DNA of 64,000 nt from Thiothrix fructosivorans. Lineage in GTDB: Bacteria; Pseudomonadota; Gammaproteobacteria; Thiotrichales; Thiotrichaceae. Below the pieces are notes generated by a model. That model had not been told where the DNA came from and did not search any database. It saw only the letters and a program-made list of their open reading frames with translations. Shown here piece by piece: positions 1-64,000 of the stretch (position 1 is its first letter; every line of letters begins with the position of its first letter). The DNA lies in assembly GCF_017349355.1 (NCBI RefSeq), contig NZ_JAFMPM010000008.1, forward strand, positions 620,001-684,000. Direction: 5' to 3'. A program made the translations under genes and the position numbers.

Positions 1-200
1 TACGGTTTCATGCTGACGGTTTGCCGTTCTTTTAAACTTATACAAACTTAACCAAGGTCAAGTTTGCGGTTAAATTCCTGCTTCATTGGGGCTGGTTTCG
101 TCTTCGGCTTTCGCCCAAGACCAGCGCCATCCCCTCCACAGGCCGACACCGTGGAACTCACGGCGTGGTTGCTGAGCGTAGCCGAAGCGTATTCTTGCAA
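1..200 (-). ncRNA. Candidate omega-RNA region at the 3' end of tnpB
   Basis: In known TnpB elements the guide scaffold covers the last 100-200 nt of the gene plus the right end, and the guide is read from flanking DNA. By position that would be this segment, with the guide to the left of position 1 or within 1-47. I see only one small hairpin at 15-26 and have not folded the region. The call rests on location. Confidence 0.25.
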
Positions 201-1280
201 ATTATTGGCGGCATTGATGTCACGGTCATGGACTACAGCACAAATGGGGCAAGTCCATTCACGTACCGACAGCGGCAGCTTGTCCACTTTATGCCCACAG
301 CCAGCAGCAGAACAGGTTTTGCTGGAGGCAAAAAACCGATTAGCCACCACAACCACCGCACCCCGCATATCGGCTTTGTATTCCAGTTGACGACGAAACT
401 CGAAAAAGCCCATGTCGCTGATAGCGCGGGATAAATGACGGTTTTTCACCATGCCTGACACGTTCAAATCTTCAATGCCGACGGTGTGGAAACGGCGGGT
501 CAAATCCGTGGTGAGTTGGTGCAAACTGTTTTGGCGGATGTTGGCGATACGTGCGTGAAGTTTTGCCAACTTCTGTTTCGCCTTGTGGCGGTTGGCACTG
601 CCTTTGACTTTGCGTGACAAGCTGCGGGATAGCCGTTGTAGGCGGGAAAGCAAGGCTTTATGCGGTTTCGCTCCGACCACTTTTTCCCCCGTTGACAGGG
701 TTGCCAGTGCAGATACGCCCAAATCCACCCCCACCATGCCTTGGTTTTCGGCAGGCGGGAGGTGGTTTTGATCCGTATCCACGGTGATGCTGGCGAACCA
801 CTGGTCAGCGGTGCGGGAAATCGTGGCAGAGAGGATTTTACCGGAAAAACGTAACGTTTCCCGCATCCGCACTAACCCAAGGTTGGGAATGCGGATGCGG
901 GATGCGTTAAGGCTGAACTGGTCATTGGTGAGGGTGAAACTGTCGCGGCTCTTGCCTTTCTTTTTGAACTGCGGGTACTTGGCACGTCCCGCAAAGAAGT
1001 TTTTGAAGGCTGCACCGAGTTGGATAATTGCCATTTGTGGGGCATTTTTGGTGACTTCCAGCATCCACGGAAATTGTTCGCGTTTGATAGCGTTCAATTG
1101 ACGGCGCAACGACATTTGATTGGGTTTGGGTTGGCTGTTGTCTTCTTTCCATACGGTATATTGGGTTTGCCACTCTGCCAATGCCCAGTTGTAGGCAAAC
1201 CGCGCTGTACCTGCGGCTTTCACCAAGTACGTGGCTTGCTTATTGTTCGGGTTTAGACGGATTTTGTGGCTGATAATCAT
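48..1280 (-). CDS. tnpB: TnpB, RNA-guided RuvC-type nuclease (IS200/IS605 OrfB)
   Basis: The 410-aa length is normal for TnpB. The N-terminus (MIISHKIRLNPN..., AGTARFAYNWAL) is the classic OrfB helix-turn-helix/REC start. The split RuvC acidic residues can all be seen: D186 in GVDLG, E270 in GIEDLN and D354 in HDRDINAANN. A zinc-finger insert lies between the last two, with C323/C328 and C344/C347. TnpB proteins are guided by an omega-RNA made from the transposon's 3' end and promote retention of the element by cutting the empty donor site. The ORF is intact with all catalytic residues, so it is probably functional. The C-terminal 45 residues after the last Asp are rich in Gly, Lys and Pro and probably overlap the guide-RNA scaffold. 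Confidence 0.93.
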   Translation of the reverse strand: MIISHKIRLNPNNKQATYLVKAAGTARFAYNWALAEWQTQYTVWKEDNSQPKPNQMSLRRQLNAIKREQFPWMLEVTKNAPQMAIIQLGAAFKNFFAGRAKYPQFKKKGKSRDSFTLTNDQFSLNASRIRIPNLGLVRMRETLRFSGKILSATISRTADQWFASITVDTDQNHLPPAENQGMVGVDLGVSALATLSTGEKVVGAKPHKALLSRLQRLSRSLSRKVKGSANRHKAKQKLAKLHARIANIRQNSLHQLTTDLTRRFHTVGIEDLNVSGMVKNRHLSRAISDMGFFEFRRQLEYKADMRGAVVVVANRFFASSKTCSAAGCGHKVDKLPLSVREWTCPICAVVHDRDINAANNLQEYASATLSNHAVSSTVSACGGDGAGLGRKPKTKPAPMKQEFNRKLDLG

Positions 1281-1371
1281 GAGAAATAGGATGCAATGCG
1301 GCGGGATTTTTGTCTAGTAGCAGAAGTTTTTGATGGTGCTATCGACAGATGAACGGTAGCCTGTGCTTTAT

Positions 1372-1404
1372 AACCTCTCCAAAATGACCAAGATTGGAGA
1401 GGTT
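1372..1404. terminator. Perfect 11-bp hairpin downstream of the amine oxidase gene
   Basis: AACCTCTCCAA (1372-1382) and TTGGAGAGGTT (1394-1404) form a perfect 11-bp stem with an 11-nt loop. It lies 39 bp past the end of the minus-strand amine oxidase gene and upstream of tnpB. It most likely ends the polyamine operon, although neither side has a clean T-run. The alternative is a left-end hairpin of the tnpB element. Confidence 0.5.
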
Positions 1405-1442
1405 TGGGTGGGTTTTATGGTAACTGCTTCAAACCCCCGAAC

Positions 1443-2789
1443 CTATTCAAGTATTTGCTGGGCTGCCCGCAAACCAGACAAGTACGCCCCATGCACACTG
1501 CTGAAATGCTTGCGCTCGGTGGCTTCCCCGGCAAAAAGCACCATATTGCCCAGACTTTCCGCCAAATGGTCACGCATGGCTGGCGTTGAACCCACGCTGT
1601 TGAAGGAATATGCCCCCCGCGCATACGGGTCAGCGTTCCAACGGGTAAGCTGGTAATCCACAGGATCAGGGATGTTAGCCCCGAACAGTTTGCGTAAGGT
1701 TTGCATGGCATCGCTCACGACTTGCTGGTCTGTCCATTGCTCAATGCGCTTACCGCGTTCTGCCGCATTGAAACCCAGCAACACTGGCCAATCTGCTACC
1801 CGTGTTAGGCTGACCCATTCTGTCCATGCGCCTGCTTCGCTGGGAATGTATTCCAACCAGTCCTGATCATCCGGCCAGAAGACAGTAGGAAATTGCAGGT
1901 AGCACTTGTTTAACGTGCCCATCCCCAGCGTTGCAATGGCTTGTTGCTTGCGGGCAGGCAATGGCGGGGAAAAGGTCACTTGCTCGCTTTGCAGCACACC
2001 CAGCGGCAAGGTGATGATGGCGTGATCGGCTTGAAACGCGCCCCGGTCGGTCTGCACAGTCACTTGCTTATCTGACCAAGTGACCTGTTGTACGACGTGT
2101 TGCAAGCGCACATCCAGCCCCTTCGCCAGATGATCGACGATGACCTGATAGCCATCAGGAAACAGCGCATCATCGCCTTTGAATGCGGCTGCTGCATCAT
2201 GCCAGTGGGCGGAAAGCTCATGGATGCCGCCTGCGTACTCCTGTTCCAACGTGCTGTTGAGGATAAAATGCACCAGTTGACGTTCGCTTGCCTTCAGGCT
2301 ATTCCAGCCCAGTGCTTTTTCCACAGCAGCTTGTACGGATTGATCCGTGTCGGCGGTTTGTGCCGCTTCTAACGCTTTGTCGATACGCGCTTGCCATTGC
2401 TCCAACTGGCGGATTTCGGCGTTGTTCAAGGGTTTGCCAGCGGTGTTGTAGGTGGTGGTGTTTGCGTAACGGGTAATCAAACGCTTTGCGCCGATACGGT
2501 CAGCCAAAGCGGATAAGGGGTTATCTGTTGCACCGTGAATCCACGTTGCTCCGAGATCTACGGGCATGTGTTGCCAGCGTTTGCTCGTCCACAAACGCCC
2601 GCCCAAGCGGTCACGCGCTTCCACAACGGTCACGGAATGCCCTTGCTGGCGCAGGGTTTGTGCGGCAGTTAGACCGGCAATGCCTGCGCCGACTACCACA
2701 ATGCGTTTGGCGGAAGCGGCAGACAGTGGTGTAACGCTAGTGCTTGCTAGCAGACCAGCGATTAGGTGTAAAAATTTCCGGCGACTCAT
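1443..2789 (-). CDS. Tat-exported FAD-dependent amine (polyamine-type) oxidase
   Basis: A flavin monoamine oxidase family protein of about 448 aa. The start MSRRKFLHLIAG carries a twin-arginine motif (SRRxFL), which suits export of a folded flavoprotein. It is followed by the dinucleotide fold VVGAGIAGLTAA, the GGRLWT motif and, near the C-terminus, the FAD-binding FAGEAT segment. These are the hallmarks of the MAO/polyamine oxidase family. I prefer the ATG at 2789 because it gives the Tat signal right away. An ATG at 2825 adds 12 residues and would overlap the upstream gene. It is the last gene of a three-gene operon, 8 nt after a deiminase. The likely role is oxidation of a polyamine or other amine in the periplasm, giving aldehyde, ammonia and hydrogen peroxide. 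The exact substrate cannot be read from the sequence. Confidence 0.85.
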   Translation of the reverse strand: MSRRKFLHLIAGLLASTSVTPLSAASAKRIVVVGAGIAGLTAAQTLRQQGHSVTVVEARDRLGGRLWTSKRWQHMPVDLGATWIHGATDNPLSALADRIGAKRLITRYANTTTYNTAGKPLNNAEIRQLEQWQARIDKALEAAQTADTDQSVQAAVEKALGWNSLKASERQLVHFILNSTLEQEYAGGIHELSAHWHDAAAAFKGDDALFPDGYQVIVDHLAKGLDVRLQHVVQQVTWSDKQVTVQTDRGAFQADHAIITLPLGVLQSEQVTFSPPLPARKQQAIATLGMGTLNKCYLQFPTVFWPDDQDWLEYIPSEAGAWTEWVSLTRVADWPVLLGFNAAERGKRIEQWTDQQVVSDAMQTLRKLFGANIPDPVDYQLTRWNADPYARGAYSFNSVGSTPAMRDHLAESLGNMVLFAGEATERKHFSSVHGAYLSGLRAAQQILE

Positions 2790-2797
2790 CGGGCTTG

Positions 2798-3892
2798 TTA
2801 CCTCGGCTCTTGTTGGGTGGTGCAATGAATCCCGCCGCCGCCAGCCGCTACGCCGTCGATGTTGATTTGCACAATGTCCCGGTCAGGGAACAACTTTTGC
2901 AGGGTATCGTGGGCGGCTTTGTCCGCTTTGGCATCGCCGAATTCGGGGGCAATCACTGCGCCGTTGCACACGTAGAAGTTGATGTATCCGGCGGCAAAAT
3001 CGTTGTTGGCGTATTGCTCACGCACCTTGGAAGGAGCTGTCATTACCGCGACTTCCAGCTTGTTGCCCTGCGCATCCGTCGCGGTTTTGAGGATGTCCAG
3101 ATGGCGTTTGGTCACGGCATGGTCGAACGATTGCGGGTCGGGGTCGTAGCCCGCGACCACCACACCGGGGCGGGCGAAACGGGCGTAAAAGTCGGTGTGT
3201 CCGTCGGTGATGTCTTTGCCTTTGATGCCAGGTAGCCAGATGATTTTCTGCAAACCCAGCAAGCGTTTGAGTTCGGCTTCGCATTCCGCTTTGCTCACGC
3301 CGGGGTTGCGGTTGGCGTTTAACACGCAGCTTTCGGTGATGATGGCTGTGCCGTGTCCGTCCACTTCGATGCCGCCGCCTTCCAGCACTAAATCGGTTTC
3401 CAGCAAGGTTACGCCTGCGGTTTCTGCCACCAAGGGGGCGACTTCAGCATCTTGGTCGAAGGCTTGCTTTTCGCCCCAGCCGTTGAAGTTGAAATTCACA
3501 GCGGCTTTTTTGCCGTTGGCGTTGGTGACGAAGACCGCACCGGTATCGCGCATCCACAAATCATCCAGCGGTGAGATGATCAGTTTGACGGCGGAATTCC
3601 CCAGTAGCTTTGCAGCGATGGCGTAATCTTCTTCGCGCACCAGCATGGACACAGGTTCGTAGCGGGCAATCGTGGTGGCGATGGTGGCAAGGTTGCGGCG
3701 CACTTCCGGCAATAGTTTTTTGCCCCAGATGGCTTTCGATGCGCCGAAAGCCATCCAGGTGCGGGCGTGTGGTTCGCTTTCGTCGGGCATTCGCCAGCCG
3801 TTGCCGGACGCTGCCCAGCCCATGCTTGGCGTGCCGAAAATGCTACCTGCGGATAGCAGCAGGCTGGTGCTGAGAAAATGGCGACGGTTCAT
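2798..3892 (-). CDS. Exported agmatine deiminase / peptidyl-arginine deiminase family protein (copy 1)
   Basis: A 364-aa member of the guanidine-group-modifying superfamily. Visible motifs are SPLDDLWMRDTG (substrate loop), NFNFNGWG, LEGGGIEVDG, the catalytic His in DGHTDFYARF, and the C-terminal GGGGIHCTTQQEP with the nucleophilic Cys. Agmatine deiminase converts agmatine to N-carbamoylputrescine and ammonia. The N-terminus MNRRHFLSTSLLLSAG has a Tat-like double Arg and a hydrophobic stretch, and WAAS is a likely cleavage area. Most AguA proteins are cytosolic, so an exported form is unusual. It lies 22 nt after copy 2 and 8 nt before the amine oxidase, in one operon. An arginine-type substrate cannot be excluded. 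Confidence 0.87.
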   Translation of the reverse strand: MNRRHFLSTSLLLSAGSIFGTPSMGWAASGNGWRMPDESEPHARTWMAFGASKAIWGKKLLPEVRRNLATIATTIARYEPVSMLVREEDYAIAAKLLGNSAVKLIISPLDDLWMRDTGAVFVTNANGKKAAVNFNFNGWGEKQAFDQDAEVAPLVAETAGVTLLETDLVLEGGGIEVDGHGTAIITESCVLNANRNPGVSKAECEAELKRLLGLQKIIWLPGIKGKDITDGHTDFYARFARPGVVVAGYDPDPQSFDHAVTKRHLDILKTATDAQGNKLEVAVMTAPSKVREQYANNDFAAGYINFYVCNGAVIAPEFGDAKADKAAHDTLQKLFPDRDIVQINIDGVAAGGGGIHCTTQQEPR

Positions 3893-3914
3893 TCTGCAAT
3901 CTCCACGTTATTGA

Positions 3915-5039
3915 TTAGTAAGCGGTTGGCTGTTGCTGGGTCACGCAATGTACCATGCCACCGTTGGCGTACAGGTTGCGCACGTCGATCCCCACTACGG
4001 TGCGGGTTGGGTAGAGCGACTGCAAGATGTTCCGCGCTACGGTGTCATTTGCATCCTGATAGGCTGGCATTAGCACCACGTTGTTGCCGACATAATAATT
4101 GACGTAAGAGCCTTTGTAACCGAGGTTTTTGCCGTAAGTTGTCACCACGTTTTTGGCGGTCAGCGGCAATTTCACGATATTGTAGGGTGTGCCGTTGGCA
4201 TTTTTCGCGGTGTACAGGGTGTTGATGTCCTTACTGGAAATGCTCCAGTAGTTGAGGTCGGTGGCACTCATGGTGACGAGGGTGCGTTCGTCGCCGAAGC
4301 GGGCGAAACCGTCGATGTGGGTGTCGGTGATGTCTTCCTTGCCGCCGGGTGCGCCATCCAGCCAGATAAATTTGCTGATGCCGAGGTTGTTGGACAGGGC
4401 TTGTTCCACTTGCGCTTGGGTCAGGTTGGGGTTGCGCTTGTTTTGCAACACCGAGCTTTTGGTGGCGAGTAATGTGCCCTTGCCATCGACTTCGATCGCG
4501 CCGCCTTCCAGCACCACGTTGTTGAGGTTGACGGTGGGCATGGCAAGGCTTTTGCCGACGGCAGTGGGGATGAGGTTATCTTTGCTGTAAGGCGTATCCA
4601 GCCCCCAGCCGTTGAAACCCCAGTCGGTAATCTGCAATTGTCCGCTCTGATTGCGCACGAAGACCGGGCCATTGTCGCGTACCCACACGTCATCGGTCGG
4701 GCTGATCAGGAAGCTGACGCTGGCAAGGGGTACGCCTGCGTTCAGCAGCAGGTTCTGGATGCGGGTTTTCTCGGTGGCGTTGTAGGCGATGATGTGGACG
4801 TTTTCGCTTTGCACCAGTGCCTTGGTCATGGCTACCCATGTCGTGTCGAGGCGGTTGCGGTAGGTTGCGCCGTAGGTGTATTGGTGCGGCCATTGCAACC
4901 AAGTGCCTTCGTGGGTGGCGTTTTCTTCTGGCATGTAGCTTTGGCTGGCGGCGTAGGTGGCGGTGCTGGTCATCGTTCCCAAAACGCTCAGTGAGCAGAT
5001 CAGGGTGGCAAGCAGGGTTTGGCGGATTGCGGTTTTCAT
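3915..5039 (-). CDS. Exported agmatine deiminase / peptidyl-arginine deiminase family protein (copy 2)
   Basis: A 374-aa paralogue of the next gene. It has the same landmarks: SPTDDVWVRDNG, DWGFNGWG, VLEGGAIEVDG, DTHIDGFARF and the catalytic Cys in GGMVHCVTQQQP. Here the export signal is Sec-type (MKTAIRQTLLATLICSLSVL..., cleavage likely after TYA or YAA), not Tat-like. This is the first gene of the minus-strand operon deiminase-deiminase-amine oxidase, so the promoter should lie in 5040-5250. The two copies use different export routes and are clearly diverged, which argues for an old duplication or separate acquisition with different substrates. No N-carbamoylputrescine amidase (aguB) is in the window. 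Confidence 0.87.
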   Translation of the reverse strand: MKTAIRQTLLATLICSLSVLGTMTSTATYAASQSYMPEENATHEGTWLQWPHQYTYGATYRNRLDTTWVAMTKALVQSENVHIIAYNATEKTRIQNLLLNAGVPLASVSFLISPTDDVWVRDNGPVFVRNQSGQLQITDWGFNGWGLDTPYSKDNLIPTAVGKSLAMPTVNLNNVVLEGGAIEVDGKGTLLATKSSVLQNKRNPNLTQAQVEQALSNNLGISKFIWLDGAPGGKEDITDTHIDGFARFGDERTLVTMSATDLNYWSISSKDINTLYTAKNANGTPYNIVKLPLTAKNVVTTYGKNLGYKGSYVNYYVGNNVVLMPAYQDANDTVARNILQSLYPTRTVVGIDVRNLYANGGMVHCVTQQQPTAY

Positions 5040-5272
5040 GGTGTTGTCTCCATCGGTTGGTTGTCGATGGGGACAGATTACGGGGGAAAGCTGATATTTT
5101 GCTGACAGTGGGTCAGTGTTTTTTATCGCGGATCAAGCTGGTGTAACTCCTCTGCCGTGACCAGTCGGTAGCTGATTTCATGGAATTTTTGAGCTATTTG
5201 TGACGATAAACACCCGCATTATTACCGTTTATCAGTTAAACTTTACCGAATTTCGATCAAATGGGCTTCTGA
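5040..5272. promoter_or_regulatory. Divergent intergenic region between the deiminase operon and the TPR pair
   Basis: This 233-bp spacer must hold promoters for both directions. CCATCG (5050-5055) and CGATGG (5065-5070) form a small hairpin directly ahead of the deiminase start. CTGAC-AGTGG-GTCAG (5102-5116), followed by a T-rich stretch, resembles a weak terminator on the plus strand. I see no convincing -35/-10 pair. Confidence 0.3.
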
Positions 5273-5926
5273 ATGACTCGCACAAACCACCGCGCTTACG
5301 GTAGCTGGATTTTCGGCGCAATCCTGTTGATTTTTGTCTTCGCTGTTTTCTGGCTTGCACCGGATACTTTGCCGTCTTTCAAACAACAGATTCTGGCATT
5401 TTCGATGGCATTGCTGGCGGGTTTGTTTGGCTTTTTCCTGACGGGGGATATGACGCTGGCGATGCAGCATAAGGAGTCCAGCACATCATTGAAAGCGGCG
5501 GGTGGGATTGCGTTGTTTGTGTTGGTGCTGGCGTGGTGGCAGTCGTCGGCTGCGCCAGTCATTGCAGCGGAAGCAGCACCGCAAGCGACGGTTAAACCGG
5601 TTGAAAAAGCGGTAGCTCCCAAACCAAGCCAATCCGTTCCGCCTACACAAATGCAAGCACCTACAGCGGCTGAAACCCAGCGTGATAGCAGTATTCATTC
5701 CAACAAAGATGCCAAAATCCGTGCTGCAAATGAGGGTGAGGTCAATGTCATCACGGGCAATGGGCAGGTGGTGCAAGGCAAGCAAACGGCTGGCGAATTC
5801 AAGAAACAACCCGCGACACCCAGCAATTCCAGTATTAGCAGCGACGGCAATCTGGTGATCGAAGCCACGGGCAACGGCAAGGTCAATGTCGTGACGGGTA
5901 AAGGACAAATCCAGCAAGCGGAGTAA
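5273..5926 (+). CDS. Membrane protein with repeated NG-V-TG-GQ motif, unknown function
   Basis: A 217-aa protein I cannot assign to a named family. The first 100 residues hold three hydrophobic segments (around residues 11-28, 39-57 and 77-91). A Pro/Ala/Lys-rich linker follows, then a polar tail. The tail carries two copies of a short motif, NVITGNGQVVQG and NVVTGKGQIQQ, each preceded by an acidic or Gly-rich stretch. The same kind of motif (NGSVIIMTGGQITQ) appears near the N-terminus of the next gene, which starts 3 nt downstream. The two therefore form an operon and perhaps a complex at the membrane. No clear ribosome site precedes the ATG. Confidence 0.7.
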   Translation: MTRTNHRAYGSWIFGAILLIFVFAVFWLAPDTLPSFKQQILAFSMALLAGLFGFFLTGDMTLAMQHKESSTSLKAAGGIALFVLVLAWWQSSAAPVIAAEAAPQATVKPVEKAVAPKPSQSVPPTQMQAPTAAETQRDSSIHSNKDAKIRAANEGEVNVITGNGQVVQGKQTAGEFKKQPATPSNSSISSDGNLVIEATGNGKVNVVTGKGQIQQAE

Positions 5927-5929
5927 GCT

Positions 5930-7726
5930 ATGAAACATAAACTTCTGATTGGCATCTTCGCATTATTGCTCAACCAACATCTGGCATGGGCAGAAACTAC
6001 CAGTGCTAACAGTAGTATGACTGTTGGCGGTAATTTCACAGCCAAAGTTGAAGATAACGGTTCAGTCATTATCATGACGGGCGGGCAGATTACTCAAATC
6101 ATTGACAAAGAGTCCGTTGAAAAACTTGGTGTTGCCAAATCGGCGGTGGGTAATTTCCTAAAAACTCTGCAAGAGCAAAATATTCCACTAGAAGATTTAG
6201 ATAAGAAACTGCGGGAAATCGCTGCTAATTATTTGCTTTTCAGGCAACAGGCCAGCCAGGTTTCGACCAATTCACTCAAAGGTGAGGAACTTAAAGCACA
6301 AGCCGAAAAAGCTATTGATGATGGGGAGTTCGATAAGGCTGAGGCGTTGTTCAGGGATATTCGCCAGTTGAATATGCAGGCAGCCGCACAAAACATCCTG
6401 TTTGCCGCACAAGCCGATGCCGCCAACGGTGCGTTGGCTAATACTCGCTTGCAGTACCAAAAAGCGGGCGAGTATTACGAGCGTGCCGCACAAGCCCTAT
6501 CTACGCTGGGCAATGAATACCATGTGAAGTTGAGCGAATACCTAAATTGGGCAGGTGATGCTTTTAGTAGCGCTGGGCAATATAACTCCGCACAGCCGCT
6601 TTATGAAAAAGCACTCGCCCTGCGGGAGAAATCCCTACCTGCTAATCACCCAGATGTTGCACGATCGCTCAACAATCTGGCGGTCTTATACGATGTCAAG
6701 GGTCAGTACAAGAAGGCTCTGCCGTTACATGAACGAGCATTAGGCATTAGAGAAAAAGTCCTCGGCAAAGATCACCCAGATGTTGCCGATTCGCTCGGCA
6801 ATCTGGCTGCGTTGTACCACGCCAAGGGTCAGTACGAGAAGGCTCTGCCACTGGCTGAACGAGCATTAGGCATTGGGGAAAACGTTCTCGGCAAGGGCCA
6901 CCCAGATGTTGCAACCTCGCTCAACAATCTGGCTGCTTTGTACCAAGCCAAGGGTCAGTACGAGAAGGCTCTGCCGCTGTATGAACGAGCATTAGGCATT
7001 AGAGAAAAAGCTCTCGGCAAAGATCACCCAGATGTTGCCATCTCGCTCCGCAATCTGGCGAATTTGTACCATACCAAGGGTCAGTACGAAAAGGCTCTGC
7101 CGCTGCATGAACGTGCCTTAGGTATTCAGGAAAAAGTCCGTGGCAACGATCACCCGGATGTTGCCCTCTCGCTCAGCGGTCTTGCGAATTTGTACTATGC
7201 CAAGGGTCAGTACGAGAAGGCTCTGCCACTGGCTGAACGAGTCTTAGACATTAGGGAAAAAGCCTTCGGCAACGATCACCCATATGTCGCCGACTCGCTC
7301 AATAGTTTGGCTGCTGTGTACCACGCCAAGGGTCAGTACGAAAAGGCACTGCCGCTGTATGAACGTGCCTTAGGCATTAGGGAAAAAGCCCTTGGCAACG
7401 ATCACCCGGATGTTGCCATCTCGCTCAGCGGCCTTGCGAATTTGTACTATGCCAAGGGTCAGTACGAGAAGGCATTGCCACTGGATGAACGAGTCTTAGG
7501 CATTTGGGAAAAAGCCCTCGGCAACGATCACTCACGTGTCGCCGACTCGCTCAATAGTTTGGCTGCTGTGTACCACGCCAAGGGTCAGTACGAAAGGGCA
7601 CTGCCGCTGTATGAACGTGCCTTAGGCATTAGGGAAAAAGCTCTCGGCAACGACCACCCGAAAACTAAATATGTGCGGGCAAACTATGATGCGTTGTTGA
7701 AAGAGATGGAGCAGGCGCAGCGTTAA
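5930..7726 (+). CDS. Exported TPR protein with kinesin-light-chain-type 42-aa repeats
   Basis: A 598-aa protein with a Sec signal peptide (MKHKLLIGIFALLLNQHLAWA). It has a short beta-like segment with the NG-V-TG-GQ motif, a helical region at about residues 60-215, and nine tandem 42-residue TPR units from residue 218 onward. The consensus is YEKALPLYERALGIREKALGNDHPDVA..SLNNLAALYHAKGQ (read in two parts), the TPR_10/TPR_12 type that binds peptides or other proteins. The last unit is incomplete and runs into a charged helical tail ending in EQAQR. The close identity of the repeats implies recent expansion. Function is unknown. Co-transcription with the preceding membrane protein points to a periplasmic scaffold. 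Confidence 0.8.
   Translation: MKHKLLIGIFALLLNQHLAWAETTSANSSMTVGGNFTAKVEDNGSVIIMTGGQITQIIDKESVEKLGVAKSAVGNFLKTLQEQNIPLEDLDKKLREIAANYLLFRQQASQVSTNSLKGEELKAQAEKAIDDGEFDKAEALFRDIRQLNMQAAAQNILFAAQADAANGALANTRLQYQKAGEYYERAAQALSTLGNEYHVKLSEYLNWAGDAFSSAGQYNSAQPLYEKALALREKSLPANHPDVARSLNNLAVLYDVKGQYKKALPLHERALGIREKVLGKDHPDVADSLGNLAALYHAKGQYEKALPLAERALGIGENVLGKGHPDVATSLNNLAALYQAKGQYEKALPLYERALGIREKALGKDHPDVAISLRNLANLYHTKGQYEKALPLHERALGIQEKVRGNDHPDVALSLSGLANLYYAKGQYEKALPLAERVLDIREKAFGNDHPYVADSLNSLAAVYHAKGQYEKALPLYERALGIREKALGNDHPDVAISLSGLANLYYAKGQYEKALPLDERVLGIWEKALGNDHSRVADSLNSLAAVYHAKGQYERALPLYERALGIREKALGNDHPKTKYVRANYDALLKEMEQAQR
6581..7663 (+). repeat. Tandem 126-bp coding repeats (eight full units and one partial)
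   Basis: Units begin at 6581 and recur every 126 bp, the ninth starting at 7589. Within the array a 252-bp higher-order period is visible. The pair of units with SLSGLANLYYAKGQ and then SLNSLAAVYHAKGQ occurs twice in a row with few changes, indicating a late two-unit duplication. The array is coding (TPR) and is not a CRISPR. Confidence 0.9.
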
Positions 7727-7745
7727 CCACACGGGGTGAGGCTCA

Positions 7746-7847
7746 AACCACCTTCACCACTTCCACCCTCACCCCATCGCTCACCAGCAACCACGCCGAC
7801 AGCTTCGGCAAACGTGCAATCTCCGGCAACTGCAAATAGCCTTGCAC
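7746..7847 (-). pseudogene. Possible 34-codon C-terminal gene remnant
   Basis: On the minus strand an open stretch bounded by stops at 7848-7850 and 7743-7745 reads VQGYLQLPEIARLPKLSAWL and then LVSDGVRVEVVKVV. This looks like a genuine protein tail (amphipathic, no low complexity) but has no start and no upstream continuation. It may be the end of a decayed gene lost when the toxin-antitoxin pair or the TPR operon moved in. The rest of 7727-7932 holds nothing else I can support. Confidence 0.2.
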
Positions 7848-7932
7848 TCAAACGGCGTTTTGCATTGCAAGGTCACGAAGCCCACATACTTCTGCTAGTG
7901 AATTTTGTATTCGTATACACTATCATAAGTGC

Positions 7933-8367
7933 ATGATAGTCACACTCGATACCAACGTACTACTGGCAGCATTGATCAGCGCGAACGGTGCGTCACATTT
8001 CATTTTGAATCTGATTCTAGAAGAAAAAATCAGGCTTGCACTGTCTACGTCAGTGGTGTTGGAATACGACGATGTACTCAAACGCCCCGACATCCAAGCA
8101 TTGCACCGACTGAGTATTGCAGACGTTGATGACATCGTGGATACCTTGCTGTTATTGGCGCGAAAACATGCCATTTACTATCGGCTACGCCCCAATCTGG
8201 TGGATGAAGGCGACAACCTGATATTTGAATGCGCGTTTACCAGTAATAGCGATTACTTGATCACATCCAATATCAGAGACTTTACACATGCAGAATGGCG
8301 CGGTGCAGCCTTCGAGGTTGTTACCCCCAGTGATTTTTGCAAACGATGGAGAAGCACACATGAGTGA
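7933..8367 (+). CDS. PIN-domain toxin (COG1569-type putative RNase)
   Basis: A 144-aa PIN-fold protein. MIVTLDTNVLLAAL supplies the first conserved Asp, VVLEYDDVL the Glu, and DEGDNLIFECA and DYLITSNIRDF the remaining acidic residues, so the metal site is complete. PIN toxins of toxin-antitoxin pairs are Mg-dependent endoribonucleases that cleave tRNA or mRNA. The gene overlaps the following small ribbon-helix-helix-like gene by 8 nt (ATGAGTGA), a typical toxin-antitoxin layout, although the toxin comes first, which is the rarer order. Confidence 0.85.
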   Translation: MIVTLDTNVLLAALISANGASHFILNLILEEKIRLALSTSVVLEYDDVLKRPDIQALHRLSIADVDDIVDTLLLLARKHAIYYRLRPNLVDEGDNLIFECAFTSNSDYLITSNIRDFTHAEWRGAAFEVVTPSDFCKRWRSTHE

Positions 8368-8635
8368 ATCTTGCCTAATCAAAACACAAGTTGTCACCTT
8401 GCGCGTACCCAATGAGTTAAAAAGTCGCTTGGAACAACAGGCGAAATTTCAAGGGGTTTCGCTGAATAACTTGGCTAACTACTTGCTGACAACGCAATTA
8501 AGCCAGCTTGAAACTTTTGCGGGTATCGAGCAACGGTTGCGCACTAAAAACCTTGGCGACTTGAAACAGAAGATCGCGTCATTGTTGGATAAAGTGCCAC
8601 ACAATCCTAGCGTGCCAGAGTGGGATCGGTTGTGA
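8360..8635 (+). CDS. Arc/HicB-like antitoxin partner of the PIN toxin
   Basis: A 91-aa protein. The start at 8360 is chosen because it overlaps the toxin stop by 8 nt and the preceding AGGTT/GATGGAGAAG region offers a ribosome site. The segment VVTLRVPNELKSRLEQQAKF followed by GVSLNNLANYLLTTQL matches a ribbon-helix-helix fold as found in HicB-tail and Arc-type antitoxins. The C-terminal half (LETFAGIEQRL..., PSVPEWDRL) probably wraps the toxin. It should neutralise the PIN RNase and repress its own promoter. Confidence 0.75.
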   Translation: MSESCLIKTQVVTLRVPNELKSRLEQQAKFQGVSLNNLANYLLTTQLSQLETFAGIEQRLRTKNLGDLKQKIASLLDKVPHNPSVPEWDRL

Positions 8636-9417
8636 TGGTAAGAGTTTAAAAACTCACCGTCACCCGCGCACCACCCTCCACCCGATTTTCCAGCCGCAAC
8701 GCCCCGCCATGCAGCCGCGCCACCATATTCACAATCGCCAGCCCCAAACCCGTACCACCTTGCGTCGGCGACAGTGCGAAATCGGTTTCCCGCCGTGCCA
8801 GCAATTCGGCAGCAAAGCCCTTGCCCTGATCTTCAACCGTGACTTGCGTCCCCGCCACGGTAACGTGGATGTGTGACTGAACGGAGGCAACACCGTGCTT
8901 GCGGGCATTTTCCAGCAGATTGCGCACCGCCACCGTTACCAGCCGGGGATCGAGATTGACCACCGTGGCAGCCGCATCCAGCGTTACCGAATCGTCGTCG
9001 GGCAGCAGGGTTTCGACCAGCAAATCCAGCCGCACGGGTTGGCGTTCCAGACTTGCCCCCGCATCCAGCCGCGCAAACAGCAGCAGGTCTTCCAGCGTGT
9101 GGGTGGCGCTGCGCAACAAGCCATCCATGCGCGTCAGGGCGAGTTGCGGGGCTTCGTCGCCACGCTGGGCGGATTCGCAAATGCTGCGCAAGGCGGCAAC
9201 CGGAGTACGCAATTCGTGGGCAGTGGCGGCGAGGAAACGTTCGCGCTGGCGTAACGCAGCCAGTACCGGGCGCAAACTCCACGCTGTCAGCCCGACCCCG
9301 ACCAGCAGACCGAGAATGCCCAGCAAGGCGCTTGCCCCGACAATCCGCTGCACGAATGCCTGATACGCCGCTTGCCCCGGTGTCGGGTCGGCAATGGTAA
9401 TGATCATGGCTTTAGGG

Positions 9418-10823
9418 CATCTCCTTATACACAAATCAATCCATTCCCAACTCACTAGCCATCTGAATACCATAAATACAGTCCAGCACTCGTGAATAGC
9501 CCAACCAGATACTTTTAGCCCCCGGTTCGCCATCGGATTTTCTGCCCAAAAAGCCACCCAGTTCTGCCAGATTGCGGATCACTTGATTGAGGGTAGGTAT
9601 GCCATCGGGTAGTGCTTTTTTGCCGAGCCGGAAGGATACTTTCCATTCCAGCGGGTCAAACACCAGATCAGCCGGAAGTTCTGGGCAGGTACGCCCCAAC
9701 CGCATCAGAAACATAATCCGCCAAGCCACCATGATGTAGAGCGCGAGGGCTTTTTCGATGCGCTCTTTGGTCTCCAGTTGCAGTTTTTCGACGCGACAGC
9801 CAACTTTCAGGACATCAAAAAACATTTCGATTTCCCAACGCGCTCGATACCAGTCGATAAGTTCACAGGCAGCATCGGCTGTTTCCACACAACGGTTGGT
9901 GACTAAACGCCAAATGAGGGGCGATTTTCCGGCGGGTGGGTTAATTTCTTTGGCTTGAACCAAGGTCAATAGCATCGGATGCTGACTCTTGGGACGCAAG
10001 GTATAACGTAACACCTTGATTTCTTGTACCACTTTGCGGGGCTTTTCACCCTGCTTGCGCGGTTTGGTAAAGGTGATACGGGTCAACGCCTGTTGTTGCT
10101 CAATGGCATCCCACAGTTTGAGGTCATCTCCTAATGCACGGTTATGTTGCGCCCGTATCAGCAGGTCAGCCGGGTAATTCAAGGCTTGCGCCCGTTGGAG
10201 CAAGTCGTAAAAGTCGCTTTCACGGTCGCCAGCATAGATGAAGCGGTGTTCAGGGCAGCGTGCCGCCAGTTCGGCTACCCGTTCATACCCTTCAATCCAA
10301 CGACGGCTTTCTTTGATGCTGGGGTTGGCTTGGTCGGCCGCTTTGCTCAATCCCCGTGACCACATCCACGTATCGGTGATGCCCAACGGCAAACGTTCTG
10401 GGGTAATACACAAGGTCGGATGCAGGTACATCCCGCGTTGCTTATCGTAGGATAACCGCCCCAAGCCCTCGGTTTCCTGTCCATTGAAGTCCAGTTCGGT
10501 CGTATCTTGAATACACAGGATAATCCGCGAGTCTTGTTGACGAATTCGGCACTCTGTCGCTTCAAAGTGGGATGCCATCAAAGCATCATGGCTCACCGCT
10601 TCATTCCAGAAGAAACGGTACGTCGCCAAGGTGCTTGACCAACTCTGGCAAGCCTTGGGGATACTGGATTGGGGCACTTTTAGCATGGCGTTGAGAATAT
10701 GGGCTGCGCGTGTTTCGAGGCGCTTGTCTCCCAAATCAAGATCGGTGAGTTCGCTAGATGACCAGTTCATGGGTGTAAATTGCTTATCTTACATCAGCTT
10801 GGGAACTTGTGTATAAGGAGATG
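9418..10823 (-). mobile_element. IS4-family (IS50-like group) insertion sequence, 1406 bp, intact
   Basis: Terminal inverted repeats CATCTCCTTATACACAA (9418-9434) and TTGTGTATAAGGAGATG (10807-10823) match over 17 bp. GCTTTAGGG is duplicated outside them at 9409-9417 and 10824-10832, a 9-bp target duplication as expected for IS50/IS10-like members. One transposase gene fills the element. The flanks reconstruct the target gene exactly, so insertion is recent and no deletion followed. Confidence 0.95.
9436..10770 (-). CDS. IS4-family DDE transposase (Tn5/IS50-like)
   Basis: A 444-aa transposase. The N-terminus (LTDLDLGDKRLETRAAHIL) matches the Tn5-type DNA-binding domain. Catalytic residues are the Asp in CIQDTTELDF, the Asp in AGDRESDFYDLL, and the Glu of the YREK signature in DWYRARWEIEMFFDVLK (Y-2-R-3-E-6-K). 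No frameshift or stop is present, so it should be active. It is transcribed in the same direction as the interrupted kinase. No Tn5-style inhibitor start is claimed. Confidence 0.93.
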   Translation of the reverse strand: MNWSSSELTDLDLGDKRLETRAAHILNAMLKVPQSSIPKACQSWSSTLATYRFFWNEAVSHDALMASHFEATECRIRQQDSRIILCIQDTTELDFNGQETEGLGRLSYDKQRGMYLHPTLCITPERLPLGITDTWMWSRGLSKAADQANPSIKESRRWIEGYERVAELAARCPEHRFIYAGDRESDFYDLLQRAQALNYPADLLIRAQHNRALGDDLKLWDAIEQQQALTRITFTKPRKQGEKPRKVVQEIKVLRYTLRPKSQHPMLLTLVQAKEINPPAGKSPLIWRLVTNRCVETADAACELIDWYRARWEIEMFFDVLKVGCRVEKLQLETKERIEKALALYIMVAWRIMFLMRLGRTCPELPADLVFDPLEWKVSFRLGKKALPDGIPTLNQVIRNLAELGGFLGRKSDGEPGAKSIWLGYSRVLDCIYGIQMASELGMD

Positions 10824-11291
10824 GCTTTAGGGGTGCTGGTGTCGCCCTGATCCATAAAAGTGGGGATGGCGTGCAGGCGGTACGGCTTGCCGTCGGTATC
10901 CTGTCCGTCAAGGTAAACATCCTGCCCTTGCCCCATCACGGTGGTTTGCAGTTGCGTGAAATCGGTGAGGTTGAAACGCGGGTGCGCCGGGGTGAAATGG
11001 CGGGTGGGCGGATTGCCCGGTTCGATTACCCAAATATCATACGGCGCATCCAGCAGATCGTGTTCCAGCCGCAATACTTCGTCGTGGAACTTGCCGTGCT
11101 GATCAAACCACGTCAGGCCGTACACCGAGGTGGCGTAGAGGGCAAGTTCGGTATCGAGGTCGGTTTCGCGCAGTTCCGCCCGCAAGTCGATGGCGACTTT
11201 GGCAAGGATGGCAATGCCCAGCAGCCATGCCACAGCCCACGCCAACAGCAGCGGAATGCCCAGCCGTAACAACCGCGCCCGCTGGCTGGAG

Positions 11292-11963
11292 TCAACTTTC
11301 ATGGGCATCGTCCAGCTTGTAGCCGTGACCGCGCACGGTCTTGATCAGGGCAGGTTCGCCCAGCTTGCGCCGCAGCGAGGCAATGATGGTTTCTTCGACA
11401 TTAGAGGCGGGGCTTTCCAGCGTATCCCAGCAATATTCGAGAATGTCGTTACGCGACACGGCGCGGCGGTTGCGTACTGCCAGCAGTTCCAGCACGGCGT
11501 ATTCCTTGGGGCGCAAGGGAATCAGCACTCCGGCGCGGCGGACTTCATGCCGCCCGCTATCCACTTCCAGATCAGCGATTCGCAAGATGGTGTCGCGTAA
11601 CGGTTCGCCACGTCGTGCCAGTACGTTGATGCGGGCCATCAGCTCATCCATTGCGAATGGTTTGACCAGATAATCGTCTGCACCGACTTGCAAGCCTTCC
11701 ACCCGGTCTTCGATGCGGTCGCGTGCGGTCAGTAGCAGGATCGGGGTGCGGTTGGCGGCATTTCGCAATGCTTGTAACAGGGTGAGGGAATCGCCGTCGG
11801 GCAACATGCGGTCAAACACGCCTACGTCGTAGTGTGCACCGTTTAGGTAGGTGCGGATTTCGCGGATGCTGGATACTTCATCCACGCTGTTGCCGAGAGC
11901 GCGTAAGCGTCGGGCAATGGCTTCGCGGAGTTCGGTATGGTCTTCAGCAAGCAGAATACGCAT
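11292..11963 (-). CDS. OmpR/PhoB-family response regulator
   Basis: A 223-aa protein with a receiver domain (MRILLAEDHTELREAIARR..., phospho-acceptor Asp in VGVFDRMLPDG, Thr in LLLTARD, Lys in YLVKPFAMDELM) and a winged-helix DNA-binding domain ending VRGHGYKLDD. It overlaps the start of the histidine kinase by about 17 nt, so the two were one operon. The kinase is broken by the IS, so the regulator is now probably orphaned. It may be unphosphorylated, serve another kinase or be charged by acetyl phosphate. The input signal is unknown. Confidence 0.92.
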   Translation of the reverse strand: MRILLAEDHTELREAIARRLRALGNSVDEVSSIREIRTYLNGAHYDVGVFDRMLPDGDSLTLLQALRNAANRTPILLLTARDRIEDRVEGLQVGADDYLVKPFAMDELMARINVLARRGEPLRDTILRIADLEVDSGRHEVRRAGVLIPLRPKEYAVLELLAVRNRRAVSRNDILEYCWDTLESPASNVEETIIASLRRKLGEPALIKTVRGHGYKLDDAHES

Positions 11964-11987
11964 GGGGAGCCTGGGCAGTGTCAGCGC

Positions 11988-12536
11988 TTAGCGTTTCAGC
12001 TTCGCCGCAAATGCAGCAAGTGCTTGCATTTGCACGCCGAGTTGTTGTTTGAGATTGGCGTCGATCAGATTGCCATCCGCATCAAACCCGCCCGCAAACG
12101 CATTGGCGAAGAATTCCGGCTTGTTGAGCACATGAATATCCACATACACGCACACTTGACGTAAATGATACTGTGAACGTGCTGTGCCCATGCCACCGCC
12201 TGCGCCCACAATCGCCGCCGTTTTGCCTGCTAATAAGACGTTATTGGGTTCACGCGATGCCCAGTCGATGATGTTTTTGAGGGCAGGTGCCAGCGAGTAG
12301 TTGTATTCGGGGCAAGCGAATACGAAGGCATCCGCTTCAGCCATTTGTGCCAACACCTTGCTAACGGCAGCCGGTTTTTCGGTGAGGTCTTGGGTATAGA
12401 AGGGTACTTCGCTCAAATCAGCGATTTCCAAACTCACGCCTTCCGGCAATACGCTGGATACAGCACGTAATAAGCCAGTATTGGTGGAAGCACGGCGTAA
12501 GCTGCCGGAAATGCCCAGTAATTTTAAGGTGGTCAT
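11988..12536 (-). CDS. NADPH-dependent FMN reductase (flavodoxin-like, ChrR/azoreductase group)
   Basis: A 182-aa protein. The FMN phosphate loop is GISGSLRRASTNTGLL and the second flavin loop is CPEYNYSLAPALKNIIDWAS, both diagnostic of the NADPH-dependent FMN reductase family. These enzymes pass electrons from NAD(P)H through FMN to quinones, chromate or azo compounds as a redox-stress defence. It lies 24 bp upstream of the response regulator gene on the same strand and may head that operon. The real substrate is not readable from the sequence. Confidence 0.88.
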   Translation of the reverse strand: MTTLKLLGISGSLRRASTNTGLLRAVSSVLPEGVSLEIADLSEVPFYTQDLTEKPAAVSKVLAQMAEADAFVFACPEYNYSLAPALKNIIDWASREPNNVLLAGKTAAIVGAGGGMGTARSQYHLRQVCVYVDIHVLNKPEFFANAFAGGFDADGNLIDANLKQQLGVQMQALAAFAAKLKR

Positions 12537-12737
12537 GTGAGATTCCTTGCTTTAATGATGATCTATTCTCGATCACGAAGTATTTCATGGATGATCAACC
12601 CGCGCCGCTTTAATTGCGTTGAAGTAGTGTTAACCTGTCGTTAATTCAAATAATGAGTTGTTAGAAATTATCCACCTGCCTGTCGTCGCTGTATTGCCGT
12701 GCTACAGTCTGGCAACGTTACTCTATAAGGGATTCAC

Positions 12738-14171
12738 TTGACTGCTTATTTAACGGGCTGGTTGAACACGGGATTATTGCTACTGGATGTGTTCATCATT
12801 GCCATTTTGCTGCCGACAGTGGTACAGCAACGCCGTGAATCGGGGGCAACGCTGGCGTGGGTGCTGGTGATTGTATTGCTGCCGTTTATTGGCTTGCTGA
12901 GTTTTTGGGTGTTTGGCACGACGCGCCTGTATTTCCGCCGCCGTAAGCGCCGTAAAGTGGAGGCTAAACTGGCGCTGGCGCTCGCCGATGTGCAGGTCAA
13001 TCTGAATGGTGAGCAATACATTACGGGCGTTTCTCCCTCCTTATTAACGTTAGTGAATAAACTCGACGATGTTGGCCCGTTAGCCGGTAATGCAGTGGAC
13101 ATTATGCGCGAGGGTGAGCGGTTATTTGATGCGTTGGAAGCGGCATTTGATGCAGCGACGCACCACATCCACTTAATCTATTACATTTGGGAGGCGGATT
13201 ACACGGGTGAGCGTTTGCGGAATGCCTTAGTGAGGGCCGCGCAACGTGGGGTGATCGTGCGTTTGTTGGTCGATGATGTGGGTTCGCGTCAAGCTAACGC
13301 TCGTTTCTTCCGGTCATTGTCAGCAGCGGGCGGGCAGGTATCGCGTTTCCTGAAAGTGAATGTGCTAAGCCGTCAGTTGAACCTCAATAACCGTAATCAC
13401 CGCAAAATTGCTATTATTGACGGTGGACTTACCTTCACGGGCGGTATGAATGTGGGCGATGTGTACGCGGGCAGGGGTGAGCCGTGGCACGATTTACATG
13501 CGCGTATTCAAGGCCCTGTGGCGTATACCTTGCAGGAAGTGTTTTGTCAGGATTGGTATCACGCCACGGGTGAAGATTTGGTGAGCGATACGTATTTTCC
13601 GCTGATCCCTGATGCGGGGACTATTTATGCGCAGTTTCTTGCGAGTGGCCCGGCGGATGAGCGTTGGCAAGCGATTCATACCGTATTGTTTGCAGCGATG
13701 AATTTAGCGGCGTACCGGATTTGGATTGAAACCCCGTATTTTGTGCCGGATCGCCCTATCCTGATGGCGTTGCAAACGGCGGCGTTGCGCGGCGTGGATG
13801 TACGTTTGTTGTTGCCGGGGCGTTCGGATCATCCTTTAGTGTTGTATGCAGGGCGTTCCTTTATAGATGAATTGCTGGATGTGGGGGTGCGGGTATTTGA
13901 AATGCACCAAGCGATGCCGCACGGTAAGGCGGTGATGATTGACGGGCATTTTGCAACCTTAGGTTCGGCGAACATGGATCAGCGCAGTTTCCGCCTGAAT
14001 TTCGAGGGCAATATCTTCTTTTACGGCACGGAGATTGCGAGCAAGTTGGAAGAAGATTTCCTCGCGGCATGTGCTGGTGTGCAAGAAGTTACGCTGGTAC
14101 AACGCAGCCAGTTAAGTAAGTGGCAACGCTTGGCGGAGAGTGCCGCGCGGTTGCTTGCACCTTTATTATAG
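12738..14171 (+). CDS. cls: Cardiolipin synthase (phospholipase D family)
   Basis: A 477-aa protein starting at TTG 12738 behind ATAAGGGA. Two N-terminal membrane helices (about residues 9-28 and 39-59) are followed by two PLD domains with HKD motifs HRKIAIIDGGLTFTGG and HGKAVMIDGHFATLGSAN. It joins two phosphatidylglycerol molecules (or phosphatidylglycerol and phosphatidylethanolamine) into cardiolipin at the inner membrane. Length and order match ClsA-type enzymes. A DUF72 gene follows after only 23 bp. Confidence 0.93.
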   Translation: MTAYLTGWLNTGLLLLDVFIIAILLPTVVQQRRESGATLAWVLVIVLLPFIGLLSFWVFGTTRLYFRRRKRRKVEAKLALALADVQVNLNGEQYITGVSPSLLTLVNKLDDVGPLAGNAVDIMREGERLFDALEAAFDAATHHIHLIYYIWEADYTGERLRNALVRAAQRGVIVRLLVDDVGSRQANARFFRSLSAAGGQVSRFLKVNVLSRQLNLNNRNHRKIAIIDGGLTFTGGMNVGDVYAGRGEPWHDLHARIQGPVAYTLQEVFCQDWYHATGEDLVSDTYFPLIPDAGTIYAQFLASGPADERWQAIHTVLFAAMNLAAYRIWIETPYFVPDRPILMALQTAALRGVDVRLLLPGRSDHPLVLYAGRSFIDELLDVGVRVFEMHQAMPHGKAVMIDGHFATLGSANMDQRSFRLNFEGNIFFYGTEIASKLEEDFLAACAGVQEVTLVQRSQLSKWQRLAESAARLLAPLL

Positions 14172-14194
14172 AGTGGTTGAACGTGGATCAAGTG

Positions 14195-15058
14195 ATGCCA
14201 GCATTACCGTATTACCTTGGTTTACCGTTATGGGCGAACCCGCAGTGGAAAGGTTCAGTTTTTCCTGTTGACGCGAAAGCGGCAGATTTTCTAGCGCACT
14301 ATGCGCAGGTGTTTAATGCGGTGGAAGGGAATAGCACGTTTTATTCTGTACCCTCGGTTGAAATGGTGAGCCGTTGGCTGGCGGCTACGCCAGAATCGTT
14401 CCGGTTTAGTTTTAAGTTTCCGCGCACGATTACCCATCAACATCACTTGAGCCAAGCAGCACAAGAAACGCAGGTGTTTTTGCAACGCATGACACCGCTG
14501 GGACAACGCCTAGATGGGTTGATGGTGCAATTGCCAGCAACGTTTTCACCGGCTGATTTGCCAACGTTGGAAACGTTTTTGCGACGCTTGCCAACAGATT
14601 TTACGTATGCAGTGGAGGTGCGGCATCCCGCGTTTTTCACGCAGCCAGCGGTGCGTGCTGCTTATAATGCGTTGCTGGCAACGTTGGGGGTGGATCGGGT
14701 GATTTTTGATAGTCGCCCGTTACATTCTGCCGCGCCTGTCGCGGAGGCAACCCGTGATGCACAGCGCCGTAAACCCCGTTTGCCGGTGCAATTGGATACG
14801 CCGGGAAATCAGCCGGTCATCCGTTACATTGGGCATCCCGTGTTAGCGGAAAACCACGCGTGGTTGGAACGTTGGGTTGCGCAAACGGCGCGTTGGTTGA
14901 TGGAAGGCAAATGCCCGCGTGTTTTCCTGCATACGCCTGATAATACCTTTGCGCCTGCATTGGCACGGCTGTTTCACCAGCAGTTACAACAACGTATCCC
15001 AACATTGCCGGATTTACCTGCTTGGATAACAACACCGCAACAAGCTACGCTTCTATAA
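14195..15058 (+). CDS. DUF72 family protein (YecE-like TIM barrel)
   Basis: About 287 aa. The start lies in YYLGLPLWANPQWKG, the usual beginning of DUF72 proteins. The motifs FNAVEGNSTFYSVPS and FKFPRTITHQHHL also belong to this family. The ATG at 14195 is preferred, and a GTG at 14183 is possible. The biochemical role of DUF72 is unknown, although it resembles sugar-isomerase-type barrels. It probably shares a transcript with cls. Confidence 0.82.
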   Translation: MPALPYYLGLPLWANPQWKGSVFPVDAKAADFLAHYAQVFNAVEGNSTFYSVPSVEMVSRWLAATPESFRFSFKFPRTITHQHHLSQAAQETQVFLQRMTPLGQRLDGLMVQLPATFSPADLPTLETFLRRLPTDFTYAVEVRHPAFFTQPAVRAAYNALLATLGVDRVIFDSRPLHSAAPVAEATRDAQRRKPRLPVQLDTPGNQPVIRYIGHPVLAENHAWLERWVAQTARWLMEGKCPRVFLHTPDNTFAPALARLFHQQLQQRIPTLPDLPAWITTPQQATLL

Positions 15059-15075
15059 AAAAAATTCCCGCTGGG

Positions 15076-15104
15076 TTGCTTGCAGAGGGGGCTTCTGGTA
15101 TCCT
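15076..15104 (+). promoter_or_regulatory. Candidate sigma-70 promoter for rpmB-rpmG
   Basis: TTGCTT (15076-15081), a 17-bp spacer and TATCCT (15099-15104) lie 45 bp ahead of the rpmB start, after the DUF72 gene ends. Confidence 0.5.
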
Positions 15105-15148
15105 CACGCGCCTTTAGAGTTCAAGAATCGCAGATCTGGAGTATCCCG

Positions 15149-15385
15149 ATGTCTCGTGTATGTCAAGTAACAGGTAAGCGTCCCGTCACAGGTAACAATG
15201 TGTCGCACGCTAACAATAGAACCAAGCGCCGTTTCCTGCCTAACCTGCACGCGAAACGCTTCTGGGTCGAAAGCGAAGGACGCTGGGTTCGCCTGCGCGT
15301 TTCTGCAAAAGGTATGCGTATTATCGACAAGTTAGGTATTGATACCATTCTTGCCGACATCCGTAGCCGTGGCGAAAAAGTTTAA
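15149..15385 (+). CDS. rpmB: 50S ribosomal protein L28
   Basis: A 78-aa protein. [20 protein letters not shown] and the following [12 protein letters not shown] are the classic bacterial L28 N-terminus. The start at 15149 has GGAG at a proper distance, while longer in-frame reading from 15080 has no support. L28 sits on the large subunit near the tRNA exit region. It is followed 20 nt later by rpmG, the standard rpmBG operon. Confidence 0.98.
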
Positions 15386-15405
15386 TCTACCGGAGGTAAC
15401 AGCGA

Positions 15406-15576
15406 ATGGCTAAGAAAGGCGGTCGTGATAAAATCAAGCTGGTTTCTTCCGCAGGAACTGGATTTTTCTATACTACAACCAAAAACAAGCGGACTACGCC
15501 GGACAAATTAGAGTTCAGCAAGTACGATCCGGTTGTGCGTAAACATGTTATGTTTAAGGAAGCTAAGATCAAGTAA
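15406..15576 (+). CDS. rpmG: 50S ribosomal protein L33
   Basis: A 56-aa protein that starts [20 protein letters not shown] and ends [11 protein letters not shown]. It has no CxxC pairs, so it is the zinc-free type of L33. GGAGG at 15392-15396 precedes the ATG. It ends just before a strong intrinsic terminator. Confidence 0.97.
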
Positions 15577-15606
15577 TTGATCGGTTTCCTGCGATTCTTT
15601 CAGAAG

Positions 15607-15626
15607 CCCGGCCATGCCGGGTTTTT
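15607..15626 (+). terminator. Intrinsic terminator of rpmBG
   Basis: CCCGGC-CAT-GCCGGG followed by TTTTT, 30 bp after the rpmG stop. It is a textbook rho-independent terminator. Confidence 0.93.
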
Positions 15627-15644
15627 GCGTTTACGAAAACGACG

Positions 15645-16145
15645 ATGAGACACCCTATCATGTGGATTGTAATAAGCATCGGTATCCTGCTGGCACTGAT
15701 ACCGTTTTTCGTCGGTCTATTGATGACACCGTATCAACAAGTTACGCGAGTGGAGTTAATCAAAGCACCCGCAGCCGCCGTATGGGAGGCGTTAACCGAC
15801 TTATCCCAGCACGCGTTGTGGCGTACTGATTTGGCGAGTATGCAAATGTTGGACGATGATGACGGTTTGCGTTGGGTCGAAAAAACTGCCAGCGGTCAAT
15901 CAACGGTGCTGCGTAAGCTTAAAGAAACGCCTTTGAAAGAATTACTGCTCGACATGCAGCGCAGTGGCAGCAAGGGTTCACGCCAAGTACGCTTTAGTGC
16001 TGTACCGGGTGGCACGCGTGTGACCTTCACGGAAATGTTGGAAACCCGCACCGCGTTGGGGCGCATCAAAACGCGTCTGGATGGCAATCCCGATAAGCGT
16101 TTAGATCACTTTATCCAGCAGTTGAAAGCGCATTTCACTGTGTAA
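15645..16145 (+). CDS. Membrane-anchored SRPBCC (polyketide cyclase-like) protein
   Basis: A 166-aa protein with one N-terminal TM helix (residues 6-26), then a START/SRPBCC-type fold: VTRVELIKAPAAAVWEALTD starts the domain and VRFSAVPGGTRVTFTE lies in its later strands. The family binds hydrophobic ligands, and the specific role is unknown. Its 3' end overlaps the convergent folK gene by 11 bp. Confidence 0.7.
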   Translation: MRHPIMWIVISIGILLALIPFFVGLLMTPYQQVTRVELIKAPAAAVWEALTDLSQHALWRTDLASMQMLDDDDGLRWVEKTASGQSTVLRKLKETPLKELLLDMQRSGSKGSRQVRFSAVPGGTRVTFTEMLETRTALGRIKTRLDGNPDKRLDHFIQQLKAHFTV

Positions 16146-16635
16146 GTGCGTCGCAATTCAGTGTAACCACCTGCATATCAGCACGGGATAACGTTGATGC
16201 CAGTGCCAACGCTGCGATACTGCATTGCAGGGCAGGGTGCTGTACGGTGGGGGCAATGTCTGCCAGCGGAAAAAGCACGAAGGGGTATGTCACAATATCG
16301 TTGTGTGGCAGATTGTGTTCGGGTTGCAGATTCAGCGCATCGTAGAGCAATAAATCCACATCCAGTGTGCGTGCGCTGAATTTTTTCTCGCCTCGTACCC
16401 GCCCGTGCGCCGTTTCTAATTGCCGTAAATATTGCTTTAACGCACTGGGTGTGAGCGTGGTGGCGAAACCGGCGGCTAAGTTTAGGAACGGTGTGCCGCT
16501 GAATCCAACAGCAGGCGTTTCGTAGACAGGCGAAAATACGACTTTGCCGAAGTCATGTTGCAGGTGTTGCATACACGCGCACAGGTTGGTTTCACGGTCG
16601 ATATTGCTGCCAATGCTTACGTAGACGCTTGCCAT
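16135..16635 (-). CDS. folK: 2-amino-4-hydroxy-6-hydroxymethyldihydropteridine pyrophosphokinase
   Basis: A 166-aa HPPK. VYVSIGSNIDRETN opens the fold, FLNLAAGFATTL follows, and the signature KKFSARTLDVDLLLYD carries the Mg-binding Asp pair. It transfers pyrophosphate from ATP to the pterin before dihydropteroate synthesis. The gene overlaps the upstream folB by 19 nt, so two consecutive folate steps are translationally coupled. Confidence 0.95.
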   Translation of the reverse strand: MASVYVSIGSNIDRETNLCACMQHLQHDFGKVVFSPVYETPAVGFSGTPFLNLAAGFATTLTPSALKQYLRQLETAHGRVRGEKKFSARTLDVDLLLYDALNLQPEHNLPHNDIVTYPFVLFPLADIAPTVQHPALQCSIAALALASTLSRADMQVVTLNCDALTQ

Positions 16636-16988
16636 TGTCGATTGCCTCGCTCAATTTTAACACCGACTTCGCTTGAGCCGCGTACTGCACCGGGTTTGCC
16701 AACGGTCACTTGAATCCACGGCACGTTTAATTCGCGCATGAGTGTTGTGGCAATGGTTTCGGCAAGGCGTTCGACCAGTTCGTAATGCGTGCCTTCCACC
16801 AATTGCATGACCAGTTTGGCAGCAGTTTTGTAGTTGAGGGTATCGTTGATGGCATCGCTAGCGGCAGGGATGCGGTTATCCCAACCCATTTCGAGGTCAA
16901 TGCGAATTTTTTGCAGGATACGCTTTTCCCATTCGTAAATGCCAATACGAGCATCCAGTTTTAGGTCGCGTACATAGACTATATCCAT
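16617..16988 (-). CDS. folB: Dihydroneopterin aldolase
   Basis: A 123-aa protein. MDIVYVRDLKLDARIGIYEW is the standard FolB start, with the active-site Glu in GIYEWE, a conserved DTLNYKT segment and the C-terminal VTVGKPGAVRGSSEVGV. It cleaves 7,8-dihydroneopterin to 6-hydroxymethyl-dihydropterin, the substrate of the FolK encoded next. Confidence 0.95.
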   Translation of the reverse strand: MDIVYVRDLKLDARIGIYEWEKRILQKIRIDLEMGWDNRIPAASDAINDTLNYKTAAKLVMQLVEGTHYELVERLAETIATTLMRELNVPWIQVTVGKPGAVRGSSEVGVKIERGNRQWQAST

Positions 16989-17033
16989 ACCGTACTCTTG
17001 TTGTCAGTGTTGGTGTGGATTGTAATACAGAAA

Positions 17034-17060
17034 CCCACACCCTGTGCAAAAGGGTATGGG
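17034..17060 (-). terminator. Terminator-like hairpin after the glycine-zipper lipoprotein gene
   Basis: CCCACACCCT (17034-17043) and AGGGTATGGG (17051-17060) pair with one A-C mismatch. Read on the minus strand the stem is followed by TTTCT. It separates the upstream lipoprotein gene from folB. Confidence 0.6.
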
Positions 17061-17095
17061 CTGAAGGGATTAAAGCCGGACGAGCCGTACTTTAA

Positions 17096-17371
17096 TTAGT
17101 AGCCACGGTTATAAGGGACTGGCTGACGCGGTTGCTGATAGTAACGGTCTTGCTGTGCGCCGACCTGACCACCTACTGCGCTGCCGACCATTGTGCCAAC
17201 GATAGTTGCAGCCGTTTTACCTTGACCTTGACCCACTTGGTTGCCAGCAACACCACCGAGGACAGCACCCGCCATTGCGCCCGTCTGTGCATTGCTCATC
17301 GGGGCAACGCCACAAGCACTCAGTGCTGCTGCCAATGCGATAGCGCTTAGTGAATAAGTCATCATTTTCAT
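17096..17371 (-). CDS. Small glycine-zipper lipoprotein
   Basis: A 91-aa protein from the start at 17371, which has AAGGAG upstream. MKMMTYSLSAIALAAALSAC is a lipoprotein signal with Cys at residue 20. A glycine-zipper stretch (GAMAGAVLGGVAGNQVGQG and TIVGTMVGSAVGGQVG) follows, then a Gln/Pro/Tyr-rich tail. Such 17-kDa-antigen/OsmB-like lipoproteins sit in the outer membrane, but their function here is unknown. A longer start at 17458 is unlikely. Confidence 0.8.
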   Translation of the reverse strand: MKMMTYSLSAIALAAALSACGVAPMSNAQTGAMAGAVLGGVAGNQVGQGQGKTAATIVGTMVGSAVGGQVGAQQDRYYQQPRQPVPYNRGY

Positions 17372-17611
17372 GTATAGCTCCTTAAGAAAATTCATATTTT
17401 TTGGGCTTTCGCCACGTTTTCCACGTTCTGGTGATTGGTTAGAGTGACCACCATGCAAAGTAGTTCAGGCAAATTGCCATTATTTTTGTATCTTGCCCAT
17501 AAAATTTACCATAATTGCGAGCTTATCGATAATCTTTATTCATTTGTTCTATGAATAAGAATATTAAGTTAATATACAGGTTTTCAGGGCTTTAGAATTT
17601 GGGAGAAACCC

Positions 17612-18958
17612 ATGAAGATGATTATGACAGTCAAAGTGGTGGCTGCGTTGTTGTTGAGCGTTGCGACATTGATTGTGCCTTACACTGGCAATGCGGCTGA
17701 AAAAATCACCAAGCCGTGGGTAACGGGATATTTACCCGGATACGAGCAAAGTTCCACGGGCAGTTTCGGGTTTATGGATACCGATGACTGGAATATGCTT
17801 ACCCATGCTGTACATTTTGCTAGCCGTATCAATACGAATGGCACACTCGATTTCAGTACAGAAAACATGAGTGCTACTAATCGTGCAGCGGCTATAACGG
17901 TTGCCCATCAACACAATGTACCGCTTGTACTCAGCGTTTTGGCTTGGTACGACGTTTATGAGCCTGTGATTAAGAACGCGAGTACCCGCCAAACCTTGAT
18001 TAACCAATTGGTGGCAACGGTTAAAGAAGGTTATGACGGTGTGGATTTAGATCTTGAGCCTATCCGTGCGGATCAAGAGGCAGCCGCTTATGAAACCTTT
18101 GTGAATGAATTGCAAACAGCATTGAAGACGGTGAATAAAACTAACAATCCTAAAATGATAGTGGAGCGTCCTTTGCTGACGGTGGCGACAGGTGTTGAGA
18201 ATGTGGCTGACAATAGTGCGAGTAAATTGCGCACACTCTTGGCAAAAATTCAGGATAAGGTTGATCAGATCAATGTCATGGGCTATGACTTATCCTCGAC
18301 GGCGGATGGTATCGTTTGGCACGATTCTGCGTTATACGATGGGGGACAGAAATATCCCAGTTATGCCGCTCGTTCGGTCGTGTCGGTGAGTCGTGCGATT
18401 CAGCAGTTTATTGATGGCGGGGTGCTGCCAAGTAAGTTGGGTGTGGGGATGAGTTTGGAAATACGTATCTGGCAGGGAGGGCTTGCGAAAGGCTCGACTA
18501 CAGATGGTGTTACTGCCCCTATGCAGGAGTGGACAGATCCCAACAAAACATTCCAAAACTGGAATAGCACGACCTTGCGTGGCAGTGTGGCTAATTTGAT
18601 GAATCCTACTTATCAATGCATGAAAAATCCAGTGACGAAAGTGATTAATTCAGCCTACACCTGCGGGTATACAGCGGAAAGGTATCGTTGGGATGACAAA
18701 GCTAAAGTCTCTTATCTGACTATTAATAACCCCGATCCTGCTTACGATGCATTCATTTCTTACATTGATGAACGGTCGGTTTATGAAAAAGTGAAGTTCA
18801 CTCGAGAGAAGCAACTCGGCGGGTTAATGATTTGGCAAATGCGCTTGGATTACATGGCAAATAAACCAGCGGGTCAGCAACGCCCTATTATGAAGGCGTT
18901 GCGAAAGGCATTGCATAATACTAGCACGATTAAATACAAGCCATTGCTAGTGCCTTAA
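17612..18958 (+). CDS. Secreted glycoside hydrolase family 18-like protein
   Basis: A 448-aa protein with a signal peptide (residues 1-29, ending GNAA). Near residue 145 YDGVDLDLEPI matches the GH18 catalytic DxxDxDxE signature, with the acid Glu present. WVTGYLPGYEQ and NVMGYDLS mark other strands of the barrel. GH18 enzymes hydrolyse chitin or related beta-1,4 GlcNAc polymers, and some members are only lectin-like. GGGAGAAACCC precedes the start. It converges with the M20 gene, overlapping by 3 nt. Confidence 0.83.
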   Translation: MKMIMTVKVVAALLLSVATLIVPYTGNAAEKITKPWVTGYLPGYEQSSTGSFGFMDTDDWNMLTHAVHFASRINTNGTLDFSTENMSATNRAAAITVAHQHNVPLVLSVLAWYDVYEPVIKNASTRQTLINQLVATVKEGYDGVDLDLEPIRADQEAAAYETFVNELQTALKTVNKTNNPKMIVERPLLTVATGVENVADNSASKLRTLLAKIQDKVDQINVMGYDLSSTADGIVWHDSALYDGGQKYPSYAARSVVSVSRAIQQFIDGGVLPSKLGVGMSLEIRIWQGGLAKGSTTDGVTAPMQEWTDPNKTFQNWNSTTLRGSVANLMNPTYQCMKNPVTKVINSAYTCGYTAERYRWDDKAKVSYLTINNPDPAYDAFISYIDERSVYEKVKFTREKQLGGLMIWQMRLDYMANKPAGQQRPIMKALRKALHNTSTIKYKPLLVP

Positions 18959-20133
18959 CAGCACAAATGTTGCACTAGCCGCACCCAGTAACTTGCCCCT
19001 AGCGGCAAGATACTGTCGTTGAAGTCATAGTGCGGGTTATGCAGGGCGCGGCTTTCGGTCGCATCGCCATTGCCGATCCAAATATATGCGCCGGGGCGGT
19101 GCTGTAGCATGTACGCGAAGTCTTCTGCCCCCATGCTCGGCGGTGGATTCCATTGCACCGCTGCTTCGCCGACCAATTCGGTAGTGACTTGATAGCAGGC
19201 TTGCGCATTAGCAGGGTGGTTAATGGTGGCAGGGTAGCCTTCCAAAAAGCGTACCGTGGCAGTGGCATGAAAGGCTTGTGCGGTATGTTCCACCAACGTT
19301 TGCAAGCGTTGCTTCAGCAAGTGCCGATCTTGCGGGTTTAAGCTGCGAATCGTGCCGTGCAAGCTCACGGTTTCGGGAATAACATTGTACGCACTGCCGC
19401 CGATCATGCGGGTAATGCTGATAACGCCGCCGCTGGTCGGTTTCAGATTCCGCGCCACAATGCTTTGCGTAGCAGTAATCATATGACCTGCGACTAAAAT
19501 CGGGTCAGTCACCGTATCCGGCATGGCTGCATGACCGCCATTGCCGTGGATTTCAATATCAAAGCTATCCGTCGATGCCATCACCGCCCCGGAATGTACC
19601 GCAAAGTGTCCCGTAGGAATTCCTGGCCAATTGTGCATTCCGTACACCTCGGCAATCGGAAAACGCTCGAATAACCCTTGTTCAATCATGCGTTTTGCGC
19701 CTGCGTTACTTTCTTCAGCGGGCTGGAAAATAAAGTAGACGACACCTGCAAAATCAGGGTTTTGCGCCAGAATCGTCGCTGCACCCAGCAGCATGGTGGT
19801 ATGTCCATCATGACCACAGCCGTGCATCTTGCCGTGATGGCAGGAAGCGTGGGCAAAGGTATTTAATTCAGTCAACGGTAGGGCATCCATATCCGCCCGT
19901 AACCCAATGTGTTTACCACCGGAATATTTGCCGTGCAAAACACCGACCACACCCGTTTCGCCAATGCCGGTGTGAACCTCTAGTCCCAAAGCGCGTAAAC
20001 GTTCGGTGACGCGTTCGCTGGTGCGGAACTCTTCGTAAGCCGTTTCGGGGTGGTGGTGAATATCACGCCGCCATTGCTGCATCTCGGCGTGCAGGGCGTG
20101 GCTGGCGGCAATGGGGTCAAGTCTAGCGGTCAT
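18955..20133 (-). CDS. M20 family amidohydrolase (hippurate hydrolase/HipO-like)
   Basis: A 392-aa protein. The metal site is visible as MHGCGHDGHTTMLLG and FQPAEESNAGAKRMI. RADMDALPLTE, the dimerisation-domain GNGGHAAMPDTVTDP and the C-terminal PSMGAEDFAYML are typical of the amidohydrolase/IAA-amino-acid hydrolase group. It probably removes acyl groups from N-acyl amino acids in the cytosol. There are no signs of export. The substrate is uncertain. Confidence 0.9.
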   Translation of the reverse strand: MTARLDPIAASHALHAEMQQWRRDIHHHPETAYEEFRTSERVTERLRALGLEVHTGIGETGVVGVLHGKYSGGKHIGLRADMDALPLTELNTFAHASCHHGKMHGCGHDGHTTMLLGAATILAQNPDFAGVVYFIFQPAEESNAGAKRMIEQGLFERFPIAEVYGMHNWPGIPTGHFAVHSGAVMASTDSFDIEIHGNGGHAAMPDTVTDPILVAGHMITATQSIVARNLKPTSGGVISITRMIGGSAYNVIPETVSLHGTIRSLNPQDRHLLKQRLQTLVEHTAQAFHATATVRFLEGYPATINHPANAQACYQVTTELVGEAAVQWNPPPSMGAEDFAYMLQHRPGAYIWIGNGDATESRALHNPHYDFNDSILPLGASYWVRLVQHLCC

Positions 20134-20222
20134 GCTGCAATCCTTTCTTTTCGTGGGTGGTCGCGATTTTAGCGGGTAGGTCTGGTATTCTTCTCATATT
20201 ACTATTCTCAGGTCGTAATCTC

Positions 20223-20843
20223 ATGAAAACAACACAAAGTATCCTGCTGTTAGCAATACTCTTGGCGGCAAGTCATGCGCAAGCACAAGAGCCAGCGGCA
20301 GCACCACAGCAGAATCTAACGTTCCCACCCCAGCCTGTCGTGAACAATCAAGTCTACTATCCGGGTGTTGCACCCACTGGGCCGCAATTCCCGAATCAAG
20401 CGTACATGCAGAAACCGCCAATGGCGTACCCTTACGCGGTTCAACAGCCTTATGCTGCGCCCAGTTATTATTACCCCTATGCGCAACAACAACAGGCATA
20501 CCGCCCGTATTATTATCCTTACCCGCAACAGCAGCAAATGATGACGCCTTACCCGATGCGTCAACCTATGCCTATGCCGCAGAAAAAAGAAACGCACGCG
20601 TGGGGCGACACCCGTTACCTCTGGCCGGATTTCTATACCGATTTCACAGGTGATTTCTGGGATAAAATGATCAATGCACCTTACGATATGGGGCGGATGC
20701 CGGGTGGTTGGCAGTTTCCCTCAATCAGTACCCCAGACCCTGTAACGGTGAGCGATGCGATTGCCAACCAAGTGCCCCCGTTTGCGGAAGAAGCAGCCAA
20801 GATGGTACCAGCAGATGATGTCGGTAATATGAGACCTTTTTAA
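20223..20843 (+). CDS. Exported Pro/Tyr/Gln-rich protein, unknown function
   Basis: A 206-aa protein. The start at 20223 gives a clean Sec signal peptide (MKTTQSILLLAILLAASHAQA). Residues 22-125 are low-complexity Pro, Tyr and Gln (YYYPYAQQQQ, YRPYYYPYPQQQQ). A more ordered C-terminal part follows, with WGDTRYLWPDFYTDFTGDFW. I cannot match it to a known family. The aromatic repeats suggest a surface, adhesive or envelope-bound role. Gln-rich runs read CAA/CAG mixed, so they are not simple slippage. Confidence 0.6.
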   Translation: MKTTQSILLLAILLAASHAQAQEPAAAPQQNLTFPPQPVVNNQVYYPGVAPTGPQFPNQAYMQKPPMAYPYAVQQPYAAPSYYYPYAQQQQAYRPYYYPYPQQQQMMTPYPMRQPMPMPQKKETHAWGDTRYLWPDFYTDFTGDFWDKMINAPYDMGRMPGGWQFPSISTPDPVTVSDAIANQVPPFAEEAAKMVPADDVGNMRPF

Positions 20844-20915
20844 GCTGTTATTGGCATGTTAGACTATTCGCCAGTTTTTTCTTAAAAATAATCTTAGTCT
20901 ATGATGGAGGCTTGC

Positions 20916-22061
20916 ATGTATTTGCCAAAAAATTCTATTGCTCGGGGGGCAATGGCATTACTGGTGTTGAGTTTGGGGGCGTGTAGCTCAGTACCAGAAA
21001 AAAAGGACACGGCGGATAGCAGTGCTCAGCAAGTGACCAAATCGGCGCAAGCTGCATCCAAATCCGATCAGGCACAAGCGGTCAGTTACGGCGGAAAAGG
21101 TGTTGGCAATTACTCGGCGGGGGCGTTGAGTGGTGATTTCGCGGGCGATCAGCGTTTGGTGAATTTCATCGAAAATTTGGTGCAAACGCAGGGGTTTGAC
21201 CGCCAGTATTTATACGGCGTATTTTCTCAAGTGCGTAACCGCGATGACGTGTCGCGCTTGTGGGCAAGTAGCAGCAACGATCCGGGTAGCCCAAAAGGGT
21301 GGAACGCTTACCGTGATCGCTTCGTGACTGCCGCGAATATTCAACGTGGCACTGAATTCTGGCAGCAAAACGCACCTTACTTGCAACGGGCGCAACAGCA
21401 ATACGGTGTTCCCGCCGAGTACATCGTTGGCATTATGGGCATCGAAACCCGTTGGGGGCGTATTCTCGGTAAGCACAAAGTCATCGACGCACTAACTACC
21501 TCGGCGATTACGAATGAGCGCCGTAGCCAGTTTTTCTTCGATGAGCTGAAAAATTACATGCTGATGACGCGCAGCGAACGTATGGATCCGCTCGCACCCA
21601 AAGGTTCATTCGCAGGGGCAATGGGTTACGGTCAATTCATGCCGAGCAGTTTCCACGGCTACGCGGTTGACTTTAATGGCGATGGGGTACGTGATTTGTG
21701 GAACCCACAAGATGCGATTGGCAGCATCGCCAATTACTTCGCCAAAAGTGGCTGGCAGCCGGGTGGTGAAGTGGCTGTGCCTGCGGAAGTCACCTCCAAC
21801 ACTTATGCGAGTGTGCCGGATGGCTACAAGGTTAAATACTCCATGGCTGAGCTGAACCGCATGGGCGTTGCGCCTAAATACGGTAATGGTTCCGCAGGCT
21901 CAGTGCATTTGTTGGCGTTGAGCACAGTACCGAATGGTTATAAAGAGCCTTGGGTGGGTTACAAAAACTTCTACGTGATTACGCGTTACAATCACAGTAA
22001 CTACTATGCCATGACGGTGCATCTGCTGGCGCAGGCGGTACGTGAGCGTGTTGGTAAGTAA
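20916..22061 (+). CDS. mltB: Lytic murein transglycosylase B (GH103)
   Basis: 381 aa from 20916, where GGAGG sits 5 nt ahead of the ATG. The signal ends in a lipobox (LSLGACSS), so it is an outer-membrane lipoprotein. The SLT_2 domain shows IMGIETRWGRILGKHKV with the catalytic Glu, and AGAMGYGQFMPSSFHGYAVD, both typical of MltB. It cleaves the MurNAc-GlcNAc bond with anhydro-ring formation. The start at 20901 would only add five residues. Confidence 0.94.
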   Translation: MYLPKNSIARGAMALLVLSLGACSSVPEKKDTADSSAQQVTKSAQAASKSDQAQAVSYGGKGVGNYSAGALSGDFAGDQRLVNFIENLVQTQGFDRQYLYGVFSQVRNRDDVSRLWASSSNDPGSPKGWNAYRDRFVTAANIQRGTEFWQQNAPYLQRAQQQYGVPAEYIVGIMGIETRWGRILGKHKVIDALTTSAITNERRSQFFFDELKNYMLMTRSERMDPLAPKGSFAGAMGYGQFMPSSFHGYAVDFNGDGVRDLWNPQDAIGSIANYFAKSGWQPGGEVAVPAEVTSNTYASVPDGYKVKYSMAELNRMGVAPKYGNGSAGSVHLLALSTVPNGYKEPWVGYKNFYVITRYNHSNYYAMTVHLLAQAVRERVGK

Positions 22062-22074
22062 GTTTTAGGCGTGT

Positions 22075-22110
22075 AAACAGAGGGGCGAAAGATGTTTCGC
22101 TCTTCTGTTT
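22075..22110. terminator. Bidirectional terminator between mltB and corA
   Basis: AAACAGAGGGGCGAAA (22075-22090) pairs over 16 bp with TTTCGCTCTTCTGTTT (22095-22110), with two G-U pairs and a GATG loop. It lies between two convergent genes and has T/A runs on both sides. Confidence 0.85.
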
Positions 22111-22114
22111 GGTG

Positions 22115-23068
22115 TTACATCCAGCCCTTACGCTTGAAATACCAGTAAGGCGTTATCCCCGCCAGAATCATCAAACCCACTGCCATCGGGTAACCAAATA
22201 CCCAATCCAATTCCGGCATCACCCGGAAATTCATCCCGTACAAACTCGCTACCAAGGTAGGTGGCAGGAATACCACGGCGGCAATTGAGAACATTTTGAT
22301 GATCTTGTTTTGTTCGATATTAATGAAGCCCTGCGTGGTTCCCATCAGGAAGTTGATTTTATCGAACAGGAATGTGGTGTGTGACATCAGCGTGTCAATG
22401 TCGCGGATGACTTCGGGGATGATTTCCTGCCCCGCCTGCGTATCGCGCAATTGGCGTTGCAGGAAAGAAATCGAACGTTGCGTATCCATCAAACACAAGC
22501 GCACTTTGCCATTGCTGTCCTCTAAGGCAGCCAGATCGTCGATGGCACTTTCTAAATCGGTGGCGGTTTCCTCCAGCACTTTGTGGCTGATGATTTCCAA
22601 TTCGTGGTGCAAGTCTTCGATGGTATCGGCGAGGTTTTCGACTTTTTGTTCAAAGATCGTCAGGAGCAAATGCCGTGGGGTGCGTACTTCCACTTGCCCC
22701 CGTCGCGCCCGCATTCGGAGCAAGCGGAAGTCGGCAAGTTCTTGTTCGCGCACTGTGATTAGGCGTTCGGGCTGAAGAATGAAGGCAACGGTGGTGGTTT
22801 CCATGCGCCCTTCGCTTTGTGTCACGAACAGGGAATGCACATGAATGCCGCTGCTATCCGTGAAATAACGTGCCGACGATTCGATTTCCTCAACATCGTC
22901 AGATTCGGGGAGTTCGGTGTGTAGGAGGATTTCGAGGCGGTCACGCTCTTCATCCGAGGTATCTTGCGCGTCAATCCAGCCAGTATGGGCAATCGCATAA
23001 TCCAGCAGCTTATCGCCGAGTTTGTGTTCGACCAGCCTGCCATCCGTAAAGTCGAAAAATCGTAACAT
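22115..23068 (-). CDS. corA: CorA family Mg/Co transporter
   Basis: A 317-aa protein with a long cytosolic alpha/beta N-terminal domain, a coiled helix region, and two C-terminal TM helices with the signature YGMNF between them (SLYGMNFRVMPELDW). The C-terminus is short and basic (KRKGWM). CorA forms a pentameric channel for Mg(2+), Co(2+) or Ni(2+). Full length with all key residues present. Confidence 0.92.
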   Translation of the reverse strand: MLRFFDFTDGRLVEHKLGDKLLDYAIAHTGWIDAQDTSDEERDRLEILLHTELPESDDVEEIESSARYFTDSSGIHVHSLFVTQSEGRMETTTVAFILQPERLITVREQELADFRLLRMRARRGQVEVRTPRHLLLTIFEQKVENLADTIEDLHHELEIISHKVLEETATDLESAIDDLAALEDSNGKVRLCLMDTQRSISFLQRQLRDTQAGQEIIPEVIRDIDTLMSHTTFLFDKINFLMGTTQGFINIEQNKIIKMFSIAAVVFLPPTLVASLYGMNFRVMPELDWVFGYPMAVGLMILAGITPYWYFKRKGWM

Positions 23069-23268
23069 TGCCTGTCTCCGGTTGATGAAGCCGTCAAATC
23101 CTGCTCCTGCAAGGCGCGGCTATTGTAGCAGCCTTCGGTGAGGATGCCAGTGACAGGTGACAAAAAGGATTTTGGCAAACAGGATTCTGGACAAACCCCG
23201 TGCTGTAGTATAAACCTACGCCTTTTTTACCATCCACCCGACTGTTCATCGGGTACACAGGAGTCCTC
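23069..23268. promoter_or_regulatory. Spacer upstream of queF with a small leader hairpin
   Basis: A 200-bp divergent region. ACCCGA (23236-23241) and TCGGGT (23249-23254) form a hairpin with a 7-nt loop ending 6 nt before the GGAG ribosome site of queF. It does not have the preQ1-I riboswitch pattern. A further promoter is expected but not identified. Confidence 0.3.
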
Positions 23269-23658
23269 ATGTCCACTCGCCCCAGCAAAGACCTTGAAAC
23301 CTTTCCCAACCCTAATCCACAACGCGATTACACCATCCGCATTGATCTGCCGGAATTCACCTGTATTTGCCCGAAAACAGGTCAACCGGATTTTGCGCAA
23401 TTCAAGATTGAATACGTAGCGGATGCGCAATGCGTCGAGCTGAAATCCCTCAAGCTCTACATGTGGAGCTACCGTGAAGAGGGCGCATTCCACGAAGCCG
23501 TTACCAACAAAATTCTGGAAGATTTGGTTGCCGCCACCGACCCACGTTTCATACGTTTGACCGGCGTGTGGAATGTACGTGGCGGGGTTTACACCACCGT
23601 GATCGTCGAACACCGCAAAGCGGGTTGGCAGCCAGCTCCCAAGGTTGAACTGCCTTAG
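23269..23658 (+). CDS. queF: NADPH-dependent preQ0 reductase (YkvM-type)
   Basis: A 129-aa protein of the short, single-domain QueF class. The nucleophilic Cys lies in [15 protein letters not shown], and the signature [20 protein letters not shown] is complete. It reduces the nitrile of preQ0 to the aminomethyl group of preQ1 in queuosine biosynthesis. AGGAG lies 7 nt ahead of the ATG. No other queuosine genes are nearby. Confidence 0.95.
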
Positions 23659-23732
23659 TGGGTTGGAAAAACAGGTGGTGCGCGGTATGATGCGCACTGT
23701 TTAAACACCAATAAATACAGGGCAGATACACA

Positions 23733-24332
23733 ATGAAACGTCTTTTTACCATTCTTTTTGCAACAATGTTGAGTTTTGCGGCTACGGTTGGCGTTAACGC
23801 TGCCGAGCAAGCTACTTCTGGAGATAACATGTCTACTATTCTGATCGAAACCACCAAAGGCAATATCAAGGTCGAATTGGATGCGAAAGCTGCACCCAAG
23901 ACCGTTGAAAATGTGCTGGCTTACGTCAACGAAGGGTTCTACAACGGCACGATTTTCCATCGCGTCATTCCCGGCTTCATGGTGCAAGGCGGTGGTTTTT
24001 CTGAAACGATGAAAGAAAAAGCCGACAAGCGTGCGCCTGTGAAAAACGAAGCGAACAACGGTCTGAAAAACGAACGTGGTACGTTAGCAATGGCACGTAC
24101 TAGCGACCCACATTCCGCGTCTTCACAATTCTTCATCAATGTCAGCAACAATGACTTCCTGAACTTCCGCTCAGAAACCTCACAAGGTTGGGGTTACGCG
24201 GTCTTCGGTAAAGTGGTTGAAGGCATGGATGTAGTGGATGAAATTGTTAAAGTGAAAACGGGTCAGTTTGGCCCACACGGCGATGTACCTGTGCAACCGA
24301 TCATTATGAACAAAGTTTCTGTGGTCGAATAA
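23733..24332 (+). CDS. Periplasmic cyclophilin-type peptidyl-prolyl isomerase
   Basis: A 199-aa protein. The signal peptide [20 protein letters not shown] (ending around NAA) is followed by a PpiA/PpiB-type cyclophilin: [20 protein letters not shown], then [10 protein letters not shown] and the [13 protein letters not shown] segment. It speeds proline cis-trans isomerisation of exported proteins. An internal ATG at 23829 ([11 protein letters not shown]) would give a cytosolic form, which could be made from the same gene if translated. The two forms would correspond to PpiA and PpiB. Confidence 0.92.
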
Positions 24333-24341
24333 AGTGCATAG

Positions 24342-24374
24342 CAAGGGAGGAGTTTATCCTCCCTTGTGTTTTTT
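24342..24374 (+). terminator. Intrinsic terminator of the cyclophilin gene
   Basis: CAAGGGAGGA-GTTTA-TCCTCCCTTG is a perfect 10-bp stem followed by TGTTTTTT. Confidence 0.95.
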
Positions 24375-24431
24375 GATGTTCTCTATCCGCAAAATCTGAG
24401 CAGCTCCATAAAAGTTATCTAAACTTGTGGG

Positions 24432-26801
24432 ATGCTAAGAAAATACCTGAAAATTTTACTCCTTCTGGTCGCATTGCTGTTTTTACTGCAAAGCAGCTTA
24501 TACCTTTATCGTGTTTGGCAAGGCAGCCCCGCCTTACCGAAGACGACTGTTACGTCACCCCCCGCTGCACCCGTCGTGCTCCCAGTGATTCGACAAGCTG
24601 CTTCTCTCGGCATTAATACCAATGAAATTGGTTACACCGATGCCAGCATTCCGTTTGTCGATTTATTCCGTTCTGCCAATCCGTTTCAGGAAAATGTGCT
24701 GCACCTGAAGGCGGAAGCCGTTACTTATGACGCAAATGGTTGGCCGACTAATCTGAATGGCGGCGAAGTGGGCACGCGCTTTTTGGGTGAATTACCAGCG
24801 GATGCTATTCCGGCAGGTGAATACACCGTGCTGTATGAAGGCGATGGCGACATTCGCTACGGCAACGATGCCAAGCTCGTTACCCATACTGCTGGGCGCG
24901 ATCTCATTACGTTAGATGCTGGCAGCAATGCTCGCTTGGATGCCAGCCTCATGGTTACGCGCAGCAATCCAGCTGATTACCTGCGCAATATTCGCATTCT
25001 GCCTGCGGGGGGCATTTGCCAGCATAACCCCCTTAAACGCGTTACAGATGCCAATGCGTGTGGCGGTGAGGCGGGGATGTACCTCGCTTTTGTGGATCAT
25101 TACGCCAGTATCGTCTTTAACCCTGCTTATCTGGATTTTATGAAGGATTTCAAAGCGATTCGTTTCATGCCGATGTCGGGTATTACGCGTAATCCAGCCG
25201 CGCATTGGCAAGCGCGTCCGCGTTTGGAAGAGGCGACGTGGGGCGGCACGTATGGCGCACGCGGTACGCCGCTGGAAATCATGGTGGAATTGGCGAATCG
25301 CTTGCACAAGGATGCGTGGTTCAATATGCCCCATGCGGCGGATGATGAATACGTGCGCGAATACGCCGCTTATGTGCGTGATCATCTCAATCCTGAGCTG
25401 AAAATCTACCTCGAATATTCCAATGAAATTTGGAATACTAACTTCAATCATGGCGAATATACCCAGAAAAAAGGCATTGAACTGGGGCTGGGGCTAAATG
25501 CGGCAGAAGTCGGGTATGAGTATTACACCATTCGCGCCCGTGAAATATTTGCGGCGTGGGAACAGGTGTTTGGCGGGCGGGAACGTTTTATACGGGTGCT
25601 CGGCGGCTGGGATACGCGCCCCGATTTTGCCGAAAAAGTGCTGAGTTATAACGATACCTACAAAGACGTAGATGCGTTGGCGATTGCGCCGTATTTTGGC
25701 GGCAATATCAAAGGCTACCGTGAAGCGACGACGGTGGATGAGATTTTTGCGTTAACCACCGCGCCAGATTCTTACCGTTCCTTGCCCGAAGTGCTGGAAA
25801 AAGTGCAGAAGCACGCCCAACTCGCCGAACAGTTCGGTGTGGATTTGCTCGCTTACGAAGGCGGACAAGGTTTGGTGGATTGGGCAACGCGTAAACCTGA
25901 GCAACACCCCAACCCCTTATTTTTTGCAGCAAATCGTGACCCGCGTATGGGGGAGCTTTACCAAGCGTTTCTTGCGGGGTGGCAGCAGGCGGGCGGTAAA
26001 CTGATGATGCTGTTTGCGGCGCCGCGTGTGTGCCAGTGGTACGGTTGTTGGGGATTGAAAGAACATATTAATCAGCCGCGTGAACAAGCGCCGAAATACG
26101 CCGCTGTGCTGGACTTTATGGCAACACATCCGCCGGTGGAACAGATGCCTACGCCTGCGAAACCCGCGCAGAATCCGCTGGCAACCGCGCCGCGTGACTC
26201 GAATGAACCGGCGATTGTGTGGCGCCCCGCCCCTGATCCCGACCGCGTATTTTTTATCGAAAACCCGATTACCTTGGATTTATTGTTGGAAGGTACGTCA
26301 TGGGATAAGCGTAACCTGTTCGGTAAGTGGCAAGGCAAGTGGGATAAGGATTTTCTGTTTTTAAGCGTGCGCGTTTACGACAGCAAACGCGTCGCGGATT
26401 CGGAGAACCCTGCGGACGATGATTCGATTGGGTTTTTTATTGATACCGACAATAGCCGTAACGGTACGTTGGATGGCAAAACCGACTTCCACCTGCTGTT
26501 TGGGTGTGGTGCCGATCAAGTCGTGTTGGGTGATAATTCCGCGCCACTGTCTACCACTGCTTTGCGCAGTATCCGCTTTGATACGCGTGCGCTATACGAC
26601 GGTTATGTGTTGGAAGCGTGGATTCCGTGGGCGGCGTTGGGGATAAATCCCGCCATCAAGGATCGGGTTAGCGTCAATGTCGAAATCAACGATGACGATG
26701 ATGGCGGGGCGCGTGACGGTAAAATTGCGTGGATGGCGCAAGACAAACAGGCATTAACCGATCCCAAACAGTGGGGCGTGGTGTTATTTAGTGGGCGCTG
26801 A
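24432..26801 (+). CDS. Large membrane-anchored glycosidase-like protein with C-terminal CBM9-like domain
   Basis: A 789-aa protein with an N-terminal membrane anchor (residues 4-26, KILLLLVALLFLLQ). The central part looks like a clan-A barrel: YLEYSNEIWN offers the acid/base Glu after Asn, and LLAYEGGQGLVDW offers a possible nucleophile Glu. The last 190 residues resemble a carbohydrate-binding family 9-type beta sandwich (GKWDKDFLFLSVRVYDS, DDSIGFFIDTDNSRNG, GYVLEAWIPWAAL). It probably cuts or senses an exopolysaccharide such as cellulose, but I cannot name the GH family. The 3' end overlaps the convergent gene by 18 bp. Confidence 0.7.
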   Translation: MLRKYLKILLLLVALLFLLQSSLYLYRVWQGSPALPKTTVTSPPAAPVVLPVIRQAASLGINTNEIGYTDASIPFVDLFRSANPFQENVLHLKAEAVTYDANGWPTNLNGGEVGTRFLGELPADAIPAGEYTVLYEGDGDIRYGNDAKLVTHTAGRDLITLDAGSNARLDASLMVTRSNPADYLRNIRILPAGGICQHNPLKRVTDANACGGEAGMYLAFVDHYASIVFNPAYLDFMKDFKAIRFMPMSGITRNPAAHWQARPRLEEATWGGTYGARGTPLEIMVELANRLHKDAWFNMPHAADDEYVREYAAYVRDHLNPELKIYLEYSNEIWNTNFNHGEYTQKKGIELGLGLNAAEVGYEYYTIRAREIFAAWEQVFGGRERFIRVLGGWDTRPDFAEKVLSYNDTYKDVDALAIAPYFGGNIKGYREATTVDEIFALTTAPDSYRSLPEVLEKVQKHAQLAEQFGVDLLAYEGGQGLVDWATRKPEQHPNPLFFAANRDPRMGELYQAFLAGWQQAGGKLMMLFAAPRVCQWYGCWGLKEHINQPREQAPKYAAVLDFMATHPPVEQMPTPAKPAQNPLATAPRDSNEPAIVWRPAPDPDRVFFIENPITLDLLLEGTSWDKRNLFGKWQGKWDKDFLFLSVRVYDSKRVADSENPADDDSIGFFIDTDNSRNGTLDGKTDFHLLFGCGADQVVLGDNSAPLSTTALRSIRFDTRALYDGYVLEAWIPWAALGINPAIKDRVSVNVEINDDDDGGARDGKIAWMAQDKQALTDPKQWGVVLFSGR

Positions 26802-27323
26802 GGCATTGATCAGGCGCGGTTTGCCTTTTGGCGTGGGTGTGGTGATGAGGAGATTTTTGGCTTTTTCTTGACGCAACCGTAATACATAGCCACCTAATGC
26901 TCCACCTGCGGTGGTTAGCATTAATAACCCTAGCGTGATGAATTGCGTCAGTAGCAGCAAGCCGCCGATGCCTGCCGCCCCCGCAAAGGCTATGCCGACC
27001 TTGATATTGGCTTCGGTGGAAGAACGGCGTACTTCTTGGATCGTTTCCTGATGCGCTTGTTTGATCACCTTGGTTTTGGCACGCTCGGCATTGATGCGCA
27101 GGGCTTCGCGCTCTTTGGCGTGGCATTCTTGCAGGCGACTGAGTTCATCTTTGTTGTGGTGTGCCGCCATTGAATTGAACCACGCGGCAGTGAGTACGCC
27201 CGCAATGCCGACGGGGATCAACAGCCGCAACCAGCCCAAGCCGCTCAATTCGGCGGGCGCAATCAATACTAATACCACGGTTATGACTTGTAGCAATAAA
27301 ATGCCGGGTAGAAATTTCAGCAC
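26784..27323 (-). CDS. Membrane protein with central coiled coil, unknown
   Basis: A 179-aa protein starting at GTG 27323 with AGGA upstream. Two N-terminal TM helices, a charged helical region (HHNKDELSRLQECHAKEREAL...) likely to form a coiled coil, then two Gly-rich TM segments and a basic tail. I do not recognise the family. It lies alone between two plus-strand genes. The function is not inferable. Confidence 0.65.
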   Translation of the reverse strand: MLKFLPGILLLQVITVVLVLIAPAELSGLGWLRLLIPVGIAGVLTAAWFNSMAAHHNKDELSRLQECHAKEREALRINAERAKTKVIKQAHQETIQEVRRSSTEANIKVGIAFAGAAGIGGLLLLTQFITLGLLMLTTAGGALGGYVLRLRQEKAKNLLITTPTPKGKPRLINASAPTK

Positions 27324-27397
27324 TGTGAGTGTCCTTTTCTTCTGTCAGGTTCGGATTCGGGGATTATAATGCGTATTGGATTCAATAGGACATTACC

Positions 27398-27790
27398 ATG
27401 CTGCCGAAAGACCTTGTGGATGAACTCATGCACTTCCGCGCCGAACGCGATTGGGCGCAGTTCCACACCCCGCGCAACCTTGCGATTTCGCTTTCGTTGG
27501 AGGCGGGCGAAGTGCTGGAATTGTTTCAGTGGGAAGACCGGCGGGGTGCGGCGTTGGATAAAATCATGCCGCAATTGCGTGATGAAGTGGCAGATGTGGC
27601 AACCTACCTGACGTATTTGTGTGCGGATTTGGGGATTGATTTGGAAGCGGCGGTGCGTGCGAAGATGGTGCAGAATCGCCGTAAATATCCGGTGGCATTG
27701 TCGAAAGGTTCGGCGAAGAAATATGGCTCTTTGGGAATTCCCGTGGAAGCCACAACATGTAGTATCATGAGGAAAACCGAGCACCCCTAG
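27398..27790 (+). CDS. MazG-like nucleotide pyrophosphohydrolase (C-terminus replaced by IS sequence)
   Basis: 130 aa as now read. It is an all-alpha NTP-PPase of the short MazG-like/RS21-C6 type: ISLSLEAGEVLELFQWED and LRDEVADVATYL carry the ExxE and ExxD Mg-binding motifs. The enzyme hydrolyses (d)NTPs to NMP and PPi, clearing non-canonical nucleotides. The last 22 residues (GSLGIPVEATTCSIMRKTEHP and neighbours) come from the ISL3 element inserted at 27725. Removing the element restores a 118-aa protein ending KKYTELQAEGGE whose stop overlaps the next gene's start (ATGA). Activity is probably kept because the lost tail is short. Confidence 0.88.
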   Translation: MLPKDLVDELMHFRAERDWAQFHTPRNLAISLSLEAGEVLELFQWEDRRGAALDKIMPQLRDEVADVATYLTYLCADLGIDLEAAVRAKMVQNRRKYPVALSKGSAKKYGSLGIPVEATTCSIMRKTEHP

Positions 27791-29093
27791 CGAGGATCCC
27801 CCATGAACAGTAGCCTGCAAATCCCGCTTGATCTCCCCAACGTCCGTTTACAGTCGAGTTCCCATGACGCACAGGGCAATTTCATTCTGGAAGTGGAAAG
27901 TAGCCTTTCATTCACGAAGTGTCGTTGCTGTGGGCACAAGATTACCGAATTCCATGGCTACGACCGACCGATCCGTTTGCGCCATTTGCCGATTCTGGGG
28001 CGTGATGTCTGGATTGAAATCCGCCCCAAACGTTACCGCTGCCGCCATTGCGAAGGTGACCCGACCACTACCCAGACGCTGGAATGGTATGACCCACGCA
28101 GCCCGCATACCCGTGCTTTTGAGGACTGGCTGTTGAAGATGTTGGGCAATTCCACCGTCATGGATGTCAGCCGCCGCTGTGGTGTCAGCTATGGTGAGGT
28201 GGAAGGGGTGCTGAAACGTCGTGTCAGCACCCAAGTGGATTGGTCTGGTTTTAAGCAATTACGCACCTTGGGCATTGATGAAATCGCCCTGAAAAAAGGC
28301 CATAAGCACTATGCCGCGATTATCAGCTCACTGGATGATCATGACCGTCCGCAGGTGTTGGCTGTGTTGCCTGACCGTCTCAAAGAAACGGTAGCTGCCT
28401 TCCTGCGCAGCATTCCTGAACACCTGCAAACCACCGTGTGCGGGGCATGTTGTGACATGAACGAGGGTTTTGCCAATGCCGTCCGGGAAACCTTGCCCAA
28501 GGTCGCTATCGTGGTAGACCGTTTCCATGTCGCACAATACTACAACCGGGAGGTGGACAATTTCCGTAAGCAGACCTTGCAGGAACTCAAACAAACACTT
28601 TCGGCAGATACCTACGCTACCTGTAAGGGGACACTCTGGCTGTTCCGTCACCACTACTGGTCATTGACCGCAGAACAGCGTGGGCAACTGGAAGAATTTC
28701 TGCTACTCGCCCCTGAGTTGAAAGATGCTTGGCTACTGCGTCATGAACTGAACCTGCTATTTGAACAGGAACAAACCAAGGCACAAGCCCAACAACAACT
28801 ACAAGACTGGAAGGCCAAGGTTAAAGCATCAGGGCTGGCCTGTTTTGACAAATTCCTCAACTTGCTGGAAACATGGCAGGATGGCATCACCAACTACTTT
28901 GAAGATCGCAACACCTCCGGTTTTGTCGAAGGCATGAACAACAAGCTGAAAGTCATCAAGCGCCGCTGCTATGGGTTGTTGGATGTGAAGCGTTTCTTCC
29001 AACACATTCAGGTGGATCTGGCATTTTCAAGGAAGCAACCAGCATGAGGCTAACACTACATCTGGTGGCTTCCACGGGAATTCCCAAAGAGCC
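27725..29093 (+). mobile_element. ISL3-family insertion sequence, 1369 bp, intact
   Basis: The ends are inverted repeats: GGCTCTTTGGGAATTCCCG... from 27725 and its complement ending at 29093, identical over the first 29 bp and similar beyond. AGAAATAT is duplicated at 27717-27724 and 29094-29101, the 8-bp duplication expected for ISL3. The element sits at the junction of mazG and the first ATPase gene. Confidence 0.95.
27803..29047 (+). CDS. ISL3-family transposase
   Basis: A 414-aa transposase. Its N-terminal zinc-ribbon has CRCCGHKITEFHGY and YRCRHCEG. The DDE catalytic residues fit LGIDEIALKKGHKHY (D), IVVDRFHVAQYYN (D) and NTSGFVEGMNNKLKVIKRRCYG (E), as in the IS1096/ISL3 group. The reading frame is intact, so it is likely active. 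GAGG lies ahead of the ATG. Confidence 0.95.
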   Translation: MNSSLQIPLDLPNVRLQSSSHDAQGNFILEVESSLSFTKCRCCGHKITEFHGYDRPIRLRHLPILGRDVWIEIRPKRYRCRHCEGDPTTTQTLEWYDPRSPHTRAFEDWLLKMLGNSTVMDVSRRCGVSYGEVEGVLKRRVSTQVDWSGFKQLRTLGIDEIALKKGHKHYAAIISSLDDHDRPQVLAVLPDRLKETVAAFLRSIPEHLQTTVCGACCDMNEGFANAVRETLPKVAIVVDRFHVAQYYNREVDNFRKQTLQELKQTLSADTYATCKGTLWLFRHHYWSLTAEQRGQLEEFLLLAPELKDAWLLRHELNLLFEQEQTKAQAQQQLQDWKAKVKASGLACFDKFLNLLETWQDGITNYFEDRNTSGFVEGMNNKLKVIKRRCYGLLDVKRFFQHIQVDLAFSRKQPA

Positions 29094-29127
29094 AGAAATA
29101 TACCGAATTGCAAGCGGAGGGTGGCGA

Positions 29128-30210
29128 ATGATTACCGAATTGCGTTTGGAAAACTGGAAGAGCTTTGGTGAGGCTACGCTGTATATTGACCCGCTCTCCA
29201 TACTGATTGGCACGAATGCTAGTGGCAAGTCGAACGTGCTGGATGCACTTCAATTTTTGCAGAATATTGCTTCTGGTATGAATGCTAAAAATTCTCTAGA
29301 AACTATTAGAGGAGGATTGGAATGGGCGACTAGAAGACCTAATAGGAGTTTTAGGCTTGATGTTGTCATTTTAGAGAGTAATATTCGATATGATTATTGT
29401 GTGCAGTATTCAGTCGATGATTTATTGTTGCGCAATGTTTTTCCCGTGAAAATAAGAGAAGATGAGCTGGATGATGCAACTCAGAAAATATGTAAAAATT
29501 TGAGGGGTATTTTTGTTTTAGAACCCAATCCTAGTGAAATAACTGGGTATTCCTTGCTTTCTGATAAGTTGAATAACGACGCTAGTAATATAGCTGGTGT
29601 ATTAGCGGCACTGCCAATAGAACGACAAAAAGAAATCGAAGATACGCTGACGCAATACGCTAGTCGTTTACCTGAGCGTGACATTCACCGCGTCTACGCC
29701 GAAAAAGTCGGGAAACTGGGTAAAGATGCAATGCTTTACTGTGATGAGAAATGGGGAGAATCTGGCGAGGTATTTACTGTTGATGCTCGCGCCATGTCTG
29801 ATGGCACACTACGTTTTCTTGCCATCCTTACCGCTTTGCTGACCTTGCCGGAAGGCAGTTTGTTGGCAATCGACGAAGTGGATAACGGTTTCCATCCTTC
29901 CCGCGCCCATTTATTACTGGAAGCCCTGCAAACCATCGGCAAGCAGCGCAATATTGATGTATTAGTCGCCACGCACAACCCCGCATTACTAGACGCATTG
30001 GGAACAGAATTTGTGCCATTCGTCACCGTTGCCCACCGCGATAGCATCACGGGCGAGAGCAAACTGACGTTATTGGAAGACATCGAACAACTCCCCAAAC
30101 TGTTGGCGCAAGGCACTGTCGGCAAACTTTCCACCCAAGGCTTGATTGAAAAGTCGCTGAACATGAAGCCACTAAATCAAACCGTGAAGGCTGAATTGTA
30201 TGTACATTGA
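29128..30210 (+). CDS. SMC/RecF-like AAA ATPase (COG4637-type), first gene of the defence-like cassette
   Basis: 360 aa from ATG 29128. This is the native start, since upstream reading comes from the IS. MITELRLENWKSFGEATLYI opens the ABC/SMC fold. Walker A is ILIGTNASGKSNVLDALQ (K34), the signature-like part is MSDGTLRFLAILTALL, Walker B is SLLAIDEVDNGFHPSR and the H-loop is VLVATHNPALLDALG. The family includes many defence-associated and overcoming-lysogenisation-defect-like ATPases. The end overlaps the next ATPase by 11 nt. The middle (29270-29640) is AT-rich with rare AGA/ATA codons, whereas both ends look host-like. Confidence 0.85.
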   Translation: MITELRLENWKSFGEATLYIDPLSILIGTNASGKSNVLDALQFLQNIASGMNAKNSLETIRGGLEWATRRPNRSFRLDVVILESNIRYDYCVQYSVDDLLLRNVFPVKIREDELDDATQKICKNLRGIFVLEPNPSEITGYSLLSDKLNNDASNIAGVLAALPIERQKEIEDTLTQYASRLPERDIHRVYAEKVGKLGKDAMLYCDEKWGESGEVFTVDARAMSDGTLRFLAILTALLTLPEGSLLAIDEVDNGFHPSRAHLLLEALQTIGKQRNIDVLVATHNPALLDALGTEFVPFVTVAHRDSITGESKLTLLEDIEQLPKLLAQGTVGKLSTQGLIEKSLNMKPLNQTVKAELYVH

Positions 30211-31357
30211 AAAAATCAAAATCGACAAATTTCGTGTCTTGGAAGACATCGAAATTCACTTTCAGCCGCCGGGTGGTGCAACTGCTGATCCTGAAACAGG
30301 CAATGTGGTTAATGTGATTGCAGGCGTGAATGGCACGGGTAAAACTACCATTCTTAATTTTATTCATGATTGCTTGTTTAATCCCTATGAATTTACAGCA
30401 ATTAAAAAATATGGAGATGCTTTTCTTGGAGATATAGTTCTTGAAAATGATAAGATTGATTATCATTGGAGAGTTAACTCGAATTATAGAGATCAGATGC
30501 GACAATATGAAGGGATGAGTGATGTATCTAGTCATTCAAGACTGATCTATTTACCTGCTCAACTTTTTTTTAATTATCAAGGTGTTTCTTTTGATTCTGC
30601 TGAATATAAATACATTAATGTAATTAATACAAATAATATATTGGGTAATGCGGAAACTTATATTAAAGAATTCGTGTTTGCCAAAGAAAGGTCAAGCATG
30701 TTGTCAGATCCAAAAAAGAGAGCTAGTTTTGCTGTTGAGGAATTTAACAGCAAGTTCTTGAATATGCACATTCTCACTCGCTTACTTGATCTTGATGCTG
30801 CAAGATTAAATCGCCCTGTTTTTGAAAATTCTAAAGGAGATAAAGTTACAATTGATCAATTAAGTGATGGTGAGAAACAATTATATGGGCGTGTAATTGC
30901 ATTAATGATATTAAATCCAAGTAATTCAATAATTTTGATTGATGAGCCTGAAATTGCATTGCATCCTGCATGGCAACAAAAAATTATGCAAATTTACAGC
31001 CGAATTGGAAAAAATAACCAGTTCATCGTGGCTACGCATTCCCCGCAAATCATTGCTAGTGTTCCCTATAAAAATCGTATTTTGTTACGCAAAGAAAATG
31101 GAAAAATCCAACCTGTTCATATGAATCAACCACCCTCTGGTGTCGATGTGAACTCTATTCTTTCTGAAATCATGGGTGCTGACCCACGTCCACCCGAATT
31201 ATTGAAGCTGTATGCACAATATCGCAAACTTGTCGAAGAAAAGAAAGAAAATACACCAGAAGCATTGGCAGTGAAAGCTCAGTTATCCGAAGAGAGTGAT
31301 CACTCCCGCTTCATGCAGGAAATGGCTTTTCTTATTGAGCTACGGGATGCCATCTGA
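30200..31357 (+). CDS. PtuA-like AAA ATPase of a Septu-type anti-phage system
   Basis: A 385-aa protein. Walker A is IAGVNGTGKTTILNF (K48), the ABC signature is QLSDGEKQLYGRVIALMIL, Walker B is SIILIDEPEIALHPAWQQ and the H-loop is FIVATHSPQIIAS. The long insert between Walker A and the signature is AT-rich. It is directly followed (1-nt overlap) by an HNH nuclease of the retron-effector/Septu kind, and this ATPase-HNH order is the PtuA-PtuB arrangement. PtuA forms a complex that holds PtuB in check and licenses its cleavage. No reverse transcriptase or retron RNA is nearby. I infer the Septu assignment from architecture and motifs, not from a search. Confidence 0.8.
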   Translation: MYIEKIKIDKFRVLEDIEIHFQPPGGATADPETGNVVNVIAGVNGTGKTTILNFIHDCLFNPYEFTAIKKYGDAFLGDIVLENDKIDYHWRVNSNYRDQMRQYEGMSDVSSHSRLIYLPAQLFFNYQGVSFDSAEYKYINVINTNNILGNAETYIKEFVFAKERSSMLSDPKKRASFAVEEFNSKFLNMHILTRLLDLDAARLNRPVFENSKGDKVTIDQLSDGEKQLYGRVIALMILNPSNSIILIDEPEIALHPAWQQKIMQIYSRIGKNNQFIVATHSPQIIASVPYKNRILLRKENGKIQPVHMNQPPSGVDVNSILSEIMGADPRPPELLKLYAQYRKLVEEKKENTPEALAVKAQLSEESDHSRFMQEMAFLIELRDAI

Positions 31358-32058
31358 TGCGTCATGTGAAAAAAGGTAATAGTCCTGATTTTTTTGAAGC
31401 CTGTAAGACCAATTTGCCAGAAAATGCGGAATGGCATGAGTTCTCTGAGAATCAAGAGCTTAGTGAATGCAAAAAAGTGTTGCATCAACACTTGATAGCT
31501 GAACAGGCAGAGTTATGTATTTATTGTGAGCGCAAGATAGGCAAAGACATTTCTCATGTTGAGCATATTCACCCCAAAGATGTAAGCGGTGAGTTTGCGC
31601 ATCTTACTTTTGCTTATACAAACTTAGTTGTTTCTTGTAACGGTGACTTATGTGAAACTGACAACAAAAAGATTTACAAGCCAGAGGATGTACATTCTTG
31701 TGGGCACAAAAAAGCCAATTATTTCAATGCGACACAGTTCCTGAATCCCGTACAGGATGAAAATGTTGGTGAGTACTTTGAATATAATAAAGATACTGGT
31801 GTGATGTCTGCTGCTAATGAAGATGCGAAAGCCGATTACACCATAAATTTACTCAATCTTAATTGCATCCGTTTACAAAATGATCGTGTTAACGCGGTGC
31901 AAGCTGTTTTTGATGTAATTCTTAAAACCAATAACCCTATGTTCCGGCAATTGAGTAAGCAGGAAATGGTGCGCATCTTATTGAAGCGTAATCCTCCTTT
32001 TCCGTTTATCTCCTTTCTGCGTTTCTACTTTGCTGCACATCAAGCGAGTACACCATGA
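31357..32058 (+). CDS. PtuB-like HNH endonuclease (TIGR02646 retron/Septu type)
   Basis: A 233-aa protein. The HNH/zinc core reads CIYCERKIGKDISHVEHIHP (C54, C57, H67, H70, H72), then YTNLVVSCNGDLCE with Asn and Cys residues, and CGHKK further on. This is the CxxC...EHxxPK...N...C...CGxxK layout of the TIGR02646 family, the HNH effector in Septu and in the Ec78-type retron. It would cut DNA or RNA once released by phage infection. The start shares one base with the upstream stop (TGATG). The stop overlaps the ATG of dnaE (ATGA). Codons are AT-rich, unlike dnaE, which supports transfer. Confidence 0.82.
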   Translation: MRHVKKGNSPDFFEACKTNLPENAEWHEFSENQELSECKKVLHQHLIAEQAELCIYCERKIGKDISHVEHIHPKDVSGEFAHLTFAYTNLVVSCNGDLCETDNKKIYKPEDVHSCGHKKANYFNATQFLNPVQDENVGEYFEYNKDTGVMSAANEDAKADYTINLLNLNCIRLQNDRVNAVQAVFDVILKTNNPMFRQLSKQEMVRILLKRNPPFPFISFLRFYFAAHQASTP

Positions 32059-35000
32059 CCCCATTCGTCCACCTCCGCCTCCACACCGAATACTCGCTGG
32101 TCGACAGCACCATCCGCATCAAACCGCTGATGAAAGTCGCCGCGAGCAAAGACTTACCCGCCCTCGCCATTACCGACCAAAACAATTTCTTCGGCTTGGT
32201 AAAATTTTACAAAGCTGCGATGGGCGCAGGCATCAAACCCATCTTCGGTCTCGACCTGTTGCTAGCCGACGAACAAGGCACGGATACCTTATTCCACGCC
32301 ATCCTGCTGTGCCAAAACAACATCGGCTACCGCAATCTCACCAAACTCGTGTCCCGCGCTTACCAACAAGGGCAAGTACTGGGTTTGCCGCGTGTGCAAC
32401 GCGAGTGGATCAAAGAGTTCAGCGACGGCGTGATCATGCTCTCCGGCGGACGCGATGGTGATGTCGGGCAAGCCTTGCTCTCCGGCAACCAAGAACTCGC
32501 CGACAAGCGTCTGCAAGAATGGCTGGAAACTTTCCCCGATCGCTACTATTTAGAGCTGCAACGCACCGGGCGCGATGGCGAAGAAGACTACATCCACGCC
32601 GCCATCGACCTCGCCCTTGCGCACGACATCCCCGTAGTCGCCACCAACGACGTGCGTTTCACCGCCGAATCCGATTTTGCTTCCCACGAAGCGCGAGTGT
32701 GCATCCGTGACGGCTATGTGCTGGCAGACCCGAAACGCCCGAAACGCTACAGCCCGCAGCAATATTTACGCACGGGCGACGAAATGGCGGAACTGTTCGC
32801 CGACATTCCCAGTGCCATCAGCAACACGGTCGAAATCGCCAAACGCTGCAACGTGTCGCTGACTTTGGGCAAAAACTACCTGCCACAATTCCCGATTCCC
32901 GCAGGGCTTACCGAAGCCGAATACTTCTGCCAAGTCAGCGAAAAAGGGCTGGAAGAGCGTCTCGATTTCCTTTACGGCGACAAATACCCACGCGGCACGC
33001 CCGCCTTTGCCGAAAAGCGCAAGGTGTACGATGAACGCCTGAAAATCGAACTTGATGTTATCAATGAAATGGGGTTTCCCGGCTACTTCCTGATCGTTGC
33101 CGACTTCATCCAATGGGCAAAAGATAATGGTATCCCGGTAGGCCCAGGGCGGGGTTCAGGTGCGGGTTCACTGGTGGCGTATGCGCTGAAAATCACCGAC
33201 CTTGACCCGCTCGCTTACGACTTGCTGTTTGAACGTTTTCTCAATCCAGAACGTGTGTCGATGCCAGACTTCGATATCGACTTCTGCATGGATGGGCGTG
33301 ACAAAGTGATTGATTACGTTGCCAGAACTTACGGTCGCAATCAGGTGTCGCAAATCATTACCTACGGCTCGATGGCAGCAAAAGCGGTGGTGCGCGACGT
33401 GGGGCGGGTGTTGGGGCATCCCTACGGTTTTGTGGATCGGATTGCCAAACTGATTCCGTTCACCATCGGCATTACTCTGCAAGATGCCTTGGGGATTAGT
33501 GAGAAATCGAAAAAAGATTCTGAACTGATTTCCCCCGATTTGATTGAATTGTCCGAGCGCGACGAAGAAGTTAAATCCTTACTGGACTTGGCAATTTCAC
33601 TGGAAGGTTTGTCACGTAACACCGGCAAACACGCGGGTGGGGTATTGATTTCCCCGACTGACTTGACCGATTTCACCGCGATTTGTTGCGAAGAAAACGG
33701 CGAAGGCGTGGTCTCGCAATTCGACAAAAATGACGTGGAAGACATCGGGCTGGTCAAGTTCGACTTTTTGGGTTTGCGCAACCTCACCATTATCGACTGG
33801 GCCTTGCAGACCATTAACCGTCAGCAAGCGGCGAAAGGCTTGCCGCCCGTCGACATTAACCGCATTCCGTTGGACGACAAAGCCAGCTTTGATTTGCTGA
33901 AAGCACAAAAAACCACTGCCGTGTTCCAGCTTGAATCACGCGGCATGAAAGACCTGATCCGCCGCTTGCAGCCTGATGTATTCGAGGATGTTGTGGCGTT
34001 GGTGGCACTGTTCCGCCCCGGCCCGTTGCAATCGGGCATGGTGGACGATTTCATCAACCGTAAGAAGGGGATTGCCAAGGTCGAATACCCGCACCCCAGT
34101 TTGGAGCAAATCCTCAAGCCGACTTACGGCGTGATTGTTTACCAAGAACAGGTTATGCAGATTGCGCAAGTCCTCGCTCAGTACACGCTGGGTGGTGCGG
34201 ACATGCTGCGCCGTGCCATGGGTAAAAAGAAACCGGAGGAGATGGCGAAACAGCGTTCCATTTTCATGGAAGGCTCGCGTAATAATAATGTCGATGACGC
34301 ACAGTCTGGCTATATCTTTGATTTGATGGAGAAATTCGCGGAATATGGCTTCAACAAATCGCATTCCGCCGCCTACGCGCTCGTCGCCTTCCAAACAGCA
34401 TGGCTAAAAGCCCATCACCCCGCCGCATTCATGGCAGCGGTGATGTCGGCGGATATGGACAATACCGAAAAAGTCGTCACGTTGCTGGATGATTGCCGCC
34501 AATTGAATTTGCAGGTGTTGCCCCCCGACATTAACCGTTCCGAATACCAGTTCACGGTGGATGATCAAAACCGCATTATCTACGGTTTGGGGGCGGTCAA
34601 GGGCGCAGGTGAAGCGGCGCTGAGTGTGCTGGTCGAGATTCGCAACAAAGACGGCGCGTTCCAATCATTAACTGACTTGTGCCGCCGTTCCGGTTCACAA
34701 AAAGTGAATCGCCGTGTGTTGGAAACGCTGATTAAATCCGGCGCGTTCGACTCATTAGGCGGTACACGTCGCGCCATGCTCGAATTCTTGCCTGAAGCGA
34801 TGCGGATGGCAGAGCAATACAACCGCAACCAAGGCACGGGGCAAACCGACTTATTCGGCGGCTTATTTGGCGGTGGCGTAGCGGAGTCGACTCCCGAAGC
34901 CACGCTACCTACGCGTGACGAGTTCCCCGAAAAAGAACGGTTGCAGCTCGAAAAAGAAACCTTGGGGCTGTACTTGACGGGGCATCCACTGGATGAATAC

Positions 35001-35588
35001 AAGGAGGAGATTGCGGGGTTAGGCAGCCGCAAAAAGTTAGCCGATATTGCCGAAGACGATGGCACAAAATACCGCCGCGAAGCCGTCACGCTTGCCGGAT
35101 TAGTCAGCAGTGTGCGTACCCAGCATACCGATAATGGCAAACGCGCCTTCGTGCAGCTTGACGACAATACCGCTTATTACGAAGTGATGATTTTCACCGA
35201 TACCTTCACCCAATACGGCGCATTGTTGGAAAAAGAAGCCTGCGTGGTATTGGAAGGCACGCTCGACACCGATCAGCGTACTGGCAAAACCCGTTTGCGG
35301 GTGGAAAAAGTTCATGATATGAAATCAGTGCGGGAAAACTTCTTGCGTAAGTTGCTGCTGAAAGTGGATGCAACGCAAGCCGCGCAACACGCGGTATTGG
35401 CAAATTTGCAGCAATGCTTACAACCTGCCACGGCAGCAGGCACATTCCCGATTGCCATTGAATACCGCAATGCGGCGGCGCAATCGGAATTACGCCTCGC
35501 AGGCAGTTGGACGTTGCCGCTGGATGATGCCGGTTTACGTGATTTGCGGCAGATGTTGGGCAAGGAAAATGTTAGTTTGGTGTTTTAG
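32055..35588 (+). CDS. dnaE: DNA polymerase III alpha subunit
   Basis: 1177 aa, the usual DnaE length. It has a PHP domain (FVHLRLHTEYSLVDS at the start), a palm with the catalytic aspartates in PDFDIDFCMDGR, a beta-clamp-binding and helix-hairpin-helix region, and an OB fold in the last 200 residues (VTLAGLVSSVRTQHT). It is the replicative polymerase. Its ATG overlaps the stop of the HNH gene by 4 nt, and no spacer is left for a promoter, so transcription must come from within or before the defence genes. In many gammaproteobacteria dnaE follows other genes such as accA or rnhB, so this location is unusual. Confidence 0.97.
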   Translation: MTPFVHLRLHTEYSLVDSTIRIKPLMKVAASKDLPALAITDQNNFFGLVKFYKAAMGAGIKPIFGLDLLLADEQGTDTLFHAILLCQNNIGYRNLTKLVSRAYQQGQVLGLPRVQREWIKEFSDGVIMLSGGRDGDVGQALLSGNQELADKRLQEWLETFPDRYYLELQRTGRDGEEDYIHAAIDLALAHDIPVVATNDVRFTAESDFASHEARVCIRDGYVLADPKRPKRYSPQQYLRTGDEMAELFADIPSAISNTVEIAKRCNVSLTLGKNYLPQFPIPAGLTEAEYFCQVSEKGLEERLDFLYGDKYPRGTPAFAEKRKVYDERLKIELDVINEMGFPGYFLIVADFIQWAKDNGIPVGPGRGSGAGSLVAYALKITDLDPLAYDLLFERFLNPERVSMPDFDIDFCMDGRDKVIDYVARTYGRNQVSQIITYGSMAAKAVVRDVGRVLGHPYGFVDRIAKLIPFTIGITLQDALGISEKSKKDSELISPDLIELSERDEEVKSLLDLAISLEGLSRNTGKHAGGVLISPTDLTDFTAICCEENGEGVVSQFDKNDVEDIGLVKFDFLGLRNLTIIDWALQTINRQQAAKGLPPVDINRIPLDDKASFDLLKAQKTTAVFQLESRGMKDLIRRLQPDVFEDVVALVALFRPGPLQSGMVDDFINRKKGIAKVEYPHPSLEQILKPTYGVIVYQEQVMQIAQVLAQYTLGGADMLRRAMGKKKPEEMAKQRSIFMEGSRNNNVDDAQSGYIFDLMEKFAEYGFNKSHSAAYALVAFQTAWLKAHHPAAFMAAVMSADMDNTEKVVTLLDDCRQLNLQVLPPDINRSEYQFTVDDQNRIIYGLGAVKGAGEAALSVLVEIRNKDGAFQSLTDLCRRSGSQKVNRRVLETLIKSGAFDSLGGTRRAMLEFLPEAMRMAEQYNRNQGTGQTDLFGGLFGGGVAESTPEATLPTRDEFPEKERLQLEKETLGLYLTGHPLDEYKEEIAGLGSRKKLADIAEDDGTKYRREAVTLAGLVSSVRTQHTDNGKRAFVQLDDNTAYYEVMIFTDTFTQYGALLEKEACVVLEGTLDTDQRTGKTRLRVEKVHDMKSVRENFLRKLLLKVDATQAAQHAVLANLQQCLQPATAAGTFPIAIEYRNAAAQSELRLAGSWTLPLDDAGLRDLRQMLGKENVSLVF

Positions 35589-35594
35589 ACGCGA

Positions 35595-36584
35595 CTAACG
35601 CACCTTCGTCATCACCACACCAATCATATTGGTGCGCGATTGCTTCAGCCGTTCATACGCGGCATGAAGTGGGCGGCGGCGTGTTTCATTACACGCTACC
35701 ACCAATAACGTGGCATGGACGCGGTTGCCAATCAGCAACGCGTCCGCCATGCCCATCACGGGCGGTGAGTCAATAATGACCAGATCAAAATCGACATTGC
35801 CTTGCTCAGCATTCGTGATCAATTGGCTCAGACGTTCGCTGGAAAGCAATTCAACCGCGTGCGGCGTAATGGGGCCAGATGAAATGATGTGCAAATTCGG
35901 GATAAACGTCTTGCGGATCAAGCCATCAAGCGTGTTCTCCATCCCCGCGAGGTAATTACCCAAGCCTTTGGTATTGTCGCAGCCGAAATGTTTGTGCAAA
36001 GTAGGGCGGCGCAAGTCGGCATCAATCAGTAAGACTTTCGTGCCTGCTTGCGCATATTGTGTGGCGAGGTTGATACTGGTGCTGCTTTTTCCCTCAGAGG
36101 CATCCGTGCTGGTAATATTGATGACTTTGGGTTGGCTTTGCTGGGTCACGAGTAGTAAATTGTTGTGCAAGGCACGGAAGGCGGCGGCAACGGCTGAATC
36201 GGGGTATTTGGCACTTTGAAACGCATAGCTACCTGCCTGTTTGTTAATTACTGGCGCAATACCCAACAGTGGGATGGGTAAGACTCGCGCTAACATATCC
36301 CGCCCTTTAATGGTGGCATCGCTGCCTTCGCGGATAAACGCGGCAAGCACACCCGCGCACAACCCGAGGATAAAGCTCAGCACAAAGTTGCGTGGCAGGT
36401 TAGGTTGCAAACCTTCTAGTGTAAATAAGGTGAATAAAAAAACCGTGAGGTAGACACCCAGTAGGGTTTTTTCTCGCCGCTGGGTGATAACGCGAAATTT
36501 GTGAAGTTCTTCACGCAAGGATGTGCCACCTGTTTCAAAAGCAGGCACTTGGATAAAGCCCCGTTCGGATTTTTCTATGCTCAT
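35595..36584 (-). CDS. Bacterial tyrosine kinase-like/CpsD-CapB ATPase with membrane anchor
   Basis: A 329-aa protein (ATG at 36602 would add six residues). Two TM helices at about residues 42-60 and 65-84 are followed by a MinD-like ATPase domain: Walker A' STDASEGKSSTSINLATQYA, Walker A region VLLIDADLRRPTLHKHFG, Walker B VIIDSPPVMGMADAL. This is the C-terminal part of Wzz/Wzc-type polysaccharide co-polymerase kinases, but it lacks the long periplasmic Wzz domain and the C-terminal Tyr cluster that Wzc autophosphorylates. No polysaccharide genes surround it. Confidence 0.8.
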   Translation of the reverse strand: MSIEKSERGFIQVPAFETGGTSLREELHKFRVITQRREKTLLGVYLTVFLFTLFTLEGLQPNLPRNFVLSFILGLCAGVLAAFIREGSDATIKGRDMLARVLPIPLLGIAPVINKQAGSYAFQSAKYPDSAVAAAFRALHNNLLLVTQQSQPKVINITSTDASEGKSSTSINLATQYAQAGTKVLLIDADLRRPTLHKHFGCDNTKGLGNYLAGMENTLDGLIRKTFIPNLHIISSGPITPHAVELLSSERLSQLITNAEQGNVDFDLVIIDSPPVMGMADALLIGNRVHATLLVVACNETRRRPLHAAYERLKQSRTNMIGVVMTKVR

Positions 36585-36602
36585 GATTGCCCCATTCCCC
36601 AA

Positions 36603-36840
36603 TTTAGCCCTGAGTTAGTTAATTATACATAAGAAAATATAATTTGCATGACTCTGATACGGTTTCAATAAACATAATTCATTCCTCTCTATACAATAGA
36701 TCAGTTCATTACCATTAAGTTTCCACGAAACCTTACATAGACACTCTGTCGGGCAACGCGTAAAATGCACTCCTACTAAATTCTTTCGACGGGATGAGCC
36801 AAGCCTCATCCCGTTTCGTATGTAGACTTCGGAGGTTCTT
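36603..36840 (+). promoter_or_regulatory. carA leader region with a strong hairpin
   Basis: This 238-bp divergent spacer holds a 10-bp hairpin ACGGGATGAG (36789-36798) / CTCATCCCGT (36805-36814), 6-nt loop, ending 17 nt before the GGAGG of carA. The upstream part (36603-36720) is AT-rich and probably holds both promoters, but I cannot fix them. No clear ArgR box was found. Confidence 0.45.
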
Positions 36841-37980
36841 TTGAACAAGCAAGCACTGCTGGTGCTGGAAGACGGGAGTGTTTTCCACGGGCGTTCCATC
36901 GGCTGTGATGGCCAAACCACAGGTGAAGTGGTCTTTAATACCGCACTGACAGGCTATCAGGAAATCCTGACTGACCCGTCGTATTCACGTCAAATCGTCA
37001 CGCTGACTTACCCGCATATTGGTAACGTCGGTGTCAATCAGGAAGATTGCGAATCTACCCAAGTCCACGCGGCTGGGCTGATCGTGCGCGATGTGCCAGC
37101 GGTTTACAGTAGCTGGCGGGCAGAAGAATCACTGCCTGACTATTTAGCACGCAACAACGTTGTCGCGATTGCCGACATCGACACACGCCGTTTGACGCGC
37201 ATCTTGCGTGAAAAAGGCGCACAACGTGGCTGCATCATGGCAGGTGAAAACTTGTCCGTGGATGTGGCACTGGACGCGGCACGTTCCTTCCCCGGCTTAA
37301 AAGGCATGGATTTGGCGAAAGAAGTCACCGTCAAAACCAGCTATGTGTGGACAGAAGGCAGTTGGCAATTAAATCCCGCCACCCCACGCCCATCAACCGC
37401 TGACAATGCCGAATTCAATATCGTCGCTTACGATTACGGTATCAAAACCAATATCTTACGCATGTTGGTGGATCGTGGTTGCCGCGTCACCGTTGTGCCT
37501 GCACAAACCCCCGCCGCAGATGTACTGGCGATGAAACCAGATGGCGTATTCCTCTCCAACGGTCCCGGCGACCCAGAGCCATGCGATTACGCCATTGCTG
37601 CAATCCGCGAAGTATTGGAGCAAAAAGTCCCCACGTTCGGTATCTGTCTCGGTCATCAATTACTCGGTTTAGCCAGTGGCGCGAAAACTGTCAAAATGAA
37701 ATTCGGGCATCACGGTGCAAACCATCCGGTGCAAGATTTGGACAGCAAGCGCGTGATGATCAGCAGCCAGAACCACGGTTTTGCGGTCGATGAAACCACG
37801 CTGCCTGCCAACGTGCGTGCTACGCATCGCTCCTTGTTTGATGGAACGTTGCAAGGCATCGAACGCACTGACTGCCCCGCAGTGAGTTTCCAAGGACACC
37901 CCGAAGCCAGCCCCGGCCCGCACGACGTAGCCCCTGTATTCGACCGTTTCATTGAGATGATGAGAGCCGCACATGCCTAA
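36841..37980 (+). CDS. carA: Carbamoyl-phosphate synthase small (glutaminase) subunit
   Basis: 379 aa from a TTG start at 36841 with GGAGG 5 nt upstream. [20 protein letters not shown] begins it. The class-I glutaminase triad is visible: Cys in [13 protein letters not shown], with His and Glu in [10 protein letters not shown]. It supplies ammonia from glutamine to CarB. Its stop overlaps the carB start by 8 nt. Confidence 0.97.
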
Positions 37981-40900
37981 ACGCACTGACATTAAAAGCA
38001 TTCTGATTATTGGTGCAGGCCCGATCATTATCGGTCAGGCGTGCGAATTCGACTATTCCGGTGCGCAAGCGTGTAAAGCCTTGCGTGAGGAAGGCTACCG
38101 CGTCATTCTGGTCAACTCCAACCCCGCGACCATTATGACCGACCCGAACATGGCGGATGCGATTTACATTGAGCCAATCCGCTGGGAAACCGTCGCCAAA
38201 ATCATTGAAAAAGAACGCCCTGACGCATTATTGCCAACAATGGGTGGGCAAACCGCGCTCAATTGTGCGCTTGATCTTTCCCGCCACGGCGTGCTGGAAA
38301 AGTTCGGTGTGGACATGATCGGTGCGAACGAAGTCTCCATCGACATGGCAGAAGACCGCCAGAAATTCAAAGTAGCGATGGATGAAATCGGTTTGGAATC
38401 CGCCCGTTCCGGCGTAGCCCATACGATGGACGAAGCCCGTGCGGTGCAAGCCACCCTTGGCTTCCCCGTGGTTATTCGCCCCTCATTCACGATGGGCGGC
38501 AGCGGCGGCGGTATTGCCTACAATAAGCAGGAATTTGAAACCATCGTGGCGCGTGGCTTGGATATGTCGCCGACCACCGAAGTTTTGCTGGAAGAATCCC
38601 TGCTTGGCTGGAAAGAGTATGAAATGGAAGTCGTGCGTGACCGCAATGACAACTGCATCATTATCTGTTCCATCGAAAACCTTGACCCGATGGGGATTCA
38701 CACGGGTGACTCGATCACGGTAGCCCCTGCGCAAACCCTGACCGACAAGGAATACCAGTTACTGCGCAATGCGTCGATTGCAGTTCTGCGCAAAATCGGT
38801 GTCGATACTGGCGGCTCTAACGTGCAGTTTTCGGTCAACCCGAAAAACGGGCGCATTATCGTGATCGAAATGAACCCGCGTGTATCGCGCTCTTCCGCAC
38901 TGGCTTCCAAAGCGACAGGCTTCCCGATTGCGAAAGTCGCGGCGAAACTGGCGGTTGGCTACACGCTGGATGAATTGCGTAACGAGATTACCGGCGGGGC
39001 AACGCCTGCGTCATTCGAGCCGTCCATCGACTACGTTGTGACCAAAATCCCGCGTTTCACCTTCGAGAAATTCCCGCAAGCCGACTCGCGTTTGACCACG
39101 CAAATGAAGTCCGTGGGCGAAGTCATGGCGATGGGGCGCACCTTCCAAGAGTCGTTCCAGAAAGCCCTGCGCGGTTTGGAAACCGGTATCGACGGCTTGA
39201 GCGAACGTATTGATCCACAAGACCCGGATGCGAAAGACACCTTGCGTCGTCAACTGACCGAAGCCAGTTCCGAACGTATTTTGTACGTGGCGGATGCCTT
39301 CCGCTTGGGTCTGAGCATCGAAGATTTGTTCGCGCAAACCAGCATTGACCCGTGGTTTTTGGTGCAAATCAAAGAGCTGGTCGATATGGAAAATGGTTTG
39401 AAAGACCGTTTGCTGAATAGCATTAGCGTCGACGAAATGCGGGCATTGAAGCGCAAAGGCTTCTCCGACCGTCGCTTGGCTAAACTGTTGCACGAAACCG
39501 AGAAAACGGTGCGGGTGGCACGTCACAAGCTCAATGTGCGCCCGGTTTACAAGCGCGTCGATACCTGCGCGGCAGAATTTGCCACCAATACCGCGTACAT
39601 GTATTCCACTTACGAAGAAGAGTGCGAATCCAACCCGACCGACCGTAAGAAAATCATGGTGTTAGGCGGCGGCCCTAACCGTATCGGGCAAGGCATTGAA
39701 TTCGACTACTGCTGCGTCCATGCCGCGTTAGCGTTGCGCGATGATGGCTTTGAAACCATTATGGTCAACTGCAACCCGGAAACCGTTTCCACCGACTACG
39801 ACACCTCCGACCGTCTGTATTTCGAGCCGCTGACGCTCGAAGACGTGATGGAAATCGTCGATCTGGAAAAGCCTTACGGCGTGATCGTGCAATACGGTGG
39901 GCAAACCCCACTGAAACTGGCGCGTGATCTCGAAGCTCTGGGTGCGCCGATTATCGGTACCTCGCCCGATTCCATCGACTTGGCGGAAGACCGTGAACGT
40001 TTCCAACAATTGATCCACAAACTCGGCTTGAAACAGCCGCCGAACCGCACCGCTAGAAGCATTGAAGAAGCGGTACGTTTGGCAGACGAAATCGGCTACC
40101 CCTTGGTGGTGCGTCCGTCTTACGTGCTGGGCGGACGGGCGATGGAAATCGTTTACCACGAAAACGAATTGCGCCGTTACATGACCACAGCGGTGTCCGT
40201 GTCGAATGATTCGCCGGTATTGCTCGACCGTTATCTGGATGATGCGATTGAAGTGGACGTGGACGCGATTTGCGACGGCGAAAACGTGCTGATTGGCGGC
40301 ATTATGCAGCACATCGAACAGGCGGGTATTCACTCCGGTGACTCGGCATGTTCCTTGCCACCGTATTCCTTGCGTGCGGACATCCAGGATCAATTGCGCG
40401 AGCAAATGGTACGCATGGGCAAAGCCCTCAACGTTATCGGCTTGATGAACGCGCAATTTGCCATCAAAGGCGACGATGTTTACGTGCTGGAAGTGAACCC
40501 GCGTGCCTCACGTACCGTGCCATTCGTGTCCAAAGCGATTGGTCGTCCGCTGGCAAAAGTCGCGGCACGTTGCATGGCTGGTCAAAGCTTGGCAAGCCAG
40601 AATACACTGAACGAAATCATCCCGTCCTACTACGCGGTGAAAGAAGCGGTATTCCCGTTCATCAAATTCCCCGGCGTTGACCCCATCCTCAGCCCAGAAA
40701 TGAAATCCACGGGCGAAGTGATGGGCGTTGGCAGAACGTTTGCTGAAGCCTTCGGGAAAGCGCAATACGCAGCGGGTGAAGTTTACCCAACGTCCGGCGT
40801 GGCGTTCATCAGTGTGCGGGAAGCTGACCGCCGTCACCTGAAAGAAGTGGGTGATATGTTGATCGGACAAGGTTTCAAAGTCGTTGCCACCCGTGGTACG

Positions 40901-41203
40901 GCACGCGAATTGCAGAACGTCGGGGTAAAATGCGAAATCGTTAACAAAATGCGTGAAGGTCGTCCTAATATCGTTGACATGATCAAGAACGAGGAAATCG
41001 ACCTGATCGTGAACACGACCGAAGGTGAGCAATCGACGCGTGACTCGTTTGAGATTCGCCGCGAAGCCTTGCAGCACAAAGTGACCTACACCACCACGAT
41101 TGAGGGTGCGCGGGCGTTGTGCATGGCGATGGCCTACACTGACAGTGAACAGGTTTACTGTTTGCAAGATTTACATCGGGAAATAACAGAACAAGGGGTT
41201 TGA
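37973..41203 (+). CDS. carB: Carbamoyl-phosphate synthase large subunit
   Basis: 1076 aa, the normal length. Two homologous ATP-grasp halves both start [14 protein letters not shown]... and [14 protein letters not shown]..., and both carry [16 protein letters not shown] motifs. The last 130 residues form the MGS-type allosteric domain ([15 protein letters not shown]). It makes carbamoyl phosphate for arginine and pyrimidines and tunnels ammonia from CarA. Full length and undamaged. Confidence 0.98.
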
Positions 41204-41207
41204 AGCG

Positions 41208-41693
41208 ATGAGTACAAGACCACCGCTAACATTAAAAGGCTCAGAACGCTTGAAGGCTGAATTGCAGCGTTTGAAAACCGAAGATCGCCCGCAAATTATT
41301 CAGGCGATTGCGACAGCGCGGGAACACGGTGATTTGAAAGAAAATGCTGAATATCACGCAGCGCGTGAGCAGCAAAGTTTCTGTGAAGGACGCATCAAGG
41401 AGCTGGAAAGCAATTTGTCGATGGCGCAAATCATTGATGTTGCTGTGGTCGGTGCTGCCAACCCCGGCAAAGTCGTGTTTGGTGCAACGGTTGAGCTGGA
41501 AGCTGTCGAGTCCGGTGAAACCATCACCTACCAAATCGTGGGTGACATTGAAGCGGACATTAAGCACAACCGTATTGCTATTTCTTCGCCGATTGCGCGT
41601 GCCATGATCGGTAAGGAAGAGGGCGATGTCGCGGTGGTGCAAGCGCCCAGCGGTGTGCGTGAATACGAAATCGTTGCGGTTACTTACCAATAG
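41208..41693 (+). CDS. greA: Transcription elongation factor GreA
   Basis: 161 aa. The N-terminal coiled-coil hairpin holds the acidic tip ([20 protein letters not shown]), followed by the C-terminal globular FKBP-like domain. It helps backtracked RNA polymerase cleave its transcript. It starts 4 nt after carB, forming the common carAB-greA transcript. Confidence 0.97.
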
Positions 41694-42298
41694 TGGCTAA
41701 TCACTTTACCCACATCGGCTTGCTGCAACACGGCGCGGTGGAAGCTGGGGACGTATTCTGCGGTGAATTGGAAACCCCGTTAAGCAAAGCGGGCTGGAAA
41801 CAGCTTAAGCAAGCTTTCGGAAAGGCTGGTGCGGACTGGGATGCCGTTATTACGTCACCGCGAATGCAATGTGCTGCCTTTGCCGAATGGTTTGCGCAAA
41901 AGCATGATTTGCCGCTGGTGCGGGATGAACGCTTGCGGGAAATCCATTTCGGTGAGTGGGAGGGGCATACCCCGCAAGCCGTTATGTCAACCGATACCGA
42001 AAAGTTAGCCGAATGGTGGGTGAATCCTGCCCAAGTTACCCCGGCGGGGGGCGAGAGTTTTGGCGATTTTCGCGCTCGCGTCTTGGATGCTTGGACAGAA
42101 TTAGCGCGGGCTTATCGGGGTGAACGGGTACTAGTGGTGACGCACGCAGGCGTGATCCGCGTCATTATGGCGCACGTTTTGCAAATGTCCGATGAGCGTT
42201 TGTTGGCATTGAATGTTGAATACGGTGCGTTGACGCGTTTGCGGGTGTTGCGTGACCGTGGTGGCGAGTGGGCAAGCCTGATTGCTCACGGTTGCTAA
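41693..42298 (+). CDS. CobC-like histidine phosphatase with altered RHG motif
   Basis: 201 aa from a GTG sharing one base with the greA stop. The phosphoglycerate mutase fold is clear (LREIHFGEWEGHTP, VVTHAGVIRVIM with the second His). The first motif reads LLQHGAVEAGD, so the Arg of RHG is Gln, and in TSPRMQCAAFAEW the second phosphate-binding Arg is also replaced by Gln. CobC removes the 5'-phosphate of alpha-ribazole in cobalamin assembly. Position next to a CobS-like gene supports this, but two active-site arginines are missing, so either the enzyme is weak or its role has changed. Confidence 0.78.
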   Translation: MANHFTHIGLLQHGAVEAGDVFCGELETPLSKAGWKQLKQAFGKAGADWDAVITSPRMQCAAFAEWFAQKHDLPLVRDERLREIHFGEWEGHTPQAVMSTDTEKLAEWWVNPAQVTPAGGESFGDFRARVLDAWTELARAYRGERVLVVTHAGVIRVIMAHVLQMSDERLLALNVEYGALTRLRVLRDRGGEWASLIAHGC

Positions 42299-43005
42299 TG
42301 TTGAGAACACTGCGCCGCTCGTTTTTAGTGGCGTTGTCAGTGTTGACGTTAATGCCAGTACCCGCTGTTGAGACGTTTTCGGTGGAGGAAAAAGGTCTGG
42401 GGTTGATCTGGTTTCCTGCGTTGGGAGCGTTGATGGGTGGGTTACTGGCGTTAGCCGCTTGGCGGTTGGAAGGGATTGAGCCGATGTTAGCATCGGTGAT
42501 TTTGCTGACTATCTGGCTATTTATCAGTGAGCTGCACCATTTAGATGCGTTGGCTCACAGTATTACAACGTGGTTTTTTGGTGAAAGTGCGTTGCCCAAC
42601 CCGCATTTTGGGGTTATGGGCGTCATGGCGCTTGTCATGATGGTGAAGTTTGCTGCGCTTTCGGTATTGATCGAATACAAGTTGTGGCCGTACATCTTAA
42701 TGGCACCGCTGGCGGCGCGTTTATTGGTGATGGCGTTGATTGGGTTTACCCCGATTGCCCCAGCCGAAACGCAGGCGCAGGAATTCCGTGCTGAATTTCC
42801 TTATGTGGCTTTGTTTATTTGGTTGTTATTGGCATTACCGGTGGCATTGGTCGCGGGTATTCCGCTGTTTGCTTTGTTTGTGATGCTGTTGTTAATTCGT
42901 TTGCGGATGAGGCAAACCAGTGGCGGGCTGAAGTGGGAAGCGCTTGGTGCAAGCATTGTATTGCTCGAAGCGGTTGGCTTGTTTGTGGCGGCATTGACGG
43001 CTTGA
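42298..43005 (+). CDS. Divergent CobS-like membrane protein (cobalamin-5-phosphate synthase family)
   Basis: 235 aa from ATG 42298, which overlaps the previous stop. Six or seven TM helices and the segments IWFPALGALMGGLLAL and FGVMGVMALVMMVKFAALSVL match the CobS pattern. CobS joins alpha-ribazole to adenosylcobinamide-GDP in the membrane. The catalytic motif, normally HLDGLADTxDG, reads HHLDALAHSITTW here. The second and third aspartates are gone and the loop after it is shorter. It is therefore either a diverged paralogue or a decayed enzyme. Confidence 0.65.
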   Translation: MLRTLRRSFLVALSVLTLMPVPAVETFSVEEKGLGLIWFPALGALMGGLLALAAWRLEGIEPMLASVILLTIWLFISELHHLDALAHSITTWFFGESALPNPHFGVMGVMALVMMVKFAALSVLIEYKLWPYILMAPLAARLLVMALIGFTPIAPAETQAQEFRAEFPYVALFIWLLLALPVALVAGIPLFALFVMLLLIRLRMRQTSGGLKWEALGASIVLLEAVGLFVAALTA

Positions 43006-43086
43006 ATCCCCACCTTAGTGGTATGGTATTGGCTTGACTGTTAGGATAATGTCCTTACTTTGCAGGTTTTAAAGGCTTTACGCACC

Positions 43087-43365
43087 ATGTCTGAAGAACA
43101 TTTCTCCACAGAAAAACGCATCCTGATGGCGATGCGTAAAACCCTCGGCGGCATTATCCGCGATTTAACCCCTTCCGATGCCGCGACCCGTTATCCGCTC
43201 TCCGATGCGACGGTGGAAGACGTGAAAAAGTGCTTCGATCTGATTGCGGCGCGGGAACGTGAATTGGCGCAAGCAGCGGGTGTGCGTGAAGAACGCCCGC
43301 ATTTTACCGATGAAGTCAGTGCACCCAAAGTCGTCTCCATTGCTGGTCTGAAAAAGAAGGATTAA
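43087..43365 (+). CDS. Small unknown protein upstream of an MbcA/ParS-like gene
   Basis: 92 aa from ATG 43087; a TTG at 43060 would add nine residues. It is rich in helix and charge (MSEEHFSTEKRILMAMRKTL, then LSDATVEDVKKCFDLIAARE, ending VSIAGLKKKD). I do not recognise the family. The next gene begins 2 nt after the stop, so the two are an operon and may act as a pair. It is not a RES toxin, the usual partner of such genes. Confidence 0.7.
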   Translation: MSEEHFSTEKRILMAMRKTLGGIIRDLTPSDAATRYPLSDATVEDVKKCFDLIAARERELAQAAGVREERPHFTDEVSAPKVVSIAGLKKKD

Positions 43366-43367
43366 CC

Positions 43368-43805
43368 ATGCAAACCTTTTCAGCCGAAGAAATGAGCGCC
43401 TTGACACGCGCGGTGATCAGCCACATGGACGAGTGGAAAATCAGCGCCGAACATATGTTGACGATTTTGGGATTGGATGCAGAAGTTCGCCCACGTCACT
43501 TACAGCAATACCGCCAAGGCGATAAAGCCTTCCCACAAACGCCGGAAATGATGGATCGGATTGATCACATTGTCGGTATTGCGGATGCGTTACGCACCAC
43601 CTTCCCGTTCAGCAGCCAAATGCGGGTGATGTGGTTAAGCAAGCCGCATCGCCGCTTTCAGCGTCGTGATCCGTTAACGGTGATGTTGGAGGAAGGGGTG
43701 GATGGCTTGATGCGTGTGCGAATAGAAGTAGATTGCGCGTATGGCTATGCGATTAACGACGCACTACATGCCGCCGCAGCAGAGAAGAAAAAAGCGGTTG
43801 CTTAA
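43368..43805 (+). CDS. MbcA/ParS/Xre-antitoxin-like protein (DUF2384-like)
   Basis: 145 aa. The N-terminal half resembles an Xre-like helical domain (VISHMDEWKISAEHMLTILG, LQQYRQGDKAFP). The C-terminal half, RVMWLSKPHRRFQRRDPLTV followed by MLEEGVDGLMRV, fits the MbcA/ParS toxin-binding fold (W-L-P...P-L-ML-EG). Such proteins neutralise RES-domain NAD-degrading toxins, but no RES gene is present. The partner here may be the 92-aa gene just upstream, or it may act as a lone regulator. Confidence 0.6.
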   Translation: MQTFSAEEMSALTRAVISHMDEWKISAEHMLTILGLDAEVRPRHLQQYRQGDKAFPQTPEMMDRIDHIVGIADALRTTFPFSSQMRVMWLSKPHRRFQRRDPLTVMLEEGVDGLMRVRIEVDCAYGYAINDALHAAAAEKKKAVA

Positions 43806-43817
43806 CACGCGAGGGCA

Positions 43818-43837
43818 GGGCTTGATGATTCAAGCCC
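43818..43837. terminator. Hairpin between convergent genes
   Basis: GGGCTTGA-TGAT-TCAAGCCC, a perfect 8-bp stem between the MbcA-like gene and grxD. It has no long T-run, so termination is likely but not certain. Confidence 0.65.
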
Positions 43838-43855
43838 CATCCTTGTTAACATTGC

Positions 43856-44200
43856 TTATGCGGCCGCGTCGCCTTCAGTTGCTGCGCCTTTAACCGCCTC
43901 TTTGACCATCTTCTGCAATTCGCCGTTCTGATACATTTCCAGCGTAATGTCGCAGCCGCCGATTAATTCGCCGTTGATGTAAACTTGTGGAAACGTAGGC
44001 CAGTTGGCGTATTGCGGTAAGTCTTGGAAAATTTCAGGGTCGCCCAAGACGTTAACGTAAGCAAACTCTTCGCCACACGCCATCAGTGCTTGTGACGCAC
44101 GGCTGGAAAAGCCACATTGCGGCATTTGCGGTGTGCCTTTCATGAAAATGACGACAGCGTTGCTTTTAACGGCTTGGTCGATACGGTCTAGTGCGCTCAT
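43856..44200 (-). CDS. grxD: Monothiol glutaredoxin, Grx4 type
   Basis: 114 aa. VVIFMKGTPQMPQCGFSSRA contains the monothiol CGFS motif (Cys29), with WPTFPQVYINGELIGGCDI downstream binding glutathione. Grx4 carries a [2Fe-2S] cluster between two monomers and delivers iron-sulfur clusters. The Ala/Asp-rich tail is typical of small variation. It stands alone. Confidence 0.96.
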   Translation of the reverse strand: MSALDRIDQAVKSNAVVIFMKGTPQMPQCGFSSRASQALMACGEEFAYVNVLGDPEIFQDLPQYANWPTFPQVYINGELIGGCDITLEMYQNGELQKMVKEAVKGAATEGDAAA

Positions 44201-44293
44201 TCAAGTATTCCTCGTTATTGATAGGTGCTGGATTACATTCTACCTGTTGCCTGAAATAAATAAACGTCAGATTCCGTGAGGAATAGCGCCAAC

Positions 44294-44551
44294 CTAGTGT
44301 TTGCGGCGTTGTTTCATGGCGGCAAATTCGGCGGTGTCGATATAACCGTCACGATTGGTGTCCACGTTATCGAATATACGGCGCGGGTTGAGACGCCCGG
44401 AGACGGGATTTTTGGCGGCATATTCCGACCAAGAAATTAGCCCATCGTTGTTGGTATCTAGGCGTTTGAAGTCTGGGTCAGTGGCAGCGGCAGCGTTACC
44501 TGCGCTAAGCAGTAAGGCAACGCTGAGAGAGAATAATGTTATCGTGTTCAT
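44294..44551 (-). CDS. Exported EF-hand protein
   Basis: 85 aa with a signal peptide (MNTITLFSLSVALLLSAG, ending AAA). Two EF-hand loops follow: DTNNDGLISWSE and DTNRDGYIDTAE, both with canonical D-x-N-x-D-G-x-I-x3-E ligands, so it should bind two Ca(2+). Bacterial EF-hand proteins of this size are often periplasmic. The role is unknown. Confidence 0.85.
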   Translation of the reverse strand: MNTITLFSLSVALLLSAGNAAAATDPDFKRLDTNNDGLISWSEYAAKNPVSGRLNPRRIFDNVDTNRDGYIDTAEFAAMKQRRKH

Positions 44552-44697
44552 AATGTACCCCTGTTTGGTTGATTTGTTGTCGGTGGAAGGGATTAACGCG
44601 GATTCTGTGGCAACGTTGACAGTCTTGCGCCAGAATGTTGGTTTTTTTCTCCACTCAACATCAGCATAGTCTCGCTATGCCAACAGGGGATGAACAT

Positions 44698-46089
44698 TTA
44701 AGACGTAGTGGTTGGCGTTAGCCACTGTTGCAGTTTTTGCCGCAAGCTTGCCATTGAAATAGGTTTGGTCATGTAGTCATCCATGCCTGCTTGCAAGCAG
44801 TTTTCGCGGTCGCCCTGCATGGCATTGGCGGTGAGTGCAATGACGGGGGTGCGCGGTGTGTAGCGTGCTTGTTCCTGTTGACGAAACAGGCGGGTAGCTG
44901 CGTAGCCATCCATACCGGGCAATTGGCAATCCATTAGCACGAGGTCGTAGCGGTTTTTATCCAGCATAGCGACGGCTTCATGCCCATCCATCGCAATATC
45001 GAAGCTCATCCCTAGTTTGGTGAGCATGACATGCGCAACTTTGATATTGACCAGATTATCTTCAACCAGCAGCAAATGCCCATCCAAGGTGGCAGCAATA
45101 GAGCCGTTTGCTTTGGCTTGCGGAGGTTCGGGGGAAAGGCTTTGGGGCGGGTTATGTTTGTCGAACGTTAGATCGAAGTAAAAGGTGCTGCCGTGTCCCT
45201 GTGTGGATTTTACCCGAATGCAACCACCCATGAGTTGCACCAATTCTTGGGCAATCGTTAGCCCTAGCCCTGTGCCACCGTAAAGGCGTGTGGTGGATTC
45301 ATCGGCTTGGCTGAAGGCGTTAAACAACACTTCGAGTTGTGCGGGGGGGATGCCCGGCCCAGTATCCGCGACCAATAAACGCAATTGGGTTTGCGTGACG
45401 TGTTCTTGCAAGCATTCAACGTACAGCGATACCGCGCCGCTGCTGGTGAATTTGACAGCATTGCCGAGTAAATTTCCCAGCACCTGTTTCAGGCGAATGG
45501 GGTCGCCGTAAAGCCATGTGTGGCAGTCTTCCGGTAGATGGCTATTCAGGGTCAAGTGCTTTTTGGTGGCAGAACCACTGAATAATAGCACCATATCGTC
45601 GGTCAACTTGCGCAAGTTGAAAGGAATACGTTCCAAAACCAGCTTGCCGGATTCAATTTTGGAGAGATCCAATACCGAGTTGATGACATCCAGCAAGATT
45701 TCCGAGGAGCTGTAAGCGGTGTGCAGGTATTCTTGCTGCTGCGGGTCTAGCGGGGTTTTCGCTAAAATATCCAACATGCCCAGGACGCCATTCATGGGGG
45801 TGCGGATCTCATGGCTCATATTGGCGAGGAAGCGCGATTTTTCTTTGGATTGTTGCAGGGCGCGAATTTTTTCCTGCGATTCTTGTTGGAGGGTGGCGTT
45901 AAGCGCGTGCATTTCTTGCGATGACACTTCTAACGAGCGTTCCAACACGTAATAAGCGTGTTTGTGCTCGTGATATGCCTGATTCACGCGATTCAGAAAC
46001 GTTTGCCAACTGGCAGCATCGGGTGGTGCGTCTGGCGTTAATCCCAGACTCCGTAGCTGTCGGTTGAGGGTACGATCGTAATCACTCAT
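44698..46089 (-). CDS. Hybrid sensor histidine kinase with receiver domain (NahK-like)
   Basis: 463 aa. There is no TM segment and the N-terminal 85 residues are a helical, coiled-coil-like lead. H-box [21 protein letters not shown]-box [11 protein letters not shown]1 [10 protein letters not shown] and G2 [12 protein letters not shown] are complete. The C-terminal receiver domain ([14 protein letters not shown], acceptor Asp in [13 protein letters not shown], Lys in YMTKPISM) follows. The FIST gene 5' of it overlaps by 8 nt and probably delivers the signal. A FIST protein paired with a cytosolic hybrid kinase is the NosP-NahK layout, which in known cases responds to nitric oxide. Confidence 0.9.
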
Positions 46090-47203
46090 GAATGGTGGTC
46101 AATGTCATGGTTTGGTTATGCAGGTCGCAGGTGCCTTTGGAAAACGGTGAAATTTCCCCGTAAGAATAAAAGCCGATTTGCGTGGTGTTTTCTGGTAGGT
46201 TATCCAACACGGCTTCGACTTCTTCCTCGGCATCTGCGCCCATGACCATGCGGCGTCCGACGCAACTGATGGAAATACACAACACGTCCTTTTCAGTGTC
46301 GGTAGCACTCATTAAAGCGGCATCTTCTGCACCTTCTACCAATTGTTCCAGATTGGCACGCATTAATTGTGCGTAAGCTCCGACGGGAATATCGCCTGCA
46401 AAAGTGAGCGATTGCGTAGCTTCGTCAACGGCGAGAATGGTACGCACCAGTTCTTTGGTTTCACCCGGTTGGCTTAAGGCGAGAGGGAAACGCAGACCTG
46501 CTGCGGGTAAGCCCTCTGCCATTTCGCCCAGATAGGTTTTGTATAAGGCGAGCGCAGGTTTGCCTGCCAATTCATACAGGATATTATGTTCGGCACGCGT
46601 CACTTCGCGGGCAGGGCCAAACGGTTTCCAGCCCCCTTTTGAGCCGTGACCAATGTTTACATTGCCGTATAAACCTAAGGCTGCCACGATGCCAGTGGTG
46701 GGTTTGCCGTTTTGCAATACCCATGTTTTGGTGAAGTGCTCTCCATCACCCGCTAAACCGCCGGTAACGGTGATGTCTGTTTTGACTACATCATTAAAGC
46801 CTTGGGTCAGTTCACTGCCGTTGACGCGCAAGCCGTCGGATAAGACAAAAATACCTTTCAAGTCATCCCGTTCTAGGCGATCTGCTAGCAATCGTCCAAT
46901 ATTGCGCGATTCTTTCGGGTCGTGAATACTGATGTGCGTCATGCGCAAAGTGGTGGATTCAAATTGCACCAAAGCAATCACGAGGCTACGGTCGTGAATG
47001 CTGTTGTTCAGAATCTCACCGGCACTGGAGCACCCCATGCAAATGGCTTGCGGGTACTGGGCTAACAGAGACTCGAAGGGTTTGGAGTGATCCAAGAATT
47101 CGGAATGACCGAATAGCAGAATCAAGAGCTGTTTCGATGAAATACTAGGCAGTTCCGAGGAAAAACCACCCTCAACGGTATAGGTCAGCGTATTAATTTT
47201 CAT
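46082..47203 (-). CDS. FIST-domain sensor protein (NosP-like)
   Basis: 373 aa. FIST N and C domains are seen in [36 protein letters not shown] and the C-terminal [21 protein letters not shown] and [15 protein letters not shown] domains bind small ligands, and some (NosP) bind heme and nitric oxide. It is the first gene of a pair with the hybrid kinase, with 8-nt overlap. A 15-nt palindrome at 47239-47253 is 36 bp upstream of the start and may be its operator. The heme ligand cannot be proven from sequence. Confidence 0.85.
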
Positions 47204-47238
47204 GGTAATGGTATTCCCTCAACTGTGTTTATTTTTAC

Positions 47239-47253
47239 TGTATTATTAATACA
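47239..47253. promoter_or_regulatory. 15-nt palindrome upstream of the FIST gene
   Basis: TGTATTATTAATACA is a perfect odd palindrome in the short 83-bp gap between the FIST gene and the thioredoxin gene, 36 bp ahead of the FIST start. Overlap with a TATTAAT -10-like string suggests that binding there could block transcription. No cognate regulator is known. Confidence 0.4.
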
Positions 47254-47286
47254 AATAATGACACAGCTTACTGAGGTTCGCCACCC

Positions 47287-47670
47287 CTACGGATGGATGG
47301 AAGCCTTGAATGTTGCGAGCAGTTGGCTGTTGGTATCAATGAATTCACGCACAAAGGTTTTATTACGCGCACTGCTAAAGCGTGCGACTTCTTGACCGTT
47401 CTCGATCAAGAGCACGGTGGGAAAACCGCGTACTTGATTGCGTCCGGCAAGTTTCATATTTTCGTCTTCTTCGGTATCGAGTTTGGCAAGCAAAACGTTG
47501 CCTTGATAGTCAGCGACGACAGCTTTCAATACGGGGTCAAGGAACAGACACGGGCCGCACCAATCCGCCCAAAAGTCCACCAGAATAGGGGTGTGGGCGG
47601 AGGCTTTGAGAACACGTTCTTCAAAGTCAGCAATGCCATTAATCTCGATAACAAACGGGTGTGTGGTCAT
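47287..47670 (-). CDS. Thioredoxin
   Basis: 127 aa with the active site FWADWCGPC (Cys38, Cys41), KLDTEEDENMKLAGRNQVRG and FPTVLLIENGQEVARFS, as in thioredoxins. There is no signal peptide. It is a little longer than TrxA at both ends. It reduces disulfides in the cytosol. Not obviously co-regulated with its neighbours. Confidence 0.9.
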   Translation of the reverse strand: MTTHPFVIEINGIADFEERVLKASAHTPILVDFWADWCGPCLFLDPVLKAVVADYQGNVLLAKLDTEEDENMKLAGRNQVRGFPTVLLIENGQEVARFSSARNKTFVREFIDTNSQLLATFKASIHP

Positions 47671-47763
47671 GGTGGTTTCTCCAGTTAGAGGGTGGGGCGC
47701 AATTATAGCGGCATGAGCGCAGATGTGTATAATCCTGAGCCTTACCCACAGGAATTGACGCTT

Positions 47764-48249
47764 ATGCGAAGCCTTGTTACTGCCAAAACGGTTTTTTCGT
47801 CACCCGTACACTTTCTCGCCTTTGGGTTTGGCAGCGGCTTATCCCCGTTTGCCCCCGGCACAGCAGGCACATTGGCAGCAATTCCGCTGTATCTGTTGCT
47901 AGTGCAATTGCCCTTCTGGGGATATGTCGCGGTGTTGTTGGTCATGTCGCTGGTGGGTATTTGGATTTGCGGCGAATCGTCGCGACGCTTGGGTGTACAC
48001 GATCACGGCGGCATAGTGTGGGATGAATTTGCGGGATATTTGCTAACTATGTTGGCAGCGCCCGCCGGGTGGGTGTGGATGGTGGTGGGCTTTTGCTTGT
48101 TCCGCCTGTTCGATATTTGGAAACCGTGGCCAGTACGCCGGGTGGATCGTGAGGTATCCGGCGGCTTTGGTATCATGTTTGATGATATACTGGCGGGTAT
48201 TTATGCGTGGCTTGCGCTGCAAGTGTTGGCACGGTTGTTTGGCGCGTAA
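47764..48249 (+). CDS. pgpA: Phosphatidylglycerophosphatase A
   Basis: 161 aa from ATG 47764, which has AGGA 9 nt ahead (an ATG at 47713 would add 17 residues). The family motifs are AFGFGSGLSPFAPGTAGTLA, the metal-site segment IVWDEFAGYLLTML and FRLFDIWKPWPVRRVD, with four TM helices. It removes phosphate from phosphatidylglycerophosphate, feeding the cardiolipin pathway. It ends just before a strong hairpin. Confidence 0.92.
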   Translation: MRSLVTAKTVFSSPVHFLAFGFGSGLSPFAPGTAGTLAAIPLYLLLVQLPFWGYVAVLLVMSLVGIWICGESSRRLGVHDHGGIVWDEFAGYLLTMLAAPAGWVWMVVGFCLFRLFDIWKPWPVRRVDREVSGGFGIMFDDILAGIYAWLALQVLARLFGA

Positions 48250-48264
48250 AGTACCCAGACAGCA

Positions 48265-48290
48265 GAAAGCCTTCCCGAAGGAAGGCTTTC
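48265..48290 (+). terminator. Terminator hairpin of pgpA
   Basis: GAAAGCCTTCC-CGAA-GGAAGGCTTTC is a perfect 11-bp stem starting 16 bp after the stop. There is no U-run immediately after, but the stem is strong. Confidence 0.75.
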
Positions 48291-48495
48291 AATACACGAA
48301 GCCTGTTATTATCATTAGGCGCTTCAGTGCGGAATAAAAAAGAAGGGGCGTAGCCCTGTTATTATTCTTCTACCCCTTTAGCCCTTGAACGAGGCTGATT
48401 ATGCGAGGGTGGCACTGAATTTTAACTGAATATTTCGATTATTTTTCATTCAGTTATGCTTAAGGTATTATTTAAAAATCAATCACTGGAATGTC
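48291..48495 (+). promoter_or_regulatory. gltX upstream region with ACTGAAT repeats
   Basis: This 205-bp AT-rich stretch contains ACTGAAT at 48414-48420 and 48425-48431 and its complement ATTCAGT at 48448-48454, followed by an AT-rich block (TTAAGGTATTATTTAAAAATC) before gltX. An AAGGGG...CCCCTT imperfect hairpin lies at about 48343-48379. The repeats could be an operator over the gltX promoter, and no gene is seen here. Confidence 0.3.
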
Positions 48496-49908
48496 ATGAA
48501 CGTCAGAACTCGCTTTGCCCCTAGCCCGACGGGTTATTTGCACATTGGTGGCGCACGTACCGCGCTGTTTTCTTGGCTGTACGCCCGCAAGATGGGCGGC
48601 ACTTTCATTTTGCGCATCGAAGACACCGACCGCGAACGTTCGACGCAGGCATCCGTGGATGCGATTTTGGAAGGCATGGCGTGGCTGGATTTAGGGCATG
48701 ACGAAGGTCCATTTTACCAAACTCAACGCTTCGACCGTTACGCGGAAGTGATTGAGCAATTAGTGGAGAGTGGTCACGCCTACCGTTGCTATTGCAGCAA
48801 AGAAGAGCTGGAGCAGATGCGCGAAGAACAAATGGCGCGTAAAGAAAATCCACGTTACAACGGGCTATGGCGCGACCGTCAGGACGAAACACCGCCCGCT
48901 GGGATTGCTCCGGTGATTCGTTTCCGCAATCCGCAAACGGGTGTGGTGGAGATTAATGATTTGGTGCGCGGCAAAATCACCATCAGCAATGCCGAACTGG
49001 ATGATTTAATCATTGCGCGTTCTGATGGCACGCCCACGTATAACTTGACCGTGGTGGTGGACGATATTGATATGCAGGTGACGCATGTGATTCGGGGTGA
49101 CGACCATATCAGCAATACGCCGCGCCAGATCAATATCATGCAGGCATTGGGCTTTGAACCGCCCAAATTCGCGCATTTGCCGATGATTCTGGGGTCGGAT
49201 GGACAGCGTTTATCCAAGCGTCATGGCGCCGTGAGTGTGATGCAGTACCGCGACGAGGGTTTCACCCCGCAAGCCTTATTGAACTATTTGGTGCGGTTGG
49301 GTTGGTCGAATGGCGATCAGGAAATTTTCTCACGTGAGGAAATGATCGAGCTGTTCTCGTTGGAAGCCATCAACCGTGCGCCGTCGGCATTTAATGCGGA
49401 TAAATTGCTCTGGCTCAACCAGCACTATATCAAAACATTGCCGGTAGAAGAGCTAGAAGCGCAATTGCAATGGCATTTGCAGGCGCAACAGTTGGATGTC
49501 TCTAATGGGCCTGCGTTGGCTGATGTGATCGACGCACAACGCGAACGCGCCAAGACGCTGGTGGAAATGGTAGCAATTAGCCGTTATTTCTACGAAGAGT
49601 TTGCAGAATTCGATCCTGTTGCGGTGCAAAAGCAGTTCAAAGCGGATACGGCAGACAATCTCCAAACCGTGCATGACGAACTGGCAGCATTGTCGGCATG
49701 GCAAGGCGAACCGATTCACGCCGCTATCCAAGCAGCTTGCGAAAAGCTTGGCTTGAAACTGGGTAAGGTCGGCCCCCCATTGCGCGTGGCAGTAACAGGA
49801 AGTGCTTCTTCGCCTTCTCTGGAAATCACGCTCGAATTAATTGGGCAAGCGCGTGCTTTGGCGCGTATCCAGCGGGCGATTGGCTTTATTCGTGCGACCC
49901 AGTTTTAG
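48496..49908 (+). CDS. gltX: Glutamyl-tRNA synthetase
   Basis: 470 aa. Class I motifs are [17 protein letters not shown] (HIGH) and [12 protein letters not shown] (KMSKS-like). The Rossmann core and the C-terminal anticodon-binding helices are complete. It charges tRNA-Glu, and two identical tRNA-Glu genes lie 1 kb downstream. The start follows a GGA at 48487-48489. Confidence 0.97.
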
Positions 49909-49922
49909 GATTAATCAGCAAT

Positions 49923-49957
49923 ATCCCCCTAAGCTAATACGATTTGTGGGGGATTTT
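49923..49957 (+). terminator. Intrinsic terminator of gltX
   Basis: ATCCCCC (49923-49929) and GGGGGAT (49948-49954) form a 7-bp stem followed by TTTTA, 14 bp after the gltX stop. Confidence 0.75.
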
Positions 49958-50003
49958 ATGCTATGTTCATGTGACTGCAACCTAGCATAAATGAGGAGGA
50001 TAA

Positions 50004-50453
50004 ATGAAAGTCAAAGACATCATGAATAAAAGCGTGAAAACCGCTAATCCCAATACCCCAGTACGCGATCTTGTTGAAGTCATGTGCTTCAACAAAATCA
50101 GTGGTATGCCGGTGGTAGATGATAACAATAACGTCGTCGGTGTGATTTCTGAAAAAGATGTGTTGCGAAAAATGTTCCCTGACATTTCAGAGGTTGCTCG
50201 TGAAGAAGGTGTGCCCGATTTCGAGAAAATGGAGAAAGGCTACAGCGACGCTTTGAGCTTAAAAGCCAGTGATCTGATGAGCAAGTTGGTTGCCTCTGCA
50301 AGCCCTGAAATGCCGCTAATGAAGGCGGTTTCCATTATGTGCGTGCAGAAAATTCGCCGTATTCCTGTCGTTGAAGCAGGCAAGTTGGTAGGCATTATTA
50401 GCCTTGGCGATGTGCATAAAGCAATCTTCGCAAATTCTTTAAAAGGCGCTTGA
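50004..50453 (+). CDS. Two-CBS-domain protein
   Basis: 149 aa with two CBS motifs: MKVKDIMNKSVKTANPNTPV through VVGVISEKDVLRKMF, and ASDLMSKLVASASPEMPLMK through LVGIISLGDVHKAIF. Stand-alone CBS pairs bind adenine nucleotides and sense energy status. GAGGAG lies 7 nt before the ATG. It stands in a short operon-like space before tRNA-Ala. Confidence 0.88.
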   Translation: MKVKDIMNKSVKTANPNTPVRDLVEVMCFNKISGMPVVDDNNNVVGVISEKDVLRKMFPDISEVAREEGVPDFEKMEKGYSDALSLKASDLMSKLVASASPEMPLMKAVSIMCVQKIRRIPVVEAGKLVGIISLGDVHKAIFANSLKGA

Positions 50454-50496
50454 CAGAAGCGGCGGATTCCTTCAGAATTCGCCTCTCTTTAGCCGT

Positions 50497-50572
<76 letters not shown>

Positions 50573-50597
50573 AATTTGACCGATGTGCGAGGTTTTT

Positions 50598-50798
50598 ATG
50601 GATCGCCTAGGTCGTTACAGCTTAATTGCTGGTCTGGTTATCACTGTGGTTGGCCTGATATTCGGGTTTTACTTCATGTTTACCGACAGCGATGAGCTGG
50701 CGAAAATGTTTTTAATGGCAGTGCCACTCGGTTTTTTGATTACATTTGCCGGGTTATCTACCATCATCCTGTTTTCACCAAGAGACAGTGATGAATAA
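50598..50798 (+). CDS. Small two-helix membrane protein, unknown
   Basis: 66 aa from ATG 50598, with GAGG upstream at 50588-50591. Two TM helices (residues 8-28 and 36-57) flank a short acidic loop (TDSDELAKM), and the tail is SPRDSDE. No recognised family. It sits between tRNA-Ala and the tRNA-Glu pair. Confidence 0.6.
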   Translation: MDRLGRYSLIAGLVITVVGLIFGFYFMFTDSDELAKMFLMAVPLGFLITFAGLSTIILFSPRDSDE

Positions 50799-50813
50799 GT
50801 TTTGAAAGTTTAT

Positions 50814-50903
50814 ATCAGCGACCCTATCGTCTAGAGGCCTAGGACACGACCCTTTCACGGTTGTAACTGGGGTTCGAATCCCCATAGGGTCGCCACTTTT
50901 TTC
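50814..50903 (+). repeat. 90-bp direct repeat, copy 1 (carries tRNA-Glu)
   Basis: Starts ATCAGC, contains the whole tRNA-Glu gene and ends CTTTTTTC. Copy 2 lies at 50936-51025 with 32 bp between them. Confidence 0.95.
50820..50895 (+). tRNA. tRNA-Glu (anticodon TTC), copy 1
   Basis: 76 nt with CCA encoded. The acceptor stem GACCCTA/TAGGGTC pairs fully, the anticodon loop CTTTCAC gives TTC and the T-arm is GGTTCGAATCC. It is identical to copy 2. Confidence 0.97.
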
Positions 50904-50935
50904 AAAGCTATGCTATACGTAGCATTACAGGTTCA

Positions 50936-51025
50936 ATCAGCGACCCTATCGTCTAGAGGCCTAGGACACGACCCTTTCACGGTTGTAACTGGGGTTCGAA
51001 TCCCCATAGGGTCGCCACTTTTTTC
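50936..51025 (+). repeat. 90-bp direct repeat, copy 2 (carries tRNA-Glu)
   Basis: Identical to 50814-50903 from ATCAGC to CTTTTTTC. The flanking bases differ on both sides, so the duplication is exactly this long. Confidence 0.95.
50942..51017 (+). tRNA. tRNA-Glu (anticodon TTC), copy 2
   Basis: Identical 76-nt tRNA-Glu with anticodon TTC and encoded CCA. It lies 108 bp ahead of the alpha-2-macroglobulin start. Confidence 0.97.
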
Positions 51026-51125
51026 TCCCTCCGAATACTTCCTCTCCCCATCCCATTCTCAAGTCAAAAAAGTTTATACTACTGGCTTGCTGTGCACCTT
51101 ACTCTTGCAGGGATGGAGAATAATA

Positions 51126-54100
51126 ATGGGTTATCAATTTCGTCGCATTTTGTCTTGGTTGTGTGTCGGTCTGCTACTGTTGTCATTCGGGCAAGGTAGA
51201 GCGGAAGACGTAGCCGTAGCACCTGCTACGACACTGCCACATTACACGAACGAAGAGCTACTGACGCAAATGTTAGTGGTGGATGTGTCAGAACGTACCT
51301 TGGACAATAGTCCCGCATTAGCGGTAACGTTTTCACAGGATCTTGACCCTACCCAAGATCACAATAGCTTCATTACGCTAACGGCTGCCGGTAAGAGAGT
51401 CGAAGGCAGTTGGGTACTAGCGAACGAGCCACGCCGTCTATTTTTCAGCAATATCAAGCCACAAACAGATTATCGGATACAAATCAGACCGGGTGTGACC
51501 AGCAAGAATGCGCTTAAATTGCACAAGCCGTCGGATAGCACTCTGAAAACCCGTGATATGACACCCGCGTTTGACTTTGCCACTACTGGGAGTATTTTGC
51601 CCGCTAAATTGACGGGTGGTTTGCCAATTCGCGTGGTGAATGTCGCGGAATTGGATATTGAACTCCTGCGAGTGCAACCCGAAAAGCTGCCTGAAATGTT
51701 AAAGACCGTTTCACTCGGTGGACGCTTATCACAGTGGCAGCTTGACGATATTCACGCTGTTACCGAAAGTGTTTATTCCCGTCGTTACGTCACTGATGCC
51801 AAGCCTAATGCGCGTACTTCCTTGCTCATTCCGGTGGAAGATATTCAGGAGTTGAAAACGCCGGGGCTGTATTTTGCGGTGATGCGCGAACCGGGTCGTT
51901 TCAATGACGAGGCTTACCGCATTACCCAGTTTGTGGTGACGAATATTGGTTTGCATGTCCGTCTGTATTCACGCGGCTTAGAAATATTCGCCAATGCCTT
52001 GGATACCGGCAAACCCATGCAGGGCGTGCAACTGAAATTACAGGGCGAAAAAGAAACCCTGACGCTGGAAACGGATGCAGCGGGTCATGTCAGTTTTGAG
52101 CATCGCCCACAAGGGGAACTCTTGCTGACCGCACAGCATGAGGCGCAATTTGCCTTCCTTGATATGCGCGAATCCGCCTTGGATTTATCAGAATACCCCG
52201 TGACGGGTGTTGCGGATAAACCGATTGCCCCGTTTGTGTACAGTACGCGTGACTTATTCCGTCCCGGTGAACCGATGGACTTGTCGGTATTGTTGCGAGA
52301 TCGTGATGGCAAGGCGGTTTCTGCCAACAACCTGCATTTACGCATTGTGCGCCCCGATACCAAGCCCTTGTTGGAAGAAAATCTCTTGGCGGCGAATGCT
52401 GATCTGGGTTTTTTCACCTACCGCTTAGCGATTCCTGCGGATGCGCCGACCGGAAGCTGGAAAGCAGAAATCCGTATTAACGCCAAAGATACTGCCCCCA
52501 TCAGTAGTTTCACTTTCCATGTGGAAGAATTCATGCCAGAGCGCATGAAACTGGCGTTGAGCGTTGAAGATAAGCTATTGATGAAAGGCGATAAGTTGGT
52601 GGTTGCTGCGCAAGGGGATTACTTGTACGGCGCACCTGCTAGTGGGAACAAGTTGACAGCAGCACGCACGGTGAGTGTGAATCGCCATCCACTGGACACT
52701 TTCAAGGATTACTATTTTGGTGATCCTGCCGATGACAAATTGGTGAGCCACGAAGATTTGCCTGAAGTGATCCTCAATGCCACGGGTGGTGGGTTTGTGG
52801 AAAGCCCTGCCTTGGAAGGTAAGATCAGTTCACCCTTAACCATGAGTGTGATTGGCAGTTTGCACGAAACCGGCGGGCGTAGCGTAACCCGCACACTTGA
52901 TGTCCCGTTTTGGCCGAGTCAAAATTTAGTCGGTATTCGTCCGTTATTTAGCAAGGATACCGTCGATGGCAATAGTGAAGCCGCCTTTGAGCTGGTGCGT
53001 CTGAATGCAGAAGGCAAAGCCGCTCCCGCCACCCAGCCGTTAGCCGTGACCTTGGTGAGTGAAGAAAAAGACTATTTCTGGGAATACAACAGTGCGGAAG
53101 GGTGGCAGCGGAAGGATATTGCCAGCGAATATCCTACCGTCCAGAAAAAAATCACGCTGGATGCGAATGCACGCGGTCAGGCGGCGTTTGCGGTGCAATC
53201 CGGTTATTACCGCTTGGAAGTGGAAGATGCGGAAACGGGTTTGAAAGCGGTTTACCCGTTCCATGCTGGTTGGGATTGGGAACAGAGTGAAAATAACGCT
53301 GCTCGCCCCGATCAGATCGAATTAGCCCTCGATAAAGCCAAATACCGTGCGGGGGATGTGGCGAAATTGAAGATTACCCCGCCTGCTGCGGGTGAAGCGC
53401 TGGTCGCGGTGGAAGGGGAGTCGTTACTGTGGTCAAAGCACCTCAGTTTACCGGCGGAAGGGCTGACCGTGGATATTCCAGTCGATGCGGCGTGGGAGCG
53501 GCATGATTTATACATCACTGTCACCGCCTTCCGCCCTGCGAGTCGCCAGCAAAACATCACGCCCAATCGAGCGCTGGGCGTGATTTTCCTGCCCTTGGAT
53601 CGTGAAGAGCGGCGATTGAACGTGAAGATTGCTGCTGCTGAAAAAGTTCGTCCTGACCAAACGGTCAGCGTGACGGTGAGTGCGGATAACCTCAATAACG
53701 AAACCGCACTAGTGACGTTAGCGGCAGTGGATGCGGGTGTCTTAAGCATTACCGATTTTAAAAGCCCTGACCCGTTGGCATTTTATTTTTCACAGCACGC
53801 TTATGCGGCGAGTCTGTATGACGCTTACGGCAAGATTATTGAAAGTGTCGAGGGCGCCCCGTTGCGGCAACGCTTCGGTGGGGATGTGGCAACACGGCGC
53901 GGTGGCACATTGGCACAAGCGGATGCGCGGATTGTGGCGTTGTTTAGCGGTGCAGTGGTGTTTAACGCGGAAGGCAAAGCCAACATCGACCTGCCGTTAC
54001 CGGGGTTCGATGGCACGTTGCGCTTGATGGCAGTCGCCGCTTCGGAGGAGCGCTTTGGCAGTGCGGAACGCGAGATGACCGTAGCCTCGCCTGTGGTGGC

Positions 54101-55991
54101 AAGTTTAGCGGCTCCACGTTTTCTGGCGGCAGGTGACAGCAGTTTCTTGACGGTGGATTTGAACAATACGACCACCGAGGCACAAACCGTGCAGGTAAAT
54201 ATTACCAGCAATGCGTTGCTGACGGGTGTGACAGATGCGCGTGAAGTCATCTTGGCGGCGGGTAAGCGCGAAACCTTGCGCTTACCGTTGTCAGCGCATC
54301 AAACCTTCGGGATGGGGCAGATTAATTTGGAACTGGTGGGCAAGGGTTTCACGGCACGGCGGCAGCTTCAGCTCGCGGTGCGTCCTGCCTATCCGGCGCA
54401 ATACTTGGCACAAAACCGTGCATTGAAAGCGGGTGAAAGCATGGTGCTGGATGCTACCACGTTGCAAGGTTTTCTACCGGCTGGCTTAAAAGCCAATTTG
54501 AGTCTGGCGGCAACACCCGCGTTGCCTATGCGCAGTGCTTTGCAGGGCTTGTTACAGTACCCCTACGGTTGTTTAGAACAAACCACTAGCAGTGCATGGC
54601 CTTACTTGTTTTTAGATGCGAGTGTGTCCGAACAGTTAGGTTTGGCGCCGCTAGAAATGAAAGAACGCAATGAACGGGTGACAGCAGCATTGTTGCGGCT
54701 ATCCGGTATGCAGTTAGCGAACGGTGGTTTCACGCTGTGGGGCGAGGCAGGTGGTGCGCAGGAAGAGTATTGGTTGACGCCGTATGTGACGGATTTCTTG
54801 CTGGATGCGCAAGAGCAAGGCTTTATCGTGCCGGATTGGTTATTGCAACGCGCTTTGCAAAATCTGGAAGAGCGCTTGGCGGAAGGCGAGCACGATACTG
54901 CCAGTCGCTATGAGTTCTCTGAAACACCGGAGCATGTGGATTTTGCGGCACGGGCTTATGCGGGTTACGTCTTGTCGCGGGTCAAACGTGCTTCGCCCGG
55001 TACGTTGAAAGTGCTGTACGACAAGGATGCAGGCAAAGCCGTCGCCGGTTTACCGCTGGTGCATTTAGGGCTGGCACTACGCAAAGGCGGTGATTTGAAG
55101 CGCGGTGATGACGCGATTCAACGCGGTTTGGCGCTGGTGCGCGATGAGCAGAAATACTTAGGCGATTACGGAAGTCGGTTGCGTGATCAAGCAGGGATGT
55201 TGTATTTGTTGTTACGCCATAAAATAGCGCTGCCCAATCAAGCGACTGAGATTACCAAGTTGGCGGATTTGCTACATAACCGTAATTATTTCAGCACCCA
55301 AGAACAATTGTTTGTGTTCTTGGCAGGTTTGCAAGTGCAGGAAAAAGCCAAAGCAAGCTGGCACGCTGCCTTGAAAGTGGGCAATGACAGCGTGGCTTTG
55401 TCAGGCAGTAAAGCTGCGTATCGTGCGGTGACGGCAGAGGAATTCCAGCAAGGGCTGAGCATTACGGCTACCGACCCGTTATACGTTGCATTGAGCGTCG
55501 ATGGTTATCCCGTAGCGCCGCCCGCACCCGACAGTGACCCGATTGAAGTGCAGCGGCAGTGGTATGGGATGGATGGTAAGCCCGTCAAGCCGGAGGCGCT
55601 GCAAGTCGGTTCACTATTGTTAACGCACTTGATGGTGAGCAGTAGCACGGATATTAACGATGCGCTGGTGGTGGATTTACTGCCTGCGGGTTTCGAGCTG
55701 GAAAATACCAACCTGCAAACCAATGAGTCGCTGGAAGGGTTGCAATTGGAAGGCATGGATAAACCCGTGCTGGAATTACTGAGCAGTAGCGTGCCGCGTA
55801 CTCAAGAATTCCGTGATGACCGTTACGTGGCGGCATTGCCGTTAAAAGCGAAGACCCGCCACCATTTGTTCTATCTGACGCGGGTGGTTTCCACGGGTAA
55901 ATTCAGCGTGCCGCCGACCTATGTGGAAGACATGTATCGCCCAGAATTGAATGGTGTGGGGGCTACACCGGCGGCAATGGTGATTCCATAA
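51126..55991 (+). CDS. Bacterial alpha-2-macroglobulin (YfhM-like) with thioester
   Basis: 1621 aa from ATG 51126, with GGAGA upstream; longer reading would run through the tRNA-Glu. It has a signal peptide (residues 1-27, ending GRA), many MG beta-sandwich domains, a bait-like middle and, at residues 1147-1152, the thioester YGCLEQ (Cys1149, Gln1152). The complement-like alpha-toroid and receptor-binding regions follow. The protein traps proteases by covalent linkage and protects the periplasm together with PbpC. There is no lipobox, unlike typical YfhM, so it may be soluble. pbpC starts 2 nt after its stop. Confidence 0.92.
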   Translation: MGYQFRRILSWLCVGLLLLSFGQGRAEDVAVAPATTLPHYTNEELLTQMLVVDVSERTLDNSPALAVTFSQDLDPTQDHNSFITLTAAGKRVEGSWVLANEPRRLFFSNIKPQTDYRIQIRPGVTSKNALKLHKPSDSTLKTRDMTPAFDFATTGSILPAKLTGGLPIRVVNVAELDIELLRVQPEKLPEMLKTVSLGGRLSQWQLDDIHAVTESVYSRRYVTDAKPNARTSLLIPVEDIQELKTPGLYFAVMREPGRFNDEAYRITQFVVTNIGLHVRLYSRGLEIFANALDTGKPMQGVQLKLQGEKETLTLETDAAGHVSFEHRPQGELLLTAQHEAQFAFLDMRESALDLSEYPVTGVADKPIAPFVYSTRDLFRPGEPMDLSVLLRDRDGKAVSANNLHLRIVRPDTKPLLEENLLAANADLGFFTYRLAIPADAPTGSWKAEIRINAKDTAPISSFTFHVEEFMPERMKLALSVEDKLLMKGDKLVVAAQGDYLYGAPASGNKLTAARTVSVNRHPLDTFKDYYFGDPADDKLVSHEDLPEVILNATGGGFVESPALEGKISSPLTMSVIGSLHETGGRSVTRTLDVPFWPSQNLVGIRPLFSKDTVDGNSEAAFELVRLNAEGKAAPATQPLAVTLVSEEKDYFWEYNSAEGWQRKDIASEYPTVQKKITLDANARGQAAFAVQSGYYRLEVEDAETGLKAVYPFHAGWDWEQSENNAARPDQIELALDKAKYRAGDVAKLKITPPAAGEALVAVEGESLLWSKHLSLPAEGLTVDIPVDAAWERHDLYITVTAFRPASRQQNITPNRALGVIFLPLDREERRLNVKIAAAEKVRPDQTVSVTVSADNLNNETALVTLAAVDAGVLSITDFKSPDPLAFYFSQHAYAASLYDAYGKIIESVEGAPLRQRFGGDVATRRGGTLAQADARIVALFSGAVVFNAEGKANIDLPLPGFDGTLRLMAVAASEERFGSAEREMTVASPVVASLAAPRFLAAGDSSFLTVDLNNTTTEAQTVQVNITSNALLTGVTDAREVILAAGKRETLRLPLSAHQTFGMGQINLELVGKGFTARRQLQLAVRPAYPAQYLAQNRALKAGESMVLDATTLQGFLPAGLKANLSLAATPALPMRSALQGLLQYPYGCLEQTTSSAWPYLFLDASVSEQLGLAPLEMKERNERVTAALLRLSGMQLANGGFTLWGEAGGAQEEYWLTPYVTDFLLDAQEQGFIVPDWLLQRALQNLEERLAEGEHDTASRYEFSETPEHVDFAARAYAGYVLSRVKRASPGTLKVLYDKDAGKAVAGLPLVHLGLALRKGGDLKRGDDAIQRGLALVRDEQKYLGDYGSRLRDQAGMLYLLLRHKIALPNQATEITKLADLLHNRNYFSTQEQLFVFLAGLQVQEKAKASWHAALKVGNDSVALSGSKAAYRAVTAEEFQQGLSITATDPLYVALSVDGYPVAPPAPDSDPIEVQRQWYGMDGKPVKPEALQVGSLLLTHLMVSSSTDINDALVVDLLPAGFELENTNLQTNESLEGLQLEGMDKPVLELLSSSVPRTQEFRDDRYVAALPLKAKTRHHLFYLTRVVSTGKFSVPPTYVEDMYRPELNGVGATPAAMVIP

Positions 55992-55993
55992 GC

Positions 55994-58345
55994 GTGCTGA
56001 GGTGGCAGGTAGGGCGTTACGCGCTGTGGTTAGTTGGCGTGCCAATGCTGTGCTTGCTGCTGTTTTTATTAGCGGATCGGTGGTGGGCATTGCCTAACCC
56101 TGAGCGGGTACGCAGCGTGTTGATTCTGGCTCAAGATCGCACGCCGTTACGCGCCTTTGCGGACAGTGACGGCGTGTGGCGTTACCCCGTGACCTTGGAT
56201 GAAGTGTCGCCGCTGTACGTGCAAGCCTTGCTGGCATACGAAGATCGTTGGTTTTACCAGCACCCCGGTATTAATCCGTTGGCGTTATTGCGGGCGGGGT
56301 GGCAGTGGCTGCGCGGCGGACGGGTTATTTCGGGCGGGTCAACCTTGACCATGCAGGTGGCGCGTATTCTTGAGCCACATCAACGCAATATGGGTGGCAA
56401 GCTCTGGCAAATGTTCCGTGCTTTACAGCTTGAATGGCATTACAGCAAGGCGGAGATCCTCACCTTTTACCTCAATCTTGCGCCCTTCGGGGGGCCGATT
56501 GAAGGCGTGCAAACCGCGAGCTTTGCGTGGTTACACAAACCTGCCTTGGCACTGAGTCATGCGGAAGCGGCTTTGTTGGCGGTATTGCCACAAGCGCCGT
56601 CACGCTTACGCCCCGACCGTCACCCCGAATTGGCGCAACGTTACCGCGATAAAGTGTTACAACGTATGGCAACGCAAGGCATTTGGACGCAGGCGGTGGT
56701 CGATGATGCCCTGACTGAACCCGTGATGCGTTCCCGCTTTCAACAGCCGCTGGTTGCGCCTTTGTTTGCTGAGCGCATGAAAGCGCACGCCGTTGAGCGC
56801 AAGGTGGCACGGCTGCAAACGACCTTGGATACCAATGCGCAATGGGTGGTGGAAAATGTCGTGCGGACGCGGGTGGAGAGTTTGCCGGATAAAGCGTCCA
56901 TCGGTGTATTAGTGGTGGAAAATAAAACAGGGTATGTGCGGGCGTATGCCGGATCGGCTAATTTTCACAGCGTGGAACGCTTTGGGCATGTGGACATGGT
57001 GCAGGCGGTGCGTTCCCCCGGTTCAACCTTGAAGCCATTTTTGTATGGCATGGCGTTGGATGATGGCTTGGTGCATTCCGCCAGTTTGCTGAGTGATGTG
57101 CCCGTGAAGTTGACGGATTATGCGCCGCAGAATTTTGTACGGCACTTTTCGGGTGCGGTGAGTGTGGCGCAGGCGTTGCAGCAATCCTTGAATATTCCGG
57201 CGGTGGATATGCTGCAACGCTTGACCCCGACGGGTTTTGTGGCAAGGCTGCGCAATGGCGGGGTGGTGATTACTTTTCCAGAGCAAGCCGAACCGAATTT
57301 GAGCGTGATTTTGGGTGGGGCAGGCACGACGCTGGAAGATTTAGTGCGTGGCTTTAGTGCCTTTGCGCGGGCGGGGATGAGCGTTAAACCGCGTTTTCTG
57401 GCAGATGAGCCATTGGTCGAGCGGCGGCTATTATCAGCGGGGGCGGCGTGGATTATTCAGGCAATTTTGCGGGATATTCCTGCGCCAGAAGGCAGTGTAA
57501 ATAGCGCGGGGATTGCGTGGAAAACAGGGACAAGCTACGGTTTTCGGGATGCGTGGGCAGTGGGCGTGAGCGATGCGTATACCGTGGGCGTGTGGACAGG
57601 TCGCCCGGATGGTACGCCGTTGCCGGGAAGTATTGGTGCGGCGGCGGCGGGACCCATTTTGTTTGATGTGTTTCGAGCGCTACCGAAACAGGCAGTAGCA
57701 AACATGCGGCATCGTCCGGCGGAAGTGACTTCAACCGATATTTGCTGGCCACTGGGTGAAAGCGCGGCAACAACTGCGCCGGAACATTGCCATGTGCGCC
57801 AGCAAGCGTGGATTTTGGAGGGGCGTGTGCCGCCAACTTTGCCACATTTACAGCACTATTCGTGGTCGGCTGGCTTGCAAACCTATTGGGTGAATCCGCA
57901 GACGGGCTTGCGCGTGACGGCTGCTTGCACTGCTCCGCAGCGGGAAACGTGCCAAGTGGCACAATGGCCGCTGGAATTGCAGCCCTGGTTGGCGAATACG
58001 GTGTTGGAACAAATCCGTTTACCCGTATTTGATGCGAGTTGCCCATCCGGTAGTGAGTATCAGGGCGGGGCGCAATTGGCGATGCGTCATTTGGATGACA
58101 GTACGCGCTTATTTTTGCCTAAAGCCCGTGCAGGGCAACCTGCTACAGGTGTGACCGTCGATTTGCGAGCAGAAGGTGGGGTGGGGCAGCATGTTTGGTT
58201 GGTAAATGGTGCACTGGCGGGTGTTGATGCAACTCAGCACGGCTTGCGCTATACGTTTACGCGTGCGGGTGATTACGATTTAACTGTATTTGATACGGCG
58301 GGATCGGTGGATAAGGTGGTGATTCGGGTGATCAGTCCGCCGTAA
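55994..58345 (+). CDS. pbpC: Penicillin-binding protein 1C
   Basis: 783 aa from GTG 55994. One TM helix (residues 12-30), then a glycosyltransferase family 51 domain (EDRWFYQHPGINPLALLRA, RVISGGSTLTMQVARIL). The transpeptidase shows Ser in SPGSTLKPF, a SxN-type motif in QSLNIPAVD, and KTGTSYGFRDAW. The BiPBP C-terminal domain comes last. It polymerises peptidoglycan for repair. The alpha-2-macroglobulin/pbpC pair is the standard operon. Confidence 0.94.
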   Translation: MLRWQVGRYALWLVGVPMLCLLLFLLADRWWALPNPERVRSVLILAQDRTPLRAFADSDGVWRYPVTLDEVSPLYVQALLAYEDRWFYQHPGINPLALLRAGWQWLRGGRVISGGSTLTMQVARILEPHQRNMGGKLWQMFRALQLEWHYSKAEILTFYLNLAPFGGPIEGVQTASFAWLHKPALALSHAEAALLAVLPQAPSRLRPDRHPELAQRYRDKVLQRMATQGIWTQAVVDDALTEPVMRSRFQQPLVAPLFAERMKAHAVERKVARLQTTLDTNAQWVVENVVRTRVESLPDKASIGVLVVENKTGYVRAYAGSANFHSVERFGHVDMVQAVRSPGSTLKPFLYGMALDDGLVHSASLLSDVPVKLTDYAPQNFVRHFSGAVSVAQALQQSLNIPAVDMLQRLTPTGFVARLRNGGVVITFPEQAEPNLSVILGGAGTTLEDLVRGFSAFARAGMSVKPRFLADEPLVERRLLSAGAAWIIQAILRDIPAPEGSVNSAGIAWKTGTSYGFRDAWAVGVSDAYTVGVWTGRPDGTPLPGSIGAAAAGPILFDVFRALPKQAVANMRHRPAEVTSTDICWPLGESAATTAPEHCHVRQQAWILEGRVPPTLPHLQHYSWSAGLQTYWVNPQTGLRVTAACTAPQRETCQVAQWPLELQPWLANTVLEQIRLPVFDASCPSGSEYQGGAQLAMRHLDDSTRLFLPKARAGQPATGVTVDLRAEGGVGQHVWLVNGALAGVDATQHGLRYTFTRAGDYDLTVFDTAGSVDKVVIRVISPP

Positions 58346-58371
58346 GCCGTGGTTATGGTTATGCAGGGGAG

Positions 58372-59847
58372 TTACACGGGCAGGTGGATGCGGACGCGTG
58401 CGCCGACGTAAGGCGATACCAGCAATTCGATCTTGCCACCAATCGCGGAGACGATTTCGGTGCTGACCGCCATGCCAATGCCTTGTCCGTCGCTTTTGCT
58501 GTCTTCACGCACGCCGCGTTGCAGCAATTTGGAGGGATTGTCAATCGGGAAGCCTAAGCCGTCGTCGTCGATGTCAATGACCAGCATATTGTTGTCTTGG
58601 TGGGCGGAGACTTCCACAATATCTTGGCAGAAACGGCAGGCGTTATTCAGCAGGTTGCCGAATAATTCCATCATGTCTTCCGCATCCATCCGGCACTTGG
58701 CGTATTCGTCAGCGGTGATGCGAATCTCGAATGGTTTGTCACGGTAAACTTTCTGTAAGGTTTCGCGTAAGCGGAACAGCACAGGGCGAATCGGTTGTGA
58801 CAGAATCATTGCGCCTTGATTCGTGACCATAGCACGGCGTAATTGATGCCCGATAATTTCACGGATACGCTCAATTTGTTTTTCAAACACGTTAATCGCG
58901 ATGCCGACATACGGGTCATGTTCAGCAGCATCGCGATGCAATTGATCCAGTTGGTGTTGCATCGCCGTCAACGGTGTTTTGATGCTGTGAGCTAGGTCAT
59001 CCAGTGTGTCTTTGTAACGTTGTTTTTGACCTTTTTCGTAGCTCAGCAAGCCATTCAAAGCATTTTTAACGGGGAGTAATTCTTCGGGGTAATTGTCTTC
59101 AATCGTTTCCTTTTCGCCCGCTTCAATCGACTTGACTTCTTTTTCAAACTCTTTAATCGGCGCAACTACCCAGAAACTTAGGGCTAGCTGGGCGATCAGC
59201 ACCAAGACGGCGGATAGGAAAAACAGTACCGCAAATTTCTGGCGCATGTCCTGCATTTCTTTTTCAATGTCCGCAATGGCAACGCCAACCACGAACTGAT
59301 ACAGACCGAAATTGGGCTGCGAAAATGTTTGAATTGCCAGTACGTATTGCTGGTTATACATCTGTTTGATGAGCGGGTCATCTTCGAGTCTCGCCGAATT
59401 TTGGGGCGGCAGTGGGTGCAGTTTAGCAAAATCAGGCTCAAAGCTGCCCGCTTGTTTTTTCTCTAAATTAAAGCGTAGGTAGTAATCATCTTCGACCAAG
59501 TCATTCGGCTTACTTAAAGTGGAAGCGCTCCAGACCACTTTACCCGTGTTAGCATCCAACACATAAGCAAAGTGATTTTGTGTGACATCATCGAGCTTAT
59601 GATCACCGATCATTTTTTTCGCATTCGCCTGCATATCAGCATCGGGTAAGATCTCGAATCGACCATTCCCAACATTAAAGTTCAGAAAACCCAGTACATC
59701 GTAGGAAATTTCTTTTAGCTCATTTTGCTTTTGTTCAATTTTATAGCTCAATGAGAACCAGTACAACATGGCACCGAGCATGACAATGCCGACCATAATG
59801 ACACCGAAGCCACTGATTAATTGGCGACTACGAAGGGAGCTGATCAT
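58372..59847 (-). CDS. PhoQ-like sensor histidine kinase
   Basis: 491 aa. Two TM helices (about residues 12-32 and 213-233) flank a periplasmic domain. A HAMP-like part follows, then H-box LDDLAHSIKTPLTAMQHQLD, N-box NLLNNACRFC, G1 IDIDDDGLGFP and G2 GQGIGMAVST. The H-box with HSIKTPL and the N-box with C after the A match PhoQ-type kinases, which sense Mg(2+), acid or antimicrobial peptides. It follows the response regulator by 27 nt in one operon. Confidence 0.88.
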   Translation of the reverse strand: MISSLRSRQLISGFGVIMVGIVMLGAMLYWFSLSYKIEQKQNELKEISYDVLGFLNFNVGNGRFEILPDADMQANAKKMIGDHKLDDVTQNHFAYVLDANTGKVVWSASTLSKPNDLVEDDYYLRFNLEKKQAGSFEPDFAKLHPLPPQNSARLEDDPLIKQMYNQQYVLAIQTFSQPNFGLYQFVVGVAIADIEKEMQDMRQKFAVLFFLSAVLVLIAQLALSFWVVAPIKEFEKEVKSIEAGEKETIEDNYPEELLPVKNALNGLLSYEKGQKQRYKDTLDDLAHSIKTPLTAMQHQLDQLHRDAAEHDPYVGIAINVFEKQIERIREIIGHQLRRAMVTNQGAMILSQPIRPVLFRLRETLQKVYRDKPFEIRITADEYAKCRMDAEDMMELFGNLLNNACRFCQDIVEVSAHQDNNMLVIDIDDDGLGFPIDNPSKLLQRGVREDSKSDGQGIGMAVSTEIVSAIGGKIELLVSPYVGARVRIHLPV

Positions 59848-59874
59848 AGGAGCGCTTACCCGATTTATTATTTA

Positions 59875-60576
59875 TTATGTACGTGCGAGAGTGAAACGGT
59901 AGCCACGTCCACGCAGGGTTTCGATAGGTTTCAACGTATCGTCTGGATCGAGTTTGATACGCAAGCGCCGAATAAACACCTCGATAACATTGCTGTCACG
60001 GTCAGTGTCTTCTTCATACAAACTGTCGGTTAGACGCGTTTTGGAAATCACTTCGCCCGCGTGCAAGATGAGGTGTTCCAGTACGCGGTATTCGTAAGCC
60101 GTTAAAATGACTTCGGTTTCATTCACATATACGCGTTGTTCGGAGGTGTTCAGGCGAATTGGCCCACAATGGAGTTCGGCTTGTGTCCAACGCCCTGTAC
60201 GGCGCAATTGCACACGCAGACGCGCAATCAATTCTTCCGTGTGGAATGGCTTGGTTACGTAGTCGTCAGCGCCTGCTTCCAAGCCCTCGACTTTACTTTG
60301 CCAACGGTCACGGGCGGTCAGAATAATGATCGGATAGTCCAAACCCTTAGCACGAATGGCACGGATAATGTCCAGCCCCAAATCATTATTAACAGCCCCA
60401 CCTTTGGAATTAGGCAAGCCTAAATCAATGACCGCAACATCAATCGGGTATTCGAGGGCAACATACAGCCCTTGAGAGCCATCCGCAGCGAGGTCTACCG
60501 TAAAGCCACTTTTTTTAAGGTCTTCCGCAACCTGTTCGCGGATAATATTTTCGTCTTCTATGATGAGTACGCGCAT
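59875..60576 (-). CDS. PhoP-like response regulator
   Basis: 233 aa. The receiver part (MRVLIIEDENIIREQVAEDL, phospho-Asp in VAVIDLGLPNSKGG, Lys in YVTKPFHTEELI) is followed by a winged-helix DNA-binding domain ending LRGRGYRFTLA. It is of the OmpR/PhoB subfamily and is closest in style to PhoP, and lies upstream of its PhoQ-like kinase. Likely regulon: envelope and Mg(2+) response. Confidence 0.9.
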   Translation of the reverse strand: MRVLIIEDENIIREQVAEDLKKSGFTVDLAADGSQGLYVALEYPIDVAVIDLGLPNSKGGAVNNDLGLDIIRAIRAKGLDYPIIILTARDRWQSKVEGLEAGADDYVTKPFHTEELIARLRVQLRRTGRWTQAELHCGPIRLNTSEQRVYVNETEVILTAYEYRVLEHLILHAGEVISKTRLTDSLYEEDTDRDSNVIEVFIRRLRIKLDPDDTLKPIETLRGRGYRFTLART

Positions 60577-60690
60577 GACAACGATTTTTCCTGTTCGTCA
60601 ATCGTAATGGTTCAATAAAAAAGCAATCATACACCAGCTTACGGGGAATAAAAAACAATCAATAGTGTTTATTAGTAAAAATTATAAAAA

Positions 60691-60724
60691 AATACCCGGC
60701 GATTCGTGTGAATGACCGGGTATT
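60691..60724 (-). terminator. Terminator of the small exported PepSY-like gene
   Basis: AATACCCGG (60691-60699) and CCGGGTATT (60716-60724) pair over 9 bp. On the minus strand it is followed by a run of T residues. Confidence 0.88.
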
Positions 60725-60767
60725 CAAGTGAAATATTAACTGCTTTCAATGATTTTTAGCTGATACT

Positions 60768-61073
60768 TCAGCTACTACACGCAACCTTTATTGTTAGGTA
60801 TTCCCCTTCCAGCGAGAGCATCCTAACAACATGACAATCGGGAAAACCGGGCAAGGGCTTTTCCTGAATTGACAATACTCGACCTTTGTATGTTGCTCTG
60901 ACTTTCGACAGCACAGCATCGCGCCCGATGGGCTCATCGGGTTTGCTGCGTTGCAATGAAATTTTCTTTTCACTGTCCGCCGCATTCGCAATACCCGGTA
61001 GCATGGTGGTAGCAGCACCCGCAACCATCATTACGCCGCAAAATGCGGCAAGCATGGATCTTTTGGAATCCAT
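60768..61073 (-). CDS. Small exported PepSY-like protein next to phoPQ
   Basis: 101 aa with a signal peptide (MDSKRSMLAAFCGVMMVAGA, cleavage around NAA). The mature part, RDAVLSKVRATYKGRVLSIQ then EKPLPGFPDCHVVRMLSLEG, resembles a PepSY-like fold found beside many phoPQ-type operons, where such proteins modulate the kinase. It lies 191 bp upstream of the response regulator on the same strand but has its own terminator. The assignment is tentative. Confidence 0.6.
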   Translation of the reverse strand: MDSKRSMLAAFCGVMMVAGAATTMLPGIANAADSEKKISLQRSKPDEPIGRDAVLSKVRATYKGRVLSIQEKPLPGFPDCHVVRMLSLEGEYLTIKVACSS

Positions 61074-61260
61074 CGTTTTTCCCCTGTTACATAAAAAATA
61101 AGCATAAGCCGCAAAAGCTATCTCTATACCGAGATGAGTAAATTATTGAGTAGTATATTAATCACTCAAAACTGAATGGGCGGTGAATACCTATTAGTTA
61201 AATTTATTTATCGTTATGATAAATATAGGAAATGCTTAAAGGATAAGCGAAACTAATTTT
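61074..61260. promoter_or_regulatory. AT-rich gap upstream of the PepSY-like gene and downstream of roxA
   Basis: 187 bp with a hairpin ATTTATC-GTTAT-GATAAAT at about 61203-61221, which could end roxA transcription. The part next to 61073 should hold the promoter of the PepSY-like gene. No gene is seen. Confidence 0.3.
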
Positions 61261-62415
61261 CTATTTTCTGGTCGTAAAAACCCCTGTTTCTAACAGTTCT
61301 TGCAAGGTGTCGAAGCACGCTGATTCCGTCAAAAAATGGGCGTAATCTTTGGGGATGAGCACGGAGGATTTGCACAGGTATTCAATAAATTGAAGGTGTT
61401 GGCTAGCAAGGTCATAATGGTTTCCATTCGCAAACAAGTGCAGTTCGTTGCCTGATAGAAAGTACATAAGCCGCGCATCTAGTGTTTTTTCAAACTTTTT
61501 TTTCTGCCGGATGAGTCTGCTCAGTTCGGCACGGCTGACCGCTTCGCCTTCTGCTTGCACGGCATTGGCTTTAGGGGAGGTTAGGTACTTTCCTAACCAT
61601 TGTTGCAACGACTGTTCATCTTGCGGCAGTGCATCGACTAAAAAATCGACTAAACGATCCATATCCGTGGCGGTTAGTTCACCGGGGTTGCCTTGCTGCT
61701 GGCGTTCAGTATCGCTGAAACGTTGTTTGAGGCGTTCATCGTCCAAGGAATCTTCGAGCAACTTTTCTAGCATATCGGCTTGAGAAGGGGCGCGGAAACC
61801 AACGGAATATGTCATGCACTCGTTCAGTGCGACCCCATAATGTGGCACATTGGGTGGCAGGTAGAGCAAATCGCCCGGCTCGACAATCCACTCCTGTTCC
61901 GCGCTGAAATCACGCATGATGCGTAATTCCAAGTCAGGCAGGAAATTGTCTGGGGGCGTGGGTTGGGTGGTGATTTGCCAGCGGCGTTGCCCTTGTGCTT
62001 GCAGCAGGAATACGTCGTATTGGTCAACATGCGGGCCAACCGAACCGCCTTCCACCGCAAAGCTGATCATCAAGTCGTCGATGCGCCAGTCGGGGATGAA
62101 GCGAAACGGCTCGATAATGGCTTTTAATTCGGGCAAATGCTGATCGGTATCGTTGACTAGCAATGTCCAATGCGTTTCTGGCAAATTGCTGAAATCGTCG
62201 TCGTCGAACGCGCCGTGGCGGACTTCCCACGGGTGTGCGCCGCCTTGTTCGATAACGATACGAGCGGCATCGGTTTCACACGCCAAACCCGCGAGTTCGT
62301 CTTGCGTGATGGGCGATTGAAAATTCGGGAACGCATTACGGATTAGTAAAGGCTTTTTTTGCCAGTAATCACGCAGAAATTCTTCAACGGAAATATCACC
62401 AAACATGCCAGCCAT
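61261..62415 (-). CDS. roxA: RoxA/YcfD-type ribosomal oxygenase (JmjC 2-oxoglutarate dioxygenase)
   Basis: 384 aa from ATG 62415, 1 nt after the purB stop. MAGMFGDISVEEFLRDYWQK is the usual start (the in-frame ATG at 62445 lies inside purB). The Fe(II) site is visible as the HxD in VGPHVDQYDVFLL and His in PPNVPHYGVAL. The C-terminal half is the dimerisation and winged-helix part. The enzyme hydroxylates an arginine of ribosomal protein L16. It is coupled to purB. Confidence 0.92.
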   Translation of the reverse strand: MAGMFGDISVEEFLRDYWQKKPLLIRNAFPNFQSPITQDELAGLACETDAARIVIEQGGAHPWEVRHGAFDDDDFSNLPETHWTLLVNDTDQHLPELKAIIEPFRFIPDWRIDDLMISFAVEGGSVGPHVDQYDVFLLQAQGQRRWQITTQPTPPDNFLPDLELRIMRDFSAEQEWIVEPGDLLYLPPNVPHYGVALNECMTYSVGFRAPSQADMLEKLLEDSLDDERLKQRFSDTERQQQGNPGELTATDMDRLVDFLVDALPQDEQSLQQWLGKYLTSPKANAVQAEGEAVSRAELSRLIRQKKKFEKTLDARLMYFLSGNELHLFANGNHYDLASQHLQFIEYLCKSSVLIPKDYAHFLTESACFDTLQELLETGVFTTRK

Positions 62416-62416
62416 G

Positions 62417-63832
<1,416 letters not shown>

Positions 63833-63901
63833 TCATCGGGTGTTAAGCCTGTTAATGTGGGTGGTAAGAGAGAATTGAGGGGATTCGATGAATAATTTTT
63901 G

Positions 63902-63929
63902 TTGTCATGGGCATAAGATGTGTTAAATA
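63902..63929 (+). promoter_or_regulatory. Candidate promoter of the last, partial gene
   Basis: TTGTCA (63902-63907), about 16 bp, then TAAATA (63924-63929), about 36 bp before the TTG start at 63966. It is a fair but unproven sigma-70 pair. Confidence 0.35.
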
Positions 63930-63965
63930 ATGCGCATCAAGCAAAGTTTACAATAGGGGGCTGTA

Positions 63966-64000
63966 TTGGAACTTTTACGTCCGATAGCGCATGTGCGTTT
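63966..64000 (+). CDS. Start of a divergent gene, perhaps TrmO-like (partial)
   Basis: AGGGGG (63955-63960) lies 5 nt before a TTG, from which MELLRPIAHVRF is read to the edge of the window. The P-I-x-x-V-R pattern resembles the start of the TrmO/TsaA tRNA methyltransferases (PIGVIRS...), but eleven residues cannot prove it. The 3' part is outside the window. Confidence 0.4.
   Translation, partial: MELLRPIAHVR

Follow-up and report, generated by a model that had tools for sequence, protein, structure and literature searches.

The window is a stretch of 64,000 nucleotides of the Thiothrix fructosivorans genome. It contains two adjacent genes encoding a CobC-like protein and a CobS-like protein, which are termed pC and pS respectively (Table 1). 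The greA stop codon TAG (41691-41693) overlaps the pC start codon (41693-41695), forming TAGTG at 41691-41695, and the pC stop codon TAA (42296-42298) overlaps the pS start codon (42298-42300), forming TAATG at 42296-42300. The pS stop codon ends at 43005. The pC and pS frames of the window contain no internal stop codon. Re-reading of the window sequence indicates that the preliminary description placed the pair exactly, at 41693-43005, and that the frames are stop-free as described there. A frame error or a pseudogene is ruled out for the window pair by the open frames and the overlapping starts. The two small ORFs downstream of pS recur at this place in nine of the 14 other pS-bearing genomes, and neither of them matches a Pfam family above the cut-off. 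The 145-aa ORF (43368-43805), which is preceded by the 101-aa ORF, shows a sub-threshold match to the C-terminal domain of the Xre/MbcA/ParS antitoxin.

Table 1. Genes at and around the pC-pS locus of the window
Feature	Position	Strand	Remark
carA-carB	36841..41203	+	5' of greA, same strand; named by eye
greA	41208..41693	+	directly 5' of pC; named by eye
pC, CobC-like, histidine-phosphatase fold, 201 aa	41693..42298	+	GTG start
pS, CobS-like, 235 aa	42298..43005	+	ATG start
Two small ORFs, 101 and 145 aa	43060..43805	+	3' of pS; not clearly within the system

pC contains a histidine phosphatase domain (145.3 bits against PF00300), and its PDB relatives by sequence are 3hjg and 6e4b (CobC). 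It resembles CobC, the alpha-ribazole / AdoCbl-P phosphatase (PF00300, TIGR03162), in domain, in length, and in the catalytic His, the Glu of REIHFGEW and the second His of VVTHAG. In contrast, LLRHG of CobC is replaced by LLQHG and SSPxxRC by TSPRMQC, so that both Arg residues of the phosphate pocket are replaced by Gln. The Arg residue of RHG and the second Arg residue are those which we take to hold the phosphate in the histidine phosphatase superfamily, and pC has neither of these two residues by which a CobC phosphatase is recognized. These two replacements, which had been noticed in the preliminary description for the window protein, are present in all 14 pC proteins of the genus. In the alignment, both Arg residues are present in 59/59 other CobC rows, and Gln is present at both positions in 11/11 pC rows used, all of which retain His, Glu and His. 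Of the near-invariant CobC columns, 20/25 are kept in pC and five are lost, two of them being the Arg to Gln replacements. Another 29 columns are invariant in pC yet rare in normal CobC, partly as a result of common descent within one genus. The score of pC against NCBIfam TIGR03162 (ribazole_cobC), 156.4 bits, is just below the cut-off of 162.9, which is also missed by an RHG-containing CobC from family f22 described below (160.0 bits). Residual or altered catalysis by pC is possible, given that His-Glu-His, including the nucleophilic His, is intact.

pS contains a CobS domain according to Pfam (69.1 bits against PF02654, cut-off 23.2), but it scores far below the cut-offs of all four NCBIfam equivalog models listed, the best score being 93.1 bits against a cut-off of 252 and the score against TIGR00317 being 42 bits against 110. 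It has SELHHLDALAHSITT where CobS has TGGLHLDGLADSADA. H80 and D82 (Salmonella numbering) are kept, and D86 and D89 are replaced by His and Thr respectively, so that only D82 remains of the Asp residues of the CobS motif H80xDxxxDxxD89. D86 and D89 are absent from 15/15 pS proteins, which bears out the claim of the preliminary description that two of the three Asp residues of this motif are gone. The damage is, however, greater than described there, because KDP is replaced by NPH, G228 by Trp, D229 by Glu, and a conserved Glu further on by Val. The window pS accordingly departs from the second CobS motif, G225xxGDxxG232, by this Trp and Glu. D82, D86, D89, the KDP Asp, G228 and D229 are each present in 59/59 reference CobS rows. 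Among the 13 pS rows used, D82 is kept in all 13 and D229 in three, and D86, D89, the KDP Asp and G228 are kept in none. The G228 position is occupied by Trp in 13/13 rows, and the D229 position by Glu in eight, Asp in three, Ser in one and Pro in one. pS thus resembles CobS (adenosylcobinamide-GDP ribazoletransferase, PF02654) in full-length homology, in H80, D82 and a conserved Lys and Arg, and in structural Gly and Pro residues, and differs from it in the loss of D86, D89, the Lys and Asp of KDP, G228 and the later Glu from all pS rows used, and of D229 from most. The near-invariant CobS columns are kept in pS at 26 of 45 positions and lost at 19, and 40 columns are invariant in pS yet rare in normal CobS, again partly as a result of common descent in a single genus. 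Most structural residues of both proteins are retained, in line with the earlier remark that the folds are otherwise well kept. The predicted structure of pS is a modest helical model (mean pLDDT 66), and no PDB relative of pS is found by profile at E up to 1.

These comparisons are defined by the rows used. The CobS and CobC references consist of the loci returned with the highest scores and are not sampled at random. The 59 CobS rows include 16 normal Thiothrix copies and exclude eight degenerate CobS rows from family f22; with these included, D82, D86 and G228 would no longer be universal. The CobC reference does not contain four divergent phosphatases in which RHG and the second Arg are retained. 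The CobS tree and conservation counts include 13 of the 15 pS proteins (G015, identical in its letters to G011, and G005, with a broken frame, were left out), and those of CobC include 11 of the 14 pC proteins (G001, G006 and G015 were left out as close copies). A1 drew on 11 of the 15 pS proteins. Within the rows examined, an alignment with relatives, as proposed in the preliminary description, indicates that the substitutions of pC and pS are not common in presumed active CobC and CobS. The residue losses are not due to chance, because they are fixed in the orthologues at positions that are conserved in 59/59 references.

According to a mutational study of S. Typhimurium CobS (PMC8092220), each of the D82A, D86A, D89A and D229A mutations abolishes cobinamide-dependent growth that requires CobS, and the H80A mutation only impairs it. 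The full-length homology and the retention of H80, D82 and the His-Glu-His set of pC are what would be expected if the substitutions had left pC and pS with CobC and CobS activity. It is, however, scarcely credible that they have this activity, because three residues at which alanine is not tolerated in Salmonella, D86, D89 and D229, are conserved in every reference CobS row, and because pS would then act as CobS in a genome that has neither CobU nor CobT (G013, see below).

A search of the T. fructosivorans genome with PF02654 gives two CobS proteins, pS of the window (68.6 bits) and a copy on contig C6 (173.6 bits). The latter is a normal CobS with HLDGLADSADA, encoded at 611 kb of C6. A search with PF00300 likewise gives two places, pC and a normal CobC with RHG and SSPSRRC, which is encoded in a cobU-cobT-cobC cluster at 617-620 kb of C6. 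The second, normal pair that had been suggested as something to look for is therefore present, and pC and pS are paralogues of it. This result rules out that pC and pS are the sole CobC and CobS of this genome. No match to CbiB is found in this genome and MetH is found, so that the organism looks like a cobinamide salvager. No cobalamin riboswitch is found at the window locus or in 19 kb around the normal cob set, and its absence from both places is uninformative as to control by B12. Several other arrangements of cob genes are seen in the genus. CobU, CobT and normal CobS are each present twice in G004 and in G006, and in the former a cobalamin riboswitch (L173, 12732-12876) lies a few kb from CbiB, which belongs to the second cob gene set of that genome. 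Another type of CobC-like phosphatase, in which RHG is kept and REAGYG is present in place of E[IM]xFG, is encoded in G005, G008, G002 and G013 (L075, L077, L079 and L084), and in G008 no other protein matches PF00300.

pS is present in 15 of 16 Thiothrix genomes, with 62-80% identity to the window pS in the other 14, and pC in 14 of 16. By title, the matches are from Thiothrix lacustris, T. caldifontis, 'Ca. Thiothrix singaporensis', two Thiothrix MAGs and one gammaproteobacterial MAG. Outside the genus, 20 genomes from other genera of the same family give at most 36% identity to pS. In the class, 92 of the 369 genomes searched (T. fructosivorans included) have a match to pS, and none except that of T. 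fructosivorans exceeds 37% identity, which is where normal CobS also falls; individual residues were inspected in only part of these matches. The order carA-carB-greA-pC is conserved in all 14 pC-bearing genomes, the window included, and pS is next after pC in 13 of the 14 genomes with both (the G005 frame being interrupted by two TGA codons). In the remaining one, G014, pS is located on another contig, unlinked to pC. In G003, pS lies about 60 bases after greA and pC is absent. G008 has neither gene, and a convergent frame, HsdR-like by eye, lies after its greA; the pair is therefore dispensable at least in this genome, which has the longest branch in the carB and greA trees (no outgroup). 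The coupling of pC and pS is not absolute, and the exceptions in G003 and G014 do not support an obligate complex. greA and pC overlap in TAGTG in the window and likewise in 13/13 other pC-bearing genomes. The TAATG overlap between pC and pS is present in only three of these 13 (G009, G006 and G001), and the two genes are separated by about 110 bases in G005, G007 and G013, so that coupled translation of pC and pS is not general. The carAB-greA neighbourhood points to co-expression at most and is no evidence of function. carA is much less diverged than greA between some genomes (dS 0.22 vs 1.10 between G003 and G010), which suggests recombination across the carAB region (36841-41693 in the window, and in relatives).

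The dN/dS values, determined by the Nei-Gojobori method, are 0.03-0.09 for pC (with one pair at 0 and one saturated) and 0.055-0.14 for pS (with one pair at 0). Those of normal cobC, normal cobS, carA and greA are 0.04-0.15, 0.05-0.18, 0.01-0.10 and 0-0.08 respectively. The values come from 12 chosen pairs, drawn from 14 genomes for pS (without G005 and G008) and 13 for pC, and many of these pairs have dS above 1, where the ratio is rough; apart from the zeros, pairs with dS below 0.6 give 0.03-0.08 (pC) and 0.06-0.09 (pS). For G004 and G006, with two normal CobS each, the best match to the own copy was taken, and some cobS pairs may mix copies. pC and pS are under strong purifying selection, with dN/dS values as low as those of their normal paralogues. 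The pair thus combines loss of catalytic residues, purifying selection and the presence of an intact paralogue in the genome, as a pseudoenzyme under selection does.

The preliminary description left two readings side by side, a shared new role and a relaxed need. The former is supported, as far as sequence can support it, by the genus-wide presence of the pair, its single gene order in 13 of the 14 genomes with both genes, the fixation of the key losses and the purifying selection. The latter is contradicted by dN/dS values of mostly 0.03-0.14, which do not exceed those of the normal paralogues, and by the normal cob set in the genome. If pC and pS were decaying duplicates heading for loss, the absence of catalytic residues, the absence of both genes from G008 and that of pC from G003 would be explained. 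The pS frame of G005 with its two in-frame TGA codons would also be explained, though these stops may reflect either a sequencing error or a lost gene; this assembly is 91% complete and its pC contains an undetermined residue. Decay is nevertheless hardly to be expected, because besides the low dN/dS values 14/15 pS frames are free of stops, and the same two Arg to Gln replacements and the overlap of the greA stop with the pC start are maintained in 14/14 pC.

G013, which is listed as 100% complete, bears on the relation of the pair to cobalamin nucleotide-loop assembly. No CobU, no CobT and no CobS besides pS are found in this genome. It keeps pC, pS and a normal CobC (L117), the last of these being retained though the other three enzymes are not found, and it has MetH, so that it presumably imports whole cobamides. 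Retention of the pair after loss of the pathway genes indicates that its role is probably outside the nucleotide-loop pathway, a conclusion that rests on this one genome, in which a normal CobC remains. It also weighs against a role in corrinoid handling, without excluding such a role. In such a role pC and pS would be non-catalytic partners or regulators of the normal CobC and CobS, either by forming hetero-oligomers that tune the membrane complex or by binding corrinoids during salvage. This is rather unlikely in our estimation. It is consistent with the origin of both proteins in the pathway, with the published association of CobS and CobC (PMC8749415), with the presence of CobU and CobT in 14/16 and of MetH in 16/16 genomes of the genus, with the salvager-like appearance of T. 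fructosivorans, and with the absence of the pair from G008, the second of the two genomes that lack CobU and CobT. Against it stands G013, which keeps the pair without CobU, CobT and a normal CobS.

A second lineage of degenerate CobS is found in another gammaproteobacterial family, f22. In 8/8 genomes of three genera (G056, G203, G311 and G402-G406; loci L149, L153 and L154-L161), a degenerate CobS is encoded beside a CobC with RHG. D82 of this CobS is replaced by Met in three genomes, Lys in three, Val in one and Glu in one, D86 is replaced by Asn in 8/8, and G228 is changed in 8/8. D89 and D229 are kept. Four of these genomes also have a normal CobS, and in the other four (G056, G402, G403 and G404) no second match is found. 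The dN/dS values for eight pairs are 0.05-0.17 for the degenerate CobS and 0.09-0.14 for its CobC partner. The f22 pair therefore resembles pC-pS in being a conserved and constrained CobC-CobS pair whose CobS lacks essential Asp residues. It differs from pC-pS in that its CobS has lost D82 and D86 instead of D86, D89 and mostly D229, in that its CobC keeps RHG, and in that, in the two genomes read, it lies beside AmpD and a CbiB/AmpE-like gene. The gene order in these two genomes is queA-like, AmpD-like amidase, CbiB/AmpE-like, cobC, degenerate cobS, glutathione-peroxidase-like and Peripla_BP_2 (BtuF-like). Five of these proteins were assigned by Pfam in one genome (among them the amidase by PF01510 and the CbiB/AmpE-like protein by PF03186 and PF17113), and queA and the peroxidase were named by eye. 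The f22 CobS of G311, the only one scanned, passes an NCBIfam CobS equivalog cut-off (264.9 vs 252), so that f22 CobS may lie closer to activity than pS does, and the case for its inactivity would rest on D82 and D86. In the AU test, a single clade of the CobC partners of the Thiothrix and f22 lineages is rejected (p 0.0097), but a single clade of Thiothrix pS and f22 CobS is not (p 0.415). A single origin of both degenerate lineages is thus rejected by the CobC partners and not by CobS, and two separate origins are likely, though without proof.

If the pair had been converted into enzymes that catalyse a different reaction, a similar combination of lost and conserved residues might be expected. 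The His-Glu-His set of pC could act on a substrate that is held differently, and H80, D82 and the conserved Lys and Arg of pS could form a new active site, to which the new pS invariants Ser, Glu and His located before HLD and the Trp at G228 could be added. The many ancestral columns kept and the 40 pS and 29 pC columns that have become invariant, in part by common descent, also agree with such a conversion. It is nevertheless unlikely, though it deserves some weight. Of the four Asp residues essential to CobS, no pS retains D86 or D89, and D229 is missing from 10/13. The D229 position varies within the genus among Glu, Asp, Ser and Pro, as would not be expected of a new catalytic site. The neighbours that stay constant are carAB and greA, and the pair is accompanied by no metabolic genes that would make up a new pathway.

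The residues required for CobS activity and both pC Arg residues are lost, and the structural residues are mostly kept. We infer that neither pC nor pS performs its ancestral step of nucleotide-loop assembly, and, less certainly, that a non-catalytic part of the ancestral system, anchoring and recruitment, has been kept. According to a report on membrane association of these enzymes (PMC8749415), the association of CobC with liposomes depends on CobS, an excess of CobS dissipates the proton motive force even when it is the inactive D82A mutant, and CobC relieves the membrane stress caused by CobS. pS may therefore be an inner-membrane anchor that recruits pC, as published for CobS and CobC on liposomes. 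Maintenance of the domains by selection while catalytic residues are lost would be expected if the anchoring and recruiting part is kept for another purpose. Loss of both Arg residues from one pocket in which His-Glu-His is retained suggests that the pC ligand has shifted from a phosphate ester to something less anionic, which the pocket, no longer holding phosphate, would bind. We consider it somewhat better than an even chance that pC and pS descend from cobC and cobS as paralogous pseudoenzymes shared across the genus, and that together they would form a complex at the membrane whose binding or regulatory function is not part of nucleotide-loop assembly.

A parallel for pC is provided by XcAP of the flea, which represents small-molecule binders of the histidine-phosphatase superfamily that lack catalytic residues and are inactive, as stated in PMC10728186. 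pC and XcAP are alike in superfamily and in the absence of catalytic residues, inactivity and small-molecule binding having been demonstrated for XcAP itself. They are unlike in that XcAP is a salivary protein of the acid-phosphatase type that has lost the catalytic His and has no CobS partner, whereas pC keeps this His and has lost the Arg pair. A more far-reaching idea is that exaptation has turned CobS-CobC, on more than one occasion, into a membrane device without catalysis, in which pS would be a leak or pore and pC a ligand-sensing cytoplasmic regulator. Dissipation of the proton motive force by the presence of CobS, not by its activity, and its counteraction by CobC would then have become the function, the phosphate-blind pocket of pC would sense the ligand, and in f22 the CbiB-like AmpE would join the set. 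This idea is very unlikely.

No published description of the pC-pS pair was found in the titles and abstract openings of the open-licence papers listed on CobS, CobC, pseudophosphatases and Thiothrix genomics, and neither 'cobalamin' nor 'cob' occurs in the main text of a Thiothrix genome comparison (PMC8570282). The degenerate state of pS has consequences for annotation. Pfam labels pS as CobS (69 bits vs 23), and cobamide synthesis can be wrongly predicted from this label, for example in G013, whose only CobS-family match is the degenerate pS. It can be mispredicted in f22 as well, since the one f22 CobS scanned passes the equivalog cut-off. A conserved pseudoenzyme pair derived from successive steps, one partner a membrane protein and the other soluble, also offers a natural way to test why nucleotide-loop assembly is linked to the membrane. 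Should the pair still assemble there in the absence of catalysis, it would allow what CobS and CobC do beyond catalysis to be studied in isolation.
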